From Bacteroidales bacterium (GTDB lineage Bacteria > Bacteroidota > Bacteroidia > Bacteroidales > P3), in contig JAISPZ010000137.1 of NCBI GenBank assembly GCA_031274555.1, forward strand, positions 1-61,875: DNA of 61,875 nt. Reading direction: 5' to 3'. Under the pieces are notes generated by a model, which saw only the letters and a list, made by a program, of their open reading frames with translations, ran no database searches and was not told where the DNA came from. This document shows positions 1-61,875 of the stretch, piece after piece. Each line of letters opens with the position of its first letter. Position 1 is the stretch's first letter. The position numbers and the translations under genes are program-made.

Positions 1-150
1 CCCGAATTTCGTACTTTGTAATAGAACATAAAACTAAAAAAAATAAAACAACAAATTTCATTAAACCCCAGAATTTCGTACTTTGTAATAGAACATAAAA
101 CTAAAAAAAATAAAACAATAAATTTCATTAAACCCCCGAATTTTCGTAAT
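1..150. repeat. 67-bp tandem repeat array (at least 2.2 copies)
   Basis: Units begin at 4, 71 and 138 with GAATTTCGTACTTTG or a close variant. The period is exactly 67 bp, and the third unit is cut short. The window opens inside or at the edge of the array, so its true length is unknown. It is AT-rich, noncoding, and lies upstream of the glutamine synthetase gene. Confidence 0.9.
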
Positions 151-190
151 TGACAATTAACAATTGACAATTGACAATTGACAATTAACA
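148..190. repeat. Short AATTGACAATT-type direct repeats
   Basis: Four to five overlapping copies of an ACAATTGACAATT-like motif run directly up to the glutamine synthetase start. The same motif recurs at about 7163-7180 and, as TTGTCAATT, at 18712-18729. It therefore looks like a dispersed intergenic motif of this genome rather than a gene-specific operator. Confidence 0.75.
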
Positions 191-202
191 ACGTAATTGA
201 TT

Positions 203-1684
203 ATGACAACACTTCATCCGCTCGTGCAGTATTTTAACAAGCCAAGCAAAGATTTCACAAAGCAAGACCTGCTACGCTACATCAAAGAAAAACATGTAGA
301 AATGATTAACTTCCGCTATGTAGCGGGGGACGGTCGCCTGAAAACCCTCAACTTTGTTCTCCATAACGAGAACTACACTAACGAAATTCTCTCTTGTGGC
401 GAGAGGGTTGATGGCTCAAGTCTGTTCCGAAACATTGACGCAGGAGCAAGCGACCTCTACGTCATCCCTCGTTATTCAACAACTTACATAAACCCATTTT
501 CCGAAATTTCAACGCTTGATGTTCTCTGTTCGTTTTACGATAAGGACGGCAATCCGTTTCAGAACGATCCAGCTATGGTTATGCGCCGCGCTGCTAACGT
601 CTTCAAAGATAAAACAGGATTTGAATTTGAATGTATGGGGGAACTTGAATATTACGTTATAGGCAAAAAAGATGACCTCTTTTATACCGAGGACCAGCGT
701 GGATACCATGAGTCGTCACCATTCACAAAGTTTGAGCAATTTCGTAAAGAGGCGATGCGGATGATGACATCCTGCGGATGTCTTATAAAATACGGTCATA
801 GCGAAGTAGGAAATTTCACTTTGAACGACTATGTTTATGAGCAGAACGAAATAGAGTTTCTGCCAACGGCAATGATTGATGCCGCCGACCAGCTTGTTTT
901 GGCGAAATGGATATTACGTACCCTTGCTGTCAAGTACAATGTGTCAGTGACGTTTTCACCAAAAATCACTGTCGGCAAAGCAGGTAGCGGAATGCATATT
1001 CACACTCGCCTGATGAAAGACGGCAAGAATGTTATGCTCGAAAACGGAAAATTGTCCGACACCGCAAAAAAAGCAATTGCAGGATATTTGGATATAGCTC
1101 CGTCTTTAAGTGCTTTCGGTAATACAAATCCCATGAGTTATTTCCGTCTTGTGCCACATCAGGAAGCACCCACAAATATATGCTGGGGGGATAGAAACCG
1201 ATCTGCTTTGGTGCGTGTACCGCTTGGGTGGGATATATCAAAAAATATGGCAGTTGATGCCAATCCTGCTGAACCACAAAAGGACGCGATTTATGACAAC
1301 AAACAGACTGTCGAATTTCGCTCTCCTGACGGCTCTGCGAACATTTATCTGCTCGTAGCAGGACTTTGCGTAGCGGCGCGTCATGGACTCGAAATGCAGA
1401 ATGCCTTAGAGTACGCTCGCGAACGTTATATTTCTGTAAATATTTTTGCAGAAGAAAATAAAGGGATAGAATATAAACAGCTCCCTGCTTCGTGCGACGA
1501 AGCCGCCGACTGCTTGGAAAAGCAACGCACCGCGTACGAGAAGTATGACGTATTTAGCCCTGCGCTCATCGATGCCACGCTCGACTCCCTGCGCTCCTAC
1601 TACGACAAGCACCTGCGCAAGGAAGTTGAAAACCGTCCGCAAGAATTATTACGCCTTGTTGAATTTTACCTGCACTGCGGGTAA
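203..1684 (+). CDS. glnA: Glutamine synthetase family protein
   Basis: Predicted type I-like glutamine synthetase, ATP-dependent ligation of ammonia to glutamate in the cytoplasm. About 493 residues, near the usual length for bacterial type I-like enzymes. Visible catalytic-core signatures are GELEYYV (metal-binding Glu), HSEVGNF, NEIEFLP, the ATP/His loop GSGMHIH, and NRSALVRVPLGW followed by VEFRSPDGSAN near the C-terminus. I chose the ATG at 203 over the in-frame TTG two codons earlier. The gene stands alone: repeats lie upstream, and its stop codon overlaps the start of a 37-bp direct repeat. The next gene, birA, is convergent. I see no PII-type or adenylylation gene nearby. The family call is strong; which subtype it represents is less certain. 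Confidence 0.93.
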   Translation: MTTLHPLVQYFNKPSKDFTKQDLLRYIKEKHVEMINFRYVAGDGRLKTLNFVLHNENYTNEILSCGERVDGSSLFRNIDAGASDLYVIPRYSTTYINPFSEISTLDVLCSFYDKDGNPFQNDPAMVMRRAANVFKDKTGFEFECMGELEYYVIGKKDDLFYTEDQRGYHESSPFTKFEQFRKEAMRMMTSCGCLIKYGHSEVGNFTLNDYVYEQNEIEFLPTAMIDAADQLVLAKWILRTLAVKYNVSVTFSPKITVGKAGSGMHIHTRLMKDGKNVMLENGKLSDTAKKAIAGYLDIAPSLSAFGNTNPMSYFRLVPHQEAPTNICWGDRNRSALVRVPLGWDISKNMAVDANPAEPQKDAIYDNKQTVEFRSPDGSANIYLLVAGLCVAARHGLEMQNALEYARERYISVNIFAEENKGIEYKQLPASCDEAADCLEKQRTAYEKYDVFSPALIDATLDSLRSYYDKHLRKEVENRPQELLRLVEFYLHCG

Positions 1685-1719
1685 CGGCACTCCCTCGCCG
1701 TCCGCAGGGGCACGCTAAA
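1683..1719. repeat. 37-bp direct repeat, left copy
   Basis: Identical to 1866-1902. It starts in the glnA stop codon, and its partner covers the stop codon of the convergent birA gene. The two copies bracket a dispersed-repeat element (1777-1860). Confidence 0.9.
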
Positions 1720-1776
1720 CGTCATCTTTCCGCAGGAGTTAGACCTGTTGCTGAAAATGCGTAAGGACGGTGGGTC

Positions 1777-1860
1777 GCGTGAGGGATAGTAGCGGAAATC
1801 CTTTTTTGCAGCGGGGGCACGTGGGGTGGGCAAAAAAGATTGAAGCGGATAGCCCGACCC
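1777..1860 (-). repeat. Dispersed intergenic element, copy A
   Basis: One of four copies in the window; the others are about 5198-5372, 35201-35361 and 44496-44620. Shared hallmarks, read on the element's forward strand, are a GGGTCGGGCT core, CAATCTTTT, and an end AAAGGATTTCCGC followed by ATCCCTAACGC. This copy lies in minus orientation in the gap between convergent glnA and birA. I recall similar elements being common between genes in Bacteroidota, but cannot verify it here. Confidence 0.8.
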
Positions 1861-1865
1861 TGTGG

Positions 1866-1902
1866 AACGGCACTCCCTCGCCGTCCGCAGGGGCACGCTA
1901 AA
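1866..1902. repeat. 37-bp direct repeat, right copy
   Basis: Perfect copy of 1683-1719. It contains the birA stop codon. Confidence 0.9.
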
Positions 1903-2602
1903 ATTTCAACTCTTTGATGTCGCAGCAGAGGGTGGTGCAGTCGTCTTGCTTTAAAATCAGGCGACCGAATTTGTCAATGTCAGTTATGCTGCCTGTAATG
2001 GGCGTGTTTTTATAGAGATAGTTACGCTTTACGCCGTAAAAAAGCAGGTGCGACAGGTACTCGTTCTTGGTGTCCGACCAATTCTTATAGCGGGCATTTT
2101 CTAAAGCAGAGCCTATCGAATGAACAAGTTTTTTCTTGCTGAACAGCCTGTTGGCAACGTTAGTCAGCGAAATTGCATTGGGCAAATCGGACGGAAACTC
2201 CTTTTGATTGACGTTTATGCCGACACCCATAATACTTCTGCTAAACTCGCTACCTGAAATTTTATTTTCAAAAAGAATACCACCGAGTTTTTTCCCCTCA
2301 ACATAAATATCGTTAGGCCATTTTAGAAAGACTTTTTGCTTGGGAATGACTTTTTGCAGCGCAGAACGGAGCGCGAGAGAGAGCGTAATGTTCAGCAAAA
2401 ATTGGTCTTCGGCGGGTATTTGAAAAGGGTTCGTTACAAAAGATAATGCTATATTTTTTCCGCTTCCGGTGAACCACGAATTTGTTCCCATTCCCCGTCC
2501 GCCTGTCTGCCTGTACGTATAAACAATAAACGGCGGTGTAGCACAGGATTTACCTGCAAGCAAATTAGTGGACCTGGTAAGAAAACGGTAAAAATACTTC
2601 AT
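1898..2602 (-). CDS. birA: Biotin--[acetyl-CoA-carboxylase] ligase
   Basis: Attaches biotin to carrier proteins through biotinyl-5'-AMP. About 234 residues, the short form without an N-terminal DNA-binding domain, so it is probably not a biotin-operon repressor. The catalytic core is visible: the GRG-type loop appears as GGRGMGTNSW near residue 35, KWPNDI near 94, GKKLGGIL, and GVGINVN near 126. The start ATG is at 2602, two bases after the stop of pcm upstream, so the two genes are very likely co-transcribed. The stop codon lies inside the right copy of the 37-bp direct repeat. Confidence 0.93.
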   Translation of the reverse strand: MKYFYRFLTRSTNLLAGKSCATPPFIVYTYRQTGGRGMGTNSWFTGSGKNIALSFVTNPFQIPAEDQFLLNITLSLALRSALQKVIPKQKVFLKWPNDIYVEGKKLGGILFENKISGSEFSRSIMGVGINVNQKEFPSDLPNAISLTNVANRLFSKKKLVHSIGSALENARYKNWSDTKNEYLSHLLFYGVKRNYLYKNTPITGSITDIDKFGRLILKQDDCTTLCCDIKELKF

Positions 2603-2604
2603 GG

Positions 2605-3243
2605 TTATTTTTTCTGTTGAAGCATTGGTACAAAATGAAAATCGCCGTGAGATGTTTTCTCAAAAGTATTTTCGTCTGTACGTACGATTTTTGTCATCAC
2701 CTGTTTCGGAATTCCGAGCGGCACAACCATTATTCCGCCGATTTTAAGCTGAGCGGCAAGTGCAGCAGGTACAGAGGGTGCTCCACACGTAACAATAATT
2801 TTGTCGAATGGGGCATAAAGAGGCAAGCCCGCATAACCATCCCCATAGAATGTCTGCACAGAACTTCCCAGACTACGTAGTAGCAGGCGCGTTTTTTCAA
2901 AAAGCACTTTTTGTCTTTCTATGCTGAACACGTTTGCGCCAAGTTTGTGCAACACTTGTGCCTGATAGCCTGAACCTGTTCCTACTTCGAGAATTTTATC
3001 CCCCCATCGTACTCCTAACAGTGTGCTTTGAATTGCTACTGTCGATGGTTGAGAAATTGTCTGCCCTTCACCTATTGAAAACGCTTTGTCGTTGTAAGCA
3101 TATTTTTCAAAGATAGAATCAATAAAATATTGGCGCGGAACTTTAGTCATAGCGACAAGTACTTCTTCCGAAGCGATGTTTTTACTTCTCAAAGCGTCTA
3201 TCATCTTCTGTCGCGCACCCTGATGTTTAAAATTATCTGTCAT
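2605..3243 (-). CDS. pcm: Protein-L-isoaspartate O-methyltransferase
   Basis: S-adenosylmethionine-dependent repair of isoaspartyl residues in aged proteins; cytoplasmic. About 212 residues from the ATG at 3243, typical for the family. An upstream in-frame start at 3321 would add 26 residues encoded by a minisatellite and is unlikely. Motifs: the N-terminal RxxFxxxxxxxxAYxDxxxxIGxGQTISQP region, then the SAM-binding LEVGTGSGYQ loop, and the C-terminal HFVPMLQQ. First gene of a pcm-birA pair. A -7-type element (TAACTTTG) lies about 140 bases upstream, which places the 26-bp tandem repeat inside the predicted 5' leader. Confidence 0.93.
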   Translation of the reverse strand: MTDNFKHQGARQKMIDALRSKNIASEEVLVAMTKVPRQYFIDSIFEKYAYNDKAFSIGEGQTISQPSTVAIQSTLLGVRWGDKILEVGTGSGYQAQVLHKLGANVFSIERQKVLFEKTRLLLRSLGSSVQTFYGDGYAGLPLYAPFDKIIVTCGAPSVPAALAAQLKIGGIMVVPLGIPKQVMTKIVRTDENTFEKTSHGDFHFVPMLQQKK

Positions 3244-3252
3244 ATTTATTTG

Positions 3253-3356
3253 ATGTAGCGAACACCCATGCCGTTCCAATGTAGCGAGCACCCATGCTGT
3301 TCCAATGTAGCGAGCACCCATGCTGTTCCGATGTAGCGAACAGCCATGCCGTCCGT
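3253..3356. repeat. 26-bp minisatellite, four units
   Basis: Units start at 3253, 3279, 3305 and 3331 with ATGTAGCGA, followed by a variable A/GCAC/GCCATGC core and a GTTCC end. The last unit is the most diverged. It lies between pcm (minus) and the Gfo-type gene (plus), and probably within the pcm leader transcript. There are no unique spacers between units, so it is not a CRISPR array. Confidence 0.95.
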
Positions 3357-3385
3357 CATTAACATTTTCCTGTGCAAATCATTTG

Positions 3386-3393
3386 CAAAGTTA
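3386..3393 (-). promoter_or_regulatory. Putative -7 promoter element for pcm-birA
   Basis: Reads TAACTTTG on the minus strand, a full match to the Bacteroidota TAnnTTTG element. It lies about 143 bases upstream of the pcm ATG. No clear -33 TTG at the usual spacing. Confidence 0.45.
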
Positions 3394-3418
3394 GTTAATA
3401 TCATTCTTAAAAATAAAG

Positions 3419-3426
3419 TAATTTTG
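3419..3426 (+). promoter_or_regulatory. Putative -7 promoter element for the Gfo/Idh/MocA-type gene
   Basis: TAATTTTG matches TAnnTTTG and ends six bases before the ATG at 3433. If used, transcription would begin at or next to the start codon (leaderless or nearly so). This supports the 3433 start over the in-frame ATG at 3346. Confidence 0.4.
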
Positions 3427-3432
3427 TTATTA

Positions 3433-4263
3433 ATGGGTGATATTGTATCTATAAAGGTAGCTGTTCTCGGTGGCGGTTATTACGGAAAAAATTGCATAAG
3501 GCATATTCTTTCCTGTAATAGCGCGGAGTTAGTAGGTTTTTACGAAGAAGACGAAGATGTTGCTTCTTCGGTACAGTCGCTTTTCAATGTGGAACGCTTT
3601 ACGGAGCTGAATGTTTTGATTGAGATTGTCGATGCTGTGATTATAGCGTTGCCACTCGAAAAAAGATATAAAATAGCTGCGTTGTCCCTGAAAAAAGGAA
3701 AGCACGTTCTTGTTGAAAGTCCTGTATCTTTTAAGTCGTCAGAAGTTGAACATTTAGTATCTTTGGCAAATGAGGCGCAGGTTGTCCACTGTGTAAGTAT
3801 ATGTGGAATTATTGCGATGGCAGAAGAATATTTGAAAGAAAATCCACAACTTAGAGATGAAAAAAATATTTTTATTGAGTGCAAAAGATATATTGACGAA
3901 GGGGAAAATATTTTTGAAGTACTTGTGGCGGACATTCATATCCTTATGATGGTGATAAATTCGGGAATAAAAAAAATTCGGAAAAGCATAGTAGGAAAAA
4001 ATATTGTCGTCCGCTTTGAATTTGAAAACGAAATGTCCGCTCACTATTTAGTCGTGGAGCGGTCTGCGTCACCCAACTGTGCGGATATTATAGTTTATAC
4101 ATCCTCATGCATAATAGACTTGACGAAAAAAAGATGTGTAACGGTTATGGCAAAAAAAGATATTGAAACATTTTTTTCTTCAATTTCAGAAAATGTATAT
4201 TATTATCCATTTTTTGAGAAGGAATTAGCAAGTGTAAATATAGCAAGCAAAATACTGATATAG
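3433..4263 (+). CDS. Gfo/Idh/MocA-family NAD(P)-binding protein with altered EKP motif
   Basis: About 276 residues, short for the family (usually 320-400). The N-terminal Rossmann fold is clear: VAVLGGGYYGKN (GxGxxG type) near residue 10 and VDAVIIALPLEKRYKIAALSL typical of the second half. The usual EKP motif, whose lysine is catalytically important, reads VESPVSF around residue 96, with Ser in place of Lys. The C-terminal half is poorly conserved and probably truncated relative to true sugar dehydrogenases. It ends two bases before the TonB-type gene, suggesting an operon. Substrate unknown; it may not be an active dehydrogenase. Confidence 0.7.
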   Translation: MGDIVSIKVAVLGGGYYGKNCIRHILSCNSAELVGFYEEDEDVASSVQSLFNVERFTELNVLIEIVDAVIIALPLEKRYKIAALSLKKGKHVLVESPVSFKSSEVEHLVSLANEAQVVHCVSICGIIAMAEEYLKENPQLRDEKNIFIECKRYIDEGENIFEVLVADIHILMMVINSGIKKIRKSIVGKNIVVRFEFENEMSAHYLVVERSASPNCADIIVYTSSCIIDLTKKRCVTVMAKKDIETFFSSISENVYYYPFFEKELASVNIASKILI

Positions 4264-4265
4264 CA

Positions 4266-5141
4266 ATGAACATATACGAAAACCAATGGATAGAAACTAT
4301 ATTTAAGGGACGTAATAAATGGTACGGAGCTTACGTATTGCGTAAAGAAAATACGAGAAGACACCTTGTTGCCTTTTTTGTAGTTGTTAATATGGTGCTT
4401 ATACTTTGCCTCATTCTTCTTGTCGGCAGAGCGGTAAAGGAGAAGCACGATGCCAGCGAGGAACATATCGTTGTTGTTACGGAATTTTCAGACCTCACAC
4501 TCGAAATTCCCGGTCATGAAGGTGGGCATGGCGAAGTGCTCGAAGTTGCTGTCAAGGCAAAACAGACAGTGTCAGAGGAAGAATTTTTAGAGACCGACAA
4601 AGTTTCTACATTTGCGCCAGACAAAGTGCCTGTAATCGTGTCGGAAAGAGAAGCTGAAAAGCCCAAAGAAACAAAAGACGATATAAATCCTGTCGCGCTT
4701 TACAAGGGCAAGCAGCAGAAAAACGACAACCGGCAGGACGGCAATGCCTCTGTTGATAATTCGGGTGACCGCTCTTTCGGCACAACAGGTTCGACTACAA
4801 GCAGTGGCTATGGCGATGGAAGCGGTACAGGCGTGGGTAGTGGAACAGGCACAGGCACAGGCGGGACTTCATTCAGTCTGGCAGGTCGTACACTCAAAAA
4901 ACTCGCCCGTCCCGACTATAATTCAATGGAAAATGATGTTAAAGTTGTTGTAAAAATATGGGTAAACCGTAATGGAGAAGTTGTTCGCGCTCAAGCCGGT
5001 GTGCAAGGCACAACAACTATGGATGACAACCTTTGGGACGTATCCCGCCGCGCCGCTCTGCAATCGAAGTTCGCCCCCGACGACACCGCTCCTGATATTC
5101 AAGTTGGCACTATCACCTACAAGTTCGTGCGCAGTGCGTAG
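4266..5141 (+). CDS. TonB-family energy transducer-like protein
   Basis: About 291 residues. An N-terminal MNIYENQWIETIFKGR-type cytoplasmic segment resembling other Bacteroidota TonB proteins is followed by one membrane helix (about residues 35-56, LVAFFVVVNMVLILCLILL). Next comes a long acidic and lysine-rich periplasmic spacer, a Gly/Ser/Thr repeat (GSGTGTGTGG, about residues 180-205), and a C-terminal TonB-like domain (ARPDYNSMENDVKVVVKIWVNRNGEV, ending IQVGTITYKFV). Predicted to couple inner-membrane energy to TonB-dependent receptors such as the SusC protein encoded nearby, but no ExbB/ExbD genes are in the window. The C-terminal domain is divergent. Confidence 0.75.
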   Translation: MNIYENQWIETIFKGRNKWYGAYVLRKENTRRHLVAFFVVVNMVLILCLILLVGRAVKEKHDASEEHIVVVTEFSDLTLEIPGHEGGHGEVLEVAVKAKQTVSEEEFLETDKVSTFAPDKVPVIVSEREAEKPKETKDDINPVALYKGKQQKNDNRQDGNASVDNSGDRSFGTTGSTTSSGYGDGSGTGVGSGTGTGTGGTSFSLAGRTLKKLARPDYNSMENDVKVVVKIWVNRNGEVVRAQAGVQGTTTMDDNLWDVSRRAALQSKFAPDDTAPDIQVGTITYKFVRSA

Positions 5142-5581
5142 GTCTATTGTAGCCTTAGTGCGTAAGCAAAATTCTCAATTCTTAATTCTCAATTAAATTT
5201 GGGCGTTCCCCCGCCCCTCGCAAGCTCGTGGCGGGGTCGGGCTTTCACTCCAATCTTTTTTGCCACACGCAAAAAACGCTTCGTAAAGCCACAACCTTAC
5301 TCCCACTTTGCCACACCAAAACAACTCTTTCCGCAGCAAAAAAGGATTTCCGCTCAATCCCTAACGCAGCCCAACGCCATCCCCACTCCCCACGCGGCGG
5401 CAACACCCCACCAACAACTCCAATCTCCACGCAGCCCAACGCCATCCCCACTCCCAACGCGGCGGCAACACCCCACCAACAACTCCACTCCCCACGCGCC
5501 CCAACGCCCCACCAACCAACCCACTCCCCACGCGGCGGCAACACCCCACCAACCATCCCCACTCCCCAACGCCCCGCCCTC
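5142..5581. repeat. Gene-free stretch: dispersed element copy B and GC-rich tandem repeats
   Basis: No gene seen. It starts with TTCTCAATTCTTAATTCTCAATT-like short repeats (5170-5195). Dispersed element copy B follows on the plus strand (about 5198-5372), split by about 70 bases between its CAATCTTTTTTGCC and AAAGGATTTCCGC parts. Next is a C-rich array (about 5373-5575) built from ACGCGGCGGCAACACCCCACC and CCAACGCCATCCCCACTCC modules. The array is open in several frames on both strands, but the predicted peptides are pure repeat translations. Confidence 0.85.
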
Positions 5582-7123
5582 CTACTCCAACTTCTTCTGA
5601 TACCAGATATTTATCGTCACCGTTGATCTGTATATTGACGTTTCAGTATTGTTGTCGGCAGTCGTGCCCGACAGGTAAACATCAACTATCTGCATAAATC
5701 CCAATCTGCCCGGATACACTCCATCGTTTGTCGTTCTAAATACCAGCACATCGCCCACGCGCCAATAAGAAGTGTTGTCGGCAATTCCAGGAAAATCCCT
5801 CCAGCGTGGATTGTTTGAACTTGGGTTTGTAGCACTTGCACTTATTCCGAGCGAGGTATCAAGCATTGACAACTTTATATAGTCAAGCTGGTTTGCGAGA
5901 ATTTTCTGTTTTAACTCATATTCGGCAGGTTTATCGTCTTTGAGAATATAATACATCGTTGTATTTACACCAGCTTCAGCCGGAAGTGCGCCTGTTCCGT
6001 TGCACTTAAAATTCTTTATCTGCGAGGAACTGCTTGACGGATTGTTAAGCTGAATATTACCGCCCGATATGGAAAAGAAAAAGTCAATATCGTTTTTAAT
6101 GCTCGCGTAGTCGCAGGCAGAAAATATCTGTCCTGTCGCACAGTTAAAAAAGTTATTGTTATTCTCATACGAGAGCGCACTTTCGTAGCAGCGTACTCCC
6201 ATTGTGATGCCGAACCATGAAACATAATTATATACAGTCCCTGTTGCTATAACAAATGTACTGTCAATAATTGTTTCAAGTCCGCCATTATGCACTATCG
6301 ACAACATCCCCTCAACCATTGACACTTCTGCTGGAATGGCAGGTACCATTATTCTAAGTTCTGTAGGCTCTTGCGAAATAATTCTAACTTCACTGCTGTC
6401 AAATCTTACAGCAGTAATTCTATCAAGATATTCGCCCTGCAAAATCAGTTGTGTTTCGGGAAATACCTGTTCTGGTATTTGAGTAGTAATTACAGGCTCT
6501 ATCACAGGATTATCAACAGGAAGCCTGTCTGTGGCGACTATCGTCACAGTTGCGCCGTTTTCCTTATAAAACAGCAGTAGAGAAAGAGTTTCAGATGACT
6601 CAAAATATGGAATTTTGAAGACAAGACGTTCGTTATTTTTATCGGACAGCTGCATTTTAACATCCCCGATAGTTATCTCATAAACACCGTTAAGGTTGCT
6701 GCCGTTTACTTGATATTCGGTGTATGCCGTCCAAGCAGTTGGCACAGGGTCAATGCTATAAACAGAGGGTTTAATATCTATCACCGTAAATTCATCTTCA
6801 CTTTGGCATGACCCCCTCGGATTTATAAGCGTTATTTTTCCCGAGCTCTCGTTGCCCGCTGTTTTAAGCACAATATCATTATTTGTGTAGCGATACAAAA
6901 TTTGTGTTGTATCCCCACCAATAAGCGCATATTGCACAGACGAAAGATTATCGCCCTTTATTGTAATTTGTGTCCCCGGCTCGCCACTCGACGGTTCAAA
7001 ACTTGTTATTGAGGGAGCAAGGACGCTGTCGTGGATATTCTTCGGAACAAACAGTTCCTCGTTGCACGAAGCAAGAAAAAATACGGACAGCAGACCGATA
7101 AAAAGATGTTTTATATTGTTCAT
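5582..7123 (-). CDS. IPT/TIG-domain outer-membrane lipoprotein, predicted surface glycan-binding protein of the PUL
   Basis: About 513 residues. A lipoprotein signal (LLSVFFLASC, lipobox Cys near residue 20) is followed by IPT/TIG-type immunoglobulin-like repeats (ITSFEPSSGEPGTQITIKGDNL; VYSIDPVPTAWTAYTEYQVNGSNL; a third at TTQIPEQVFPETQLILQGEYL). The C-terminal region of about 220 residues (from about 295) contains aromatic-rich stretches and is likely the ligand-binding part. Third gene in the order susC-susD-this, the usual slot for SusE/F-like surface glycan-binding proteins. It probably binds the PUL substrate at the cell surface; sugar specificity cannot be read from the sequence. Confidence 0.82.
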   Translation of the reverse strand: MNNIKHLFIGLLSVFFLASCNEELFVPKNIHDSVLAPSITSFEPSSGEPGTQITIKGDNLSSVQYALIGGDTTQILYRYTNNDIVLKTAGNESSGKITLINPRGSCQSEDEFTVIDIKPSVYSIDPVPTAWTAYTEYQVNGSNLNGVYEITIGDVKMQLSDKNNERLVFKIPYFESSETLSLLLFYKENGATVTIVATDRLPVDNPVIEPVITTQIPEQVFPETQLILQGEYLDRITAVRFDSSEVRIISQEPTELRIMVPAIPAEVSMVEGMLSIVHNGGLETIIDSTFVIATGTVYNYVSWFGITMGVRCYESALSYENNNNFFNCATGQIFSACDYASIKNDIDFFFSISGGNIQLNNPSSSSSQIKNFKCNGTGALPAEAGVNTTMYYILKDDKPAEYELKQKILANQLDYIKLSMLDTSLGISASATNPSSNNPRWRDFPGIADNTSYWRVGDVLVFRTTNDGVYPGRLGFMQIVDVYLSGTTADNNTETSIYRSTVTINIWYQKKLE

Positions 7124-7183
7124 GGTATTTATAATTTATTTTCAAGTGTTTTTAACATGCCGTATGACAATTGACAATTGGTA

Positions 7184-8650
7184 TCAGTATCCAAAATTCT
7201 GTGTTATTATAATATCATTGTTTGCGTCAATCTCACGTCCGGGTATTGGCAGAAGTTCCTGCCATGATTGAATTATCATACCTGCGACAGGACGGCGTTC
7301 GGTAGAATATTTAGAATAATGCTCAATCCAGTCTGTTTCAAAAATTTCCTTTTCAACAACCTCTTTTAGTCGCCCTGTGCGTACCAAATCAAAGAAACGG
7401 TGATTTTCAAAAGCAAGCTCAAACCGTCTTTCGTTTTCAATTAAAAGACGTGCTTCCATTTGCGATGAGCTTGCAAGTAGAGGCAGTCCCGCTCTTGTTC
7501 TAAGAGGGTCTAAGTATGAAAGTCCCCCAGGATTGCCAAGCTCATTTTCACATTCGGCAAGCATAAGCAGAATATCGGCAAAACGCAAGACAGGAAAGTC
7601 AAGTTCGGAATCGTTAAGAGAAGTGACAGGGATAACAAGTTTTTTGGGATAAAGATATTCAACCGAGGCAGTATTTAGCCAGACACCTATTGTCGCTGTT
7701 TTTCTAAGGTCGTCATCGGAATACGAAAGATAAAGGTCTAACGTGGGAGAGTTAAGCCCCGCGCCGTCCCCATATCCGACAACAGCACCTTTACTGTTTA
7801 AGGGGGCAAAACTGTTGCTGAAAGAACATCCAAGCCCATAGCCACCTGCCTTGTGGCGAATTGCAAAAATAATTTCGCTGTTCATTTCGTTTGAGGTAGA
7901 AAAAACATCTGCAAAGTTAGCCAAAGTTGTATGTCCGCTATTTAGAACAATATCCGTAAGGATTTCTCTTGCCTCCTGATGATTGCCAAGCGTTAGATAT
8001 ACCTTTGCAAGAAGCCCCTTTGCAGCCCACGATGTTGCACGTCCCTTTTGGTCGGCGGAATATGAGGTGGGAAGTGTGTCCGCTGCAAAAGTTAAATCGG
8101 ATATTATAAAATCGTATATTTCCTCAACAGATATTCGGTTCATTTTTTTTGCTTCCTGTGGGGAAATAGTATGGTCGCACAGAAAAACAGGTCCAAAAAG
8201 ACGTACAAGATTAAAATAATGATAAGCCCTTATAAATCGCGCTTCGGCTTCGTATTGATTTTTATTTTCCTCTGTTTTGGCAACGTCAAGATGTTCCAGG
8301 ACCTTATTGCATGAGGCAATATTTTGATATGTAGCGTACCAATAATCGTAAAATGCTTCATAGTACGCAGATGGACGAAACATATCAATATCATCCAAAT
8401 CAAGGTTGGAGCGTGTTGATGAGCCTGTTTCCCTCTGCCATGAATTGTCGGAGCGCAATTCGGTGAGCATCCACTCGTTTGAAACTGCTTTGATAAGACC
8501 GCTATAACAGCCGATAACGCCGGTAAAAAGCTGTTCATCCGAAGTGTAGTAACTCGACTCTGTAACGTCCGATTCAGGAATTACTTCAAGCATTTTGTTA
8601 CAGGATGTTGCAACAAAAGCGGCGACTAAAATATAAACTATGTTCTTCAT
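7184..8650 (-). CDS. susD: SusD/RagB-family nutrient-binding lipoprotein
   Basis: About 488 residues. Signal peptide with lipobox VAAFVATSCNK (Cys near residue 17). Typical SusD features: N-terminal VIPESDVTESSYYTSDEQ, helical repeats with YHYFNLVRLFG near residue 140, and the C-terminal ENERRFELAFENHRFFDLVRTGRLKEV region, ending in LLPIPGREIDANNDIITQNFGY-type sequence. It forms the lid of the SusC channel at the outer surface and hands oligosaccharide to it. The gene follows susC by 12 bases and precedes the IPT/TIG lipoprotein, all on the minus strand. Confidence 0.97.
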   Translation of the reverse strand: MKNIVYILVAAFVATSCNKMLEVIPESDVTESSYYTSDEQLFTGVIGCYSGLIKAVSNEWMLTELRSDNSWQRETGSSTRSNLDLDDIDMFRPSAYYEAFYDYWYATYQNIASCNKVLEHLDVAKTEENKNQYEAEARFIRAYHYFNLVRLFGPVFLCDHTISPQEAKKMNRISVEEIYDFIISDLTFAADTLPTSYSADQKGRATSWAAKGLLAKVYLTLGNHQEAREILTDIVLNSGHTTLANFADVFSTSNEMNSEIIFAIRHKAGGYGLGCSFSNSFAPLNSKGAVVGYGDGAGLNSPTLDLYLSYSDDDLRKTATIGVWLNTASVEYLYPKKLVIPVTSLNDSELDFPVLRFADILLMLAECENELGNPGGLSYLDPLRTRAGLPLLASSSQMEARLLIENERRFELAFENHRFFDLVRTGRLKEVVEKEIFETDWIEHYSKYSTERRPVAGMIIQSWQELLPIPGREIDANNDIIITQNFGY

Positions 8651-8662
8651 ATTCTTAAATAA

Positions 8663-11600
8663 CTAAAATGTTAAACTGATACCAACGGCGTATGACGACT
8701 GAATAGCAAAAGAGCCATTTTGAAGTCCATCCATAAGAGGATTGTCGTTCGATTTTCTTGCTTCGGGGTTAATACCTCTATATTTCTGGACATCCTTGTT
8801 GCCAATATTCCATACGTAGAGAGGATTTTCGGCTGTCAAATATATTCTAAATCCTTTTACAGGAATTTTTTTCAGATATTTTGACGGCAGAGTGTAGCCA
8901 ACAGTTATATTGCGGATAGAAAGGAAAGAACCATTTTCAATAACATAGTCGGTCGATCCTTTTTGGAAACCGTTATATTCAAAAGGAGTATATCCATCAC
9001 CAGGGTTATTTGGAGAAACCCATCTGTCGGGCGTATTCCATGTAGCAGATGTGCGTACATTCTCATTGTATCTGCCATCGTCATTATATATCTCAACGCC
9101 CTGAACTCCTTGCAGCATAATGGAAATATCAACACCAAAGAAGCTGAAAGAATTAGTTATCGACCATATAAAATCGGGGTATGGGTCACCAATGGTTGTT
9201 CTGTCCAATTCGTTAATTATTCCGTCTTCGTGTACATCGACAATTTTTAATCCTCCGGGAATAAAATAGTTGCTAAGTGTCGAGGTCAATCCGTTTGCTC
9301 TTGCTTCGTTTATTTCTGCCATTGAAATCCACACGCCGTCCGTCTTGTAGCCATAGTACTGAATTGGCTTCTCTCCAATAAGAGAGATATACTCATCAAA
9401 ATTTTCGCCCTGATTTATAAGCTGCGTTTCGCCACCAAGACCGAGCAGGCGAGGAGAGTTATGCGATATGTTAAAAGATGTCTTCCATTTAAAATTTTTC
9501 ATATCAACATTAACTGTGCTTAATTCAAATTCAAGTCCTTTATTTCTTACTGTACCTATATTGTTCCAAAAGAGATTATGCCCTGTAAATGCCATAGACG
9601 TTTGTTTCAGTAAAAGTCCGTCTGTGATAGCGTAGTAGAAGTCGCCTGTAAGTCCTATACGTCCTCCAAAAACACTAAAATCAAACCCTGCGTTCCACTC
9701 GCTTGTCTGTTCCCAACCAATCCATGCATTGCCGAGAGCGTCATCTGTGGGTGACATACCAGGGACAACATCGCCATCGCCAAGTTCGTAGTTCGCCGAT
9801 GAAATTATATCTTCATAAGCGAGTGCCGCAATGTCATCATTGCCTGTAAGTCCCCAGCTTACGCGCAGTTTTAACTGGTCGAGCCATGCCTTTTGGGATG
9901 CTATAAAGTCTTCTTCCGACAATCGCCAGCCAACAGAAACAGAAGGAAACCATCCCCATTTGTTTTCTGGTCCGAAGCGTGAGCTGCCGTCTGCACGAAT
10001 ACTCGCCGAAAACAAGTATTTGTCCCTGTATGCATAGTTTGCACGTGCAAGGTATGAGGCAAGGGTACGTGCGGGATCAATCACTGTCCATGTTTGGTCG
10101 GGCAAAATTTCAGTCGCCTGATTTAATGATTGTATATTTTCGGTTGGAAAATTCTGTCCAACTATTTGTGAACGCTTGTAGTTTATCGTCTGATATGTTA
10201 TGCCTGCAACGGCAGAGATGTTGTGATGTTTTTTTATTATGGTATTATAATGCAGCAAATTCTCTGTTAAAAAATTTACAGTCAGTCCTGTTCTTTCGGT
10301 TGCCTGGTTCATTTCGGGTATTTTAGTCAGGTCTGTTCTTTTAAATTCCGAGTAGTTCAGGTAGCTAACGTAAACGCTGTTTGTAGAACGGAACGTAAGC
10401 CCTTTATAAATATTTACATCAACGTATGCAGACGATTGCAAGCGATAGTCATCTTGAAGTCTTTTGCCGTTATTGTTAATCCATGCAGGCTGTGTATTTT
10501 TTGTTGTACTTATAGTGCCTATATCAGACCAATATTCCCCATCGACTGTTGTGCCTGTAAAGAGAAGTCCTGCAAAATCCTGAGCTTGGGTGTAGTCGCC
10601 GACATTAACAAATATGCCCTGTTGAGCAAGAAAATCGACCGTTTCTTGCGTGTGATACACAGGAAAGCATGACCACCATCTTGTGTAGTCGGTCTGCTGA
10701 CGGAAAGGGCGTTCTCTTTTGCTGTATGACGGATTAAGATTAACACCAACCTTTACATACTTTGAAAGAGTTGCATCTATTTTTGCACGGAAACTTATTT
10801 TGTCATATTGACTGTGCACCATAATCCCCTCGTCGCTGCTGTAATTTCCCGATATGTAATATTTAACGTCTTTTGTGCCACCGCTTACAGAGAGTTGGTA
10901 ACTGCCGTTATATGCAAAGTCCCTCATCGAAAGTTCTTCCCAATTTGTTGCAAAACCCACAATTTGATTTTCTAAAATATAGGCGGCATTCATATTTTTT
11001 TGATTGGTGATTTGCACCTGTTCGGGGCTTGTGTAGCCGTTTTCCTCTAAATATTGAGGATCGTTTCGGCGCAGGTCGCGTTCGCGGTAAAGTTGATTTA
11101 CATATTCGGTATATGTATATCTTTCATTTAGTTTATAGGGACGGCGGTAGCCCTGTGTTGTGGTAAATGTGTATTTTGGCTTGGCAACTTGACCGCCTTT
11201 TGTTGTCACGAGAATTACTCCGTTTGCTCCTCGTGAGCCGTAGATAGCTGTAGAGGCAGCGTCTTTAAGAATTTCTACCGACTCAACGTCCGAAGCCTCA
11301 ACAAAATTAAGTCCGTCTTGAATGGGAACGCCATCAACAACGACAAGCGGTTCGCTGCTTGCCGTTATAGAGCCGACTCCGCGTATGCGTATAGACGGCG
11401 TAACGCCCGCTTCGGATGTGATGTTGCTTATGTTAAGACCTGCAACTTTTCCAATAAGTGCTTGCCCAAGCATTGACACCGGCAATTCCTTTATTTCGTT
11501 GTCGTTGATTTTTGAAATCGACCCTGTAAGGTGCGATTTTCGCTGTGTTCCGTAGCCGATAACAACAACCTCGTCGAGATTTTGTGCGTCCTCTTTCATT

Positions 11601-11893
11601 GTTATCGTGTAGGAGGAACTGCCTGTTATGTCTATCACCGATGTTTTAAAACCGAGAAACGACACCTCTAACTGTTTGGCATCGGCAGGCACTTCAATAC
11701 TAAAATTGCCGTTTACATCTGTGGCACTGTTTGTGGACGTTCCTTTTACGAGGACGTTGGCAAAGGGAATACCCATATTGTCATTTGCCGATACAACGCG
11801 CCCTGTGAGTGTGCGGTTTTGTGTTTGTGCATGTAGCGGTAAAGAAACAATAACAAGTGCGAAAAAAAACGCAGGCAAGCAAAAATGTTTCAT
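8663..11893 (-). CDS. susC: SusC/RagA-family TonB-dependent outer-membrane transporter
   Basis: About 1076 residues, normal for the family. Signal peptide ending LPLHAQ; carboxypeptidase-like regulatory domain (TLTGRVVSANDNMGIPFANV) in residues 25-110; TonB-box region NLDEVVVIGYGTQ; plug domain with SIRIRGVGSI and EILKDAASTAIYGSRGANGV; then a long beta-barrel. Imports oligosaccharides released at the surface, predicted here to be oligoalginates or related oligouronates. First gene of the minus-strand susC-susD-lipoprotein operon, divergent from the lyase operon. A promoter matching TTG-N19-TAnnTTTG lies upstream. Confidence 0.97.
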   Translation of the reverse strand: MKHFCLPAFFFALVIVSLPLHAQTQNRTLTGRVVSANDNMGIPFANVLVKGTSTNSATDVNGNFSIEVPADAKQLEVSFLGFKTSVIDITGSSSYTITMKEDAQNLDEVVVIGYGTQRKSHLTGSISKINDNEIKELPVSMLGQALIGKVAGLNISNITSEAGVTPSIRIRGVGSITASSEPLVVVDGVPIQDGLNFVEASDVESVEILKDAASTAIYGSRGANGVILVTTKGGQVAKPKYTFTTTQGYRRPYKLNERYTYTEYVNQLYRERDLRRNDPQYLEENGYTSPEQVQITNQKNMNAAYILENQIVGFATNWEELSMRDFAYNGSYQLSVSGGTKDVKYYISGNYSSDEGIMVHSQYDKISFRAKIDATLSKYVKVGVNLNPSYSKRERPFRQQTDYTRWWSCFPVYHTQETVDFLAQQGIFVNVGDYTQAQDFAGLLFTGTTVDGEYWSDIGTISTTKNTQPAWINNNGKRLQDDYRLQSSAYVDVNIYKGLTFRSTNSVYVSYLNYSEFKRTDLTKIPEMNQATERTGLTVNFLTENLLHYNTIIKKHHNISAVAGITYQTINYKRSQIVGQNFPTENIQSLNQATEILPDQTWTVIDPARTLASYLARANYAYRDKYLFSASIRADGSSRFGPENKWGWFPSVSVGWRLSEEDFIASQKAWLDQLKLRVSWGLTGNDDIAALAYEDIISSANYELGDGDVVPGMSPTDDALGNAWIGWEQTSEWNAGFDFSVFGGRIGLTGDFYYAITDGLLLKQTSMAFTGHNLFWNNIGTVRNKGLEFELSTVNVDMKNFKWKTSFNISHNSPRLLGLGGETQLINQGENFDEYISLIGEKPIQYYGYKTDGVWISMAEINEARANGLTSTLSNYFIPGGLKIVDVHEDGIINELDRTTIGDPYPDFIWSITNSFSFFGVDISIMLQGVQGVEIYNDDGRYNENVRTSATWNTPDRWVSPNNPGDGYTPFEYNGFQKGSTDYVIENGSFLSIRNITVGYTLPSKYLKKIPVKGFRIYLTAENPLYVWNIGNKDVQKYRGINPEARKSNDNPLMDGLQNGSFAIQSSYAVGISLTF

Positions 11894-11942
11894 TTATTTT
11901 ATCTTTAAATTAAATATAAATTGGTTTACTAATTGAACAGTG

Positions 11943-11972
11943 CAAATTTAGTAATTTTTTTCATACATACAA
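11943..11972 (-). promoter_or_regulatory. Promoter of the susCD operon
   Basis: On the minus strand, TTG (11970-11972), a 19-base spacer and TAAATTTG (11943-11950), matching the Bacteroidota -33/-7 consensus. The predicted leader to the susC ATG is about 45 bases. It lies in the 219-bp AT-rich divergent region shared with the plus-strand operon. No equally good element is visible for the plus strand. Confidence 0.65.
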
Positions 11973-12112
11973 GTACCTGTAAATATTTATTGAAAATCAA
12001 TTATATATAAATATGTATATAAAAAATTGGTTGCCTAATGTTGCAGTTGTTAAAAAAAAGTTATACATTTACAAATCCGATTTGAAAGATAATAATACTT
12101 AAATATAATATT

Positions 12113-15100
12113 ATGAAACATTTAACTACATTAGCTCTTTTTGCAATGTTTTCGGGAGCGATATTTTCGCAGGGAACTTTGCCTTTAAATTACAATGCGG
12201 CTGTTGATGGCAGCACTTATCCCACAGGAATGACAACAGATGGAACTTTCAACCAAGGATTAGCACTTGGAGTAAGCAAGCAAGCAACTTTCTTTTTTGA
12301 AGCAACACCGTACGACAAACTTGCCGAGTTTCGATTTAGGTGGGGCGGTGAAACAGCACAGTATTGCGCAATAATACAGGAGTCGGAAAATGGCTCTTTA
12401 TGGGAAACAATTGACTCTGTCGGAACACTCGGAATTTGCACAAAGTCATATAATGCGTTTGCTTCTGGAAGGTTGTGCTATGTTGCCGTGCCCGTCAAAA
12501 AGGAGTCAAAATATGTTAAAGTCACGCATCTTACGAGTGGTACGAACTTTTACCTATTTGCGGCTTCCATTCGCAAGGATTATCGTGAATTAAGTTTTGA
12601 TGCCGATTTTTCAGGGATAGCGTCAATTTCAAATAGCAATCCAATTGCAAGGACGGGCGGAACAATGTCTGTTACGAGCGGATTTAGTAGCTATAACCAT
12701 ACAACGAAGCCTGATTCTGTTTCCATGCATGGGTATAATTATTACAGATTTGGCACGGATGCCGCTGTTGATATGAGTACAAACTCCATAGTTGTTGAAT
12801 TGACAGATCCTGTTCCTGCTGACGGCGGGCAGGCGGAATTTTGGATTACAACTGCCGGCAGTAACGCAGCAACTTTGAGTGTCTATAACTTGACAAGTGG
12901 TAGTGCCGTACTGGTATATCGCAATGACAGTTTGGCTACGGACAAGACACATGGAACAAAAGTTAAAGTGGATCTACCTGCGGGACTAACAAAATTTGCC
13001 GTTAGCAGAGGGTATGGGGCAGATGGTGGACTGACAACCAAAAGAACATGGTATCTCTTTGGCATAAAAACATATATAACAGCAGCGACATCCGTATCAA
13101 CAAAACTTTCCGACCTGATGGTTGGCGGAGTAACGATAGACAACTTTAATAAGAATATAACCGACTATGTTATTTACACGAGAAATGACACGGAAGAAGA
13201 AGCCCCCGAAGTTGTAAGCTACACTACGGAAGCAACATCAGGAGTTACAGTATTGGCTGTACCGAGTGGTGTAGCAGTAGCAGAATATATTAACGATACT
13301 GCAACAGTAACCATAACTGTAACCGACAATTCCGATTCGGAAAATAAAACAGTATATACAGTTAGATTTATAAAAGACAAAATCGCACCTGTTGTAACGT
13401 CAATTTCGCCGTCAGAGGGTGCATCTGTAAACCGAACAGGGACAATCACACTCAATTTTAGCGAGAAAATTTTATTAAATGCTTTCTGCCCTGATGCAGT
13501 TCTGCTCAACGGCTTAACTCCTGCAAATACAGGAGTGCTTTCTGGTGACGGACTCTCGTGGTCGCTTGCCTTTACAATGTCAGATTGGAACGGAACGGAT
13601 GCACTGCAATTCACACTTCCTGCGGGTTATTTTACCGATGGGCAAAATAATTTCACCGCAGCACAGGTGAGAAATCTTGTATTTGACCAAACAGCACCGT
13701 CTTTTGTATCGTTTACGCCCATGCCGGGTAGCAGCAATGCAACGCCAACAGGAACAGTAAAAGTAGTGTTTGACGAAAATATAAAAATGGATACTTTAGT
13801 TGCTGACGCCGTAAAAATCATTAAGAATGGTGTAGAAACAAATGCAGTTTTCAGAACTGACTACACATATTCGGGAAAAACAATTACTGCAAATTATAGT
13901 GGTAATTTTGGTGATGTTTATAGCGTACTTTTAAAAGATAATGTCCTTTCTGATATGTCTGGCAATTATCACAGAAGCAACTCTTATGACACATTACACT
14001 TTACGATAGATAAGCCATTGGGTGTATTTCCATACGAACTTAACACCAATTACAAAACGCTTAATGATGTCCCGGGTTGGATCACAATGAACAACGGCAA
14101 ACAGTTTCGACCAGATTGGCAGCAGAGTGGTGACTGCGCAGGTGTTGATACAGGTGCGTATCGTTTTGAAGCAAATGACACTATTGAAATGTATTTTGAA
14201 AAACTCGGCACACTTCAACTAAAAGTGACAGCTAACGGAAACCGTATTATAGCAATATCCGACAATTACACAGGAGAAACGTACATAAGATGGTATGATG
14301 CGACTTGCAACGGTAATTTTACAAGAGAAATCAATAGTGAGGGTCCGGTAAAGGTTAAAGTATGGGGCTTTTTGGGTAATGCTGGAGACTATGGTCGCCC
14401 AAATGCAAGTAATGTTACAACAGCGAGCGGAACACTCTACTACGTAAGCGCAACTCACCCAATCCAAAATAAAAAGCCAGAAATAAAAAGTGTTGAAACG
14501 AACAATACAGACAGTGTAACCATATCGTGGAAACCAATTGCAGGGTGGGAACAAAACCCGACAGGCAGCAATGGATATTATGTTTATTACGACAATGTGA
14601 AAAATGGTTCTGCCAATATGAAATTTGTTCAGGACACTGTTTTAGGAATAGGTGGACTTAACGAAAAAACAAAATATTACTTTACGGTTATTGCAGCTAT
14701 TGAGGGCAGCGAAGTTGCTGGCGAAGCAGGAACAAAATTATATTCCTTGCAGTCTGACGTTGATAGTGCCACAACTTATGGCGCACCCGAAGTGATTGCA
14801 ACGAATCCTGACGCAGGAAACGCAGCAGTAGTTATCCCTCTTGGCGGCGGTCAGATAGAACTCACTTTTGATCAGGCGATAGACACTGTGACAGGATATT
14901 CTGTAACAATGAAAAAAGTGTCAGATGTTGCAGCAGAAAATATGAAAGTATCATATTTAAGTTCAGCTCCAACTGTAATCACTCTTTCTTATGTAAACGC
15001 GCTCACACCCGACAGCATTTACACAATAAACATTGGTGATGGATTTGTAAAATCAGTTGCGGCAGGTGTTCCAAACAGAGCCGTACAATTCTCTTACAGG

Positions 15101-16582
15101 GCAGAAAATCCTGTAGCCCCACCTGTTATTGTTTCCGTGAAATATGGGCAGGACAAAGACCTTGACGGTGCGGAAGATATTCCGTTTACCGAAAACCTTG
15201 TAGCTACAGTAAATTTCACAAAGAAAGTTATTTATCAGAACGACGGATTGCAGGTTGAAAGCAGAATTAATTCTGTTTACGCAGGCAGTGACAGCACTGC
15301 ATGGTGCATAGAAATCGGCGATTTGGAACAGGAAACAATTTACAATCTTGTCATTTCCGATAATGCATTTGTGGACGAAGCAGGGCTAAAACTTGAGCAG
15401 GAAAGCAACTACACGGTCACATTTACAACTGTACCGAATTATGTAGAGGATATTGTTTTCTACACGGATTTTTCAACTGTTGCAGAGCATACTCCAGTGT
15501 TAGCAAAGTTAGCCGACAGTATTGTTGAATATAAATCGACACTCTACACAACCGACAGAATTACGTACGAGATTACAAATACCGACACTGTTAAACTTGA
15601 CGATTTTGTAATTTCAACAACAAATACATCGACTCGCAAGATAGAACTTTACGGTTATAACAGCAATAGTGCGCATGGACAGCAATACGGTTTGTCGTGG
15701 GGCAGACTTGCGTTATCGAACGCACCTCTAACATTGAGTTTGCCCGAAGTTACAGGTCCTGCAAAACTTATGTGGTCTATAGCGGGAAATACAGGACTTC
15801 GTCTTACATCATTAAGAGATGGTGAAACCGAGTTGCAGGTCGATTCCGTTAATAGCGACGGCTCAATACCTAATGCAAAACTTTGCCATTATGAATATTT
15901 GGGAAGCGAGTCAAAAGTATTTAACCTTTTCACAAAATCGCAGCCATCTCAAATTCACGACTACGAAGTAATAAAAAGTGTGAAGCAAAACAGTGTGTCG
16001 CCACTGTACTCACATTGGTTTAATCCAACGAAAGAAACAGCACTTGACACAACAGGATATATTGATGTTCGCTTCAACAAGAGAATAGAACTTGCAGACG
16101 TTACGCTTATCACTCTTTCGGGTGTTGCGGCAATCAGTGTAGATAGTGTTAAAGCGATAGGCAATGCACTAAGAATTTATTATGCTGCCGCAGGAAGCTG
16201 GACCGACACTGTGTTTGAAGTAAATGTTGCCGTTGGTGCTGTAAGGCAGGAAACAACAGGGCAGGAACTCTCTCTTGCCGCAAACTATACGTTTGACGTA
16301 AGGTCGCTTGCCAATCAAGGAATAACAGTTTCTACTGACCCTGTTAAAATTGATGTTGATGTGATAACAATATATCCAAATCCTGTAAGGGATAATCTTT
16401 ATATTCGTTGCAACAGCATGAAAAGTGTAGAGGTGCTTGACCTTACAGGCAAGAGCGTAGCACTCAAAAAAGGTGGCGCGGACGAATATGTGATAAATAT
16501 GCAGGGGCAGAAAAGCGGTATCTATTTTGTAAGGATAGAAACGGCAAACGGTATTGTTAGAACTTGCAAAATTGTGAGATAA
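12113..16582 (+). CDS. Giant secreted Ig-like/FnIII multidomain protein with T9SS sorting domain
   Basis: About 1489 residues. Signal peptide (MKHLTTLALFAMFSGAIFSQ). The N-terminal region (about 20-320) has two related beta-rich modules (KYVKVTHLTSGTNFYLFAA; TWYLFGIKTYITAA). Bacterial Ig-like (Big_5/SbsA-type) repeats follow: APVVTSISPSEGASVNRTG near 425, APSFVSFTPMPGSSNATPTG near 525, and APEVIATNPDAGNAAV near 890. A fibronectin III domain (KPEIKSVETNNTDSVTISW) sits near 790. The C-terminus is a T9SS type A sorting domain (ITIYPNPVRDNLYI ... SGIYFVRIETANG). No catalytic motif recognised, so a surface-anchored polysaccharide-binding or scaffolding role is inferred. It opens the plus-strand operon, and its TAA overlaps the next ATG (TAATG). 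Confidence 0.85.
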   Translation: MKHLTTLALFAMFSGAIFSQGTLPLNYNAAVDGSTYPTGMTTDGTFNQGLALGVSKQATFFFEATPYDKLAEFRFRWGGETAQYCAIIQESENGSLWETIDSVGTLGICTKSYNAFASGRLCYVAVPVKKESKYVKVTHLTSGTNFYLFAASIRKDYRELSFDADFSGIASISNSNPIARTGGTMSVTSGFSSYNHTTKPDSVSMHGYNYYRFGTDAAVDMSTNSIVVELTDPVPADGGQAEFWITTAGSNAATLSVYNLTSGSAVLVYRNDSLATDKTHGTKVKVDLPAGLTKFAVSRGYGADGGLTTKRTWYLFGIKTYITAATSVSTKLSDLMVGGVTIDNFNKNITDYVIYTRNDTEEEAPEVVSYTTEATSGVTVLAVPSGVAVAEYINDTATVTITVTDNSDSENKTVYTVRFIKDKIAPVVTSISPSEGASVNRTGTITLNFSEKILLNAFCPDAVLLNGLTPANTGVLSGDGLSWSLAFTMSDWNGTDALQFTLPAGYFTDGQNNFTAAQVRNLVFDQTAPSFVSFTPMPGSSNATPTGTVKVVFDENIKMDTLVADAVKIIKNGVETNAVFRTDYTYSGKTITANYSGNFGDVYSVLLKDNVLSDMSGNYHRSNSYDTLHFTIDKPLGVFPYELNTNYKTLNDVPGWITMNNGKQFRPDWQQSGDCAGVDTGAYRFEANDTIEMYFEKLGTLQLKVTANGNRIIAISDNYTGETYIRWYDATCNGNFTREINSEGPVKVKVWGFLGNAGDYGRPNASNVTTASGTLYYVSATHPIQNKKPEIKSVETNNTDSVTISWKPIAGWEQNPTGSNGYYVYYDNVKNGSANMKFVQDTVLGIGGLNEKTKYYFTVIAAIEGSEVAGEAGTKLYSLQSDVDSATTYGAPEVIATNPDAGNAAVVIPLGGGQIELTFDQAIDTVTGYSVTMKKVSDVAAENMKVSYLSSAPTVITLSYVNALTPDSIYTINIGDGFVKSVAAGVPNRAVQFSYRAENPVAPPVIVSVKYGQDKDLDGAEDIPFTENLVATVNFTKKVIYQNDGLQVESRINSVYAGSDSTAWCIEIGDLEQETIYNLVISDNAFVDEAGLKLEQESNYTVTFTTVPNYVEDIVFYTDFSTVAEHTPVLAKLADSIVEYKSTLYTTDRITYEITNTDTVKLDDFVISTTNTSTRKIELYGYNSNSAHGQQYGLSWGRLALSNAPLTLSLPEVTGPAKLMWSIAGNTGLRLTSLRDGETELQVDSVNSDGSIPNAKLCHYEYLGSESKVFNLFTKSQPSQIHDYEVIKSVKQNSVSPLYSHWFNPTKETALDTTGYIDVRFNKRIELADVTLITLSGVAAISVDSVKAIGNALRIYYAAAGSWTDTVFEVNVAVGAVRQETTGQELSLAANYTFDVRSLANQGITVSTDPVKIDVDVITIYPNPVRDNLYIRCNSMKSVEVLDLTGKSVALKKGGADEYVINMQGQKSGIYFVRIETANGIVRTCKIVR

Positions 16583-18711
16583 TGTATAAAATTTTCTGCG
16601 TGTTTGTTGCGGGGTTGTTAGTGCTGACGACATCTGCACAGGGGGAACATCCTAATCTTGTATTGACAAAAGACGGTGTTGCTGCCATAAGGGATGGACT
16701 TGGAAAATATCCACTCCTTGACGTAACATTTAATGAAGCAAAAAGAGATGTTGATGCAAGTATTGCGGGTGGCATTGAAGTCCCTGTTCCAAAAGACGCA
16801 GGCGGTGGCTATACTCACGAAAAGCATAAGCATAACTACTCTGTAGCGAATAAGGCAGGTGTTTTATGGCAAGTGCTTGGGGAAAAGAAATACGCTGTTT
16901 TTGCGAGGGATATGTTGCTCAAATACGCAGCTCTTTATCCCTCGCTTGGATTGCACCCCGAAGGTGTAAATTCAGGCTCACCCGGAAAAGTGTTTTGGCA
17001 GTCGCTAAATGATGCAGTGTTTCTCGTGAACATGATACAGGCTTATGATGCTGTTTATGATTTTTGCAATACAAAGGAAAGAAAAATTATAGAGGACGGC
17101 TTATTTCGCAATGCCGTGAAGTTTAATACTGTTGATTGTAAAAAAGTATTTGATATGATCCACAATCACGGTGCGTGGAATGTGGCGGGAGTAATGATGA
17201 CAGGATTTGTTCTTGGCGACAGCACTATGATTTCCCACGCACTTAACGGCAGTAATTTAGATAAGAACAGTGGTTTCCTTGCGCTCGTAAACAAGTTATA
17301 CTCGCCAGACGGTTACTATATTGAGGGTCCGTATTATTTGCGCTACGCCTACTGGCCCTTTGGGCTTACTGCAACTGCTATTGCAAACAATCTGCCTTTG
17401 GTGAATATATTTGCCTACCGCGACTCTGTTCTTTTAAAAGCACCGCTTGCGATGTTGCAGATGACTAATCCCACAGGCAATTTCCTGCCGTTTAATGATG
17501 CAATAAAAGAGAAAGCGTGGACAAGTCAGGAAGTTATCTCTGCTGTTGATATTGCTTATTCACATACAGAGGATACGAACTTGCTCTACGTTGCAATGCA
17601 GCAGGGAACTGTAATGCTTTCGGCAGAGGGAGTAAAAGTCGCTAAGGCAATCGCAGAGGGGAAAGCACCGAAGCAGTTTAAAAGACATTCCATAGTGTTG
17701 CGTGACGGCGCAAATGGGGACGAGGGGGGAGTAGGAATTTTGCGCAGTGGACAGGATGACGACCAGATGAGTATAGTAATGAAATACGGTGTATATGGAA
17801 TGGAGCATGGTCATTACGACAAACTCTCTTTTATGATGTATGACCAGAACAAAGAGATTATAAAGGACTATGGGGCGGTGCGTTATTTGAATATTGTTCA
17901 AAAGCGCGGTGGCAGATATTTGCCCGAAAACAAAAGTTTTGGCAAGCAGACGGTCGCCCATAATACAATGGTTATTGATGAAAAATCGCAGTATAATGCA
18001 AACGCAAAAACGGCTGGCGACAAGCATAGCAACGCGCTTTATTTTAATGCTGACGACAGCAATTTTCAAGTGATGTCTGCAATAGACACAACTGCATACA
18101 GCGGGGTTTCCCTGTGGCGCACAATGGCAATGTTCAGATATGATATGGCTGCAAAACCTGTGATAATTGATGTATTTAAGGCTGTGTCAAACGAGCAGCA
18201 TATTTATGATTTGCCGTACTATTATGCAGGAACGCTTATAGAAACGAGTATAAAGTACAGTGCCAACAGGGAGTGGGTACCGCTTGGAAAGAAATATGGC
18301 TATCAGCATTTGTTTAACGTTGCAGACGGAACTGCCGACACAAATAATATTTCATTCACATGGTATTTGGACAAACGTTTTTACACACTCTTGACGACAG
18401 CCGTTCCGGTAACGGAAGCGTTTTTTGTACAGGTTGGCGCGACAGACCCCGAAATGTCACTCCGACCCGAAAAAGCATTTATAATAAGAAATAAAAACGT
18501 AAGCAATTATACTGTTGCATCAGTTTTAGAACCGCATGGGGAATATAACGAACCGTTTGAATATGTCAATGGAGCGTATTCTAATTTTAAAAATATTTCT
18601 GTCGTTGGGGATAGCGAAAATGCCGTTGTAGTTTCCGTCAGCACAAAAGACGACAGAGAGTGGCTGCTAAATATTGATAAAGGTAAAGCAACAATTACAA
18701 GAGTTAAATAA
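16582..18711 (+). CDS. PL17-type oligoalginate lyase (heparinase II/III fold)
   Basis: About 709 residues from the ATG that overlaps the preceding stop. Signal peptide ending LTTSAQ and no lipobox, so probably periplasmic. The N-terminal alpha/alpha toroid carries HNHGAW (Asn/His near 195-196) and PDGYYIEGPYYLRYAYWPF (about 241-259) with the catalytic tyrosine region. The C-terminal beta-sheet domain has HGHYDKLSF near 406 and IIKDYGAVRYLN. These match PL17 exo-acting oligoalginate lyases, which release unsaturated monouronate from oligomannuronate or oligoguluronate ends. It lies between the giant secreted protein and a small unknown secreted protein. The length fits PL17 (700-740). Strong call for the fold and family; substrate inferred from family. 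Confidence 0.88.
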   Translation: MYKIFCVFVAGLLVLTTSAQGEHPNLVLTKDGVAAIRDGLGKYPLLDVTFNEAKRDVDASIAGGIEVPVPKDAGGGYTHEKHKHNYSVANKAGVLWQVLGEKKYAVFARDMLLKYAALYPSLGLHPEGVNSGSPGKVFWQSLNDAVFLVNMIQAYDAVYDFCNTKERKIIEDGLFRNAVKFNTVDCKKVFDMIHNHGAWNVAGVMMTGFVLGDSTMISHALNGSNLDKNSGFLALVNKLYSPDGYYIEGPYYLRYAYWPFGLTATAIANNLPLVNIFAYRDSVLLKAPLAMLQMTNPTGNFLPFNDAIKEKAWTSQEVISAVDIAYSHTEDTNLLYVAMQQGTVMLSAEGVKVAKAIAEGKAPKQFKRHSIVLRDGANGDEGGVGILRSGQDDDQMSIVMKYGVYGMEHGHYDKLSFMMYDQNKEIIKDYGAVRYLNIVQKRGGRYLPENKSFGKQTVAHNTMVIDEKSQYNANAKTAGDKHSNALYFNADDSNFQVMSAIDTTAYSGVSLWRTMAMFRYDMAAKPVIIDVFKAVSNEQHIYDLPYYYAGTLIETSIKYSANREWVPLGKKYGYQHLFNVADGTADTNNISFTWYLDKRFYTLLTTAVPVTEAFFVQVGATDPEMSLRPEKAFIIRNKNVSNYTVASVLEPHGEYNEPFEYVNGAYSNFKNISVVGDSENAVVVSVSTKDDREWLLNIDKGKATITRVK

Positions 18712-18793
18712 TTGTCAATTGTCAATTAGCAGGCGTAGAAATCAAGTACAAACGTTAAATAAAAAATTAAAAATGTCAATAATTTATAAACGT

Positions 18794-19444
18794 ATGAAAA
18801 AAATTATTTTTATCGCAGTTATGTTTTTTTTCGCAGGTGTTTCTGCACAGAATATTCAAACGTACAAAAATGCGTATATCTTCGGACATTCGCAGCGCAA
18901 TAAGAGTACTAACGGTTCTGCATTAAGCATAAGAGATGGTATGACATATTCCATGAACGATGTCATAAAGCGTACAACTCCAAAGGCAATCGACTTTATG
19001 CTTTTTTACGGAAAGCAGAATAAGGTTGCGGGCTTTTATCTTTTTGCGCCCGGTATGCCTGTCGAGGGCGAGATAAATTGGGACAACAAAGAGGGAACAG
19101 TTCCGTTTCGTTATTTTACTGCTTCATCGAAAGACCCGGAGGGTGCAGCGTGGTTAAAGAATTGGGATGTTCGCAATGCGACAAAAATGCACAAGGTGGA
19201 AGATGTTGATTTCGACAAGGCAGACGGGGCAACGATTGCTGCAATAGAAGTAAGGGACGAATATATTACAGGTGCTTTAAGCGAAGGGGACGTTGTTGTT
19301 TTTGAAACAGCGGCAACATCAGTAACGCCAAATAAAAAAGGGCTTATAAAGATAGGCGCGATAGAGGATGACGATGAGCGTGAGGACAAGGCAGGACAAG
19401 GTGCGTTTCAAAAGATGAATTTGAAAATAAAAGTTATAAAATAA
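18794..19444 (+). CDS. Unknown small secreted protein conserved in position within the lyase operon
   Basis: About 216 residues. Start taken at the ATG 18794, giving a clean signal peptide (MKKIIFIAVMFFFAGVSAQ); an ATG seven codons earlier is possible. The mature part starts NIQTYKNAYIFGHSQRNKS and contains a Gly/Phe-rich core (MLFYGKQNKVAGFYLFAPG), then an acidic C-terminal half (EVRDEYITGALSEGDVVVFE; AIEDDDERED). No catalytic motif, repeats or sorting domain recognised. It ends directly before the PL6 gene (no gap) and follows PL17 by 82 bases containing TTGTCAATT repeats. The position suggests a role in binding or processing the same substrate; the function is unknown. Confidence 0.75.
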   Translation: MKKIIFIAVMFFFAGVSAQNIQTYKNAYIFGHSQRNKSTNGSALSIRDGMTYSMNDVIKRTTPKAIDFMLFYGKQNKVAGFYLFAPGMPVEGEINWDNKEGTVPFRYFTASSKDPEGAAWLKNWDVRNATKMHKVEDVDFDKADGATIAAIEVRDEYITGALSEGDVVVFETAATSVTPNKKGLIKIGAIEDDDEREDKAGQGAFQKMNLKIKVIK

Positions 19445-20968
19445 ATGAGATTTGCGTTTTTTTTTATTGCGTTATCTATGATGTGGAGCGTCTTTGCGGC
19501 AAATAAAACGCTTAACTCCTCACAGGGAAATTCTACATGGAATTCCACGTTGAGCAGCGGGCTTGCGGCGGGCGATACTGTGTTTATGGAAAACGGAACA
19601 TATACTAATTTTCAAGTGCAGTTTAAAGGTAACGGTACGGCAGGTAATCCAATAGTGCTTATGGCAAGAGAAGCGGGAAAAGTAAAGATAGAGGGGCAGA
19701 TAAATGTAAAAATGAGCGGGCGTTATTTAGAGATTAACGGACTTCATTTCAGAAACGGCTACGCGAAAAATAGCGACCCAAATAGCACGTCAGACCTTTT
19801 GGAATTTAGAACAGGCAGCACTGCCTTTGCAAATAATTGCAGAGTGACAAACTGTGTTTTTGACTCCCTGAACAACCCCAATAAAAGCATCACTAACGAA
19901 AACCAAACAGAACGCTGGATTATGCTTTTTGGCAGAAACAACCGTATCGATCATTGCTATTTTGGATATAAAACAGTTGGCGGAGTAATGATAATGGACG
20001 ATATTAGAGATACTGCTTCTCAAAATAGTTTTAATATTTTGGAGTATAATTTTTTTGGACCACGTCCAAAATACGCACCCGGCAATGGTGCTGAAACGTT
20101 TCGTCCGGGCGACAGTGAGCGTTCTCAACTGTCCGCAAAATGTATTGTGAGGAATAACGTCTTTTATCGTTGCGATGGCGAGATTGAAATTTTATCTCTA
20201 AAATCGTGTGACAATATTGTTAGCAATAATGTTTTTTACGAATGTGCAGGAATGGTTGTCTGCCGTCACGGAAATGAAAATATTGTTTATGGCAATGTTT
20301 TTATAGGCAATAATAAGGCAAACTGCGGTGGTGTAAGGGTTATAAATAGTGGACATAAGATCTATAATAACTTTTTTCAGGGACTTAAAGGGACAGAATC
20401 GCGTTCCGCACTCTGTGTAATGACAGGCTTTGACGAGTCCTACCCGCTTAATTCCTATTATCAGGTAAAAGATGTAGATATTTCTTTTAATACTTTTGTG
20501 AATTGTACGTCAATAGAAATTGCGACAAAGGCAAGCTACAACAGCGAGGACGCGCCGCTCGCTCCCGAAAATACACGCTTTTGGAATAATCTTATCTATA
20601 ATACTTCGCTCACAAAAGCATACATAGACAAGGGTAATACAGGCGGTGTCGCTTTTAAGGGAAATATTTATAAAATAAGTGCTTCAAATTCTTTTTCAAA
20701 GAACGGTTTTACAGAAAAAGACTTTGACTTTACTGCAAACAGCAACGGTGTTATGTATCTGAAAGGACCTGCTGTAGGTTACTGTATGCCGCTACTTTTT
20801 GCGGAAAAAGGGCTTGACTATGTTACAGGCGATATTTCGGGCAAAAACCGAAATAATTTTCAGGAAGTCGGTGCGGTAAATATTGAAAACATAAGGGAAA
20901 AATATAATGTGCCTGCGGTAAACGAAACAGGTGTTACATGGTATAATTACATAAAACCGACCTATTAA
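19445..20968 (+). CDS. PL6-type alginate lyase (chondroitinase B-like)
   Basis: About 507 residues. Signal peptide ending WSVFAA. Parallel beta-helix with the PL6 signatures NGAETFRPGDS near residue 218, DGEIEILSLKSCDN with the catalytic-base lysine near 253 and calcium-binding acidic residues, and MVVCRHGNENIVYGN with the catalytic arginine near 273. PL6 enzymes cleave alginate (often MG-rich or G-rich blocks) or dermatan sulfate by beta-elimination; the PUL context favours alginate. Single-domain form, of usual length. It starts directly after the unknown secreted protein, and the next ATG (acetylesterase) follows within two bases, so the operon is tight. Confidence 0.9.
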   Translation: MRFAFFFIALSMMWSVFAANKTLNSSQGNSTWNSTLSSGLAAGDTVFMENGTYTNFQVQFKGNGTAGNPIVLMAREAGKVKIEGQINVKMSGRYLEINGLHFRNGYAKNSDPNSTSDLLEFRTGSTAFANNCRVTNCVFDSLNNPNKSITNENQTERWIMLFGRNNRIDHCYFGYKTVGGVMIMDDIRDTASQNSFNILEYNFFGPRPKYAPGNGAETFRPGDSERSQLSAKCIVRNNVFYRCDGEIEILSLKSCDNIVSNNVFYECAGMVVCRHGNENIVYGNVFIGNNKANCGGVRVINSGHKIYNNFFQGLKGTESRSALCVMTGFDESYPLNSYYQVKDVDISFNTFVNCTSIEIATKASYNSEDAPLAPENTRFWNNLIYNTSLTKAYIDKGNTGGVAFKGNIYKISASNSFSKNGFTEKDFDFTANSNGVMYLKGPAVGYCMPLLFAEKGLDYVTGDISGKNRNNFQEVGAVNIENIREKYNVPAVNETGVTWYNYIKPTY

Positions 20969-20969
20969 G

Positions 20970-22442
20970 ATGAAAAAAATACTTGCAGTAATATTAATCG
21001 TGTTTAACACGGCGGTGGCGCAGATAGTTATGCCCGAAGTTTTCAGCGACAATATGGTGCTGCAACAAAATGCCGAAGTTGCTGTATGGGGCAAGGGTGA
21101 GCCACATTCAAAAATCACCGTTTCCTGTTCGTGGCTTTCGGAAAAAATCACGACAGAGTGTAATGATAGTGGTGATTTTATTGTCCGTGTAAAGACATTA
21201 AACGCTGAACGCGAAAAACAGTATTCGCTTTCCGTTACCGACAAAACAAGCACGGTAGAATATGACGATATTGTTTTTGGCGAAGTTTGGCTTGCAGGTG
21301 GGCAAAGTAATATGGCGTTTGAACTTAAAAAAAGTAAGGATGCCGACATAAGCGATAACGAGAATATTCGTTTTTATTACGCTCCACACAACTACTATGA
21401 GGGCTATAAGGTAAAAGAAAAAGGGCAGTGGATAAAAAGCGGTAGCGGTATGACAGGACGTGTGTCGGCGGTTGCTTATCACTTTGCAATGAAACTGCAA
21501 AAAGATTTAGATGTACCTGTGGGAATTATTTTATGTTATAAAGGTGGCACTCCTGTTGAAAGTTGGATGAGCATGGAAACACTCGAAAAATGTGGGGAGC
21601 ATAGTGCTGTCTGGGAGTTTTTTAATAAACGTGTTCCTGCCGATTACGAAAGTGCATATCAAAAATATCTTGCCGATAAAAAAGCAGGTGGCGAAGTGAA
21701 GCCTGTAGAACCGTACGGATGGCGTAACTATAAACGTCCGACAGGGCTTTACGAGCTTATGTTAAAACCACTTATACCTTATACCGTAAAGGGGTTTATA
21801 TGGTATCAGGGGGAAGGAAACGCAGCGAGAGCAAAGCAGTATCAGACACTTTTTCCTGCACTTATAGAGGAATGGCGAAATGAATTTTCAGTACCCCAAG
21901 CACCGTTTATTTTTGCGCAGTTACCCATATACGAACATCCGAACTTTAAGTATGCGGCGTGGGCAGAGTTGAGAGAGTCACAACTTTTAACAGCCCAAAC
22001 AGTAGAAAATACGGCAATGGCGGTTATTTTAGATGCAGGAGATAAAAACGATTTACATCCGACAGATAAATTTCCTGTGGGGCAACGTATGGCACTTGCC
22101 GCAGAGGGCATTGCTTACGGTAAAGACATAGTTTTTAGAAGTCCTGAAATTTCGCGCGTTACGGTAAATGACAATCGTGTTATTTTATATTTTAGTATAT
22201 TTGGTAGCGAGGGGTTAGCATTTGCGAGTGATTGTGGTTTTGAAGTTGTGCTCAAAAATGGCACTGCTCTTTCTGTAAAAGCAGTGATATTGGACAAAGA
22301 CAAGATAGAAATTTTCTGTAACTTCTGTGACGACATTCAGCAGATAAAGCAAGTGCGCTATGGATGGGCAAATTATTTTGAACCATGCCTGACAAACAAA
22401 GACGGTCTATACGCAAGCCCTTTTAGAATAAATGTAGAATAA
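20970..22442 (+). CDS. SGNH-type sialate O-acetylesterase family protein
   Basis: About 490 residues with signal peptide (MKKILAVILIVFNTAVAQ). SGNH hydrolase blocks are visible: GGQSNM near residue 110 (nucleophile Ser), CYKGGTPVESWM near 187, WYQGEGNA near 275 (Asn/Gln block), and DLHPTDKFPVG near 360 (catalytic Asp/His). Members remove O-acetyl groups from sialic acids or from other polysaccharides. No sialic-acid gene is present here, so removal of acetyl groups from the PUL substrate is more plausible. It sits between the first PL6 gene and the GntR regulator. Family sure, substrate inferred. Confidence 0.85.
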   Translation: MKKILAVILIVFNTAVAQIVMPEVFSDNMVLQQNAEVAVWGKGEPHSKITVSCSWLSEKITTECNDSGDFIVRVKTLNAEREKQYSLSVTDKTSTVEYDDIVFGEVWLAGGQSNMAFELKKSKDADISDNENIRFYYAPHNYYEGYKVKEKGQWIKSGSGMTGRVSAVAYHFAMKLQKDLDVPVGIILCYKGGTPVESWMSMETLEKCGEHSAVWEFFNKRVPADYESAYQKYLADKKAGGEVKPVEPYGWRNYKRPTGLYELMLKPLIPYTVKGFIWYQGEGNAARAKQYQTLFPALIEEWRNEFSVPQAPFIFAQLPIYEHPNFKYAAWAELRESQLLTAQTVENTAMAVILDAGDKNDLHPTDKFPVGQRMALAAEGIAYGKDIVFRSPEISRVTVNDNRVILYFSIFGSEGLAFASDCGFEVVLKNGTALSVKAVILDKDKIEIFCNFCDDIQQIKQVRYGWANYFEPCLTNKDGLYASPFRINVE

Positions 22443-22460
22443 TAAAAAAGACGTAGAGAT

Positions 22461-23183
22461 ATGACAGCAATGATTGATGTAAAACCGATTGAACTTGCAA
22501 AGCCAGACGAAGTAATTGCTCAACAAATAAAGCAACTTATCTTGTGTGGAAAATTAAAGAAAGGCGACAGACTTCCGAGTGAAAGAAAACTTATGGAAAT
22601 GTTTAACGTTGGCAGAACGCCTGTGCGCAACGCTATAAAGAAACTCGAATTTTATGGACATCTCAAAACGCTTCCGCAGAGTGGAACAATAGTTGTCGGC
22701 GCAGGGGACAGTGCGGTGAAAAATATTATTTCCGAAATTTTAGATATGGACTCTTATGATTTCCTTTCGCTCGTAGAGATACGCACACTGCTCGAAATGA
22801 AAGCCGCAAATCTTGCAGCAAAACGCAGGACAAAGGAAACATTGGGGGAAATAAAACAGGCGTTGGACGCTTATGTAAAAAAGACAAGCGAAAATGAAGA
22901 TGCCGTTGATGAAGATTTCAATTTCCATCTCTCAATAGCAAAGGCATGTAAGAACAAGGTGCTTGTTTCACTCCTGTCTATTATGATACCCGATATGCTC
23001 AATCATTACAGAAAGTATGACCTCTGCACATCAAACTACGAAAGACCTGCGACAGAACATAAAAAACTGTATGAATATATTGTTGCACAGGACGAAGTCA
23101 ATGCATCGCTTTTAATGAAAAAACATCTTAAAAACATTATGGTTTTTGCTAAAAAACAAACGCGGAAAAATGGTGCAAAATAA
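22461..23183 (+). CDS. GntR-family (FadR subfamily) transcriptional regulator
   Basis: About 240 residues. N-terminal winged helix (IAQQIKQLILCGKLKKGDRLPSERKLMEMFNVGRTPVRNAIKKL, about 18-65) and a C-terminal FCD-type helical ligand domain (SLVEIRTLLEMKAANLAAKR; EDFNFHLSIAKACKNKVL), whose Asp/His residues usually bind metal plus a carboxylate effector. Probably senses an unsaturated uronate or KDG and controls the PUL. It replaces the hybrid two-component regulator found in many Bacteroides PULs. Its last 14 bases overlap the start of the next gene (second PL6), so it lies inside the catabolic operon. Confidence 0.92.
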   Translation: MTAMIDVKPIELAKPDEVIAQQIKQLILCGKLKKGDRLPSERKLMEMFNVGRTPVRNAIKKLEFYGHLKTLPQSGTIVVGAGDSAVKNIISEILDMDSYDFLSLVEIRTLLEMKAANLAAKRRTKETLGEIKQALDAYVKKTSENEDAVDEDFNFHLSIAKACKNKVLVSLLSIMIPDMLNHYRKYDLCTSNYERPATEHKKLYEYIVAQDEVNASLLMKKHLKNIMVFAKKQTRKNGAK

Positions 23184-25293
23184 AGTACTTATTTCTTTTC
23201 TGTTTTTTTTATGCAGTACATTTTTCTTGTTTTCCGTGCAGGCGGAAAGCATAAAGGATGTTTTTGAAAAATTAAAAACGGTACAGGCGGGCGACACACT
23301 CGTTATTGATAACGGAAAGTACAGCAATATCGACTTAAAAATTACAGCTACTGGAACAGCGAAAAAGCCGATTGTTATAAAGGCGCAAACAGCGGGTGGG
23401 GTAGTGTTTTCGGGCTATTCGACAATTCGTCTTGCTGGCGAATATATTGAAATTAGCGGTATTCTTTTTACGGACGGCTACGCCTCAAAAGGTGCGGTTA
23501 TAGAGTTTCGCAATGGAAAAGATGTCGCCAATAATTGCAAGATTACAGATTGTGCAATTATAAATTATACAAAGCCCGACAGAACAGACGAGAACATTTG
23601 GGTATCTCTTTACGGCAAACAAAATGAATTTTCTCACAATACGCTTGTCGGCAAAAAAAATCTCGGCTGTATCCTCGTTGTCCAATTAAACGATGAGCGA
23701 AGCGAACAGAATAAACATCGTATTTCAAATAATTATTTTTCGCGTCCTCTGCTTGGCTCAAACGGAGGGGAGTGTATAAGGGTCGGCAATGCGCAGTATT
23801 CTCTCGTATCCTCGCAGACGATTATTGAAAACAACTATTTTGAAAATTGTGATGGTGAGGTTGAAATTGTTTCAATAAAATCATGCGACAACATTATAAG
23901 AAATAACACGTTTTATCTATCGCAGGGAGTCCTCGCGCTAAGGCATGGGAACAGGAATATTGTAGAGGGCAATGCTTTTATCGGTGGTGAAATTAAGAAC
24001 ACAGGTGGAATAAGAATTGTCAATGCGGGTCACAAGATAAAAAATAATTATTTTGAATTTCTTACAGGGCGCAGATTTTTTGCAGCACTTGCCATTATGA
24101 ACGCAGTGCCTAACTCTCTGCCGAACAGGTATCATCAGGTTGTGGATGTTGAGATAAGCGGCAACGTGTGGAATAATTGTGATAATATTGAATTTGGCGT
24201 TGGTGCGGATTTGGAAAGAACACTCGCGCCTTTTAATGTTACAATTGCGGATAATTATTTTTGCAATTCAAATCTTCGTTTTTTTTCTTCTGACAGCGGT
24301 TATCATTTTAAGAATAATAAAACTCTCACTGCTGCTGTAAAAAACAATCCCGCAAAAAGTGCTGCGAAAAAAAGTGATTGCGGGGCGCGGTGGCTTAGTG
24401 CAGATATGCTTGTGGCAACTGTGCCTGCTGTTTCTGCTGCAACTGCGTTTGCCGACATCGCAAATTTTGTCAGTGCCTTGAAAAATACAAACGAGGGCGA
24501 TACATTAATGTTTATTGAAGCAGGGGAATATGTTTTTAAAGAAACGATAGAAATAGATAAAACGATTGTTATAAGTGTGCGTGAGGATTTAGTTGGAAAA
24601 GTTATTTTTAAGTATGGCGGTGCGGGTAAAAATCCTGTTATACGTATTATGGATAACGGCAATTTACGCGTGAACGGCGTGTGGTTTAGTGGACTTCCTG
24701 TTGGTGGAAATGCCCCGCCTGTTGCTGCTGTATCCCCCAATACCGTTATGTCTGGCAGTTACAGCGCGTATTTTACCAATTGTAAATTTTCTGATTTTTA
24801 CGAAAACAGTTTTAGTGCGTTTAGAGCGCAGAAAGGTACGTTTGCCGATACGTTGTTTTTTAGCGACTGCGAGTTTTTTAATATAAGCGGTGACGCTATT
24901 TTTCTTGCAACGGAAAAAGACGACAGGGGCACATACAATGCAGAAAATATTTTAATAAAAAACAATTCTTTCCACGACATTTTATCTTCTGCGGTAAACA
25001 TATATCGTGGCGGAAGTGACGAGAGTACGGCAGGACCGTCATTAATATTTAGCGGTAATAAAATAAATTCGGTGGACAACAGAGAGCGCGGTGCTGCCTT
25101 GAGGCTTACAGGCGTACAAAATATTTTGATAGAAAATTCGGAATTTTTAAACAGTGGCAGAGGTGGCTGTTCAATACGTTTTGACGAAGCAAGTTTTGAT
25201 ATTATAAAAATAAGGAACAATATATTTTCCAATAGTGGAAAAATATTTTCTTTCTATGGAAACATTATCAACGAAACGACTATCACAGAGTAA
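23170..25293 (+). CDS. Two-domain PL6-type lyase
   Basis: About 707 residues from the ATG at 23170, overlapping the GntR gene by 14 bases. Signal peptide ending LFSVQA. The N-terminal beta-helix (about 25-400) shows PL6 motifs NGGECIRVGNAQYS, DGEVEIVSIKSCDN (catalytic Lys near 236) and VLALRHGNRNIVEGN (Arg near 258). A second right-handed beta-helix (about 430-700; FADIANFVSALKNTNEGDTL, then ISVREDLVGKVIFKYGG) resembles the C-terminal domain of longer PL6 enzymes. The two domains are joined by a Lys/Ala-rich linker. It differs strongly from the 507-residue PL6, so the two probably have different cleavage preferences. Confidence 0.88.
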   Translation: MVQNKVLISFLFFLCSTFFLFSVQAESIKDVFEKLKTVQAGDTLVIDNGKYSNIDLKITATGTAKKPIVIKAQTAGGVVFSGYSTIRLAGEYIEISGILFTDGYASKGAVIEFRNGKDVANNCKITDCAIINYTKPDRTDENIWVSLYGKQNEFSHNTLVGKKNLGCILVVQLNDERSEQNKHRISNNYFSRPLLGSNGGECIRVGNAQYSLVSSQTIIENNYFENCDGEVEIVSIKSCDNIIRNNTFYLSQGVLALRHGNRNIVEGNAFIGGEIKNTGGIRIVNAGHKIKNNYFEFLTGRRFFAALAIMNAVPNSLPNRYHQVVDVEISGNVWNNCDNIEFGVGADLERTLAPFNVTIADNYFCNSNLRFFSSDSGYHFKNNKTLTAAVKNNPAKSAAKKSDCGARWLSADMLVATVPAVSAATAFADIANFVSALKNTNEGDTLMFIEAGEYVFKETIEIDKTIVISVREDLVGKVIFKYGGAGKNPVIRIMDNGNLRVNGVWFSGLPVGGNAPPVAAVSPNTVMSGSYSAYFTNCKFSDFYENSFSAFRAQKGTFADTLFFSDCEFFNISGDAIFLATEKDDRGTYNAENILIKNNSFHDILSSAVNIYRGGSDESTAGPSLIFSGNKINSVDNRERGAALRLTGVQNILIENSEFLNSGRGGCSIRFDEASFDIIKIRNNIFSNSGKIFSFYGNIINETTITE

Positions 25294-25324
25294 CGATTAT
25301 TCACTAACTAAAATAATTAAAATT

Positions 25325-25669
25325 ATGAGAACAAAAAGCGAAATGTATCAGATTGAACAGGACATACAGTGGGAAAATCCTGCCCCCGGTATAAAACGTC
25401 AAGTAATGGGATATGATGGGCAACTTATGCTTGTCAAAGTCGATTTTGAGGAGGGTGCGATAGGAGCAACGCACGAACATTATCATTCGCAGGCAACATA
25501 CGTTGATAGCGGCGAGTTTGAGCTTACTATTGACGGTAAGACAAGAACGTTAAAACGTGGCGACGGCTATTACGTTGCTCCCGACGAAGTTCACGGCTGC
25601 GTTTGTAAAAAAGCAGGACGGCTTATTGATGTATTTTCGCCCATGCGAGCCGATTTTCTAAACAAGTAA
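25325..25669 (+). CDS. kdgF: KdgF-type cupin, converts unsaturated uronate to linear keto form
   Basis: About 114 residues from the ATG at 25325; the upstream in-frame start would overlap the intergenic region and lacks support. A small cupin with metal-ligand pattern THEHYHSQATYVDSGEFEL (His-x-His plus Gln/Glu) and the second cupin motif GDGYYVAPDEVHGC. KdgF proteins catalyse ring opening of 4,5-unsaturated galacturonate or mannuronate/guluronate monomers in pectin and alginate catabolism. It sits directly before the uronate transporter and SDR genes, as in alginate PULs. Confidence 0.88.
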   Translation: MRTKSEMYQIEQDIQWENPAPGIKRQVMGYDGQLMLVKVDFEEGAIGATHEHYHSQATYVDSGEFELTIDGKTRTLKRGDGYYVAPDEVHGCVCKKAGRLIDVFSPMRADFLNK

Positions 25670-25680
25670 CAACACTATTT

Positions 25681-27045
25681 ATGAAAACAAGAGGATTGCG
25701 GTGGTGGATATTGGGACTTATTATAGTTATATCCATCATAAATTACCTTGACAGAGGGACACTAAATTATATGTGGTTTTCAAAGAAAGCCGCACCGAAA
25801 ACGGAAGTTTCGGCAAACGTTCCACAGCAGGATGAATATGTGGGCATTGCGCTTGACTTGGAGCTTGTTGATAGAACACTTTCCATAGAGGAGCAGCAAG
25901 ATCAACAGAAAAAAATATACGCTCTCATAAATATTATTTTTATGATTTGTTACGGAATGAGCCAACTTTTTTCGGGAAAACTCTATGATAAAATAGGCAC
26001 ACGAAAAGGCTTTATTGCATCTGTGGCGGTGTGGGGGACAGCAGATGCACTTGCTTCAACTGCTGTCGGGTTTAAGTCAATGGCGTTTTTCAGGGGCTTG
26101 CTCGGACTTGGCGAGGCGGGACCCTGGCCCGGGACGACAAAGTCAAATGCCGAATGGTTTCCTCAAAAAGAACGCGCTCTGGCGCAGGGGCTTTTTGGTG
26201 CGGCAGCTTCTGTCGGTTCTGTTCTCGCGCCTGTCGTTATCTCAATGCTTTTTCTCGCCTTTGGATGGAAGATGACTTTTGTTACTGTCGGTTGCCTCGG
26301 ACTTGCGTGGATTTTGCCATGGATTGTTATAAACAAAAAAGGACCGAAAGACCATCCGTGGATTACAGATAAAGAACGCGAATATATTCTGTCAGGACAG
26401 CCAGAAGCGAAGATAGATGCAGCGCAGGACAAGGCAAAATCGTTTGGGGAACTACTGCGTAAAAAAGAAAATTATTCGGTAGTGCTCGGTCGTCTGTTTT
26501 TGGACCCTATCTGGTGGATGTTCGTTACATGGTTGCCGATATATCTTTTGCAGGCACACGACCTCAATATAAAAGAAATTGCCGCAACAGCGTGGATACC
26601 CTATCTTGGCGCAGCGATAGGAAGTGTCGCAGGCGGATGGATGTCAGGCTTTCTTATAAAGAAGGGGCACAGTATAAATTATTCTCGCAAGGCAGCAATG
26701 CTCACAGGTGGATTAATAACGCTTTTCGCGATGTTGAGCATACTCTTTGTGCATAATGTTTGGTTCATAGTAATCTTAATGGCTTTCGTGCTTGGGGGCT
26801 ATCAATTTACGATGACAAACATACAGACAATTCCGAGTGACCTTTTAAGTGGAAAATCGGTAGGCTCTCTTGCAGGGCTTGGCGGAATATCAGCAGTAAT
26901 AGGCACTATCAGCTGTATGTTTATTGTGCCCGCACTCACAAGCGGCGGCAATTGGACGTACTTTTTCATTATGCTCGCGGCACTTGTTCCACTTTCGCTC
27001 GGCTCTATCATGCTGACGGCAAAAAAAATCGAACGTCTTGCTTAA
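25681..27045 (+). CDS. MFS transporter, hexuronate/anion:cation symporter type
   Basis: About 454 residues with about 12 predicted membrane helices. The start LGLIIVISIINYLDRGTLNYMW is typical of the ACS/ExuT group. A hydrophilic insertion of about 50 residues follows helix 1 (KTEVSANVPQQDEYVGIALDLELVDRTLSIEEQQDQ), larger than in ExuT of enterobacteria. It also has LYDKIGTRKGF and GLGEAGPWPGTTKSNAEWFP, characteristic of the group. Predicted to import unsaturated uronate or its linear keto form from the periplasm. It lies 11 bases after kdgF and 63 before the SDR. Confidence 0.9.
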   Translation: MKTRGLRWWILGLIIVISIINYLDRGTLNYMWFSKKAAPKTEVSANVPQQDEYVGIALDLELVDRTLSIEEQQDQQKKIYALINIIFMICYGMSQLFSGKLYDKIGTRKGFIASVAVWGTADALASTAVGFKSMAFFRGLLGLGEAGPWPGTTKSNAEWFPQKERALAQGLFGAAASVGSVLAPVVISMLFLAFGWKMTFVTVGCLGLAWILPWIVINKKGPKDHPWITDKEREYILSGQPEAKIDAAQDKAKSFGELLRKKENYSVVLGRLFLDPIWWMFVTWLPIYLLQAHDLNIKEIAATAWIPYLGAAIGSVAGGWMSGFLIKKGHSINYSRKAAMLTGGLITLFAMLSILFVHNVWFIVILMAFVLGGYQFTMTNIQTIPSDLLSGKSVGSLAGLGGISAVIGTISCMFIVPALTSGGNWTYFFIMLAALVPLSLGSIMLTAKKIERLA

Positions 27046-27108
27046 AAAACGGCGGTTAAAAATAGACATAAAAATTAAATTCGTGATAAATAAAAAAAAA
27101 TTAAAAAG

Positions 27109-27861
27109 ATGAAACATCAAGGAAAGGTAGCCGTAGTTACAGGCGGCGCAAGGGACATTGGACGTGCAGTGTCCGTTCAATTGGCAAAAGAGGGCGCAAA
27201 GGTTGTGCTCAATTATTATGACAACAAAAACGATGCAGACCAAACACTTGAATTAATCAGGGAAGTTGGCGGTGAAGCAATCGCAGTACATGGCGATATG
27301 ACAAAATGGTCGGATGTGGAAAAATTATTTAAAGAAGCAACCGAAAAGTTTGGCAGCGAAATTCATATTCTTGTAAATGTTGTTGGAGGACTTGTTGGTC
27401 GCAAGACAATCGAAGAACAGGACGAAGCGTGGTATAATTTTCTTATGGACGTAAATATGAAGTCATGCTTTTTTTGTACAAAAGCAGCAGTTCCATATAT
27501 GCCGAAAGAAAGTGCTATTGTTAATTTTTCGTCCCTTGCTGCCCGCGATGGTGGCGGACCGGGTGCGTCCATGTACGCAACAGCCAAAGGAGCGGTGGCA
27601 GTATTTACACGCGCAATGGCTAAGGAACTCGGACCTCGCGGTATTCGTTGCAACGCGCTTGCCCCGGGCACTATAGCGACTTCGTTCCACGACAAATTTA
27701 ATACACCCGAAAACCGTGAGCGTATGAAAGGAATATATCCTCTGCGCAGAGAGGGAACAGCAGGGGATATTGCCGACTTGGTAAGTTTTCTCGCCAGCAG
27801 CGAGTCGTCTTACATCACAGGGTGCAATATTGATATTAACGGCGGAATGTTTTTCAGTTAA
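27109..27861 (+). CDS. SDR-family oxidoreductase, candidate DEH reductase
   Basis: About 250 residues. Classical short-chain dehydrogenase: TGGARDIG cofactor loop (residues 11-18), a VNVVGG variant of the NNAG motif near 86, catalytic Ser in SSLAARDGGG and the Y-x-x-x-K as YATAKG near 155, plus the C-terminal SSYITGCNIDINGG. The position after KdgF and the uronate MFS transporter is that of SDRs that reduce 4-deoxy-L-erythro-5-hexoseulose uronate (DEH) to KDG in alginate users. A KduI/KduD-type route is also encoded downstream, so it may instead act on a different intermediate. Cofactor preference not assigned. Confidence 0.85.
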   Translation: MKHQGKVAVVTGGARDIGRAVSVQLAKEGAKVVLNYYDNKNDADQTLELIREVGGEAIAVHGDMTKWSDVEKLFKEATEKFGSEIHILVNVVGGLVGRKTIEEQDEAWYNFLMDVNMKSCFFCTKAAVPYMPKESAIVNFSSLAARDGGGPGASMYATAKGAVAVFTRAMAKELGPRGIRCNALAPGTIATSFHDKFNTPENRERMKGIYPLRREGTAGDIADLVSFLASSESSYITGCNIDINGGMFFS

Positions 27862-27882
27862 ATATACATAATAATTAAAACT

Positions 27883-30237
27883 ATGAACAGTAAAAAATTA
27901 TTTGCAGCCATTGTCTGTACAGCGATAACGGTATTTCCTGTTTTTGCGCAGGAATACCACTATCAACAGGGATTTGCAACCACTACACCTTCGGGGTGGA
28001 CGCGCACGTCTGCAACTACATCATCTTTAAACCATACAGGCGAAACGTTTGAGGGAGCTAATGCGGCAAAGTTTGATGCAACGTGTATAGACGAAACATT
28101 CTATTTACGAGCACCTGAAACACCAAATGCGGGCATACTCTCTTTCTGGGCGCAGAGAAACGCTAACAGTACGCTTATGGATTTGCATATTGTAAAAATT
28201 GTGGATGGTGTAGAAACAGAAATAAAGTCGTTCGATGCTAATGCCTTTCCTCATAAAAATACAGGATGGACCAAGTATGTCGTAGTTTTGGATGAGCAAG
28301 ATCCTGTTGCAATAAAGTTTTATTCAACCATAAGAGATGGAAATTTGGCGTGGTTTGCTATAGACGATATAGAACTCACAAAATATGTTGGTGGTGGCGG
28401 TGGTGACGATACGCTTGGCGGGATTAATAAGATAAATACAAATTTTGGTGATGGCTCCTGGGGGGAAATATATCAAACGCAGCCAGCAGCAGGTACTTTT
28501 CCAACAGATACTATCAATGGTTTTATCCTTAACAGGGCTGCCGTTACCAAATATTCCGGGATGGCGTGTCCGACAGGAATTACGCACGTTAATAGAATTT
28601 TTATTGACAGGAGTGCAAATAGCGGTTATGTTATTTTGCCACTGTTAAAAACGGTGGGTGAGATTGAAATTCACGCCCAGGCTGGCACATTGGGCAACAC
28701 GTTTGTTTTAGAGGAAGAGATTATGAGTACGTGGTCGCCGATAGGCACTTATGCACCGTCAAAAACAACAGATTCTGTATTTACTGTTTCTGTTGATAAA
28801 AATTCTTATACACGATTGCGAATATCAAATAATTCGGGCGGCGGTATCCAGCTATATAAATTAAAAACAACAACTTATCAGGAAAATCAGGAACTGAATG
28901 TTGTATCAACCGTACCAGACGAGGGAGGTGCTGTATATTACAACCTCACACATACCATCACATTAAACTTTAACAAAGAAGTTGATTATGGAACAGGATA
29001 TATAAAAATAAATACCGACTCTGTAAATGTAAATATGTGCACAATAAGCGGCAAGGAAGTTACTATTCCTGTAACGCTTACAAGTACCACATCAGGCAAG
29101 GCATACACCCTGACAGTTCCCGCAGGCGCGTTTGTTGAGCAAGGCAATACTTCACTCTTGAGCAATATAAAAGTGCTGCATTTTTCAACAGTAAAAACAG
29201 TGGCGTATCCGTCAAATTATTCCTCTCAAATAGATGTTCATTATTCGACAAACGATACGGCTTGGCAGAGAATGGATATTTATTATCCAACGTCATCCGC
29301 CACAAAAGTACCTGTTCTTATCAATATGCACGGTGGCGGGTGGAATCACGGCGACAAGGAGTCGCAGGGCGGTTTTTCGCTTTATTTTGATATGGGATTT
29401 GCCGTATGTAATGTTGAATACAGAATGACTGCCACAGCCAAAGCACCTGCTGCGGTTGAGGATATTCGCTGTGCAATGAAATATCTTCTCGCTCATAATG
29501 ACGAACTTAATATAGACCCGATGAAAATTGTTTTTCAGGGTGGCTCTGCCGGAGCGCATTTGGCACTCACAGCAGCGTATTTACAGACAGACGAAAAATT
29601 TGATGGCGGATGTATTGAGTTTAACGAACCGTATCGCGTAATTGCTATTATTGACAAGTATGGACCGACCCATTTGGAAGAATTTATGTTTTACTCGTCG
29701 CTCGTAAATTGGCTTGATGATAAGAAAGACAGCATAGAATTTGTGCGTTCAATTTCCCCTGCGCTTATGGTTAGAGAGGATGTTACACCTGCAACGTATA
29801 TTATTCATGGTGACGCTGACCCGACAGTTCCGTATCACCAGTCGGAATTGCTCGCCGACACGCTCGAAAACAACAACGTGAAATATATGTTTACGACTGT
29901 TCCCGATGGCGGACATGGTGGATTTCCTGCGCAATACAATACGCAAATGAATAATGAGATAGTGCAGTTTCTGTCGGAAGTGCTTGCCGAGCTTCCTGTC
30001 GATATAGAGAATAAGTCCGCTGTTCCAAACGATAAAAAGCATAATGTTTTTATTGATAACGGAGTGTTGAACATCGTTGGTGGTGATATTTTGTCTGTTG
30101 AAATTTTTGATGTTAATGGCAGAAATATTTTTTACGGAAATACAAATAAAATAGATATGTCGCGTTACGGACATGGAATTTATTTTGTAAGAATAAAAAC
30201 AGAAAAAAATACAGTTGTAGAAAAAATTGTTAAGTAA
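27883..30237 (+). CDS. T9SS-exported alpha/beta-hydrolase esterase with N-terminal beta-sandwich domains
   Basis: About 784 residues. Signal peptide (ending VFPVFAQ); an N-terminal beta-sandwich (about 22-165, CBM- or MAM-like); a second beta domain (170-340); an Ig-like Big_5 module (NVVSTVPDEGGAVYYNLTHTITLNF, about 345-445); then an alpha/beta-hydrolase. Its oxyanion loop is HGGGW near 482, the nucleophile GGSAG near 552, the acid in HGDADPTVPY near 645, and His in DGGHGGF near 676. The C-terminus is a T9SS sorting domain (VEIFDVNGRNIFYG ... GIYFVRIKTEKNTVVEKIVK). Resembles BD-FAE/lipase-like acetylesterases. In a polyuronate PUL, extracellular deacetylation is the simplest role. Confidence 0.85.
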   Translation: MNSKKLFAAIVCTAITVFPVFAQEYHYQQGFATTTPSGWTRTSATTSSLNHTGETFEGANAAKFDATCIDETFYLRAPETPNAGILSFWAQRNANSTLMDLHIVKIVDGVETEIKSFDANAFPHKNTGWTKYVVVLDEQDPVAIKFYSTIRDGNLAWFAIDDIELTKYVGGGGGDDTLGGINKINTNFGDGSWGEIYQTQPAAGTFPTDTINGFILNRAAVTKYSGMACPTGITHVNRIFIDRSANSGYVILPLLKTVGEIEIHAQAGTLGNTFVLEEEIMSTWSPIGTYAPSKTTDSVFTVSVDKNSYTRLRISNNSGGGIQLYKLKTTTYQENQELNVVSTVPDEGGAVYYNLTHTITLNFNKEVDYGTGYIKINTDSVNVNMCTISGKEVTIPVTLTSTTSGKAYTLTVPAGAFVEQGNTSLLSNIKVLHFSTVKTVAYPSNYSSQIDVHYSTNDTAWQRMDIYYPTSSATKVPVLINMHGGGWNHGDKESQGGFSLYFDMGFAVCNVEYRMTATAKAPAAVEDIRCAMKYLLAHNDELNIDPMKIVFQGGSAGAHLALTAAYLQTDEKFDGGCIEFNEPYRVIAIIDKYGPTHLEEFMFYSSLVNWLDDKKDSIEFVRSISPALMVREDVTPATYIIHGDADPTVPYHQSELLADTLENNNVKYMFTTVPDGGHGGFPAQYNTQMNNEIVQFLSEVLAELPVDIENKSAVPNDKKHNVFIDNGVLNIVGGDILSVEIFDVNGRNIFYGNTNKIDMSRYGHGIYFVRIKTEKNTVVEKIVK

Positions 30238-30272
30238 GATTTGTTGAGGAGTCCGTCTAATTTATTAAAAAT

Positions 30273-31322
30273 ATGAAACGAATTTTGATATTATGTCTAA
30301 TGGTTTGTCTGTGTATGATGGTTAGAGCACAGGAAGCGCATTTGAGTGCAACAGGTGTGGGTAGTGCGTATGGTGTAATAAATGCAGTGTTTGCTCCAAC
30401 GAGTGGCGATGTGTGTGAAACACCCGACTGTGCTCATCCTGCTTTTGGCGAACATATAACGCAGGTTTATGATAACGAACTTGGAAAATATGTTTTTGCG
30501 TTTCATGCACACGTGCACTACGACAACGACCGATGTCAGAAATTTGACCGCCAGCGTACCGAAATAAAAACTTATGATCAATCTCCCTCTTTTCAAAAAG
30601 GATTTTATGGCGACAGAGTTCGGTACGAATGGTTGTTTAAACTTCCTGTTGGTTTTAAGCCGTCGAGCAATTTTACTCACTTACATCAAATAAAGGCAGT
30701 GGGCGGGGATGATGATATGCCGATAGTAACAATAACTGCACGAAAAGCATCGCCGAACAGGATAGAACTTAGACACGATAACGAAGTTACCGTTGCACAG
30801 GCGAACCTTTCTAAATTTACAGGGCAGTGGGTAAAGATTGTGGAAGATATTTTTATTGACAGTGTTCATGGGTCTTTATCCATGCTTATAACAAAAGTGT
30901 CGGATGGTGATACAATTCTGTCATACAAGAATGGCAATATTAAAATGATACGTGGCAGTAATGATTTTATACGTCCAAAGTGGGGTATTTATCGCAGCCT
31001 GCTCGACTCGGCAAATTTAAGGGACGAAACAGTTTACTTTAACGATTTTGTTGTTGTAAAAGACACATCGACCAAGCCTGAGATACCTGTATATAATGAA
31101 AATATCACCGCAGGGTACGACAAGTATATTAGTGTGGAAGATGGAAAAATAAATATCTTTTATCCGAAACACGCTGTTGTGGAAATATACGATACTCTTG
31201 GAAATATGTTGTTAAAGACCGAAAGTAAAGAAATCATGACAGATAAGTTTAAAAATAAAATTGTAATTATAAAACTTAAAACGAAAGACGGAGTATTTAC
31301 GTATAAATATTTATTGCTATGA
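30273..31322 (+). CDS. Secreted jelly-roll polysaccharide lyase-like protein
   Basis: About 349 residues. Signal peptide (ending CMMVRAQ). The middle domain has the pattern of beta-jelly-roll lyases: FDRQRTEIKTY near 90, THLHQIKAVGG near 135, and KWGIYRSL near 235, reminiscent of the RTE, QxH and YxxG/IYR blocks of PL7, PL13 and PL20-type enzymes (Pfam polysaccharide lyase PF14099-like). The C-terminal 75 residues look like a divergent T9SS sorting domain (VVEIYDTLGNMLLKTESKE), ending KYLLL. Likely cuts internal polyuronate bonds outside the cell. The exact PL family is uncertain. Its stop overlaps the next ATG (ATGA). Confidence 0.6.
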   Translation: MKRILILCLMVCLCMMVRAQEAHLSATGVGSAYGVINAVFAPTSGDVCETPDCAHPAFGEHITQVYDNELGKYVFAFHAHVHYDNDRCQKFDRQRTEIKTYDQSPSFQKGFYGDRVRYEWLFKLPVGFKPSSNFTHLHQIKAVGGDDDMPIVTITARKASPNRIELRHDNEVTVAQANLSKFTGQWVKIVEDIFIDSVHGSLSMLITKVSDGDTILSYKNGNIKMIRGSNDFIRPKWGIYRSLLDSANLRDETVYFNDFVVVKDTSTKPEIPVYNENITAGYDKYISVEDGKINIFYPKHAVVEIYDTLGNMLLKTESKEIMTDKFKNKIVIIKLKTKDGVFTYKYLLL

Positions 31323-32632
31323 AGAAGATTTTAACAGGCTTTACTGTCCTGCTATTTGTGTTTGCCCAAAGTGCGCAAAGTGCGCAAAGTGCGCAAAGTG
31401 CGCAAAGTGCGCAAAGTATGCAAAATACGCAAAGTACGCAAAATACTCAACGTGCCCAAAATGCCCAAAATGCCCAACGTGTGCAGCGCATAGTTATCAC
31501 GCTCAATGACGACTATCTCGCGGAAGCAAAACAGAATATAAAAAACGGCGATATTATTTCGCAGCAAGAGCTAAAAAAAGTTGTTCGCAAGGCAGATAAA
31601 GCACTCGAAGAAGATATTCTTTACGTAGTGCAAAAAATAGACACTCCGCCGAGTGGCTCAAAGCGCGACTATATGAGTGCTGCCGCGTATTGGTTTCCCG
31701 ACACTACAAAAAAAGACGGATTGCCGTACATAAGGCGGGACGGTATCAGAAACGATAATCTTGGCGAAAATAAAGACGATATTCAAACAATGGCAAGAAA
31801 TGCGTATAACTGCGCACTCGCATATTATTTTACAGACGAAAATAAATACGCGAGAAAAGCAGCGGAGTTTATCCGCGAATGGTTTCTTAACAGTGAAAAA
31901 GGAATGAACCCGAATTTTAATTATGCACAGTATGTCAAAGGGCGCAATACAGGGCGTGGCGCAGGACTGATAGAAGCGCGTGTGTTCTACCGTGTGCTTG
32001 ACGTTGCAAAACTTATTGAAACGTCAAAAGAATGGACGGAAAACGACCGTCAGCAGTTGCAAAAATGGTTCAGTGATTTTCTTGTATGGATGGAAACGTC
32101 AAAGGTGGGATTACAGGAAAACAGGGCAAAAAACAATCATGGCACTTACTACGATGCGACTCGGCTCGCAATATGTTTTTATACAAATCAGTACGATAAA
32201 GCGAGAAATATAATAGACAGTTCGGTAGTAAACCGTATTTTTATTCAGCAGAATGAAGACGGTTCAATGAAAGAAGAAATGACGAGAACATTATCTCTGC
32301 ATTATCACACTTTCAATCTTGAGGCACTTCTTTTAAACTGTATGTTCGCTCAAAAAATCGGCATTGACCTTTATAATTATAGCGATGTGGACGGCAGTTC
32401 AATAAAAAAATATATTGATTATCTTTTGCCGTTCTATTTGCAGGAAAAAAAATGGAGCGGTCAGCAGATAAAGTCGTTCAAGTACGAGCGTGTGATACCG
32501 CTTCTATACTGGTTTGGAAAAAATATTGACGGCAGAGAAAATTATCTCGTTGCAGCAGAACAGTTAGAGAAAATACTTAACTGCCGCATGGATAAATTAA
32601 CAGGACAAAACATAGAAAAAATAAATAAATAA
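31319..32632 (+). CDS. PL38/PL5-type alginate lyase with microsatellite-encoded linker
   Basis: About 437 residues. Signal peptide MKKILTGFTVLLFVFAQ is followed by a low-complexity SAQ/NTQ/NAQ repeat (about residues 18-56) encoded by 9-bp units, then an alginate-lyase fold. It includes AAYWFPDTTKKDGLPYIRRDG near 120, MARNAYNCALAYYFTDENKYA near 155, KNNHGTYYDATRLA near 275 with the catalytic Asn/His, and SLHYHTFNLEALL near 330. These are hallmarks of the Pfam alginate_lyase group shared by PL5 and PL38. Gut Bacteroides alginate PULs pair PL38 with PL6 and PL17, as here. ATGA overlap with the previous gene. Probably periplasmic or secreted. Confidence 0.82.
   Translation: MKKILTGFTVLLFVFAQSAQSAQSAQSAQSAQSMQNTQSTQNTQRAQNAQNAQRVQRIVITLNDDYLAEAKQNIKNGDIISQQELKKVVRKADKALEEDILYVVQKIDTPPSGSKRDYMSAAAYWFPDTTKKDGLPYIRRDGIRNDNLGENKDDIQTMARNAYNCALAYYFTDENKYARKAAEFIREWFLNSEKGMNPNFNYAQYVKGRNTGRGAGLIEARVFYRVLDVAKLIETSKEWTENDRQQLQKWFSDFLVWMETSKVGLQENRAKNNHGTYYDATRLAICFYTNQYDKARNIIDSSVVNRIFIQQNEDGSMKEEMTRTLSLHYHTFNLEALLLNCMFAQKIGIDLYNYSDVDGSSIKKYIDYLLPFYLQEKKWSGQQIKSFKYERVIPLLYWFGKNIDGRENYLVAAEQLEKILNCRMDKLTGQNIEKINK
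31368..31490 (+). repeat. 9-bp in-frame microsatellite in the lyase gene
   Basis: Units of AGTGCGCAA (five perfect copies from about 31370), then diverged units (AGTATGCAA, AATACGCAA, AGTACGCAA, CGTGCCCAA, AATGCCCAA). Because the unit is nine bases, copy-number change would lengthen or shorten the linker after the signal peptide without breaking the frame. Confidence 0.95.
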
Positions 32633-32635
32633 ATT

Positions 32636-33475
32636 ATGACAAATTATCAAGTAAGACAGGCAGCACATCCAGACGATGTAAAACATTACGACACCGAAAA
32701 ATTGAGAAAGCATTTTCTCTTTAATACCGTAATGGTGGCAGACGAAGTAAATATGGTATATTCACTTTATGACCGTATTATTGCAGGTGGCGCAGTTCCC
32801 GCGAGCAAGGAACTTCCATTGGAAACAATAGACCCGCTGAAAGCAAATTATTTTTTAGAGCGCAGGGAGCTTGGCGTTTTTAATGTCGGCGGAAAAGGAA
32901 AAGTTGTCGCAGATGGACAAGAGTATGAACTCGACTATAAAGAGGCACTTTATCTCGGCAGAGGAAATAAAGATGTTAGATTTATAAGTGTCGATAACGC
33001 AAATCCTGCGCGGTTTTATTTTCTATCCGCTCCCGCTCACAGAGTTTGCCCCAATAAAAAAGTAACAAAGAAAGACGCGGTCGTTGTACATCTCGGCTCT
33101 TTAGAAGCATCAAACGAAAGAACTATAAACAAACTTCTTGTAGAGGGAGCGATAGAAACGTGCCAATTGCAAATGGGTATGACAGAACTTGCGCCCGGAA
33201 GCGTGTGGAATACAATGCCGACTCATGTTCACGACAGGCGCATGGAGTGGTATTTTTATTTTGAAGTGCCGCAGGAGCAGGCAATAGCCCATTTTATGGG
33301 GACACCAGACGAAACACGTCATATATGGCTACATAACGAAGATGCTGTTGTATCGCCGAATTGGAGTATTCATTCTGCTGCCGGAACTTGCGCCTACACG
33401 TTTATATGGGGCATGGGTGGCGAAAATCTTGATTACGGTGATGTTGATAGCACACCTGTTAATGAAATGAAATAA
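32636..33475 (+). CDS. kduI: 5-keto-4-deoxyuronate isomerase (DKI isomerase)
   Basis: About 279 residues, the standard KduI length. Opening [23 protein letters not shown] and [14 protein letters not shown] are family-typical. The cupin metal site is [16 protein letters not shown] near residues 195-210 (His, His, Glu), with the last His in WSIHSAAGT near 243. Catalyses 5-keto-4-deoxyuronate to 2,5-diketo-3-deoxygluconate, the cytoplasmic step before KduD. It follows the PL38-type lyase by three bases and precedes eda by 10. Its presence means unsaturated uronate can enter the Kdu route as well as direct SDR reduction. Confidence 0.96.
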
Positions 33476-33485
33476 ACATTTATTT

Positions 33486-34154
33486 ATGGCAAAATACAAT
33501 AAAATTCAGGTGCTCGGAACAATGCTTGAAACGTGTGTTGTTCCTGTGTTTTATAATTCCGACCTTAGCACAGCAAAAAATGTAATTAAGGCATGCTACG
33601 ATGGCGGAATTCGTGTTTTTGAATTTACAAATCGCGGCGAATTTGCCCATGAAGTATTTGGCGAACTTGTCAGGTTTGTTCGTATGGAATGTTCGGGGCT
33701 GATACTTGGTGTCGGCTCTATTGTCGATGCTCCAACGGCAGCACTCTATATTCAGTCAGGTGCAAATTTTATTGTCGGACCGTTATTTAATCCTGATATT
33801 GCAAAGGTCGCAAACCGTCGTCTTATGCCATATATTCCTGGTTGTGGTTCAATATCGGAAGTAGGCACTGCGCAGGAACACGGTTGCGACTTATGCAAGA
33901 TTTTCCCTGCCGATATGCTCGGCACAAACTTTGTAAAGGGGATAAAAGCACCAATGCCATGGTCAATGCTTATGGTTACAGGTGGCGTAAAGCCAGAGGA
34001 AGAAAATATTCGTTCGTGGTTTGATGCAGGTGTGTCATGCGTTGGAATAGGCAGTTATTTATTTCCTGACGAAATGATTAAAAATGAAAATTGGCAGGGA
34101 ATTTCCGAAATTTGCAGAAACACGCTGTCTATTGTAAAAAAAGTAAAATTATGA
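33486..34154 (+). CDS. eda: KDPG aldolase (2-dehydro-3-deoxy-phosphogluconate aldolase)
   Basis: About 222 residues, TIM-barrel aldolase. Motifs: [33 protein letters not shown] with the catalytic Glu in [31 protein letters not shown], and the Schiff-base lysine in [10 protein letters not shown] near residue 138. Cleaves KDPG to pyruvate and glyceraldehyde-3-phosphate. Its stop TGA overlaps the kdgK start (ATGA), so the kinase and aldolase are translationally coupled. Confidence 0.96.
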
Positions 34155-35191
34155 GTAAAATAGTAACATTTGGAGAGATTATGCTCCGTCTGGCAACTCC
34201 CCATTTTGAACGTTTTTCGCAGGCAAAAAATTTTGTCGCAACTTTTGGCGGTGGCGAGGCAAACGTTGCCGTATCGCTTGCAAACTATGGCATTGAAACC
34301 GATTTTGTGACGTGCTTGCCAGAAAATGACATCGCAAATTCCTGTATTATGGACCTACGCAAATATGGTGTAGGTGTATCGAATATCATTAGAAGTGGCG
34401 ACAGAATTGGTATTTACTTCCTTGAAACAGGTGCGGTATCACGTCCGAGCAAGGTGATTTACGACAGAGCAAATTCATCAATTTCCGAAGTAAAGACAGG
34501 GATGTTTGATTGGGAAAAAATTCTGAAAGGTGCTTCGTTTTTTCATTGGACAGGCATTACGCCAGCTCTCTCGCAGAGTGCGGCGGACGTGTGTATGGAA
34601 GCTATATCGGTCGCAAACGCCCTTAATATTCCTGTGTCGTGCGACCTGAATTATAGAAAAAATCTGTGGAAATACGGTAAAAAAGCTGCAGAAGTCATGC
34701 CTGCTCTCGTTGAGGGATGTGATATTATTCTCGGCAATGAGGAAGATGCTGAAAAGGTCTTTGGGATTAAGCCTGACGGCTTCGATGTGGAGAATACAGG
34801 TGGCAAGGTTGATGTGGAGAAGTTTGAATATGTTTGCAGCCAGCTTATGAAAAAATTTCCACGCGCAAAAAAAGTGGTGATAACTCTGCGTGGCTCGATA
34901 AATGCAAATCACAACACTTGGGGTGGATGTCTATATGACGGCAAAAAACTTTATCAGTCGTCGAGGTATGACATCACCCACATTGTGGACAGAGTCGGCG
35001 GTGGGGACGCATTTATGGGCGGGCTGCTTTACGGTCTTGTCACTCACGCAGACAATTCCCAGAAGGTGCTCGACTTCGCTGTTGCGGCTTCATGTTTGAA
35101 GCACACAATTTATGGGGATTACAATCTTGTTTCCGTCAGTGAAGTTGAAAATTTGATGAAAGGGGACGGCAGTGGCAGAGTCGTCAGATAG
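34151..35191 (+). CDS. kdgK: 2-keto-3-deoxygluconate kinase (PfkB family)
   Basis: About 346 residues from the ATG at 34151. PfkB-type sugar kinase: [17 protein letters not shown] start, [17 protein letters not shown] near 30, DLNYRKNLW near 165, and the anion-hole motif [14 protein letters not shown] near 283 with the catalytic Asp. Phosphorylates KDG to KDPG for Eda. Translationally coupled to eda by the ATGA overlap. Last gene before a repeat-filled gap; kduD-like follows 355 bases later on the same strand. Confidence 0.94.
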
Positions 35192-35546
35192 AATGTAAAT
35201 TTGGGCGTTCCCCCGCCCCTCGCAGGCTCGGGTGCGGGGTCGGGCTATCACTCCAATCTTTTGCACTCGGACAAAAACAAAAAGCCATCATAAAATTCCA
35301 CTAAACCGTCACCTATCAACACCCTGCAAAAGGATTTCCGCTCAATCCCTAACGCAAACCCAATTACGGATTACGAATTACGGATTACGAATTAAAACAA
35401 CTTCAAACGATATGAACGAACAAAAACTGCAAACGATATGAACGAACGAAAACTGCAAACGATAACATGGACGATATGCACAAATAGCGAGTGCGTAAGC
35501 AAAATTCTAAATTCTCAATTCTAAATTCTCAATTAAAAAAAACAGT
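35192..35546. repeat. Gene-free stretch with dispersed element copy C and short inverted/direct repeats
   Basis: Copy C of the dispersed element runs from about 35201 to 35361 in plus orientation. It is followed by alternating TTACGGATTACGAATT units (35364-35396), a short duplication containing AAACGATATGAACGAAC (35404-35455), and TTCTAAATTCTCAATT repeats (35503-35535) up to the kduD-like start. No gene seen. It separates kdgK from the kduD-like gene. Confidence 0.85.
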
Positions 35547-36341
35547 ATGGATATTTTTAATTTATCAAACAGGGTTGCCCTTGTAACAGGGGCATCTTAC
35601 GGTATAGGCTTTGCGATAGCAAAGGGCTTGGCTCAAGCAGGCGCAACAATTGCATTTAACGCCCGCAGAGAGGATTTGGTTAAACAGGGGGTAGAGGAGT
35701 TTAAAAAATTGGGAATAACGGCGCATGGATACGTGTGCGACATTACGGACGAGAAAGCCGTAGGACAGCTTGTCGCAAAGATAGAACAGGAAGTAGGGGT
35801 GATAGACATACTCGTAAATAATGCAGGTATTATAAAGCGTATTCCAATGATTGAAATGAGTGCGGAAGACTTCCGTGAAGTTATAGACATTGACCTCACA
35901 GGGCAGTTTATTATGGCAAAGTCGGTAATTCCCTCAATGATAAAAAAGGGTGGGGGAAAAATCATAAATATATGTTCGATGATGAGCGAACTCGGCAGAG
36001 AAACTGTGTCGGCTTATGCTGCTGCAAAGGGCGGATTAAAAATGCTCACAAAAAACATTGCTTCGGAGTATGGCGAGTACAACATACAATGTAATGCCAT
36101 TGGCCCGGGCTATATAGCCACGCCTCAGACAGCTCCGTTGCGCGAGAAACAAAAGGACGGCAGTGCCCATCCGTTTGACTCTTTCATAATCTCTAAAACC
36201 CCTGCTGCTCGTTGGGGCGAACCTGACGACCTCGCAGGTCCCGCAGTATTCCTCGCCTCAAAATCCTCCGACTTCGTAAACGGTCACATCCTCTACGTCG
36301 ATGGTGGCATCCTCGCCTACATCGGCAAGCAGCCGAAGTAA
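35547..36341 (+). CDS. kduD: KduD-like SDR (2-deoxy-D-gluconate 3-dehydrogenase / gluconate 5-dehydrogenase type)
   Basis: About 264 residues. TGASYGIG cofactor loop (residues 15-22), NNAG near 91, catalytic Ser in NICSMMSELGRE near 143, YAAAKG near 155, and C-terminal NGHILYVDGG. Best matched to KduD/gluconate-5-dehydrogenase SDRs, which reduce 2,5-diketo-3-deoxygluconate to KDG with NAD(P)H. This completes the KduI-KduD-KdgK-Eda route. A repeat-filled gap separates it from the rest of the operon, so it may be transcribed separately. Ends 10 bases before the convergent gene. Confidence 0.85.
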   Translation: MDIFNLSNRVALVTGASYGIGFAIAKGLAQAGATIAFNARREDLVKQGVEEFKKLGITAHGYVCDITDEKAVGQLVAKIEQEVGVIDILVNNAGIIKRIPMIEMSAEDFREVIDIDLTGQFIMAKSVIPSMIKKGGGKIINICSMMSELGRETVSAYAAAKGGLKMLTKNIASEYGEYNIQCNAIGPGYIATPQTAPLREKQKDGSAHPFDSFIISKTPAARWGEPDDLAGPAVFLASKSSDFVNGHILYVDGGILAYIGKQPK

Positions 36342-36351
36342 GGCAAGTTTA

Positions 36352-37200
36352 TCAATTTTTTATCATTTTGCAATATTGCTTTGCCTTGTCTTCTGTTTCG
36401 ACTGTTACTATGTAAATCCCTTTTCTCAAACTGCTACAGTCAAATTCTGTGATTTTGCTATTAAAGGATAGAACGTGTTGTCCTTGTAGCGTGTAAACGA
36501 ATATGTTTTTTATTGCAGCGGTTGTTTTACTTCGTATATAACAAACATCAGTAACAGGATTTGGGTATAAAGAAAACCTGCTAACATCCAAATTTTTATC
36601 TTCTATTGCAAAGCCTTGTTTACTCCAAAAAGCCACGTAAAATTTCAGAAAAGGAATAGTGTCATCATAATAAAATATCTGATAATATTTATCTACATAC
36701 ATAGTATCCACTATCACGGAATCTGTATCCCTCATGTTTTCGAGAAAGGTTGAAGGTCCAACATCAAACCAACCTCCGGGATACCAATCAGTAATCACGC
36801 TTCGATAACGTTCATCATTATTAAACAGCGTTTTGTCCCAACTCACTTTTATGGGGACGGAATCAAAGGGAACTATAAGATGTATGGCACTGCACCAACC
36901 TAAGTTTATCGGAACTATTTCTTTTTTCTGAAATGTGGTGTAATTACCGTCATAATCTTGAGTTGGCGAAACACCAACAAAAGCCTCAAACTTGTTTATA
37001 TTTACGGGAGAATTGTATGAAATCTCATCAAAAATACTGTCTGCTCCCCATGTAGAGGTTGGGTCATATCCCAATTCCAAAGTATCCTTTCCCCCATTTG
37101 CTGTTTCTAAATACAAACGGAACGAGAAATCTTGCGCCACTGTGGTTGTAGATGCAGCGAAAAATAATAGAACAATTGCAATTATGTTGTACTTTTTCAT
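36352..37200 (-). CDS. Secreted protein of unknown function with T9SS sorting domain
   Basis: About 282 residues. Signal peptide (ending ASTTTVAQ), a beta-rich middle (FSFRLYLETANGGKDTLELGYD; PIKVSWDKTLFNNDERYRS) without recognised catalytic residues, and a T9SS type A C-terminal domain (FSLYPNPVTDVCYIRS ... GIYIVTVETEDKAKQYCKMIKN). Last of three minus-strand secreted-protein genes (40035 to 36352), five bases after the metalloprotease-like gene, so probably in one transcript. Function unknown. Confidence 0.75.
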   Translation of the reverse strand: MKKYNIIAIVLLFFAASTTTVAQDFSFRLYLETANGGKDTLELGYDPTSTWGADSIFDEISYNSPVNINKFEAFVGVSPTQDYDGNYTTFQKKEIVPINLGWCSAIHLIVPFDSVPIKVSWDKTLFNNDERYRSVITDWYPGGWFDVGPSTFLENMRDTDSVIVDTMYVDKYYQIFYYDDTIPFLKFYVAFWSKQGFAIEDKNLDVSRFSLYPNPVTDVCYIRSKTTAAIKNIFVYTLQGQHVLSFNSKITEFDCSSLRKGIYIVTVETEDKAKQYCKMIKN

Positions 37201-37205
37201 ATTAT

Positions 37206-38966
37206 TTATTCCTCCATATTTTTTATTTCGAGTGATGCTCCGCCTTCTATTGTGAAGCCAGGCAAAAAGATTATTTCCTCTCCGTCCAAAATTACATCTG
37301 CATTGTTTTGCATTAGCACAGGTCCATACGACTGTGTATTAGTCACCTGCTCCCCAACGTAAATTTTCTTTCCACCTATATATCTTTCATCTTCTATTGT
37401 TTGATTTTGAATATAAACATCTGCAATGTCCCTTATGATACTCCCTTCTCCATTTATCACTGTTATAGATAATGAACCACAAGATGAAGGAGTTGGACTA
37501 CTTGTTCCAGAACCATGTGCAGTACTACTTATTCCATAATACGCACCTTTTGATAATCTCAACACACTTTTGGTATTTATAAGATTTAAGACTGTTCCTG
37601 ATGGTAAGCAAATAAATCCACCGGATGATACTGTTATATTATGATTTCCTGAAACAAAAACGCCATTATTTATTAATATATTACCGCCATTTTCAACAAA
37701 AATATCATAATCCGATATATTGCTTGACGTTATTTCTAAATAGCCATTCGATTTAACCCTTATACCTTTCCACCCCCCACCAACGGAAGTTATATTTGCA
37801 TTATTTATAATTAAACTGCCATGCACTTCTATTTCCGATTCCGATGGCATAATCATGTTGCACGTTACGGTCAAAGAAGCGGTGTCTGCTATATTCAAAC
37901 TATGATATAGCCGTGTGTTATATCGTTGCTGTTCTATATCTCTGATTGTTTTTACACCTAAATAAGTACTGTTTGGCACAAAAGTACGTACATTACTCAC
38001 TGAAAGGGAAGCATACATTTTTCCTATTTCAAGTGATGAGAAATAATTTCTTAAAACCGCGCTATTATTCATTATTTCTGCCACCGATACATTTAAGCAT
38101 GATGTATTAGGATGTGTTAATGACAACGAATGTCCTATTTCGTGTGCTAAACATTTGCCTATTTCGGTAACAGACCATTCTCGCACTTGATTGCTCCAAG
38201 AAAGTCCTGAATTGGTACTATAAACGTTTTTCATCCACCAATATTTAGAATACACGTCCGGCATGTGAATTTTAGATGTTCGTCCATACTGCGAATAATC
38301 AGGAAATTGTGAGCAAGCATACGTTGCACCAAAATAATTCACAGAATCCTGTAACTCAACAATGTGATGATAGTGGTTGGAATTTTCTGTAAAATAAATA
38401 TTAATGCCTCTCGGAATACTTGGATCATTTATAATCTGATTGTCTATGTAATCAAGATGCCATCCTGGATAATCGTCACCGGGACACTGTACCTTATCAG
38501 GGTTATTTAGATTATCCCAACCATAACTATCTTGCCAATAAATTTTGTTGACTATAAATTGGATTTTAGTATTAGGGATAAAATCTACAGTTCTGTTGCA
38601 AACCACATCGTGTCCATCATTTGGAGACACCAAATTAGCATAAGTATAATTTAACTCATCTATTACCTCATCAAAAAAAATCTGATGCTCTGCACTGTTT
38701 TCTTGAAAATTGCCTGTACCGTTATCGCGTTGCAAAAAAATCAAATTTATTCTAACATAAATAACAGGTTGATTTGAAAATGGTTTAAATTTTGTTCCAT
38801 TTGGATTATTTATATTTGCTACAAAACAAGAGCTGCTTGAAGACACTTGAACTGTCGTGTCGGTAACATCATTCTCGAATGCACAATAAGTACTCGGTAA
38901 ACCCATTTGTGCGTAAGAAACAATACACAGAAACATCAAGACAACTACACCATATATTTTTTTCAT
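37206..38966 (-). CDS. Secreted zinc metalloprotease-like protein with beta-helix-like C-terminal half
   Basis: About 586 residues. Signal peptide (ending CIVSYAQ). The zincin motif LAHEIGHSLSLTHPN (about residue 270), HExxHxxxxxH type, is preceded by a catalytic domain with YVRINLIFLQRDNGTGNF. The C-terminal half (about 370-586) is repetitive and beta-rich (IIDNANITSVGGGWKGIRV; DIFVENGGNILINNG), ending DGEEIIFLPGFTIEGGASLEI, a common tail in secreted Bacteroidota proteins. Resembles pappalysin/M43-type secreted peptidases; target unknown. Between the S74-domain protein and the T9SS protein. Confidence 0.7.
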   Translation of the reverse strand: MKKIYGVVVLMFLCIVSYAQMGLPSTYCAFENDVTDTTVQVSSSSSCFVANINNPNGTKFKPFSNQPVIYVRINLIFLQRDNGTGNFQENSAEHQIFFDEVIDELNYTYANLVSPNDGHDVVCNRTVDFIPNTKIQFIVNKIYWQDSYGWDNLNNPDKVQCPGDDYPGWHLDYIDNQIINDPSIPRGINIYFTENSNHYHHIVELQDSVNYFGATYACSQFPDYSQYGRTSKIHMPDVYSKYWWMKNVYSTNSGLSWSNQVREWSVTEIGKCLAHEIGHSLSLTHPNTSCLNVSVAEIMNNSAVLRNYFSSLEIGKMYASLSVSNVRTFVPNSTYLGVKTIRDIEQQRYNTRLYHSLNIADTASLTVTCNMIMPSESEIEVHGSLIINNANITSVGGGWKGIRVKSNGYLEITSSNISDYDIFVENGGNILINNGVFVSGNHNITVSSGGFICLPSGTVLNLINTKSVLRLSKGAYYGISSTAHGSGTSSPTPSSCGSLSITVINGEGSIIRDIADVYIQNQTIEDERYIGGKKIYVGEQVTNTQSYGPVLMQNNADVILDGEEIIFLPGFTIEGGASLEIKNMEE

Positions 38967-38994
38967 TGTTTATATATTTTAGATTGTATGGCAA

Positions 38995-40035
38995 TTATTC
39001 CGTTAAAATCATTCGTTTAGTATCAACAGGGCTATTATCTACGATCAATGTATAAAGATATATGCCAGCCTTAAGGCTAGAGGCACGTATCTCGACAGAA
39101 CCGCTTTTATCAAGATTGAAGCATTTCAACTGTGTTCCATTAAGGTTATAAAGACAAATTTTAGCAGAAGATGTATTTTCTGATATTTTGTATTGGATTG
39201 TGGTTGCCTGATTGAAAGGATTTGGAACATTCTGATATAGAATATTTTTGCTTGAAGAAAATGTTACTTCGTCCGTTGATAACTTGGGCGCATTCATCAT
39301 TGCCTCATCTGTAGAAGCAGTATTTTTTAGTTGCTGAAGTTCTTCTTTTAGCTGATCTATTTGCGCTTGTTGTTCCTGATTGGCTTTAACTAAAAAAGGA
39401 ATAAGCTCTATATAATTGATGTTCTTTATCCCATCTTCGCCTTCTACCACAAGTGATGGTAATATTTCTTGAAATTCCTGAGCCTTAAAACCAAAATGCT
39501 GATTGTCGTCAAAAGAGAGTGGTGTCGGTGTCTTTGACACGTTTACCGAAAGAGAATCTGGTGCAACATGCTCTGAATTAATGTAAAAATAGCTGTATGT
39601 AGTGAGAGAATTTAGTAAATTTGAGGCATCTTGAATTTGGGCAAAGTTTTTCTTGACAGATTCGTCAGATGTTTGAAGAAGAGCTGTAACACGAACACTA
39701 CCATTTACAAATAACTTAAAGCTGGCATCTCCGCTCGTACCGATACCGACTCTTCCATCATTACGAATAAATAGGAAATAGTTTCCACTGCCGGCCGTTG
39801 GCCATGGTTTCCACACATTAAAACCTGCAGGTGAACATCCTAGACAATATTCTAATGCGAAGTTACCGTTATTTGGAGTACTTGTGCCTTGTCCAAAAGT
39901 AAGTGAATTGGTAGTAGAATAACCTATTTGAACGTAAGGGTCATTTTTTATTCTGAATTGACCCTGAGAAAATAGAGTTTCAGACAGAAGTAATAAGCAA
40001 ATAAAAATAACATAAAGTTGTTTGTTTTTTTTCAT
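38995..40035 (-). CDS. Secreted protein with S74 (endosialidase chaperone-like) domain and T9SS sorting domain
   Basis: About 346 residues. Signal peptide (ending SETLFSQ), then an N-terminal Gly-rich region with VGIGTSGDASFKLFVNGSVRV. An S74-type intramolecular chaperone domain follows (SDESVKKNFAQIQDASNLLNSL ... HFGFKAQEFQEILPSLVVEG, about 125-200), then a coiled coil (VKANQEQQAQIDQLKEELQQLK, about 215-240). The C-terminus is a T9SS type A sorting domain (NPFNQATTIQYKI ... GIYLYTLIVDNSPVDTKRMILTE). Such proteins occur as surface fibres or trimeric structures. First gene of the minus-strand secreted operon. Confidence 0.8.
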   Translation of the reverse strand: MKKNKQLYVIFICLLLLSETLFSQGQFRIKNDPYVQIGYSTTNSLTFGQGTSTPNNGNFALEYCLGCSPAGFNVWKPWPTAGSGNYFLFIRNDGRVGIGTSGDASFKLFVNGSVRVTALLQTSDESVKKNFAQIQDASNLLNSLTTYSYFYINSEHVAPDSLSVNVSKTPTPLSFDDNQHFGFKAQEFQEILPSLVVEGEDGIKNINYIELIPFLVKANQEQQAQIDQLKEELQQLKNTASTDEAMMNAPKLSTDEVTFSSSKNILYQNVPNPFNQATTIQYKISENTSSAKICLYNLNGTQLKCFNLDKSGSVEIRASSLKAGIYLYTLIVDNSPVDTKRMILTE

Positions 40036-40354
40036 AAAATTAGGGATATTAAATTACTGAATATTGTTATATTGAATCTTCAAAGGAAGATTGTTTTTCG
40101 TCTGCTATATTGTTGTCTGCAACTCACAATGAAGCAAAGGTATATGAAAAGCAACTACAACCACAGTATTTTGCAGGAAATTATCAACATATTATTAACA
40201 ATCATCTATAAATTTGTGCGCAGAGGTGCAGGTTTTAGTCTTGGGATGTTCGTTATGTTTACGCCCTGTAGCTTGTGGCTACAAGTGGTTTGATGTGTTT
40301 GTTTTCAGATGGTTATTTGCCTGATGGTTTTGTCCGTAAAATAGGAAAAATGTC

Positions 40355-40362
40355 TATCTTTG
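40355..40362 (+). promoter_or_regulatory. -7 promoter element of the decayed KilA-N gene
   Basis: TATCTTTG matches the consensus and ends 20 bases before the ATG at 40383. A TTTG lies about 22 bases upstream. It is part of a 347-bp gap (40036-40382) otherwise without recognisable features. Confidence 0.45.
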
Positions 40363-40382
40363 CAGATAAAAAACAGCATACG

Positions 40383-40663
40383 ATGTCAAAAATTAGTATT
40401 ATAACCGTTCAGGACATACAAATATCCATTGCAACGGAAAATAACGATGACTACATCTGCCTGACCGATATGGTAAAAGGTCAGGAAGGCGAAGACCATA
40501 TTCGTAATTGGATGCGTAACCGCAATACAATTGAGTTTCTCGGTACATAGGAATTGATGCGCAATCCGGCATTTAAAGGTGTCGAATTCGACACCTTTTT
40601 GCACGAAGCCGGAGCCAACCGTTTTAATATGACCCCGCGCAAATGGATTGAAGCAACAAACGC
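40383..40663 (+). pseudogene. KilA-N domain gene remnant (nonsense mutation and 3' deletion)
   Basis: Starts ISIITVQDIQISIATENNDDYICLTDMVKGQ, then DHIRNWMRNRNTIEFLGT, and meets TAG at 40548. Reading on in the same frame gives NPAFKGVEFDTFLHEAGANRF and TPRKWIEATNA, the usual continuation of KilA-N proteins. The TAG replaces the normal Trp (TGG) of the FLGTW motif. After IEATNA (about 40663) homology stops, and the next bases are the reverse strand of a RelE-type toxin gene. KilA-N proteins are DNA-binding phage or accessory proteins. Non-functional. Confidence 0.88.
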
Positions 40664-40789
40664 CTGTGTAGGGATGTTCCTCTAATTCGCGAAGCAAACT
40701 GTTTGCTTTTTGAAAATAGAAACGCTCTCTTTTTTGAGTTTTTCCAAATCCCGTAATGCGGCTTTCGTGAAGCCAACGCTATAAATCAT
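40664..40789 (-). pseudogene. RelE/ParE-type toxin remnant (frameshift and 3' deletion)
   Basis: Begins at the ATG 40789, overlapping the antitoxin stop as ATGA, with MIYSVGFTKAALRDLEKLKK. After a run of five A's the frame breaks and meets TAG. Adding one A restores KKANSLLRELEEHPYTG, the typical RelE middle. The rest of the gene is missing: it is fused tail to tail with the KilA-N remnant near 40663. The toxin is therefore dead by both frameshift and truncation. Previously unlisted because each open piece is under 40 codons. Confidence 0.85.
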
Positions 40790-41064
40790 AAACTTTCAAG
40801 TAGATGTGTTAATTCCTCATCTGTGGAACAGATGACAACCTCGCCTCTTTCCGCTTCTTGAAGGGAGCGGTCTAAACGGCTTAGTACTTCGGGCGTGAAA
40901 TATGAATCGTAATCGTCATCGGCTTCATCAATTGGTACGATGGCGAAAGACTGTTTCTGCCCACGAGAGGTACGCCTTAATATTACTTGAGTCCCTGCCG
41001 CAGCAAGGTCTAAATAACTTCTTTGGTTCTCTTTGAAAGAATTTGTGCTAACTGATACAGACAT
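40786..41064 (-). CDS. Phd/YefM-like antitoxin, orphaned
   Basis: About 92 residues: MSVSVSTNSFKENQRSYLDLAAAGTQVILRRTSRGQ..FAIVPI matches the N-terminal Phd/YefM DNA-binding fold. The acidic tail (LDRSLQEAERGEVV..STDEEL) is the toxin-neutralising part. Its stop overlaps the ATG of a RelE-type toxin (ATGA), but that toxin is broken. It is intact and may still be expressed as an autorepressor. A -7-type element (TATATTTG) lies upstream at 41087-41094. Confidence 0.85.
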   Translation of the reverse strand: MSVSVSTNSFKENQRSYLDLAAAGTQVILRRTSRGQKQSFAIVPIDEADDDYDSYFTPEVLSRLDRSLQEAERGEVVICSTDEELTHLLESL

Positions 41065-41086
41065 ACTTTAATCGTTTTCTTTTGCA

Positions 41087-41094
41087 CAAATATA
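41087..41094 (-). promoter_or_regulatory. Putative -7 promoter element of the Phd-type antitoxin gene
   Basis: TATATTTG on the minus strand, 22 bases before the ATG at 41064. No clear -33 box. Confidence 0.45.
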
Positions 41095-41121
41095 CAAAAA
41101 ACAACCGAGATAGCGTTAAAA

Positions 41122-41195
41122 TGGCACATTTTCATTTTGAGGTGCTGCAAATTGTTAATAACTTACACTCAACACCTCAAAACGAAAATATGCCG
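41122..41195. repeat. 74-bp direct repeat with internal stem-loop, left copy
   Basis: One mismatch to 43167-43240. Each copy contains arms CATTTTCATTTTGAGGTG and CACCTCAAAACGAAAATATG that can pair around a loop of roughly 28 bases. The copies flank the AbiEi/AbiEii pair. An ORF across this copy (starting at the ATG 41120) is not conserved in the other copy, so it is treated as noncoding. The rest of the 41065-41398 gap holds a 2.5-copy 11-bp repeat (TCGCGCAACTT, about 41250) and no gene. Confidence 0.92.
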
Positions 41196-41398
41196 AAAAA
41201 AATTGAGATTGTCAAGTGCCAAACCGTCAAAAAACCGCAAAAAGGACGTTCGCGCAACTTTCGCGCAACTTTCACGCAAAAAATAAACGATAATACATTG
41301 TTTAACATTCAATCACAAACGTCAAATTTTTTGAATTTTTTCTGAATTTCTTTTGTAATTTTTCAAATAATTCAACGGAGTTGTACGACCAACTAACT

Positions 41399-42259
41399 CT
41401 AATCGAATATACGGATAAACAATTCCACTAAATCTTTTCTTACCATCTCATAATCGGGGAGAGCTCCGAATGGAATTTGATGTTCGAGGCTGTTTTTCCA
41501 AGCAGCTTTCAATATCTTGTCGTTTTGCGGGTTGATTAATTGGTCAATATTTGTGAATGACAGTCCCTTATATGCCATCTTTGCATAAAATGCTCTAACA
41601 ACTTCCTGCCAATTAATGTTTTCAATATACCTGCTCAAATACCATATATCATAATAGTCGCGTGGCGCAGTATAAGAACGCTGTATCAAGGCTCGGATTT
41701 TTTCGGCAAGTGTTTCACAAATGCTATAAACAGGAATACTTGTGGCGTTTTCGCTTAATTTGTCGCTGTAAGGGTGAGAAACAGCGCATATTTCAGGCTC
41801 AAAACACATAGTTTCATACAAAATAATCTCAATTTTGATACTTGTTAGCCAACGTGTTGCTTCTAGTAATTGCTGGTCTTTACGGTGGTCTGCACCCCAA
41901 TATTTTATTCTCGCTGAATAGCCTGTAAGTCTATCATTAAAAAACAATGGGTCAATCGTTTGTATGTATAACGGCATTTCAGTACGTTCTGTAACCAAAG
42001 CAACTATTTTTTCCAGCAGTGGCATATCAAGCCTAAAAGTATCTGATTTCGAGGTGAAGTCAAGGTCTTCTGAAAATCGGTAATTGGGCAATCTGCATTT
42101 CTTGAGACACGTACCCCCCTTGAAAATGAGGCTATCCCTACATTCTGGCAGGGAAAAAATAGCATCCACAAAATGTCCCAATACCCAATCTTTGTCAATC
42201 GTGCTTGTTTTTACCTGTTTTTCTATGGCTAATTTATTTATCTCGCTTCTGTTTATCAT
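41399..42259 (-). CDS. abiEii: Type IV toxin AbiEii (nucleotidyltransferase fold)
   Basis: About 286 residues. Signature motifs of AbiEii-type nucleotidyltransferases: FKGGTCLKKC near 45, FSEDLDF near 63 (DxD-like metal site), LAEKIRALIQR near 185, and RDYYDIWYLSRY near 200. These toxins transfer nucleotides to tRNA or other targets to stop growth, for example on phage infection. Starts directly after the antitoxin gene stop (no gap), the normal antitoxin-toxin order. All motifs intact. Confidence 0.93.
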   Translation of the reverse strand: MINRSEINKLAIEKQVKTSTIDKDWVLGHFVDAIFSLPECRDSLIFKGGTCLKKCRLPNYRFSEDLDFTSKSDTFRLDMPLLEKIVALVTERTEMPLYIQTIDPLFFNDRLTGYSARIKYWGADHRKDQQLLEATRWLTSIKIEIILYETMCFEPEICAVSHPYSDKLSENATSIPVYSICETLAEKIRALIQRSYTAPRDYYDIWYLSRYIENINWQEVVRAFYAKMAYKGLSFTNIDQLINPQNDKILKAAWKNSLEHQIPFGALPDYEMVRKDLVELFIRIFD

Positions 42260-43057
42260 TTAGTATATATTTTCTACAATTCCCAAAATGCTTTTTTTCG
42301 ATAAATTCAGTCGCAAATACCACGCCGTTTCCGTCATTCCTGTGTTTTCGCCAAAGGTGTCAAACAGATTGTAGGTACGATTGATTTTTGTTCGTGCAAA
42401 TTCAACGAAGGGGAGTAACGCTTTCTTGTCGAGCAATTCCGCGAGAAATCCCAATCGCTTGATAACCGCGATATTACCCACTGCAATACAATAATTTATC
42501 AATTTATTTGCATCTAATTCAGCCTGATAAAAAGCACGAATGAGTTCGGCAAAACCGCCACTGTATTGCGGTAAATCGAAACAATCGACAATAGTTTTTT
42601 CCACATCCGTAATTGGGTAACGGTAATTTCCATAACCATTAAATACAATGCCTGTTCGCTTTTGAGGACTGATTTTAATAAATCGATAATCAGTATCTAA
42701 AATTGACAATGGATTTTTCTTGTGTATTGTCTGAACGAAAACAATATTTGGAAATTGTTCCGTCAGTCCATGCAAATGCAACGCCGACCAATAAGCAATT
42801 GCGCTATCAGGAACAACAAATGTGCCTGTAACGTTCTCATCTCGGAATGTCGAACGACAAAACTTTCCACGTTCGAGGCGATACAAAAAACCTTTTTGCA
42901 CGAGATTATCAAGTATCTCTTTTAGATTTTCAGTATTTCCAATACTGCTCAATACATTCTCAAACGTGAAAATTTGGATTTCTTCCTCGTCCAAACGCTT
43001 GAGAAGATCCATTTGCGGGACAGTCAATAATTTTGTTATCTTACCGCTTTTTGCCAT
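42260..43057 (-). CDS. abiEi: Type IV antitoxin AbiEi
   Basis: About 265 residues from the ATG at 43057, since the longer frame would run through the operator palindrome. N-terminal winged helix (KLLTVPQMDLLKRLDEEEIQIFTFENVLSSI ... NLVQKGFLYRLERGKFCRS) followed by the AbiEi C-terminal domain (IAYWSALHLHGLTEQ; DVEKTIVDCFDLPQYSGG). AbiEi proteins repress their own operon by binding inverted repeats and counteract the toxin. A perfect 17-bp inverted repeat lies 14 bases upstream of the start, with a consensus -7 element just beyond it. Confidence 0.92.
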   Translation of the reverse strand: MAKSGKITKLLTVPQMDLLKRLDEEEIQIFTFENVLSSIGNTENLKEILDNLVQKGFLYRLERGKFCRSTFRDENVTGTFVVPDSAIAYWSALHLHGLTEQFPNIVFVQTIHKKNPLSILDTDYRFIKISPQKRTGIVFNGYGNYRYPITDVEKTIVDCFDLPQYSGGFAELIRAFYQAELDANKLINYCIAVGNIAVIKRLGFLAELLDKKALLPFVEFARTKINRTYNLFDTFGENTGMTETAWYLRLNLSKKSILGIVENIY

Positions 43058-43070
43058 ATTTGCGCATTTT

Positions 43071-43111
43071 GTGGTGAGATAAACCCCCAAATCAGGGGTT
43101 TATCTCACCAC
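43071..43111. promoter_or_regulatory. Operator-like palindrome upstream of abiEi
   Basis: Perfect inverted repeat: arm GTGGTGAGATAAACCCC at 43071-43087, loop of seven bases, exact complement at 43095-43111. It lies between the -7 element (43123-43130) and the AbiEi start, the expected place for AbiEi autorepression. In RNA it would also form a strong hairpin in the leader. Confidence 0.85.
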
Positions 43112-43122
43112 GATTTACGCTG

Positions 43123-43130
43123 CAAAGATA
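43123..43130 (-). promoter_or_regulatory. -7 promoter element of abiEi-abiEii
   Basis: TATCTTTG on the minus strand, 12 bases upstream of the palindrome. Predicted transcription starts at the edge of the palindrome. Confidence 0.6.
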
Positions 43131-43166
43131 ACCATTTTTAGCCAAAACTACGATGACCCCTTTTTG

Positions 43167-43240
43167 TGGCACATTTTCATTTTGAGGTACTGCAAATTGT
43201 TAATAACTTACACTCAACACCTCAAAACGAAAATATGCCG
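43167..43240. repeat. 74-bp direct repeat with internal stem-loop, right copy
   Basis: Partner of 41122-41195. It ends one base before the stop codon of the Rid-family gene, so it abuts a conserved gene end. Confidence 0.92.
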
Positions 43241-44371
43241 TTAAAATTTATGCCAGGTGGGGTGGGGGGAGAGTTGGTCGGTGATGGCGATACATTCGAT
43301 TTCTATTAGCCAACCCGGACGACAGACGGGCGCGAGGACTATGACACTGGGAGTGTCAGGATAACGACTGTCGAAATAATCTTTGACGATGGAATAGTCG
43401 CCACTGTCGCGCAGATAAATTGTAAAATGCGCAACATCGTCTATCTTGGCGTTGCCGTTTGTTAATAATGCTTCAATGTTTTCTATCGTGCGGGCAATCT
43501 GCTTCTCAATGTCGTTAATGGCAACAATCTCGCCGTTGTTATCTATGCTCGCAGTGCCCGAAATAAATATGTGACGACGGTCGGCATAATCGACAGCAGT
43601 GCCTCTCTCAAACGAAACTCCGTACTCACAAGTGGGATTGAGATGTGTTTCTGCCTTGAGAAAAGTTATCTGGTCTGTTGAAACACTCGTGGAATAAGCG
43701 TCCATCAGAACAAACACGTCAGGATAGACGTACCTGCCCTCTATCCCTGTGCTCGCAATGGAATGTGTGGTAAGCCCGACTTTGTCGAAAATTCTGTTGC
43801 GTGCCTCAACCATATCAGCGTAACGGTTATCAACATCATGAACGTAAATCCAAGTTCTAACAGTATTGTCCTGTAATGACATTCCGTGTTGCAGCAGAGA
43901 TTGCATATAACTTTCAAATATGGCGGTGGTCTGCTCAAAAGTATTGCCCTCGCGACTGTACATCTGTCCGCTGAAAAGATGATTGTAATTGGGACGAACG
44001 AGCATAACGCTGTTGTCGGAAAGAGTATTTATATCGGAGTTTTTGCCCGAAACAAAATATGCGATAACGGAAATTTTGCTTCTGTCTAACGGTGGCTGCT
44101 GCACAATAGACCAAGTGTCAGTAAGAAAGTGTCGTTGATTGAATGAGTCGCTCACAAAATATCGCTTCCAGACGAGAAGTAAATCGTTGAAATATTCGTT
44201 GCTCGCTCTTTCAATTGCTTCTTCGAGAATTTCTTGTTGAAGTTCTGCATTAAGCGCAGGTACTTCCTCGAAATTCGCCGACAAATAATATTCGCCTGCG
44301 CCATTTTTCATAAACGAGGCGACATGAACATTAACGCTCAAATCGCTGAAAAATATTGATTTATATTCCAT
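43241..44371 (-). CDS. Two-domain Rid (YjgF/YER057c/UK114)-family protein
   Basis: About 376 residues, roughly twice to three times a single RidA. The C-terminal 130 residues are a recognisable Rid domain (RHIFISGTASIDNNGEIVAINDIEKQIARTIENIEALL; FTIYLRDSGDYSIVKDYFDSRYPDTPSVIVLAPVCRPGWLIEIECIAI), including the Arg and Glu near the active cleft. The middle (about 135-240; VRTWIYVHDVDNRYADMVEARNRIFDKVGL) is a second Rid-like fold resembling chorismatase-type proteins. The N-terminal 110 residues are unassigned. RidA hydrolyses reactive enamines/imines; the role of the fused form is unknown. Its 3' end abuts a 74-bp repeat. Confidence 0.75.
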   Translation of the reverse strand: MEYKSIFFSDLSVNVHVASFMKNGAGEYYLSANFEEVPALNAELQQEILEEAIERASNEYFNDLLLVWKRYFVSDSFNQRHFLTDTWSIVQQPPLDRSKISVIAYFVSGKNSDINTLSDNSVMLVRPNYNHLFSGQMYSREGNTFEQTTAIFESYMQSLLQHGMSLQDNTVRTWIYVHDVDNRYADMVEARNRIFDKVGLTTHSIASTGIEGRYVYPDVFVLMDAYSTSVSTDQITFLKAETHLNPTCEYGVSFERGTAVDYADRRHIFISGTASIDNNGEIVAINDIEKQIARTIENIEALLTNGNAKIDDVAHFTIYLRDSGDYSIVKDYFDSRYPDTPSVIVLAPVCRPGWLIEIECIAITDQLSPHPTWHKF

Positions 44372-44700
44372 AATGGTTGTGTTGGTTTTGGTGTGGGGCG
44401 GGGTTGAGTATTGTTGTTTTGTGGTTGCGGTTGTTGTTTGTGTATATAGTTTGTGTGTGTTTCAATTCGTAATCCGTAATTTGTAGTTCGTAGTTGGGTT
44501 GCGTTAGGGATTAAGCGGAAATCCTTTTTTGCTGCGGGGGCGTGTGGGGTGGGCAAAAAAGATTGGAGTGAAAGCCCGACCCCGCCACGAAGCTCTGCGA
44601 GGGGCGGGGGAACGCCCAATTAAATAAACGCATGACGGTCGTAATTACGCGCCTACTGACTAAAGCGCAGGTTTCGTAATTCGTAATTCGTAATTCGTAA
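44372..44700. repeat. Gene-free stretch: dispersed element copy D and short repeats
   Basis: Copy D of the dispersed element (about 44496-44620) lies in minus orientation, preceded by a TTGTTGTTTTGTGGTTGCGG-type low-complexity stretch (44373-44455) and followed by four perfect CGTAATT units at about 44670-44701. No gene seen. Confidence 0.85.
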
Positions 44701-46383
44701 TTAACGAAGTATCGCTATGCTGCCCGCCTGACTTTTATTCTTGCCTCTCGCGTCCTTGAAGGTCGTAACGTAAAAATACGGACCATCGGGCACTGCGCGT
44801 CCTTTTCCGAAGTGAGTGCCGTCCCACGAAAAATTTTCAAAATCTCCGTTGTATTTATAGACGAGAACTCCCCATCGGTCGTAAATATTTATGGCAAACT
44901 GGTAAATGTAGTCTGCCGTTTTGATTTTAAATATGTCGTTAATTCCGTCTCCATTGGGGGTGAAAACGTTCGGCGCATCTAAAAGGGGCGTGCAGGGATC
45001 GTTCGTGATAGCAATGCTTTGCCTGTTGTGGCAGCTTTTCTCATCTCTCAAAACTATGGTGTATATGCCGACGTTTTTTTCTTCAAATTTCATCGTGGCA
45101 TTTTTGCTGACAGTGTCAAAACTTAGGGTGGTGTCGGACGGTTTAAGCCACAGGTACATCGTGCTGTCATGCCCTGTCGAGAGGTCGAGCAGCAGAGATG
45201 TTTTGTCGCAAAGGAAAGTGTCCTGCGGAAGATTTATATCAGTCCAAAACAGGGGGACATACTCCAAATATACGCTGTCTTTGCCCAACAATCCGCACTG
45301 TTCAAGGGAAATATTTAATTTGTACCATCCTGAATCGGCAGTGTAGAAACTTTTATCTTCTCTTTCGGAAGTCGGACATACCCACCTGTAATCGTATTTT
45401 TCGGGATAGAAATTAATATCTAACGCTTCGAGAACGTAGCCACTGTCGCGACATATAACGGTATCATTCATTAGCGAAAATTTGGGTGGAGTAGCGTAAT
45501 AAATATATATACTGTCTTTTACAGGATTTAAAGGGCAGTCGTTATGGAAGAAAGTTACTTCATAAAAATAGACGAAGCTGCTCAGTTTTAGAGTGTCGTT
45601 GATAAATCGCCGTTGAAATCTGGTGTCATATAAAGTATCGCTTTCAAAGGGTCCACCGTCACTCCAACTGTAATATCCGTTAGTATCGGAAAATGTAATG
45701 TTGAGAGTATCGTTTGGGCACAGCGTGGTGTCGTTCGGAAGAAAAGGTGTCGTCAAATTTTTGATTATGCTGACAACAAAAGTTATTGACGTGTCTTTAC
45801 ATCTCCCCGACAGACTTGTTACTGTAAAGTCCACAGTGACGGCGTTCGTGTCGGACGGTACGTCAATGGCATAGTGTGAAGCGTTATAGATTGCAGTATC
45901 AGAATATTCCAAGCGGGTATAAATCGAATCAATATGCTCTGGAAGCGAAATTAGATATGGGGAATTGCAAATTGCCGTATCGCGAAAGCCCGCCTCGTAG
46001 AGCATTGAGGCGGAAAGGCAGGTGTCTGTTTCTGTATTTGGTAAATGTCTTACAATAAAAGATATGGAGGTATCTCGACATTTTCCCGACAGACTTGTTA
46101 CTGCAAAAAGTACAACGACTCGTTCCATAACAGGCACATCAATAACGTAACGTGAAACGTCGTAGAATGTTGTAGTATCATTAGCTGAAGAATATCTGCA
46201 TTTCAAGATGGTCGAAACAGTATCATAGTGCTCTGGAAGCGAAATTATATATGGAGAACTGCTAATTATTGTATCATGAAAGCCCGCCTCGTAGAGCGTT
46301 GAGCCAGAAAGACAGGTATCCACCTCTGCCCAAGCTATTTGGGCAGTGAAAATACATATTACAAATGTTAATATTTTCCTCAT
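44701..46383 (-). CDS. Secreted protein with gliding-motility (CHU_C, T9SS type B) C-terminal domain
   Basis: About 560 residues. Signal peptide (ending TAQIAWA). Two tandem repeats of about 100 residues (DTCLSGSTLYEAGFHDT...; DTCLSASMLYEAGFRDT...), each ending SLSGKCRDTSISFIV-type, then further Ig/PKD-like segments (TLCPNDTLNITFSDTNGYYSWSDG; DTFLCDKTSLLLDLS). The C-terminus is PNVFTPNGDGINDIFKI ... INIYDRWGVLVYKY ... WDG ... PDGPYFYVTTFKD, the CHU_C domain used for T9SS export. Surface adhesin-like, function unknown. Starts directly after the stop of the flavodoxin-like gene upstream. Confidence 0.88.
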   Translation of the reverse strand: MRKILTFVICIFTAQIAWAEVDTCLSGSTLYEAGFHDTIISSSPYIISLPEHYDTVSTILKCRYSSANDTTTFYDVSRYVIDVPVMERVVVLFAVTSLSGKCRDTSISFIVRHLPNTETDTCLSASMLYEAGFRDTAICNSPYLISLPEHIDSIYTRLEYSDTAIYNASHYAIDVPSDTNAVTVDFTVTSLSGRCKDTSITFVVSIIKNLTTPFLPNDTTLCPNDTLNITFSDTNGYYSWSDGGPFESDTLYDTRFQRRFINDTLKLSSFVYFYEVTFFHNDCPLNPVKDSIYIYYATPPKFSLMNDTVICRDSGYVLEALDINFYPEKYDYRWVCPTSEREDKSFYTADSGWYKLNISLEQCGLLGKDSVYLEYVPLFWTDINLPQDTFLCDKTSLLLDLSTGHDSTMYLWLKPSDTTLSFDTVSKNATMKFEEKNVGIYTIVLRDEKSCHNRQSIAITNDPCTPLLDAPNVFTPNGDGINDIFKIKTADYIYQFAINIYDRWGVLVYKYNGDFENFSWDGTHFGKGRAVPDGPYFYVTTFKDARGKNKSQAGSIAILR

Positions 46384-47040
46384 CTATTGATTTTTTAATG
46401 CGTTTGCAATATTAATGGCGAGAGTGCGGATTGTGCGTTCGCCCTCTTCGTCTGCACGTATTGCTTCTTTGCCGTGTCCCTTAATGACGTTCCAATAAGA
46501 AGACGCTACGACGTTTATTTGACGTATAAGCAAATATTGATTTAAACTTTCTGTCGTTACAGACCCGCCTGAATGATTTTCTGTGACAACACTTGCACCT
46601 AATTTGTGTGCGAACGAATCCCCGGCAGAATAAAATGCTTTATCTAAAAATTGTTTCATCGTACCAGCAATTCCGCCGTAATAGACAGGGGAAGCGAGAA
46701 CGATTGCGTCAGCATTTTTCATCTGTTCGATAATTTCCAACTCCCTGTCGGTTGCAAAAGGACATTCGCCTGTTTCTTTACAAGTCATACATGCAATACA
46801 ACCTTTTATTTTTTCCCGTCCGATAGAAAGAATGGAAAAGTCCACATTCTCTTTTGCAAATTCATCCCCCATAAGGGAAAGGGCATAGTGAGTGTTGCCC
46901 TCAAGGTTTGGACTGCCATTTATGGCAACTACTTTTTTACCTTTTTTCATACCCTCTGTTACAAGTGCACCGACACCCTCTCTGACTGCGAGAGTCGCTA
47001 CTGCTGTGCCTGCTATTTTCAAAAATTCTCTTCTATCCAT
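46384..47040 (-). CDS. Exported flavodoxin-like NAD(P)H-dependent FMN reductase / iron-sulfur flavoprotein type
   Basis: About 218 residues. The N-terminus MDRREFLKIAGTAVATLAV resembles a Tat signal (RRxFLK), implying export of a folded, cofactor-loaded protein. The flavodoxin-like domain follows: VVAINGSPNLEGNTHYAL near 38 (FMN phosphate loop), the compact cysteine motif CIACMTCKETGEC near 82 as in iron-sulfur flavoproteins, and VLASPVYYGGIAGTMKQFLDK near 115. Substrate unknown. Upstream of it lies a short stretch of TTGTTGCTTGC-type repeats (47050-47110). Confidence 0.8.
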   Translation of the reverse strand: MDRREFLKIAGTAVATLAVREGVGALVTEGMKKGKKVVAINGSPNLEGNTHYALSLMGDEFAKENVDFSILSIGREKIKGCIACMTCKETGECPFATDRELEIIEQMKNADAIVLASPVYYGGIAGTMKQFLDKAFYSAGDSFAHKLGASVVTENHSGGSVTTESLNQYLLIRQINVVASSYWNVIKGHGKEAIRADEEGERTIRTLAINIANALKNQ

Positions 47041-47133
47041 ATTTGTTGAGCGTTGAACGCGGTTTGTTGCTTGTTGCTTGCGGCTTGTTGCCTGTTGCCT
47101 GCGGCTCGCGGTGGTTTACATCTTGCAGCGATT

Positions 47134-49383
47134 TTACATTTCAAAACTTTGTTGAGTCGAACTGTCCTCTAACACCTCATCTTCTGTTCCCGCGCAATCG
47201 GACGGAACATAATTTTCAGGCTTCTCAAAATCCTCTTGCGAGATTTCATCTTTCAGGGCAGGATCGCTGTATATCTTTTTCATATAAATACCCCATATCG
47301 GAAGTGCAGTATTTGCACCCTGACCAAGAGCGGTGGAACGGAAGTGTATTGAGCGTACTTCGCCTCCGACCCAAATTCCTGTAACAAGGTCGGGAGTAAG
47401 CCCCATAAACCATCCGTCTGAATTATTTTGAGTTGTGCCTGTCTTGCCCGCGATAGGTTGAGTAATTCCATATTTGTATCGAAGACGTCCAGCAGTTCCT
47501 TCATCTACGACATGCTTCATCAAATCAATCATTGTGTATGCAGTGTTTTCGCTCATTGCTTCTTCTTTTGTTGGGGAAAATTCTTCGAGCACAACTCCGT
47601 TACGGTCTTCTATCCTTGTCACAAGCAGAGGCTCTACGTGTATGCCTTTGTTTGCAAATGTGGACATGGCACTCGCCATTTCCTTTACCGAAATGTCTGC
47701 CGTACCAAGACAAAGAGATGGCACTGCTTCCATTGGAGCGGTGATACCGCAATGACGTGCAAGGTCTATAACTGCCTGCGGGGAAATTTGTTTCATCAGG
47801 TAGGCAGAAACGAAGTTTACCGAATTTGCCAATGCCCAGCCGAGCGTTACCATTTCGCCCTCGTGGGCTGTGCTCGAATTTTTAGGACACCAGTCGGGTT
47901 GATTTGGTTGAGAGATACAGACCTGAACGTTTGGGATTTTTGTGCAGGGTTTGTAATTTCTCTCTTGTATGGCAAGTGTATAAATAAATGGCTTGAATGT
48001 TGAGCCTACTTGACGGCGACCTGACGAAACGTTGTCGTACTGAAAATACTTGTAGTTTATACCCCCGATATAGGCACGAATATAGCCCGTTTGCGGCTCA
48101 ATAGATATAAGACCTGCGTGTAAAAAGAATTTGTGATAACGAAGCGAATCCCAAGGACTCATGACTGTATCTTTTTCTCCATTCCACGAAAAAACGCGCA
48201 TTTTTACTTTTGTATGAAATGCTTTTTCTATTTCCTTCTCGCTTTTGCCGTCCTCTTTCATGCTGCGATAGCGGTCGGAATTACGCATTGCCCGCCTCAT
48301 TTCGCGATTTATTTCTTCTTCGGAAATGTCTATAAAGGGGGCATTTCTTCCTGTGCTTTGCTTAAAGAACGCGGGCTGAATTTCTTTGCTCATCCACTCT
48401 GCAACTGCTTCTTCGGCATAACGTTGCACTTTGGAGTGTACGGTTGTATAAACTTTTAATCCATCCTTGTAGAGATTATACTCCTGACCGTTTGGCTTGC
48501 GATGTCCTTTGCACCAGGCACCGAGCCACATACGAAGATGTTCGCGCATATATGTAGCAAGTCCATATTGATGATTTTGCTTTGTGAACTTGCTCATATC
48601 TATTGGAAGAGATGAATAATGGTCGTATTCCTCTTTTGAAATATACTCGTTTTTGTACATTTGAGAAAGAACAATGTTTCTTCTCTTAAATGAATTTTCT
48701 GGATTTTGTACAGGATTGTATCTTGACGTTGCTTTGAGCATACCTACAAGAATTGCTGCCTCATCGACTTTAAGTTCTGACGCACTTTTTCCGAAATAAG
48801 TTACTGCCGCCGTTTTTATTCCAAAAGCATTATTGCCGAAATCAACTGTGTTGAAGTACATCGCAATAATTTCTTCTTTTGTATAGTTACGTTCTAATTT
48901 TATTGCAATGACCCACTCTTTAAGTTTGCGAAATGCAATAGTGATTTTATTTTGTTTTTTACGTGGAAAAAGGTTTTTTGCCAACTGTTGTGTTATCGTG
49001 CTTCCGCCACCAGAGCTGCTATGTCCGCCGATAATTGTTTTTCCTATCACACGAGCGAGCGAGCGAATATCTATGCCACTGTGATTGTAGAAGCGGGCAT
49101 CTTCAGTGGCAACGAGAGCATTAACAAGGCAGGGGGCGAGGTCGGAGTAATTTACGTTTGAGCGATTTTCTACGTAGTATGTTCCGAGTATTTGCTGGTC
49201 GGATGAAATTATTTCTGTGGCAAGGCTGCTTTCAGGATTTTCGAGTTCTTCAAAAGACGGCATAAAACCGAAGATACCTGAACTGATACCCACAAAAACA
49301 GCGACTACGAGCGCAAGCGCGACTATGTAGCAAATCCATATTTTTTTGCGACCACTGCTGTTATTTTCCTTGTTTTTGTCCAT
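47134..49383 (-). CDS. mrcA: Class A penicillin-binding protein (PBP1A type)
   Basis: About 749 residues, one N-terminal membrane helix (IWICYIVALALVVAVFVGI). The glycosyltransferase GT51 domain has ATEDARFYNHSGID near 93 and GGSTITQQLAKNLFPR near 125. The transpeptidase domain has SxxK in GSTFKPFIY near 440, SxN in NSVNFVSAY near 500, and KTGTT near 650. It polymerises and crosslinks peptidoglycan. The gene starts two bases after the RicT-GldH gene stop, in the Bacteroidota order holB - PSP1 - gldH - PBP. Cys-free acidic tail. Confidence 0.95.
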   Translation of the reverse strand: MDKNKENNSSGRKKIWICYIVALALVVAVFVGISSGIFGFMPSFEELENPESSLATEIISSDQQILGTYYVENRSNVNYSDLAPCLVNALVATEDARFYNHSGIDIRSLARVIGKTIIGGHSSSGGGSTITQQLAKNLFPRKKQNKITIAFRKLKEWVIAIKLERNYTKEEIIAMYFNTVDFGNNAFGIKTAAVTYFGKSASELKVDEAAILVGMLKATSRYNPVQNPENSFKRRNIVLSQMYKNEYISKEEYDHYSSLPIDMSKFTKQNHQYGLATYMREHLRMWLGAWCKGHRKPNGQEYNLYKDGLKVYTTVHSKVQRYAEEAVAEWMSKEIQPAFFKQSTGRNAPFIDISEEEINREMRRAMRNSDRYRSMKEDGKSEKEIEKAFHTKVKMRVFSWNGEKDTVMSPWDSLRYHKFFLHAGLISIEPQTGYIRAYIGGINYKYFQYDNVSSGRRQVGSTFKPFIYTLAIQERNYKPCTKIPNVQVCISQPNQPDWCPKNSSTAHEGEMVTLGWALANSVNFVSAYLMKQISPQAVIDLARHCGITAPMEAVPSLCLGTADISVKEMASAMSTFANKGIHVEPLLVTRIEDRNGVVLEEFSPTKEEAMSENTAYTMIDLMKHVVDEGTAGRLRYKYGITQPIAGKTGTTQNNSDGWFMGLTPDLVTGIWVGGEVRSIHFRSTALGQGANTALPIWGIYMKKIYSDPALKDEISQEDFEKPENYVPSDCAGTEDEVLEDSSTQQSFEM

Positions 49384-49385
49384 GT

Positions 49386-51071
49386 CTATCTACAACGTTT
49401 GATTTTAATTCCCACATCCGAAATCTCTTTAAGTGTATCGCTACGCATAGCATGCTGAATGTCGAAATGATATATTCCCGCACGTGGAAATTTAATACGA
49501 TTTTTCATCAAAAATACTCTTGTTCGATAATGTCCCATACCACCGCCAAGCCATCTGCCTGTCGCATCTGCAAGAATACATTCTATCGTGTCTGTATATT
49601 TTTCGTCAGATGGAAACGTAGTCTTTACGAGGAAAAACGCATTAGCATAAGGATAATCCGTAGTATTTCTGACTGAAAAAAATACGTCGTAAAGCGCAGC
49701 GGTATCTGATATGTTCGCCTCAATCGGTATTGCCTGTCGTGGTGACCAGAATGGTGCAGGCGTTTCGTACATCCCGTCTATAATCGTATCGTTTTTGCAG
49801 GAAAAAAGTGTTGCAGCAAAACAAAGAAGAATAACACTTTTGATTACAGGTTTTGAAATAGTTGGCATGGAGATGGGACGTTTATGTTTTGGTTTACGTT
49901 GCTGTGTTTTATGAATATGTTTTTCCGAATTGTCAAATCTTTTTACGTCGTCTTGACTTGCAACGTCTATTGCAATATTCTTTTCTTTCTGTGCATGCTT
50001 TTGCAGATTGGGTGCTTTCTTTCCGTTTTTGTTCATTTCAAGATAAACGGCAACATCATCTGCTGCAATGTCAATAAAATCATTTTGCCTGTTGTCGTAA
50101 ACGTACGAGAATACACGCTTAAAAATATCAATCTTTACGCAACGTGCAGTGCCGTCCTCTGTTTCTATCGGTATTTTGGAATCGGGCAATGCTGCTAACG
50201 CCTCCTCATAAACCTCTGCTTCGTAGTTAAGGCAGCATTTTAATTTTCCACATTGTCCCGCAAGTTTTTGGGGATTTAGTGAGAGTTGTTGCGGTCTGGC
50301 AGCATCTGTGCTTACAGAATTAAAATCACGCTTAAACGTAACACAGCAAAACTCTCTGCCACATGGACCAATCCCGCCAATAATGCTCGCTTCCTGCCTC
50401 ATGCCAATCTGTTTCATTTCGATACGTACACGAAATTCTTCCGCATAACGTTTAATGAGCTGACGAAAATCAACACGTCCGTCAGCAGTATAATAAAAAA
50501 TAGCTTTTGTGCGGTCGCCCTGATATTCCACGCTGTTAATTTTCATCTCAAGACCAAGTTCAGCAGCAATAATACGTGCTCTGCGCTGTGTCTCCCGTTC
50601 TATCCTGATTGTTTCAATCCATTTGTCTATATCAGGCTGCCTTGCCTTGCGCAGAAGTTTTTTTATTTTCTCGGAATTTTCCTCAATACCGATATGGTTT
50701 AATCTTATCCTTACAGCATCCCCCTGCAATGAAACAAGCCCTATTTCGTGCCCTTTGTCGCCCTCTACCGCAACGATGTCCCCACATGAATATTGCGCGG
50801 GGTCGTCTGGTATTCTGAAATAACCTTTTCGCGTATTTTTGAAACGGACTTCTACGATAGGGTAGTTACTTGGCGTATTATCACCCTCTGCATGCATTTG
50901 AGCGCAACGGCACATCTGGCAGTGGCGTTCCCTGCTGCTTTCGTTCAACGTTGGTGCGTGAGTACATCCTCGACAGTAGTACAAATTTTCTTCCACTACT
51001 GTTCGTGGAAATATTTGCGGGTCTTCAAGCTCTATAAAATTTGTTACTGTATTACTTTTTTCTTCAGCCAT
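49386..51071 (-). CDS. PSP1/RicT-type protein fused in frame to GldH lipoprotein
   Basis: About 561 residues from the ATG at 51071; a longer start would overlap holB. Residues 30-70 hold a Cys-rich segment (CRGCTHAP, CQMCRCAQ). The PSP1 domain (about 75-350) has the family cysteines IGPCGREFCCVTF and LAGQCGKLKCCLNYE and VDFRQLIKRYAEEFRVRIEMKQIG. A Lys-rich tail leads, without a stop, into a lipoprotein signal (VILLCFAATLFSC) and a GldH-like domain (DGMYETPAPFWSPRQAIPIEANISDTAALYDVFF ... GRWLGGGMGHYRTRVF). GldH is an essential gliding/T9SS-linked lipoprotein normally encoded separately. An internal ATG (49868) would give a normal 160-residue GldH. Either a true fusion, a lost stop, or a frameshift. 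Confidence 0.85.
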   Translation of the reverse strand: MAEEKSNTVTNFIELEDPQIFPRTVVEENLYYCRGCTHAPTLNESSRERHCQMCRCAQMHAEGDNTPSNYPIVEVRFKNTRKGYFRIPDDPAQYSCGDIVAVEGDKGHEIGLVSLQGDAVRIRLNHIGIEENSEKIKKLLRKARQPDIDKWIETIRIERETQRRARIIAAELGLEMKINSVEYQGDRTKAIFYYTADGRVDFRQLIKRYAEEFRVRIEMKQIGMRQEASIIGGIGPCGREFCCVTFKRDFNSVSTDAARPQQLSLNPQKLAGQCGKLKCCLNYEAEVYEEALAALPDSKIPIETEDGTARCVKIDIFKRVFSYVYDNRQNDFIDIAADDVAVYLEMNKNGKKAPNLQKHAQKEKNIAIDVASQDDVKRFDNSEKHIHKTQQRKPKHKRPISMPTISKPVIKSVILLCFAATLFSCKNDTIIDGMYETPAPFWSPRQAIPIEANISDTAALYDVFFSVRNTTDYPYANAFFLVKTTFPSDEKYTDTIECILADATGRWLGGGMGHYRTRVFLMKNRIKFPRAGIYHFDIQHAMRSDTLKEISDVGIKIKRCR

Positions 51072-51075
51072 TGTA

Positions 51076-52242
51076 TTAATTATTACGCTTCTTTTCTGCT
51101 TCAAATATTTTGCAGAAACGAAGCGACGCGTCCGTAAGCAGTAATGGTATGTTGCCGTTACGGTCTGTATTATAAATTGTTTGATTTATTATGGAATAAA
51201 ATTTATCTATATTATTCTTGTGGACAAATGAGGAAAATTTTGTCGAAAAAACTTTTTGTTCATCCGTCACCTTGATATGTTTCTCTGCGCTGTATCTTAT
51301 GAGAAGACAACGTCTAAACTCTTCGAGGGAGCTTGACAGGAAATATTTTATTTTTTCTCTGCTGAGCGATTTCATTTTTTCGGAAAAATTCAAAATAGAC
51401 GGCACGTCCACAGCGTAACAGTAGCGCATCCACGAAACAAATTCTTTGTGAAATTCGTTGTCCTGTTCGTTATTCTGTGCTTTTTTTAGACCTTCGATAA
51501 TATTTCCGTTGGACTTTTGTGCGGCTATACGTGCGATATTCGGTGATATTCCAAATTGTGAAACAAGCTCCTGTTCAACTTCGCTTTCTGATAGTTTGAA
51601 GAAGCGTACAAGCTGGGTTCGAGAGCGGATAGTGGCGATTATATTGTCGGGGTCTTCGGTTATAAGAATAAAGACAGTTCCGTCTTCGGGTTCTTCGAGT
51701 GTTTTTAGTAGTGTCGCAGAGATAGTGTCGCTTATTTTTTCTGCCATCCAGATAATGACAATTCTGTAGTCGGCTTCAAACCTGCGTAAATTCAGTGCAC
51801 CAAGCAGAGTGTCGCAGTCGGCTTTATTTATGATGGCTTGCCTGTTTACTCCGATTTCCATTGCATTGACCCATGTTTGATACGAGAACTCACCGCGATA
51901 TTCTGCAAATATTTTGCGCCATAATGGAAGATAATCTAAACTCCTTGATTTTTCTATTGTCGCGTTATCGTTATTCGGAAAAAAGAAATGTAAATCGGGA
52001 TGTTCAAGACGAGAAAATTTTATGCAGCTTGAACATTTTCCGCAGCTGTCAATAGGTTTTCCATCAGATGAGAGAATTTTATTTTTGCAATTTATAAACT
52101 GTGCGTACGCCAGAGCGACAGGCAATTTTTGACTTCCTTCGGGACCGAAAAAAAGCTGGGCATGCGCGATACGCCCTTGCCCCGCTGCCTCAATAAGCCG
52201 AGCGATCAGTTTTTGTTGTGATATGATGTCTTTAAATTGCAT
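51076..52242 (-). CDS. holB: DNA polymerase III subunit delta'
   Basis: About 388 residues. AAA+ clamp-loader fold: N-terminal FKDIISQQKLIARLIEAAGQGRIAHAQLFFGPEGSQKLPVALAYAQF (modified Walker A), zinc motif CGKCSSCIKF near 70, RIVIIWMAEKISDTISATLLKTLEEPEDGTVFILIT near 165, and IRSRTQLVRFF near 205. Acts in the replisome clamp loader. Its stop lies four bases before the PSP1 start. The 104-bp leader between lysE and holB is a 9-bp repeat tract. Confidence 0.92.
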   Translation of the reverse strand: MQFKDIISQQKLIARLIEAAGQGRIAHAQLFFGPEGSQKLPVALAYAQFINCKNKILSSDGKPIDSCGKCSSCIKFSRLEHPDLHFFFPNNDNATIEKSRSLDYLPLWRKIFAEYRGEFSYQTWVNAMEIGVNRQAIINKADCDTLLGALNLRRFEADYRIVIIWMAEKISDTISATLLKTLEEPEDGTVFILITEDPDNIIATIRSRTQLVRFFKLSESEVEQELVSQFGISPNIARIAAQKSNGNIIEGLKKAQNNEQDNEFHKEFVSWMRYCYAVDVPSILNFSEKMKSLSREKIKYFLSSSLEEFRRCLLIRYSAEKHIKVTDEQKVFSTKFSSFVHKNNIDKFYSIINQTIYNTDRNGNIPLLLTDASLRFCKIFEAEKKRNN

Positions 52243-52254
52243 TACATTCTTGGT

Positions 52255-52340
52255 GGTGTTGTTTGTGCTGTTTGTGCTGTTTGTGTTGTTTGTGTTGTTT
52301 GTGCTGTTGTTGTTTTTGCTGTTGCTGCTGTCTTTGTTGC
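52255..52340. repeat. 9-bp repeat tract (TTTGTGCTG family) upstream of holB
   Basis: About eight to nine variants of GTTTGTGCT/TTTGTGTTG on the plus strand, between the lysE-type stop and the holB ATG. On the minus strand, in the holB frame, it reads as open Ser/Thr/Asn repeats but has no start codon of its own. Probably an untranslated spacer. Confidence 0.85.
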
Positions 52341-52346
52341 CGTTTT

Positions 52347-53021
52347 TTATATTCTTGCTACTGTCGTTTCCGGTACAAGATTAAAGTGAAAATACAAATC
52401 CAACATAAGGTATAGCCCAAAACCGACAAGCAAAACACCAACAACTTTATTTATGATTGAAATATTTTTAGGTGTAATCCACCGTTGAAGTTTTTGCGCA
52501 CCGTAGGCTTTTAACATATCGCACATTAGATTTGTTATAAGTACAATGGCGAAAAACAAAATGACTTCGATATAATTTACTGTTTTTGCGACAGTATGTT
52601 GTGCTGTTATAACTCCGACCCAAAAAATCCAAAAAAACCATGTACCCGGGTTTGCCATATTTGTCATTAGTCCGCGTACCAAGTAAGTCCAAACAGTGAT
52701 TTTTTTTATGTTTTCACCCTGCACAGTTTTCCCTTGAAGTTGTGTTTTTTTTGCAAACATATAAACACCGTAACCAACCAAAACACATCCTCCAACAATA
52801 GTAAAAATGATTTTTGTTATAGAAAACGTAAATAGACGAGAGATACCCATAAAAGCAATAACTACCATCAAAAAATCGGAAGTCAAAACTCCCAGCGCTA
52901 ACTGTGACGCGGGAATAAACCCACGCTCAAGACTTGTCTGAAAAAGAGCGAAAAATGATGGTCCTATAAGAAGTGCAAGACCAAGTCCTACACTGACACC
53001 TTGAATTACTACCTGCCACAT
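52347..53021 (-). CDS. LysE/RhtB-family amino-acid exporter-like membrane protein
   Basis: About 224 residues, six predicted membrane helices. N-terminal VSVGLGLALLIGPSFFALFQTSLERGF (the family's GP..F motif) near residue 10, and the conserved NPGTWFFWIFWVG near 123. Members export amino acids or related small molecules; substrate unknown. Divergent from uvrC with paired promoters in the 62-base gap. The 9-bp repeat tract and holB follow downstream. Confidence 0.85.
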   Translation of the reverse strand: MWQVVIQGVSVGLGLALLIGPSFFALFQTSLERGFIPASQLALGVLTSDFLMVVIAFMGISRLFTFSITKIIFTIVGGCVLVGYGVYMFAKKTQLQGKTVQGENIKKITVWTYLVRGLMTNMANPGTWFFWIFWVGVITAQHTVAKTVNYIEVILFFAIVLITNLMCDMLKAYGAQKLQRWITPKNISIINKVVGVLLVGFGLYLMLDLYFHFNLVPETTVARI

Positions 53022-53046
53022 ATATTATATTATATCCATATTCGGG

Positions 53047-53054
53047 CAAATTTA
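53047..53054 (-). promoter_or_regulatory. -7 promoter element for the lysE-type gene
   Basis: TAAATTTG on the minus strand, 25 bases before the ATG at 53021. Same sequence as the susC -7 element. Confidence 0.5.
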
Positions 53055-53067
53055 GCGATTTTCTATG

Positions 53068-53075
53068 TATTTTTG
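53068..53075 (+). promoter_or_regulatory. -7 promoter element for uvrC
   Basis: TATTTTTG, eight bases before the ATG at 53084. Transcription would start almost at the start codon. Supports the 53084 start and hence the unusual N-terminal extension. Confidence 0.5.
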
Positions 53076-53083
53076 TAGAAACT

Positions 53084-55042
53084 ATGGCTTTGAAAGATAC
53101 TATTGCAGATGTTGCTGCAAATGATGTGGCAAATGTTGTGGCTGATACTGCTGTTTCGGGTGTTTCGTCAAACATTAATTTGGCAGATACTGCTGTGGAT
53201 GTTGCTGCAAATGATGTGGCGGATACTGCTGTTTCGGGTGTTTCGGGTGTTTCGTCAAACATTAATTTGGCGGATACTTTAAAAATACTTCCCGAAGCAC
53301 CCGGAGTATATCGTTATTATGGTGAAGACGGAACATTGCTCTATGTGGGGAAAGCAAAGAATTTAAAGAAGCGTGTCAATTCATATTTCACAAAAGAGCA
53401 GACAGGTAAAGTTCGTGTTCTTGTAAATAAAATTCATCGAATAGAAACTATCGTTGTCGATAACGAATACGAGGCACTACTTCTCGAAAATTCGCTTATA
53501 AAACAGTATAAGCCACGTTACAACATAATGCTCAAAGATGACAAGACATATCCGTGGTTATGTCTTACGTCAGGACATTTTCCGCGCATTTATCCTACAC
53601 GCCGAAAGGACGATGTCAATGCTACGTACTTCGGTCCTTATGCAAAAGTGCAGACTATCCACGTTTTGCTTGATCTTATTCACGAGCTTTATCCCATACG
53701 AAATTGTCGTTTTAATCTATCGCCAGAAGTTATCGCTTCCAAAAAAATTAAACTCTGTCTTGAATATCAAATGAAGCGTTGCAAAGGACCTTGTCAGGGA
53801 TTACAGAGCGAAGAAGAATATCTTTCTGATATTGCTCAAGTAAAAAGTTTTGTGAGGGGACATATAAAACCGTTACTTAGTTCGCTTCGCAATGAAATGA
53901 ATGAGCTTGCCGAAAGGCGAGAGTTTATGAGGGCGCAGGGTGTGAAAGAGAGGCTTGAACTCTTACAGCAGTATCAGAGTAAATCTCTTGTTGTAAGTGA
54001 GGTATTATCAAATCTTGATGTTATTTCGTTTATAGAGAAGGACGAAATATATTTTTTCAATTTTTTACATATAGAGGACGGTCGTATTGTGCAGGCGCAA
54101 ACGGTAGAGTTGAAGCCTCGTTTGGACGAAAGTTCGCAGGAACTGCTTGCTTCCATGATTGTAGAATTTCGTTTGCGAAACGAGAGTGACGCTCGCGAAA
54201 TTGTAACAAATGAGCTGCCTGACACTTTGCTTCAGGGCATCACTGTGACAGTTCCGAAAGTGGGTGAGAAGAAACATCTTTTAGATCTTTCTCAAAGAAA
54301 TATTTTGTTCTACATTTCTGAAAAGACGAAGCGTCAAGACCTTGTCGATCCTGACAGGCATGGCAAGCGTATTGTGGCGGAAATTCAAAAGGCACTCGGC
54401 ATGGCTGTTCCGCCAACGCATATAGAATGTTTTGACAACTCTAATTTTCAAGGTGACTATCCTGTCGCAGCGATGAGTGTGAGCAGAAACGGTGCACTGT
54501 CAAAAAAGGATTATCGTCATTTCAACATAAGGACGGTAGAGGGTGCGGACGATTATGCTTCTATGGAAGAAATAATTTATCGCCGTTATCATCGGCTTGT
54601 TTCAGAGAACGAAGAACTCCCTCAACTCGTTGTTATAGACGGTGGGAAAGGGCAACTTGCTGCGGCGCATAAAAGTATTGTCGCGCTTGGTTTGAGTGAT
54701 AAAATTTTCCTCATCGGCATAGCGAAACGGCTTGAAGAAATTTTTCGTGTCGGCGATCCTTATCCTCTTATGTTGGACAAGCGCAGCGAGGCTTTAAAGC
54801 ATATTCAAACTCTAAGGGATGAAGTCCACCGCTTTGGAATTACGCACTATCGCAAGCGTCATCTGAAAGGCATTGTCCGCACCGAATTGACATCTATCAA
54901 AGGCATTGGTGAAGAAACCGCCACGCTGCTGCTCAAGCATTTTAAGAGTGTGAAAAAAATCCGCGAAGCCTCGTTGGAACAGTTGGCAGAGGTGGTCGGA
55001 ATTTCAAAAGCGGGGATTATTCGCGATGGGTTGGCGGGGTAG
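53084..55042 (+). CDS. uvrC: UvrABC system protein C with duplicated N-terminal extension
   Basis: About 652 residues. GIY-YIG nuclease domain (LPEAPGVYRYYGEDGTLLYVGKAKNLKKRVNSYF, about 68-145), a UVR helical domain near 255-290, the RNase H-like endonuclease domain (IECFDNSNFQGDYPVAAMSV near 445; VVIDGGKGQLAAAH near 520), and two HhH motifs at the C-terminus (LTSIKGIGEETATLLLKHFKSV). The first 65 residues are unusual: an Ala/Val/Asp-rich segment repeated twice (DVAANDVA...ADTAVSGVSSNINLADT). UvrC normally starts just before the LPxxPGVY motif. Incises DNA on both sides of a lesion. The last 68 codons are duplicated downstream at 56204. Confidence 0.95.
   Translation: MALKDTIADVAANDVANVVADTAVSGVSSNINLADTAVDVAANDVADTAVSGVSGVSSNINLADTLKILPEAPGVYRYYGEDGTLLYVGKAKNLKKRVNSYFTKEQTGKVRVLVNKIHRIETIVVDNEYEALLLENSLIKQYKPRYNIMLKDDKTYPWLCLTSGHFPRIYPTRRKDDVNATYFGPYAKVQTIHVLLDLIHELYPIRNCRFNLSPEVIASKKIKLCLEYQMKRCKGPCQGLQSEEEYLSDIAQVKSFVRGHIKPLLSSLRNEMNELAERREFMRAQGVKERLELLQQYQSKSLVVSEVLSNLDVISFIEKDEIYFFNFLHIEDGRIVQAQTVELKPRLDESSQELLASMIVEFRLRNESDAREIVTNELPDTLLQGITVTVPKVGEKKHLLDLSQRNILFYISEKTKRQDLVDPDRHGKRIVAEIQKALGMAVPPTHIECFDNSNFQGDYPVAAMSVSRNGALSKKDYRHFNIRTVEGADDYASMEEIIYRRYHRLVSENEELPQLVVIDGGKGQLAAAHKSIVALGLSDKIFLIGIAKRLEEIFRVGDPYPLMLDKRSEALKHIQTLRDEVHRFGITHYRKRHLKGIVRTELTSIKGIGEETATLLLKHFKSVKKIREASLEQLAEVVGISKAGIIRDGLAG
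53112..53278 (+). repeat. In-frame tandem duplication in the uvrC 5' end
   Basis: Two units begin GATGTTGCTGCAAATGATG (about 53109 and 53199) and end GTTTCGTCAAACATTAATTTGG, then GCAGATACT or GCGGATACT. Unit one carries an extra GCAAATGTTGTG block and unit two an extra GGTGTTTCG block. All differences are multiples of three, so the frame is preserved. Confidence 0.9.
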
Positions 55043-55050
55043 GGTGTCTG
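54839..55050. repeat. 212-bp direct repeat, uvrC 3' end, left copy
   Basis: Colinear without gaps with 56204-56415 (offset 1365 bp), by eye about 93% identical. It covers the last 68 codons, the stop and eight bases beyond. Differences are mostly third-position changes (two conservative Ile to Val, one Thr to Ala). Confidence 0.93.
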
Positions 55051-55074
55051 TGGTGGTGTTTTGCAGATTTATAC

Positions 55075-55195
55075 GAAATTCTCGAATTACACACAGACGA
55101 ATAAAAATCTTTCCAAAATTTATAGAGGAAATTCGCATGAAATTCTCGAATTACACACAGGCGAATAAAAATCTTGTCAAAATTTATAGAGGAAA
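55075..55195. repeat. 64-bp tandem repeat downstream of uvrC (R1, R2), related to 61756-61820
   Basis: Units start at 55075 and 55139 with GAAATTCTCGAATTACACAC, then A/GGCGAATAAAAATCTT and AAAATTTATAGAGGAAA. A third copy (R3) lies near the window end. Together they fill most of the 252-bp gap between uvrC and the AbiEi-like gene. Confidence 0.92.
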
Positions 55196-55264
55196 TGTGC
55201 CAAATATATTCAATACTTTTTCATGCTTTTTCATGCTTTTTCGGGAGAAAACCTGAAAAAGTAT

Positions 55265-55272
55265 TACCTTTG
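55265..55272 (+). promoter_or_regulatory. -7 promoter element for the AbiEi-like gene
   Basis: TACCTTTG, 22 bases before the ATG at 55295. Confidence 0.5.
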
Positions 55273-55294
55273 CAATCGGAAATAGAAATATCAA

Positions 55295-56014
55295 ATGACT
55301 GATATAATAAGAAATACTATTAATCGATTCGCATTAGGTTTTGTTTTTACCGCAAATGATTTTCCTTTGCCGGTAGAGAAACAGAATACTGTCACTAAGG
55401 TTTTGAACAATATGATGGCAGCGGGACAAATTCGCCGTTTGTCCAAAGGACGTTTTTATAAACCGCAAATGAGCAAATTTGGGGAACTTCCGCCCGATAC
55501 ATTCCAGATAGTAAAGGATTTGATTGAGAAAAATGGCAAAACAACAGGATACCTCACAGGTTATTCTATTTTTAATAAATTTGGACTAACAAGCCAAGTT
55601 CCTGTTGCTTTGCAAATTGCCACAAAAAAAGAAAAAAAAACGGTTATTCGCGGAAATTACCGGATTAGCTTTGTAATTCAATCTAATACGATTACGAAAG
55701 AGAACATCCCTGTACTGCAACTATTGGATTGCCTCCGTTTTTTCAAAGATATTCCCGATGCCATGCCGGATGAGATTTGTGCGCGGTTGTTATTCTTGTT
55801 CAAACAATTAATATCGGAACAACTCAACCAAGCTAAACGCTTGGCATTGAAATACAATCCTGCAACTATCGCCTTATTGGGAGCAATGCTTGATACCTTG
55901 AATGAAAATGAAGATACAACGGTGCTTTTCAAGGCACTCAATCATCAATCATCTTACAAATTAAACATTTCAGATAAAATTTTACCCACGCAAAAAAAAT
56001 GGCATATACGATGA
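55295..56014 (+). CDS. AbiEi-like (DUF6088-type) antitoxin
   Basis: About 239 residues. N-terminal winged-helix region (IRNTINRFALGFVFTANDFPL ... VTKVLNNMMAAGQIRRLSKGRFYKP) and the middle GYLTGYSIFNKFGLTSQVPVALQIAT ... IRGNYRISFVIQSNTITKENIPVLQLLDCLRFFKDIPD, typical of DUF6088/AbiEi-type antitoxins, different from the AbiEi at 42260. Ends overlapping the start of a toxin gene by 16 bases, the normal pairing. The toxin is truncated, so this antitoxin is orphaned. The gene appears intact. Confidence 0.85.
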   Translation: MTDIIRNTINRFALGFVFTANDFPLPVEKQNTVTKVLNNMMAAGQIRRLSKGRFYKPQMSKFGELPPDTFQIVKDLIEKNGKTTGYLTGYSIFNKFGLTSQVPVALQIATKKEKKTVIRGNYRISFVIQSNTITKENIPVLQLLDCLRFFKDIPDAMPDEICARLLFLFKQLISEQLNQAKRLALKYNPATIALLGAMLDTLNENEDTTVLFKALNHQSSYKLNISDKILPTQKKWHIR

Positions 56015-56203
56015 ATTTACATACACATACAAAAGATTTTACAGCACTTATCACCTTTGTGGCTACACATTTTAGTATCACTCCTGCCTTTGTGGAAAAA
56101 GATTATTGGATTACGTTGGTATTAAGCCGTTTAGCCAATTCCTCCAATGTGGGAGATGCGGTTTTCAAAGGTTTATGTGTAGCTACACATAAGCCTTTCA
56201 GTG
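55999..56203 (+). pseudogene. AbiEii-type toxin, truncated after about 57 codons
   Basis: Reads MAYTMNLHTHTKDFTALITF and then ITPAFVEKDYWITLVLSRLA, the usual start of this nucleotidyltransferase group, up to VGDAVFKG. The catalytic GGTSLSK and SED blocks should follow here. Instead the sequence changes to LCVATHKPFSDYEL and runs out of frame into a copy of the uvrC 3' end. All catalytic motifs are lost. At the breakpoint lies a 20-bp perfect palindrome (56173-56192). Confidence 0.88.
56173..56192. repeat. 20-bp perfect palindrome at the toxin/uvrC junction
   Basis: TTATGTGTAGCTACACATAA. It lies between the last recognisable toxin codon and the start of the uvrC duplication. The related string GTGGCTACACAT occurs earlier in the same gene (about 56060). 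Confidence 0.85.
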
Positions 56204-56415
56204 ATTACGAATTATCGCAAGCGTCATCTGAAAGGCATTGTCCGCACCGAATTGACATCTATCAAAGGCATTGGTGAAGAAACCGCTGCGCTGCTGTTAA
56301 AGCATTTCAAGAGTGTGAAAAAAGTCCGCGAAGCCTCGTTGGAGCAATTGGCAGAGGTGGTCGGGGTTTCAAAAGCGGGGATTATTCGTGATGGGTTGGC
56401 GGGGTAGGGTGTCTG
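56204..56415 (+). pseudogene. Duplicated 3' end of uvrC (68 codons)
   Basis: Encodes YRKRHLKGIVRTELTSIKG and IGEETAALLLKHFKSVKKVRE, i.e. the HhH tail of UvrC with three conservative substitutions. No promoter or proper start is evident (the in-frame ATT-rich start lies in the toxin remnant), so it is a fragment. The pattern of mainly synonymous differences suggests it came from, or was replaced by, a uvrC allele of another strain rather than by a recent local copy. Confidence 0.92.
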
Positions 56416-56445
56416 TTTTACGAAGGTTCACGGTTGTTGTCAGCG

Positions 56446-56495
56446 ATTTTCTAAAAATTCGTTTGCAAAATCGAAATTAAACGCTTATCTCCGTA
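56446..56495 (-). pseudogene. 3' remnant of a third copy of the phage-polyvalent-type gene
   Basis: On the minus strand it reads KRLISILQTNF, stop, KIADNN, matching the C-terminus KRLISILQTNFSKIIDENGEL of the protein at 57623-58234. The shared core is GTTTGCAAAATCGAAATTAA (56459 onward), also present at 56996 and 57662. Only the last 15-20 codons remain, directly after the uvrC fragment. Confidence 0.75.
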
Positions 56496-56581
56496 TTCAG
56501 GAACAAGCCTTGTTGTTGTCAAGCGAGTTTGGTAATCGTGTTGCACCAATAAGGCTGCTTTTTTCTATAAAATAGATGTCT

Positions 56582-56683
56582 TTATACCTTTGGGTTCGCA
56601 AAATCATGAGTGTCATTTTTAGCTATAAAGTAAGATACAATCATAAGCAACACAAACCCTATTAGAATAATTAATGTTTTCAT
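56582..56683 (-). CDS. 33-residue single-pass membrane peptide
   Basis: MKTLIILIGFVLLMIVSYFI then AKNDTHDFANPKV: one hydrophobic helix with a short charged C-terminal tail. Its ATG overlaps the TGA of the upstream DUF6722-type gene (ATGA), a strong sign of translational coupling. Too short for routine gene calling. Function unknown. Confidence 0.55.
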   Translation of the reverse strand: MKTLIILIGFVLLMIVSYFIAKNDTHDFANPKV

Positions 56684-56877
56684 TTTTTTCTTTTTTTATT
56701 AGTTTTTTTATGAACAGTAACAGCAATAAATAGTAGCCCAAAACCAACCATAAACCCTGTAACATAAACAATCCACCATGATGATAACCATGTGTTATTT
56801 TGTTCACTTTTTATATCGTCAAAAAAGTATGCTACAATAACCCCTGTAAAAACATATTTTGCAATGTCAAACAACAT
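56680..56877 (-). CDS. Small two-helix membrane protein, DUF6722-like
   Basis: About 65 residues: LFDIAKYVFTGVIVAYFFDD (helix 1), then WWIVYVTGFMVGFGLLFIAVTV (helix 2) and a basic tail KKTNKKRKK. The opening resembles DUF6722 proteins, small Bacteroidales membrane proteins of unknown function often found in accessory regions. Overlaps the next small gene by four bases (ATGA). Confidence 0.65.
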   Translation of the reverse strand: MLFDIAKYVFTGVIVAYFFDDIKSEQNNTWLSSWWIVYVTGFMVGFGLLFIAVTVHKKTNKKRKK

Positions 56878-56960
56878 ATCGCAAACATACTCCCTTATAC
56901 TTTTCTTTATCAGAGCGTAAATTTAACAAAAAAAACGATATTAAACATTCTCGGTTGAAA

Positions 56961-57551
56961 TTAAAATGCGTTTGCCCTTCGTTTGCCCTGATTTGTTTGC
57001 AAAATCGAAATTAAACGCTTATCTTTGCAGTCAGAGAGGAAATCTTCTTGATAGGGATTGGACTTGTTATCCCTTACCTTATCAAGAAGATTTCCTTTTT
57101 CTATTTGAGTTAGCTTGTGGTCATAATATCTATTGCCGTCTATTCCGCTTGCAATAACAGCCTTAACTGTATAATCAATTTCACCAATCTTTAATCCTGC
57201 AATATAAAAATCATACGAAGCAATATTGTTGTTTTTTTCAGTGTCCTCATTTTCTACCGTGTCAATGTATATACTATTTCCGATAATTTGCGGAATAGCA
57301 GCAATACTCTGTAAATGTTCAGTATCTTTGTAGTCGTGGTGCAACACCTCTTTTAAGCCGTTCACCCCCACATTTATTTTTGCACCTGTGTCCTCGTTGA
57401 TATATTCGCCACGCAAAGTTTTTCCATATTCGAGTGCGTTTTTCTTATATTGCTTTAGGTCTTCGCTTGGCGTTATTTCTTCGCCTGTGATTTCAACAGG
57501 TTTGCTATTGCGTAATTTTTTTATGCGTATTGTTTTTTCCCAATTTGTCAT
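56961..57551 (-). CDS. Phage large-polyvalent-protein-associated domain protein (copy 1)
   Basis: About 196 residues. Shares most of its sequence with the next gene upstream: the N-terminal NWEKTIRIKKLRNSKPVEITG, then EVLHHDYKDTEHLQSIAAIP, YDFYIAGLKIGEIDYTVKAVIA, and RYYDHKLTQIEKGNLLD. This middle part resembles LPD/PBECR-type domains found at the ends of giant phage and conjugative-element proteins, some of which are barnase/RelE-like nucleases. Here it stands alone. The C-terminus (QTNQGKRRANAF) departs from copy 2, suggesting a recombined end. Function not proven; the nuclease reading is inference. Confidence 0.65.
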   Translation of the reverse strand: MTNWEKTIRIKKLRNSKPVEITGEEITPSEDLKQYKKNALEYGKTLRGEYINEDTGAKINVGVNGLKEVLHHDYKDTEHLQSIAAIPQIIGNSIYIDTVENEDTEKNNNIASYDFYIAGLKIGEIDYTVKAVIASGIDGNRYYDHKLTQIEKGNLLDKVRDNKSNPYQEDFLSDCKDKRLISILQTNQGKRRANAF

Positions 57552-57622
57552 GCTCGTTTCATAAATTCAATTCTTATTTATTATAATAACGGACGAAATC
57601 TGATTTTTACAATAATGAAGTG

Positions 57623-58234
57623 TTACAGTTCGCCGTTTTCGTCGATTATTTTCGAAAAATTTGTTTGCAAAATCGAAATTAAACGCTTATCTTTGTAGTC
57701 AGAGAGGGGAGCATCTTTATTTGTCGGGGGACTTGTTATCCCTGCGGATAAGTCGAGGAGTTTCCCTTTTTCTATTTGTGTAAGTTTGTGGTCGTAATAT
57801 TGTTCGACGTTTGTTCCATTGGCGATAACAGCCTTTACGGTATAGTCTTCGCCATTTATTTTTAAGCCAACAACATAATAGTCGTAACCTTCAATGTCGG
57901 GATTTTTTGTTTTATCTTCATTGGCAATACTGTCAATAAATATACTGTCTTCAATTATTTGAGGTATTGCAGCAACACTCTGTAGATGTTCAATATCTTT
58001 GTAGTCATGATGAAGCACTTCGTTTAAACCGCCATGTTTCTTGCCTCTGCCAAGCAAAATGGATTTACTCGTATCCTTATTGGTATATTTGCCACGCAAA
58101 GTTTTTCCATATTCGAGCGCGTTTTTCTTATATTGCTTTAAGTCTTCGCTTGGCGTTATTTCTTCGCCTGTGATTTCAATCGGTTTGCTATTGCGCAATT
58201 TTTTCATGCGTATTGTTTTTTCCCAATTTGTCAT
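57623..58234 (-). CDS. Phage large-polyvalent-protein-associated domain protein (copy 2)
   Basis: About 203 residues, paralogue of the protein at 56961-57551, lying 71 bases upstream on the same strand. Same N-terminus (NWEKTIRMKKLRNSKPIEITG), HHDYKDIEHLQSVAAIPQII, YDYYVVGLKINGEDYTVKAVIA, and YYDHKLTQIEKGKLLDLSAG. Includes an insertion KSILLGRGKKHGGLN. The upstream noncoding 70 bases are also duplicated, so the repeat unit is about 683 bp. Probably a toxin- or effector-like domain from a mobile element; no immunity gene recognised. Confidence 0.65.
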   Translation of the reverse strand: MTNWEKTIRMKKLRNSKPIEITGEEITPSEDLKQYKKNALEYGKTLRGKYTNKDTSKSILLGRGKKHGGLNEVLHHDYKDIEHLQSVAAIPQIIEDSIFIDSIANEDKTKNPDIEGYDYYVVGLKINGEDYTVKAVIANGTNVEQYYDHKLTQIEKGKLLDLSAGITSPPTNKDAPLSDYKDKRLISILQTNFSKIIDENGEL

Positions 58235-58326
58235 GCTCGTTTCATAAATTCAATTCTTATTTATTATAATAACGAACGAAATCTGATTTTTACAATGATG
58301 AACTGTTAAAAATTGTTAATTATTAG

Positions 58327-58366
58327 TATCTTTGCGAAAACCTGTCATTTCTGCGCAGGCAGAAAT
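58327..58366 (+). promoter_or_regulatory. -7 promoter element and leader hairpin of a short ORF
   Basis: TATCTTTG (58327-58334) followed by a perfect 8-bp stem, ATTTCTGC-GCAG-GCAGAAAT (58347-58366). Confidence 0.4.
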
Positions 58367-58382
58367 CTGATAAACAATACAA

Positions 58383-58502
58383 ATGTATCTCTCATATAAC
58401 TGTAATTGCAAAAACGACACTGTCGTAAGCCCGCTCGTAGCAAGCGTTTGCGGTGATGTATGCTCTGAAACCAGCATGGTTGTAGAGAGAGAGAATAAGT
58501 GA
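58383..58502 (+). CDS. Putative 39-residue cysteine-rich peptide
   Basis: ATG to TGA: starts MYLSYNCNCKNDTVVSPL, contains VASVCGDVCSE and ends VVERENK. Four cysteines in two pairs. Preceded by a consensus -7 element and a hairpin, and followed 28 bases later by a larger gene. No homologue recognised; it could be a chance ORF. Confidence 0.3.
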   Translation: MYLSYNCNCKNDTVVSPLVASVCGDVCSETSMVVERENK

Positions 58503-58530
58503 GTATATTCTTCAAGAAAATATTAAAAAT

Positions 58531-58995
58531 ATGGATAAGGTTTCTCAATTCCATTGGATATCGCATTATGTTACGACCAAATGTGATGTTACCTCCAACT
58601 ACAATATATCGTCAAATTCAGCAGATAGTACGCAATTTGTTTTAACAGATGGATGTATTACAGAATCGTTTATAATAGACATATATTTAAATATAAAGCA
58701 GTTTACGAATAGTATTTCTGCTGCTTGTAAATATAGGTCTATGACTGTTGAAGGCGAAAAGATTTGTGTTATGATAGGCGATAATCAATGTAAAAAAGAT
58801 TGCTTGTTTATTTGTAAATGGATGAATAAAAAGCATCAGTATCTATTTGACGAGCTACACGAATTAAACAAGTATTTAGAAAGAGTAAATAATGGACTTT
58901 TTAAGACAGAAATAAAAGTTAATTTACACCATTCAAATAAAAGGCTAAAGCCTGAATATATGGATATTATTGCTGATTACCTATCTAATACATAA
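58531..58995 (+). CDS. Hypothetical protein
   Basis: About 154 residues, no signal peptide or membrane helix: VSQFHWISHYVTTKCDVTSN, FVLTDGCITESFIIDIYLNI, GEKICVMIGDNQCKKDCLFIC, and a helical, charged C-terminus (FDELHELNKYLERVNNGLF). Not recognised. Cysteine content (six) is high for a cytoplasmic protein. Lies between a putative small peptide and the TPR-protease gene, same strand. Confidence 0.6.
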   Translation: MDKVSQFHWISHYVTTKCDVTSNYNISSNSADSTQFVLTDGCITESFIIDIYLNIKQFTNSISAACKYRSMTVEGEKICVMIGDNQCKKDCLFICKWMNKKHQYLFDELHELNKYLERVNNGLFKTEIKVNLHHSNKRLKPEYMDIIADYLSNT

Positions 58996-59039
58996 AAAGT
59001 CTAAACTCTATCACACACACAAATAAAAACAATACACCA

Positions 59040-61115
59040 ATGAAACTAAAATCACTACTTACGCTCATGCTCGCTATCGTATTGGCGCAGCCTGTAGTCG
59101 CACAAAAACAAAGCGCCTACAACTATCAACGCGCATACGAGCTTATCGTTGAACAAGAAGATATTGATAATGGTCTAAAATACCTAAATCAATACCTGTT
59201 GGATAATCCGAAAGATGCAGACGGATACTATCTGCGTGCATTAACATATAACTATAAATTGGAGGAGTATGCACTTGCTTTATCGGATTGCAGCAATGCT
59301 ATAAAATATGTACCTTCAAATGACAAAGGTCCGCTAAGTCTGGCGTATGAAATGAGGGCTTCAATATATGAAAAAATTGAAGAATACGAAAAAGCAGAGT
59401 CCGACTATTTGACAGCATTAAAATATAATCCGAAATCAACTGATTTATTGATGGATATTATCAATATGTACTTACGTCGAGAACAATACGACAAAGCCGA
59501 ACAGTATTGCTTACAATTATCTAAAATAGACGATTCAGATGTGCGGGCTATAGTCGGTCTTGGAGTAATTGCAAGGGAGAGAGATAACGATAACAATAAA
59601 GCAATAACGTATTTCGATAAGGCAATAAAATACTCGCCCTCGTACACGTACGCACATTCGCAAAGAGCACAGTCCCTTTACAATCTCAAACGCTACAAAG
59701 AAGCATTTGACGAAGTTATTTATGTGCTTACTAATTCTGAAAGTGGTGATGAAATTACAAATTATTTGTTTGTTTCAATACTTCGGGATTCTCCTGCCGA
59801 TGTTGTAAGGGTTATGAACCAACAAATTCGTGACGACAAAGATAATTGGGCTTGGTATTCGGGTCGAGGTACTGCTTATCTGAGTCTTAAAGAGTACGAT
59901 AAAGCAATCAAAGATTACACCAAAGCGGAAGAAATTTTGGAAAATAACGATGCGGGACAATACAAAAATATAATGTATGTTTACCAAGCTATGGGCGACT
60001 ATAAAACCGCATTGCAATATATCAACAAGGCAATAAGCGTGGCTGTGGATAAGGATATAATCAATGATAGTCCAAATCTTTATGTACTTAGAGCGTCTAT
60101 CAATTGGGGGTTAGGGGATATTGATAAAGTAATAGAAGATTGCAGTGCTGCGATAGAGGCGTATCCTACTTATGCTTATGCATACACGCGTAGAGGACGT
60201 GCATATAGAGCGTTGGGACAGTACAACAGGGCACTTGAAGATTTTAACGAGGCGTTGGATATTGATGAAGAAGATGTTACTGCTTTGCTGTATAGGGGTC
60301 GGGTGCTTGATAAATTGGGTAAAAAAGAGCAGGCAAAAAAAGATTACGAGGCAATTGTTAGCATTGATACGGCAATTTATTATATTTCTTATAAGATATA
60401 CGGACTGTTTCACTTGGGTAGAACTGATGAAGCGATTGCATGGTTAAATAGAATCCTTGAGAAATATCCAGAAGAAGCGGCTTACGAGGCTGCCTGTCTG
60501 TATTCTCTGATGAACAACAAAGATAGCGCGATAAAATATTTGGAAATTTCTTTTGAGAGTGGTGAGCAAAGAGATTTTTATCATGTTAGTATGGATGATG
60601 ATTTGGATAATATTCGAGAAACAGCTGAATACAAAAATCTTATAAGCAAGTATGATAATAGAAACAGCTTTGCGGATGTTGCAGGCGGTTTGATAGATGA
60701 TAATGATTATGTAGAGAAGACAACTGTCATTAAAATGAAGAAAGCGGGTGGTATCTTTGAAATTCCTTGTGAAATCAACGGTTTGAAGTTGAAGGGTTAT
60801 TTCGACAGTGGGGCTTCGGATATTTCGATTTCATTGACAGAGGCGAATTTTATGTTGAAAAATGATTACCTCAAACAATCCGACATCTTGGGAAAAACTT
60901 CGTATCTCATAGCTAATGGTGATATTGCAGAGGGTACAGTCATCAACTTAAAGGAAGTTAAACTTGGTGATTTTTCTCTTAAAAATGTTAAAGCCTCTGT
61001 GGTGCACAATCAAAATGCTCCGATATTATTGGGTCAAACTGCCCTCAAGCGTTTCGCCAAAATCGAAATCAACAACGAAACGTCAGAATTAAAGATTGTC
61101 TATAAGGGGAAGTGA
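59040..61115 (+). CDS. Exported TPR protein with C-terminal retropepsin-like aspartic protease domain
   Basis: About 691 residues. Signal peptide (MKLKSLLTLMLAIVLAQPVVAQ), then about ten tetratricopeptide repeats (GYYLRALTYNYKLEEYALAL; YAYTRRGRAYRALGQYNRAL; AYEAACLYSLMNNKDSAIKYLE), to about residue 540. A retropepsin-type domain follows (FEIPCEINGLKLKGYFDSGASDISIS, catalytic FDSGA near 588; APILLGQTALKRFAKIEI near the end). Periplasmic or surface protein; target unknown. The same class of protease appears in the next gene on the opposite strand. Confidence 0.85.
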   Translation: MKLKSLLTLMLAIVLAQPVVAQKQSAYNYQRAYELIVEQEDIDNGLKYLNQYLLDNPKDADGYYLRALTYNYKLEEYALALSDCSNAIKYVPSNDKGPLSLAYEMRASIYEKIEEYEKAESDYLTALKYNPKSTDLLMDIINMYLRREQYDKAEQYCLQLSKIDDSDVRAIVGLGVIARERDNDNNKAITYFDKAIKYSPSYTYAHSQRAQSLYNLKRYKEAFDEVIYVLTNSESGDEITNYLFVSILRDSPADVVRVMNQQIRDDKDNWAWYSGRGTAYLSLKEYDKAIKDYTKAEEILENNDAGQYKNIMYVYQAMGDYKTALQYINKAISVAVDKDIINDSPNLYVLRASINWGLGDIDKVIEDCSAAIEAYPTYAYAYTRRGRAYRALGQYNRALEDFNEALDIDEEDVTALLYRGRVLDKLGKKEQAKKDYEAIVSIDTAIYYISYKIYGLFHLGRTDEAIAWLNRILEKYPEEAAYEAACLYSLMNNKDSAIKYLEISFESGEQRDFYHVSMDDDLDNIRETAEYKNLISKYDNRNSFADVAGGLIDDNDYVEKTTVIKMKKAGGIFEIPCEINGLKLKGYFDSGASDISISLTEANFMLKNDYLKQSDILGKTSYLIANGDIAEGTVINLKEVKLGDFSLKNVKASVVHNQNAPILLGQTALKRFAKIEINNETSELKIVYKGK

Positions 61116-61131
61116 TTTTCTTCGTGAGATA

Positions 61132-61500
61132 TTACGCTTTTTGCGTTTCGGCTGTAAAGTCGATTTTTTGCAGAGATGGAACACGGAAACTCATGAGCGT
61201 TTGACCTCCAAAATTGGTTACGGCAAAGTCGCCCATAGTTATGATATTCATCCCAATAAGCAAACCAACGCTGTTGTCAGCCGACAACTCATCACATTCG
61301 GTTACTTGAGTGTTAATAGTAATATTCCTGTTGTCGAGGGTGATATTCACAAAATATACATTCACTTCCCTCTCACCGTGAACGCCACGAACGCGAGTCA
61401 TCTTAACAGGGAGTAGCCCTAATGTAGCGGCTGTATTTCGAGCAATGCCTGCGTTTAGGTGCGTTAAGGCGTGCACTTGCACTGTCTTTTTATCACTCAT
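61132..61500 (-). CDS. Retropepsin-like protein with degenerate active site
   Basis: About 122 residues. The second half is typical of single-lobe bacterial retropepsins (VYFVNITLDNRNITINTQVTECDEL ... VGLLIGMNIITMGDFAVTNFGGQTLMSFRVPS). At the place of the catalytic D-T/S-G-A motif it reads THLNAGIARNTAATLGL, so the aspartate is missing and the N-terminus appears replaced. Probably inactive. Follows the DUF5678-like gene by three bases on the same strand, a common pairing. Confidence 0.7.
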   Translation of the reverse strand: MSDKKTVQVHALTHLNAGIARNTAATLGLLPVKMTRVRGVHGEREVNVYFVNITLDNRNITINTQVTECDELSADNSVGLLIGMNIITMGDFAVTNFGGQTLMSFRVPSLQKIDFTAETQKA

Positions 61501-61503
61501 ACG

Positions 61504-61740
61504 TTACGCAAAAATAACCTTTGAATGGAATGTTTGAGTGTAGGCATCCTCGCCCGCTGTGCACTCCTGAACCAAGAATGTTCCTAATTTGTACTTGCTC
61601 TCAAGATCAAATACCGCCTGCTCAAAATCATCGTAGTCACCGACAACATCCTCGCCGACTATACCGATAAATCGTCCCTCATATTTCTTTAGCAATTCGT
61701 CCTGATGGTCGAGATAAAATTTAAATTCTTTGTTAAGCAT
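61504..61740 (-). CDS. DUF5678-like small protein
   Basis: About 78 residues from the ATG at 61740: MLNKEFKFYLDHQDELLKKY then EGRFIGIVGEDVVGDYDDFEQAV and LGTFLVQECTAGEDAYTQTFHS. Matches small DUF5678-type proteins that accompany retropepsin-like genes. An upstream GTG start would run into the promoter and is unlikely. A -7-type element (TATATTTG, 61745-61752) ends only four bases before the ATG. Confidence 0.7.
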   Translation of the reverse strand: MLNKEFKFYLDHQDELLKKYEGRFIGIVGEDVVGDYDDFEQAVFDLESKYKLGTFLVQECTAGEDAYTQTFHSKVIFA

Positions 61741-61755
61741 ACAGCAAATATACAC

Positions 61756-61820
61756 GAAATTTTTGAATTACACACAGACGAATAAAAATCTTGTCAAAAT
61801 TCTAAAATTTATAGAGGAAA
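61756..61820. repeat. Third copy (R3) of the uvrC-downstream 64-bp repeat
   Basis: GAATTACACACAGACGAATAAAAATCTTGTC and AAAATTTATAGAGGAAA match R1/R2 (55075-55195) with a short insertion. It is followed at 61848-61875 by bases resembling the uvrC HhH region (GTGAAGAAA...CTGTTAAA), 24 of 28 matching 56274 onward, cut by the window end. Confidence 0.85.
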
Positions 61821-61875
61821 GTTACAAAATCCTAATGCTTCGCTTTTGTGAAGAAATGGTTGCGCTACTGTTAAA

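Follow-up and report, generated by a model that had tools for sequence, protein, structure and literature searches.

RicT (PSP1) and GldH are almost certainly fused in a single open reading frame in a Bacteroidales bacterium, and among the genomes sampled the fusion is present in both known members of the genus and in no other. The window analysed here is a contiguous stretch of 61,875 nucleotides (contig JAISPZ010000137.1), and the fused ricT-gldH orf occupies positions 49386..51071 of its minus strand, extending for 561 codons from an ATG at 51071 to a TAG at 49386 with no internal stops; a matching continuous frame exists in the congener (L032/L061). At the base composition of the window, 50 random codons would stay free of stops with a probability of about 0.04, so that the open junction is more than chance. 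The initial annotation, made from the nucleotide sequence, had stated that the two domains share one orf, and the profile matches detailed below confirm this for both; the mass of 63 kDa that it gave for the fusion is corrected to a calculated 64.2 kDa. As a whole, the orf is most aptly classified as a new variant in which two known families, RicT and GldH, are fused.

The fused orf is separated by a few bases on each side from its neighbours, which are upstream a DNA polymerase III delta′-like gene (51076..52242, minus strand; PF13177, E-value 5e-37) and downstream a gene encoding a class A penicillin-binding protein (47134..49383, minus strand; PF00912 and PF00905). The window belongs to a draft MAG of 157 contigs that is 78% complete, in which one ricT match and one gldH match were found, both within the fused orf. 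The congener likewise has a single detected copy of gldH; both genomes with the fused orf are incomplete MAGs (78% and 86%), in which an intact second gldH could be hidden.

The N-terminal half contains a complete RicT/YaaT (PSP1) core at residues 66-360 (49992..50876, minus strand), which is folded in the AF2 model. The RicT profile NF041131 (NCBIfam) matches residues 98-317 with an E-value of 3e-75 and a score of 252 bits, the curated cut-off being 70 bits, and the PSP1 domain (PF04468, Pfam) matches residues 137-222 with an E-value of 3.5e-26. The iron-sulfur cysteine signature CX4CCX30CX4CC, which was defined for RicT of Firmicutes (PMC6751060), is complete at residues 237-280 (50232..50363, minus strand) and occurs at the matching place in both fused proteins; the loop that holds these cysteines (residues 230-285) has low confidence in the full-length AF2 model. 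As a separate observation, the RicT proteins of Bacteroidota have extra near-invariant N-terminal cysteines beyond the six-cysteine signature of Firmicutes (C33, C36 and C56 in the window, 50904-50975; L061-L089), which may bind a metal.

In Bacillus subtilis, RicT binds the membrane protein RNase Y (PMC10470536), and the share of RicT attached to the membrane is about half (PMC8945944). Binding of RNase Y and possession of a [4Fe-4S] cluster are traits of RicT. The gene for RNase Y is present in both genomes that have the fused orf, whereas no homologues of RicA or RicF (Com_YlbF) were found in G000, G001 or three relatives by a search for which the B. subtilis control was positive. This result suggests a RicT without a Firmicute-type Y-complex, so that the protein is placed in NF041131, a family that does not require the presence of RicA or RicF, and not among the members of the Y-complex; by the same token, a partnership with RNase Y in Bacteroidota is an extrapolation. 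A further difference from other RicT proteins is that the C-terminus of the fused protein continues through a membrane signal into GldH.

The mature GldH domain follows at residues 425-561 (49389..49799, minus strand). The Pfam profile GldH_lipo (PF14109) matches residues 432-557 with an E-value of 5e-34 and 118 bits against a cut-off of 27, and TIGR03511 matches residues 410-558 with an E-value of 1e-30 and 106.8 bits against a cut-off of 78.7. A confident GldH beta-sandwich was obtained with AF2 (pLDDT 91.7 for the model and about 95 over the domain), for which a Foldseek search of the PDB returned only weak beta-sandwich matches with TM below 0.5, to which no functional conclusion is attached. 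In its full domain, its lipobox cysteine and its adjacency to ricT, which is the arrangement of nearly all Bacteroidota examined, this half agrees with the GldH lipoprotein. It differs in that the signal peptide, which is N-terminal in the lipoprotein, is internal, with the cysteine at residue 425 and the signal preceded by about 411 residues that derive from RicT, and in that the sister fusion lacks a GldH start of its own. The C-terminal half is a fusion variant carrying the GldH domain, rather than an ordinary GldH lipoprotein. GldH of Flavobacterium johnsoniae was recovered from the outer-membrane fraction in a study that also attributes to GldH a stabilising effect on GldJ and/or GldK (PMC11885536); the type IX secretion protein GldL is encoded in both genomes with the fused orf.

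Between the folded RicT and GldH parts lies a basic, low-complexity linker (residues 361-405; 49857..49991, minus strand; pI about 10), which comes from the C-terminal tail of RicT and is predicted to be disordered, residues 362-426 of the full-length AF2 model having pLDDT below 50. The linker leads into the relict C-terminal motif of RicT, SKPVIK (49839..49856, minus strand; QKPILK in the sister species), which would now be the n-region of the signal, and then into the hydrophobic segment and lipobox SVILLCFAATLFSC (residues 412-425; 49797..49838, minus strand), with Cys425 as the predicted lipidation site. This old GldH signal is the most hydrophobic stretch of the whole fused protein and forms a helix in the AF2 model. 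The initial annotation had rightly noticed an internal lipobox, LLCFAATLFSC, and had placed it at about residues 415-427; its actual extent is residues 415-425. The lipobox cysteine is invariant across 28 GldH sequences, both fusions included, and the dipeptide [SA]C is kept in both fused species. The classical lipobox consensus is [LVI][ASTVI][GAS]C, to which the fused lipobox L-F-[SA]-C conforms at positions -3 and -1 and from which it departs by a phenylalanine at -2; the basic flank and the hydrophobic peak are both present.

Within the collection surveyed, the genus has just one further genome, that of the congener (G001; GenBank JAIRNR010000092.1, MAG Cd354_bin43), and comparison with it, a course that the initial annotation had recommended for close relatives, revealed an identical fused architecture, with the RicT-GldH frame uninterrupted for 570 amino acids from stop to stop. 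The two fused proteins are 74-75% identical, and with an overall dS of about 2 their synonymous sites have reached saturation. The linker has retained 38% identity and has undergone several in-frame indels, and no stop has been gained. Between the two species, dN/dS is about 0.04 in the RicT core, rises to 0.11 in the signal region and reaches 0.15 in mature GldH; as judged from these ratios, both halves of the fusion are under purifying selection.

The same comparison answers the earlier suggestion that a single indel or sequencing error at the junction could account for the open frame, a missing base or stop in reality dividing two normal genes. The window genome is a draft MAG in 157 contigs and a TAA is present in another frame near the junction, both of which would be in keeping with such an artefact, but the frame is open in two independently binned assemblies after a divergence long enough to have saturated synonymous sites, which rules out a simple indel. 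Moreover, the sister species lacks any GldH start, so that a stop alone would not restore two normal genes, and an artefact of assembly or sequencing is exceedingly improbable. The fusion might alternatively be the decaying remnant of a degenerating locus, with either GldH or RicT out of use, considering that only a single fused copy was found and that incomplete genomes could conceal an intact gldH elsewhere. Low dN/dS ratios in both halves after long divergence and the retention of all key residues make degeneration very unlikely.

The statement of the initial annotation that the two genes are normally separate neighbours agrees with the wider survey, in which almost every Bacteroidota locus examined has ricT and gldH side by side on one strand; where they are in the same frame elsewhere, at least one stop lies between them. 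Other uninterrupted RicT-GldH frames were absent from about 900 genomes (149 of the family, 393 of the order and 395 of the class, with some overlap), which were scanned with strict E-value limits, under which a fusion whose GldH is highly divergent could have gone unnoticed. Long RicT frames of genus g3 (695-850 amino acids) were considered as further fusions and rejected, gldH being a separate frame in every one that was fetched. In genus g9, RicT of G029 ends at its own stop, and G063 has ricT and gldH as separate genes on one contig. Three assemblies of this genus are interrupted at the locus: the contig ends at the ricT/gldH junction in G009 and G019, and the two genes of G029 are on different contigs.

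The origin of the junction can be reconstructed from the three nearest genera (g7, g9 and g11). Their RicT proteins have a long basic tail that ends with [QGS]KP[IV]LK, followed by 4-14 residues and a stop, and their gldH genes start just before or after the end of RicT, often overlapping it in another frame. Of 88 distinct RicT sequences, 20 have this motif, all of them from the clade of g7, g9 and g11 or from the two fusions. In a tree of the RicT core (midpoint-rooted for drawing only), the fused genus g1 groups with g9 and g11 (support 99/96), beside g7 (96/89 for all four genera). The sequence alignments of the analysis comprised co-linear rows and, separately, GldH alone. In the fused proteins, KPVIK or QKPILK is joined directly to the GldH hydrophobic stretch ILLCFAATLF[SA]C. 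When 25 bp are deleted from the ricT/gldH overlap of G007, which is of the g7 type, QKPILK is joined in frame to LIFLLICMYLTSC, which is the same kind of joint (QKPILK-LIFLL...SC); one deletion that takes the RicT stop and the GldH start therefore suffices. So the fusion would have arisen once, in the stem of the genus, through a single ancestral deletion in which the RicT stop, the GldH start codon and the charged n-region were lost together. Apart from its place in the fusion, [QGS]KP[IV]LK is a clade-specific peptide that ends the fast-evolving basic tail of RicT in genera g1, g7, g9 and g11 (for example L042, L099 and L036) and is possibly a binding peptide.

An in-frame ATG within the fused orf (codon 402; 49866..49868, minus strand) had been proposed in the initial annotation as the start of a normal GldH. 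The codon does exist, 23 codons before the lipobox cysteine, where it would give a normal-looking signal peptide, and Bacteroidota do not depend on Shine-Dalgarno sites for initiation. According to this explanation there would be two products, an extended RicT (or a readthrough fusion) and a GldH started internally, at ATG 49868 in the window and at a GTG, ATC or CTG in the sister species. However, the ATG is upstream of the C-terminal motif of RicT, which indicates that it derives from the RicT tail and not from gldH, and hence that it is not the ancestral GldH start. Its 25-base context scores -3.1, which is below 37 of the 40 real starts (leave-one-out), and 40% of 321 internal in-frame ATG codons score as high or higher; the matrix was built from 40 genes of the window, a small set with which the score is supporting rather than decisive. 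The ATG is absent from the sister species, in which no ATG, GTG or TTG occurs within 48 codons upstream of the lipobox cysteine, the nearest GTG being 49 codons upstream and the nearer alternatives being only ATC, ATT and CTG codons close to or inside the hydrophobic stretch. The proposal that ATG 49868 makes normal GldH is accordingly disfavoured, the codon is probably not a native start, and the two-product explanation is quite unlikely; there is a small residual chance that it serves as a secondary GldH start in the window species.

Of three ways in which the fusion could be used, the likeliest, and a fairly probable one, is translation into a precursor whose RicT part stays in the cytoplasm while its GldH part reaches the periplasm; Cys425 would be lipidated, and signal peptidase II would cut the precursor. 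The topology is one proposed in the initial annotation, and it is kept as the best reading with its orientation presumed; the signal peptidase II route to two proteins was not foreseen there. Ribosomes would make one RicT-linker-signal-GldH polypeptide, as the sequence of the continuous frame shows, and the KP[IV]LK motif and basic tail of RicT would act as the positively charged n-region of the GldH lipoprotein signal. The chain would be inserted via Sec/SRP as a bitopic precursor with its N-terminus inside and its C-terminus outside, Cys425 would be lipidated by Lgt, and LspA (signal peptidase II, encoded in both genomes with the fused orf) would cut before Cys425. The predicted products are a 48.5-kDa RicT with a hydrophobic C-terminal membrane tail and a 15.7-kDa lipidated GldH, which would be produced one-to-one. 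RicT would thus be obligately membrane-bound and situated next to membrane-anchored RNase Y, and the freed GldH lipoprotein could travel to the outer membrane. The precursor model is weakened by its reliance on a putative cleavage at an internal lipobox that is preceded by about 48 kDa of folded protein on the cytoplasmic side, by the phenylalanine at -2 that is off the classical consensus, by the failure to find RicA and RicF, and by the incompleteness of both MAGs.

Alternatively, the fusion may stay uncleaved as a bitopic protein of the inner membrane, in which GldH is tethered on the periplasmic side and RicT faces the cytoplasm, an arrangement that might couple the state of the envelope to RNA processing. 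The hydrophobic segment could act as a signal anchor, the long linker is predicted to be disordered, and the phenylalanine at -2 of the GldH lipobox is also compatible with a permanent tether. Yet both species have retained [SA]C, whereas an anchor that is never cut could dispense with a lipobox, and the cysteine is invariant across GldH. In addition, Flavobacterium GldH is present in the outer-membrane fraction (PMC11885536); if GldH has to arrive there, it would have to be separated from RicT, and cleavage is then likelier than a permanent tether. Retention of the whole fusion in the inner membrane is unlikely by comparison with the cut precursor.

If the precursor is cut as predicted, it would bear a likeness to two kinds of known protein. 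FbcH of Bradyrhizobium is a cytochrome b/c1 polyprotein with an internal signal sequence at which signal peptidase I cuts it into two functional proteins. A bacterial precursor, an internal signal sequence, a signal peptidase and two resulting proteins are common to both cases, the cut being only predicted for the fusion; in contrast, FbcH is cut by signal peptidase I into two subunits of an energy chain, whereas signal peptidase II is predicted here to separate two halves with unrelated roles, one on each side of the membrane. Bitopic proteins of the type II signal-anchor kind, such as RodZ and TonB, share the N-in/C-out orientation and the one hydrophobic segment, but the segment of the fused protein differs in having a lipobox and in its descent from a lipoprotein signal of the cleavable type. 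A literature search for a precedent of an internal lipobox and for FbcH yielded no useful paper.

The ricT-gldH neighbourhood is kept across most of the Bacteroidota examined with no known functional link, and a fusion maintained by selection shows directly that making RicT and GldH together is at least tolerated and perhaps useful. A broader interpretation is that the fusion is a bacterial polyprotein that signal peptidase II cuts at an internal lipobox, freeing an outer-membrane lipoprotein and leaving a cytoplasmic iron-sulfur regulator of RNA processing tail-anchored, and that it constitutes Rosetta-stone evidence for coupling of RicT with GldH and type IX secretion across Bacteroidota; taken as a whole, this interpretation is evenly poised between acceptance and rejection. 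Cleavage of the internal lipobox would make the fusion a natural case of a lipoprotein that matures from within a larger protein of the cytoplasm. The fusion would also offer a ready membrane-bound RicT with which to ask about RicT and RNase Y at the membrane outside Firmicutes.

Three repetitive features elsewhere in the window were observed. A tandem duplication of about 87 bp (53108-53278) at the start of a uvrC-like orf (53084-55042) gives rise to a repeated N-terminal leader (ADTAVDVAANDVADTAVSGVSSNINLADT) ahead of the likely normal start of the family, and the true start of this orf may be downstream. A 9-bp tandem repeat at 31363-31485 (TGCGCAAAG, about 14 copies), in an orf that starts at 31319, encodes a QSA-rich stretch after an apparent signal peptide and is possibly a length-variable region. 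Between two other orfs, at 5355-5568, is a C-rich tandem array of 65-bp and 37-bp units (CCCCACGC...).
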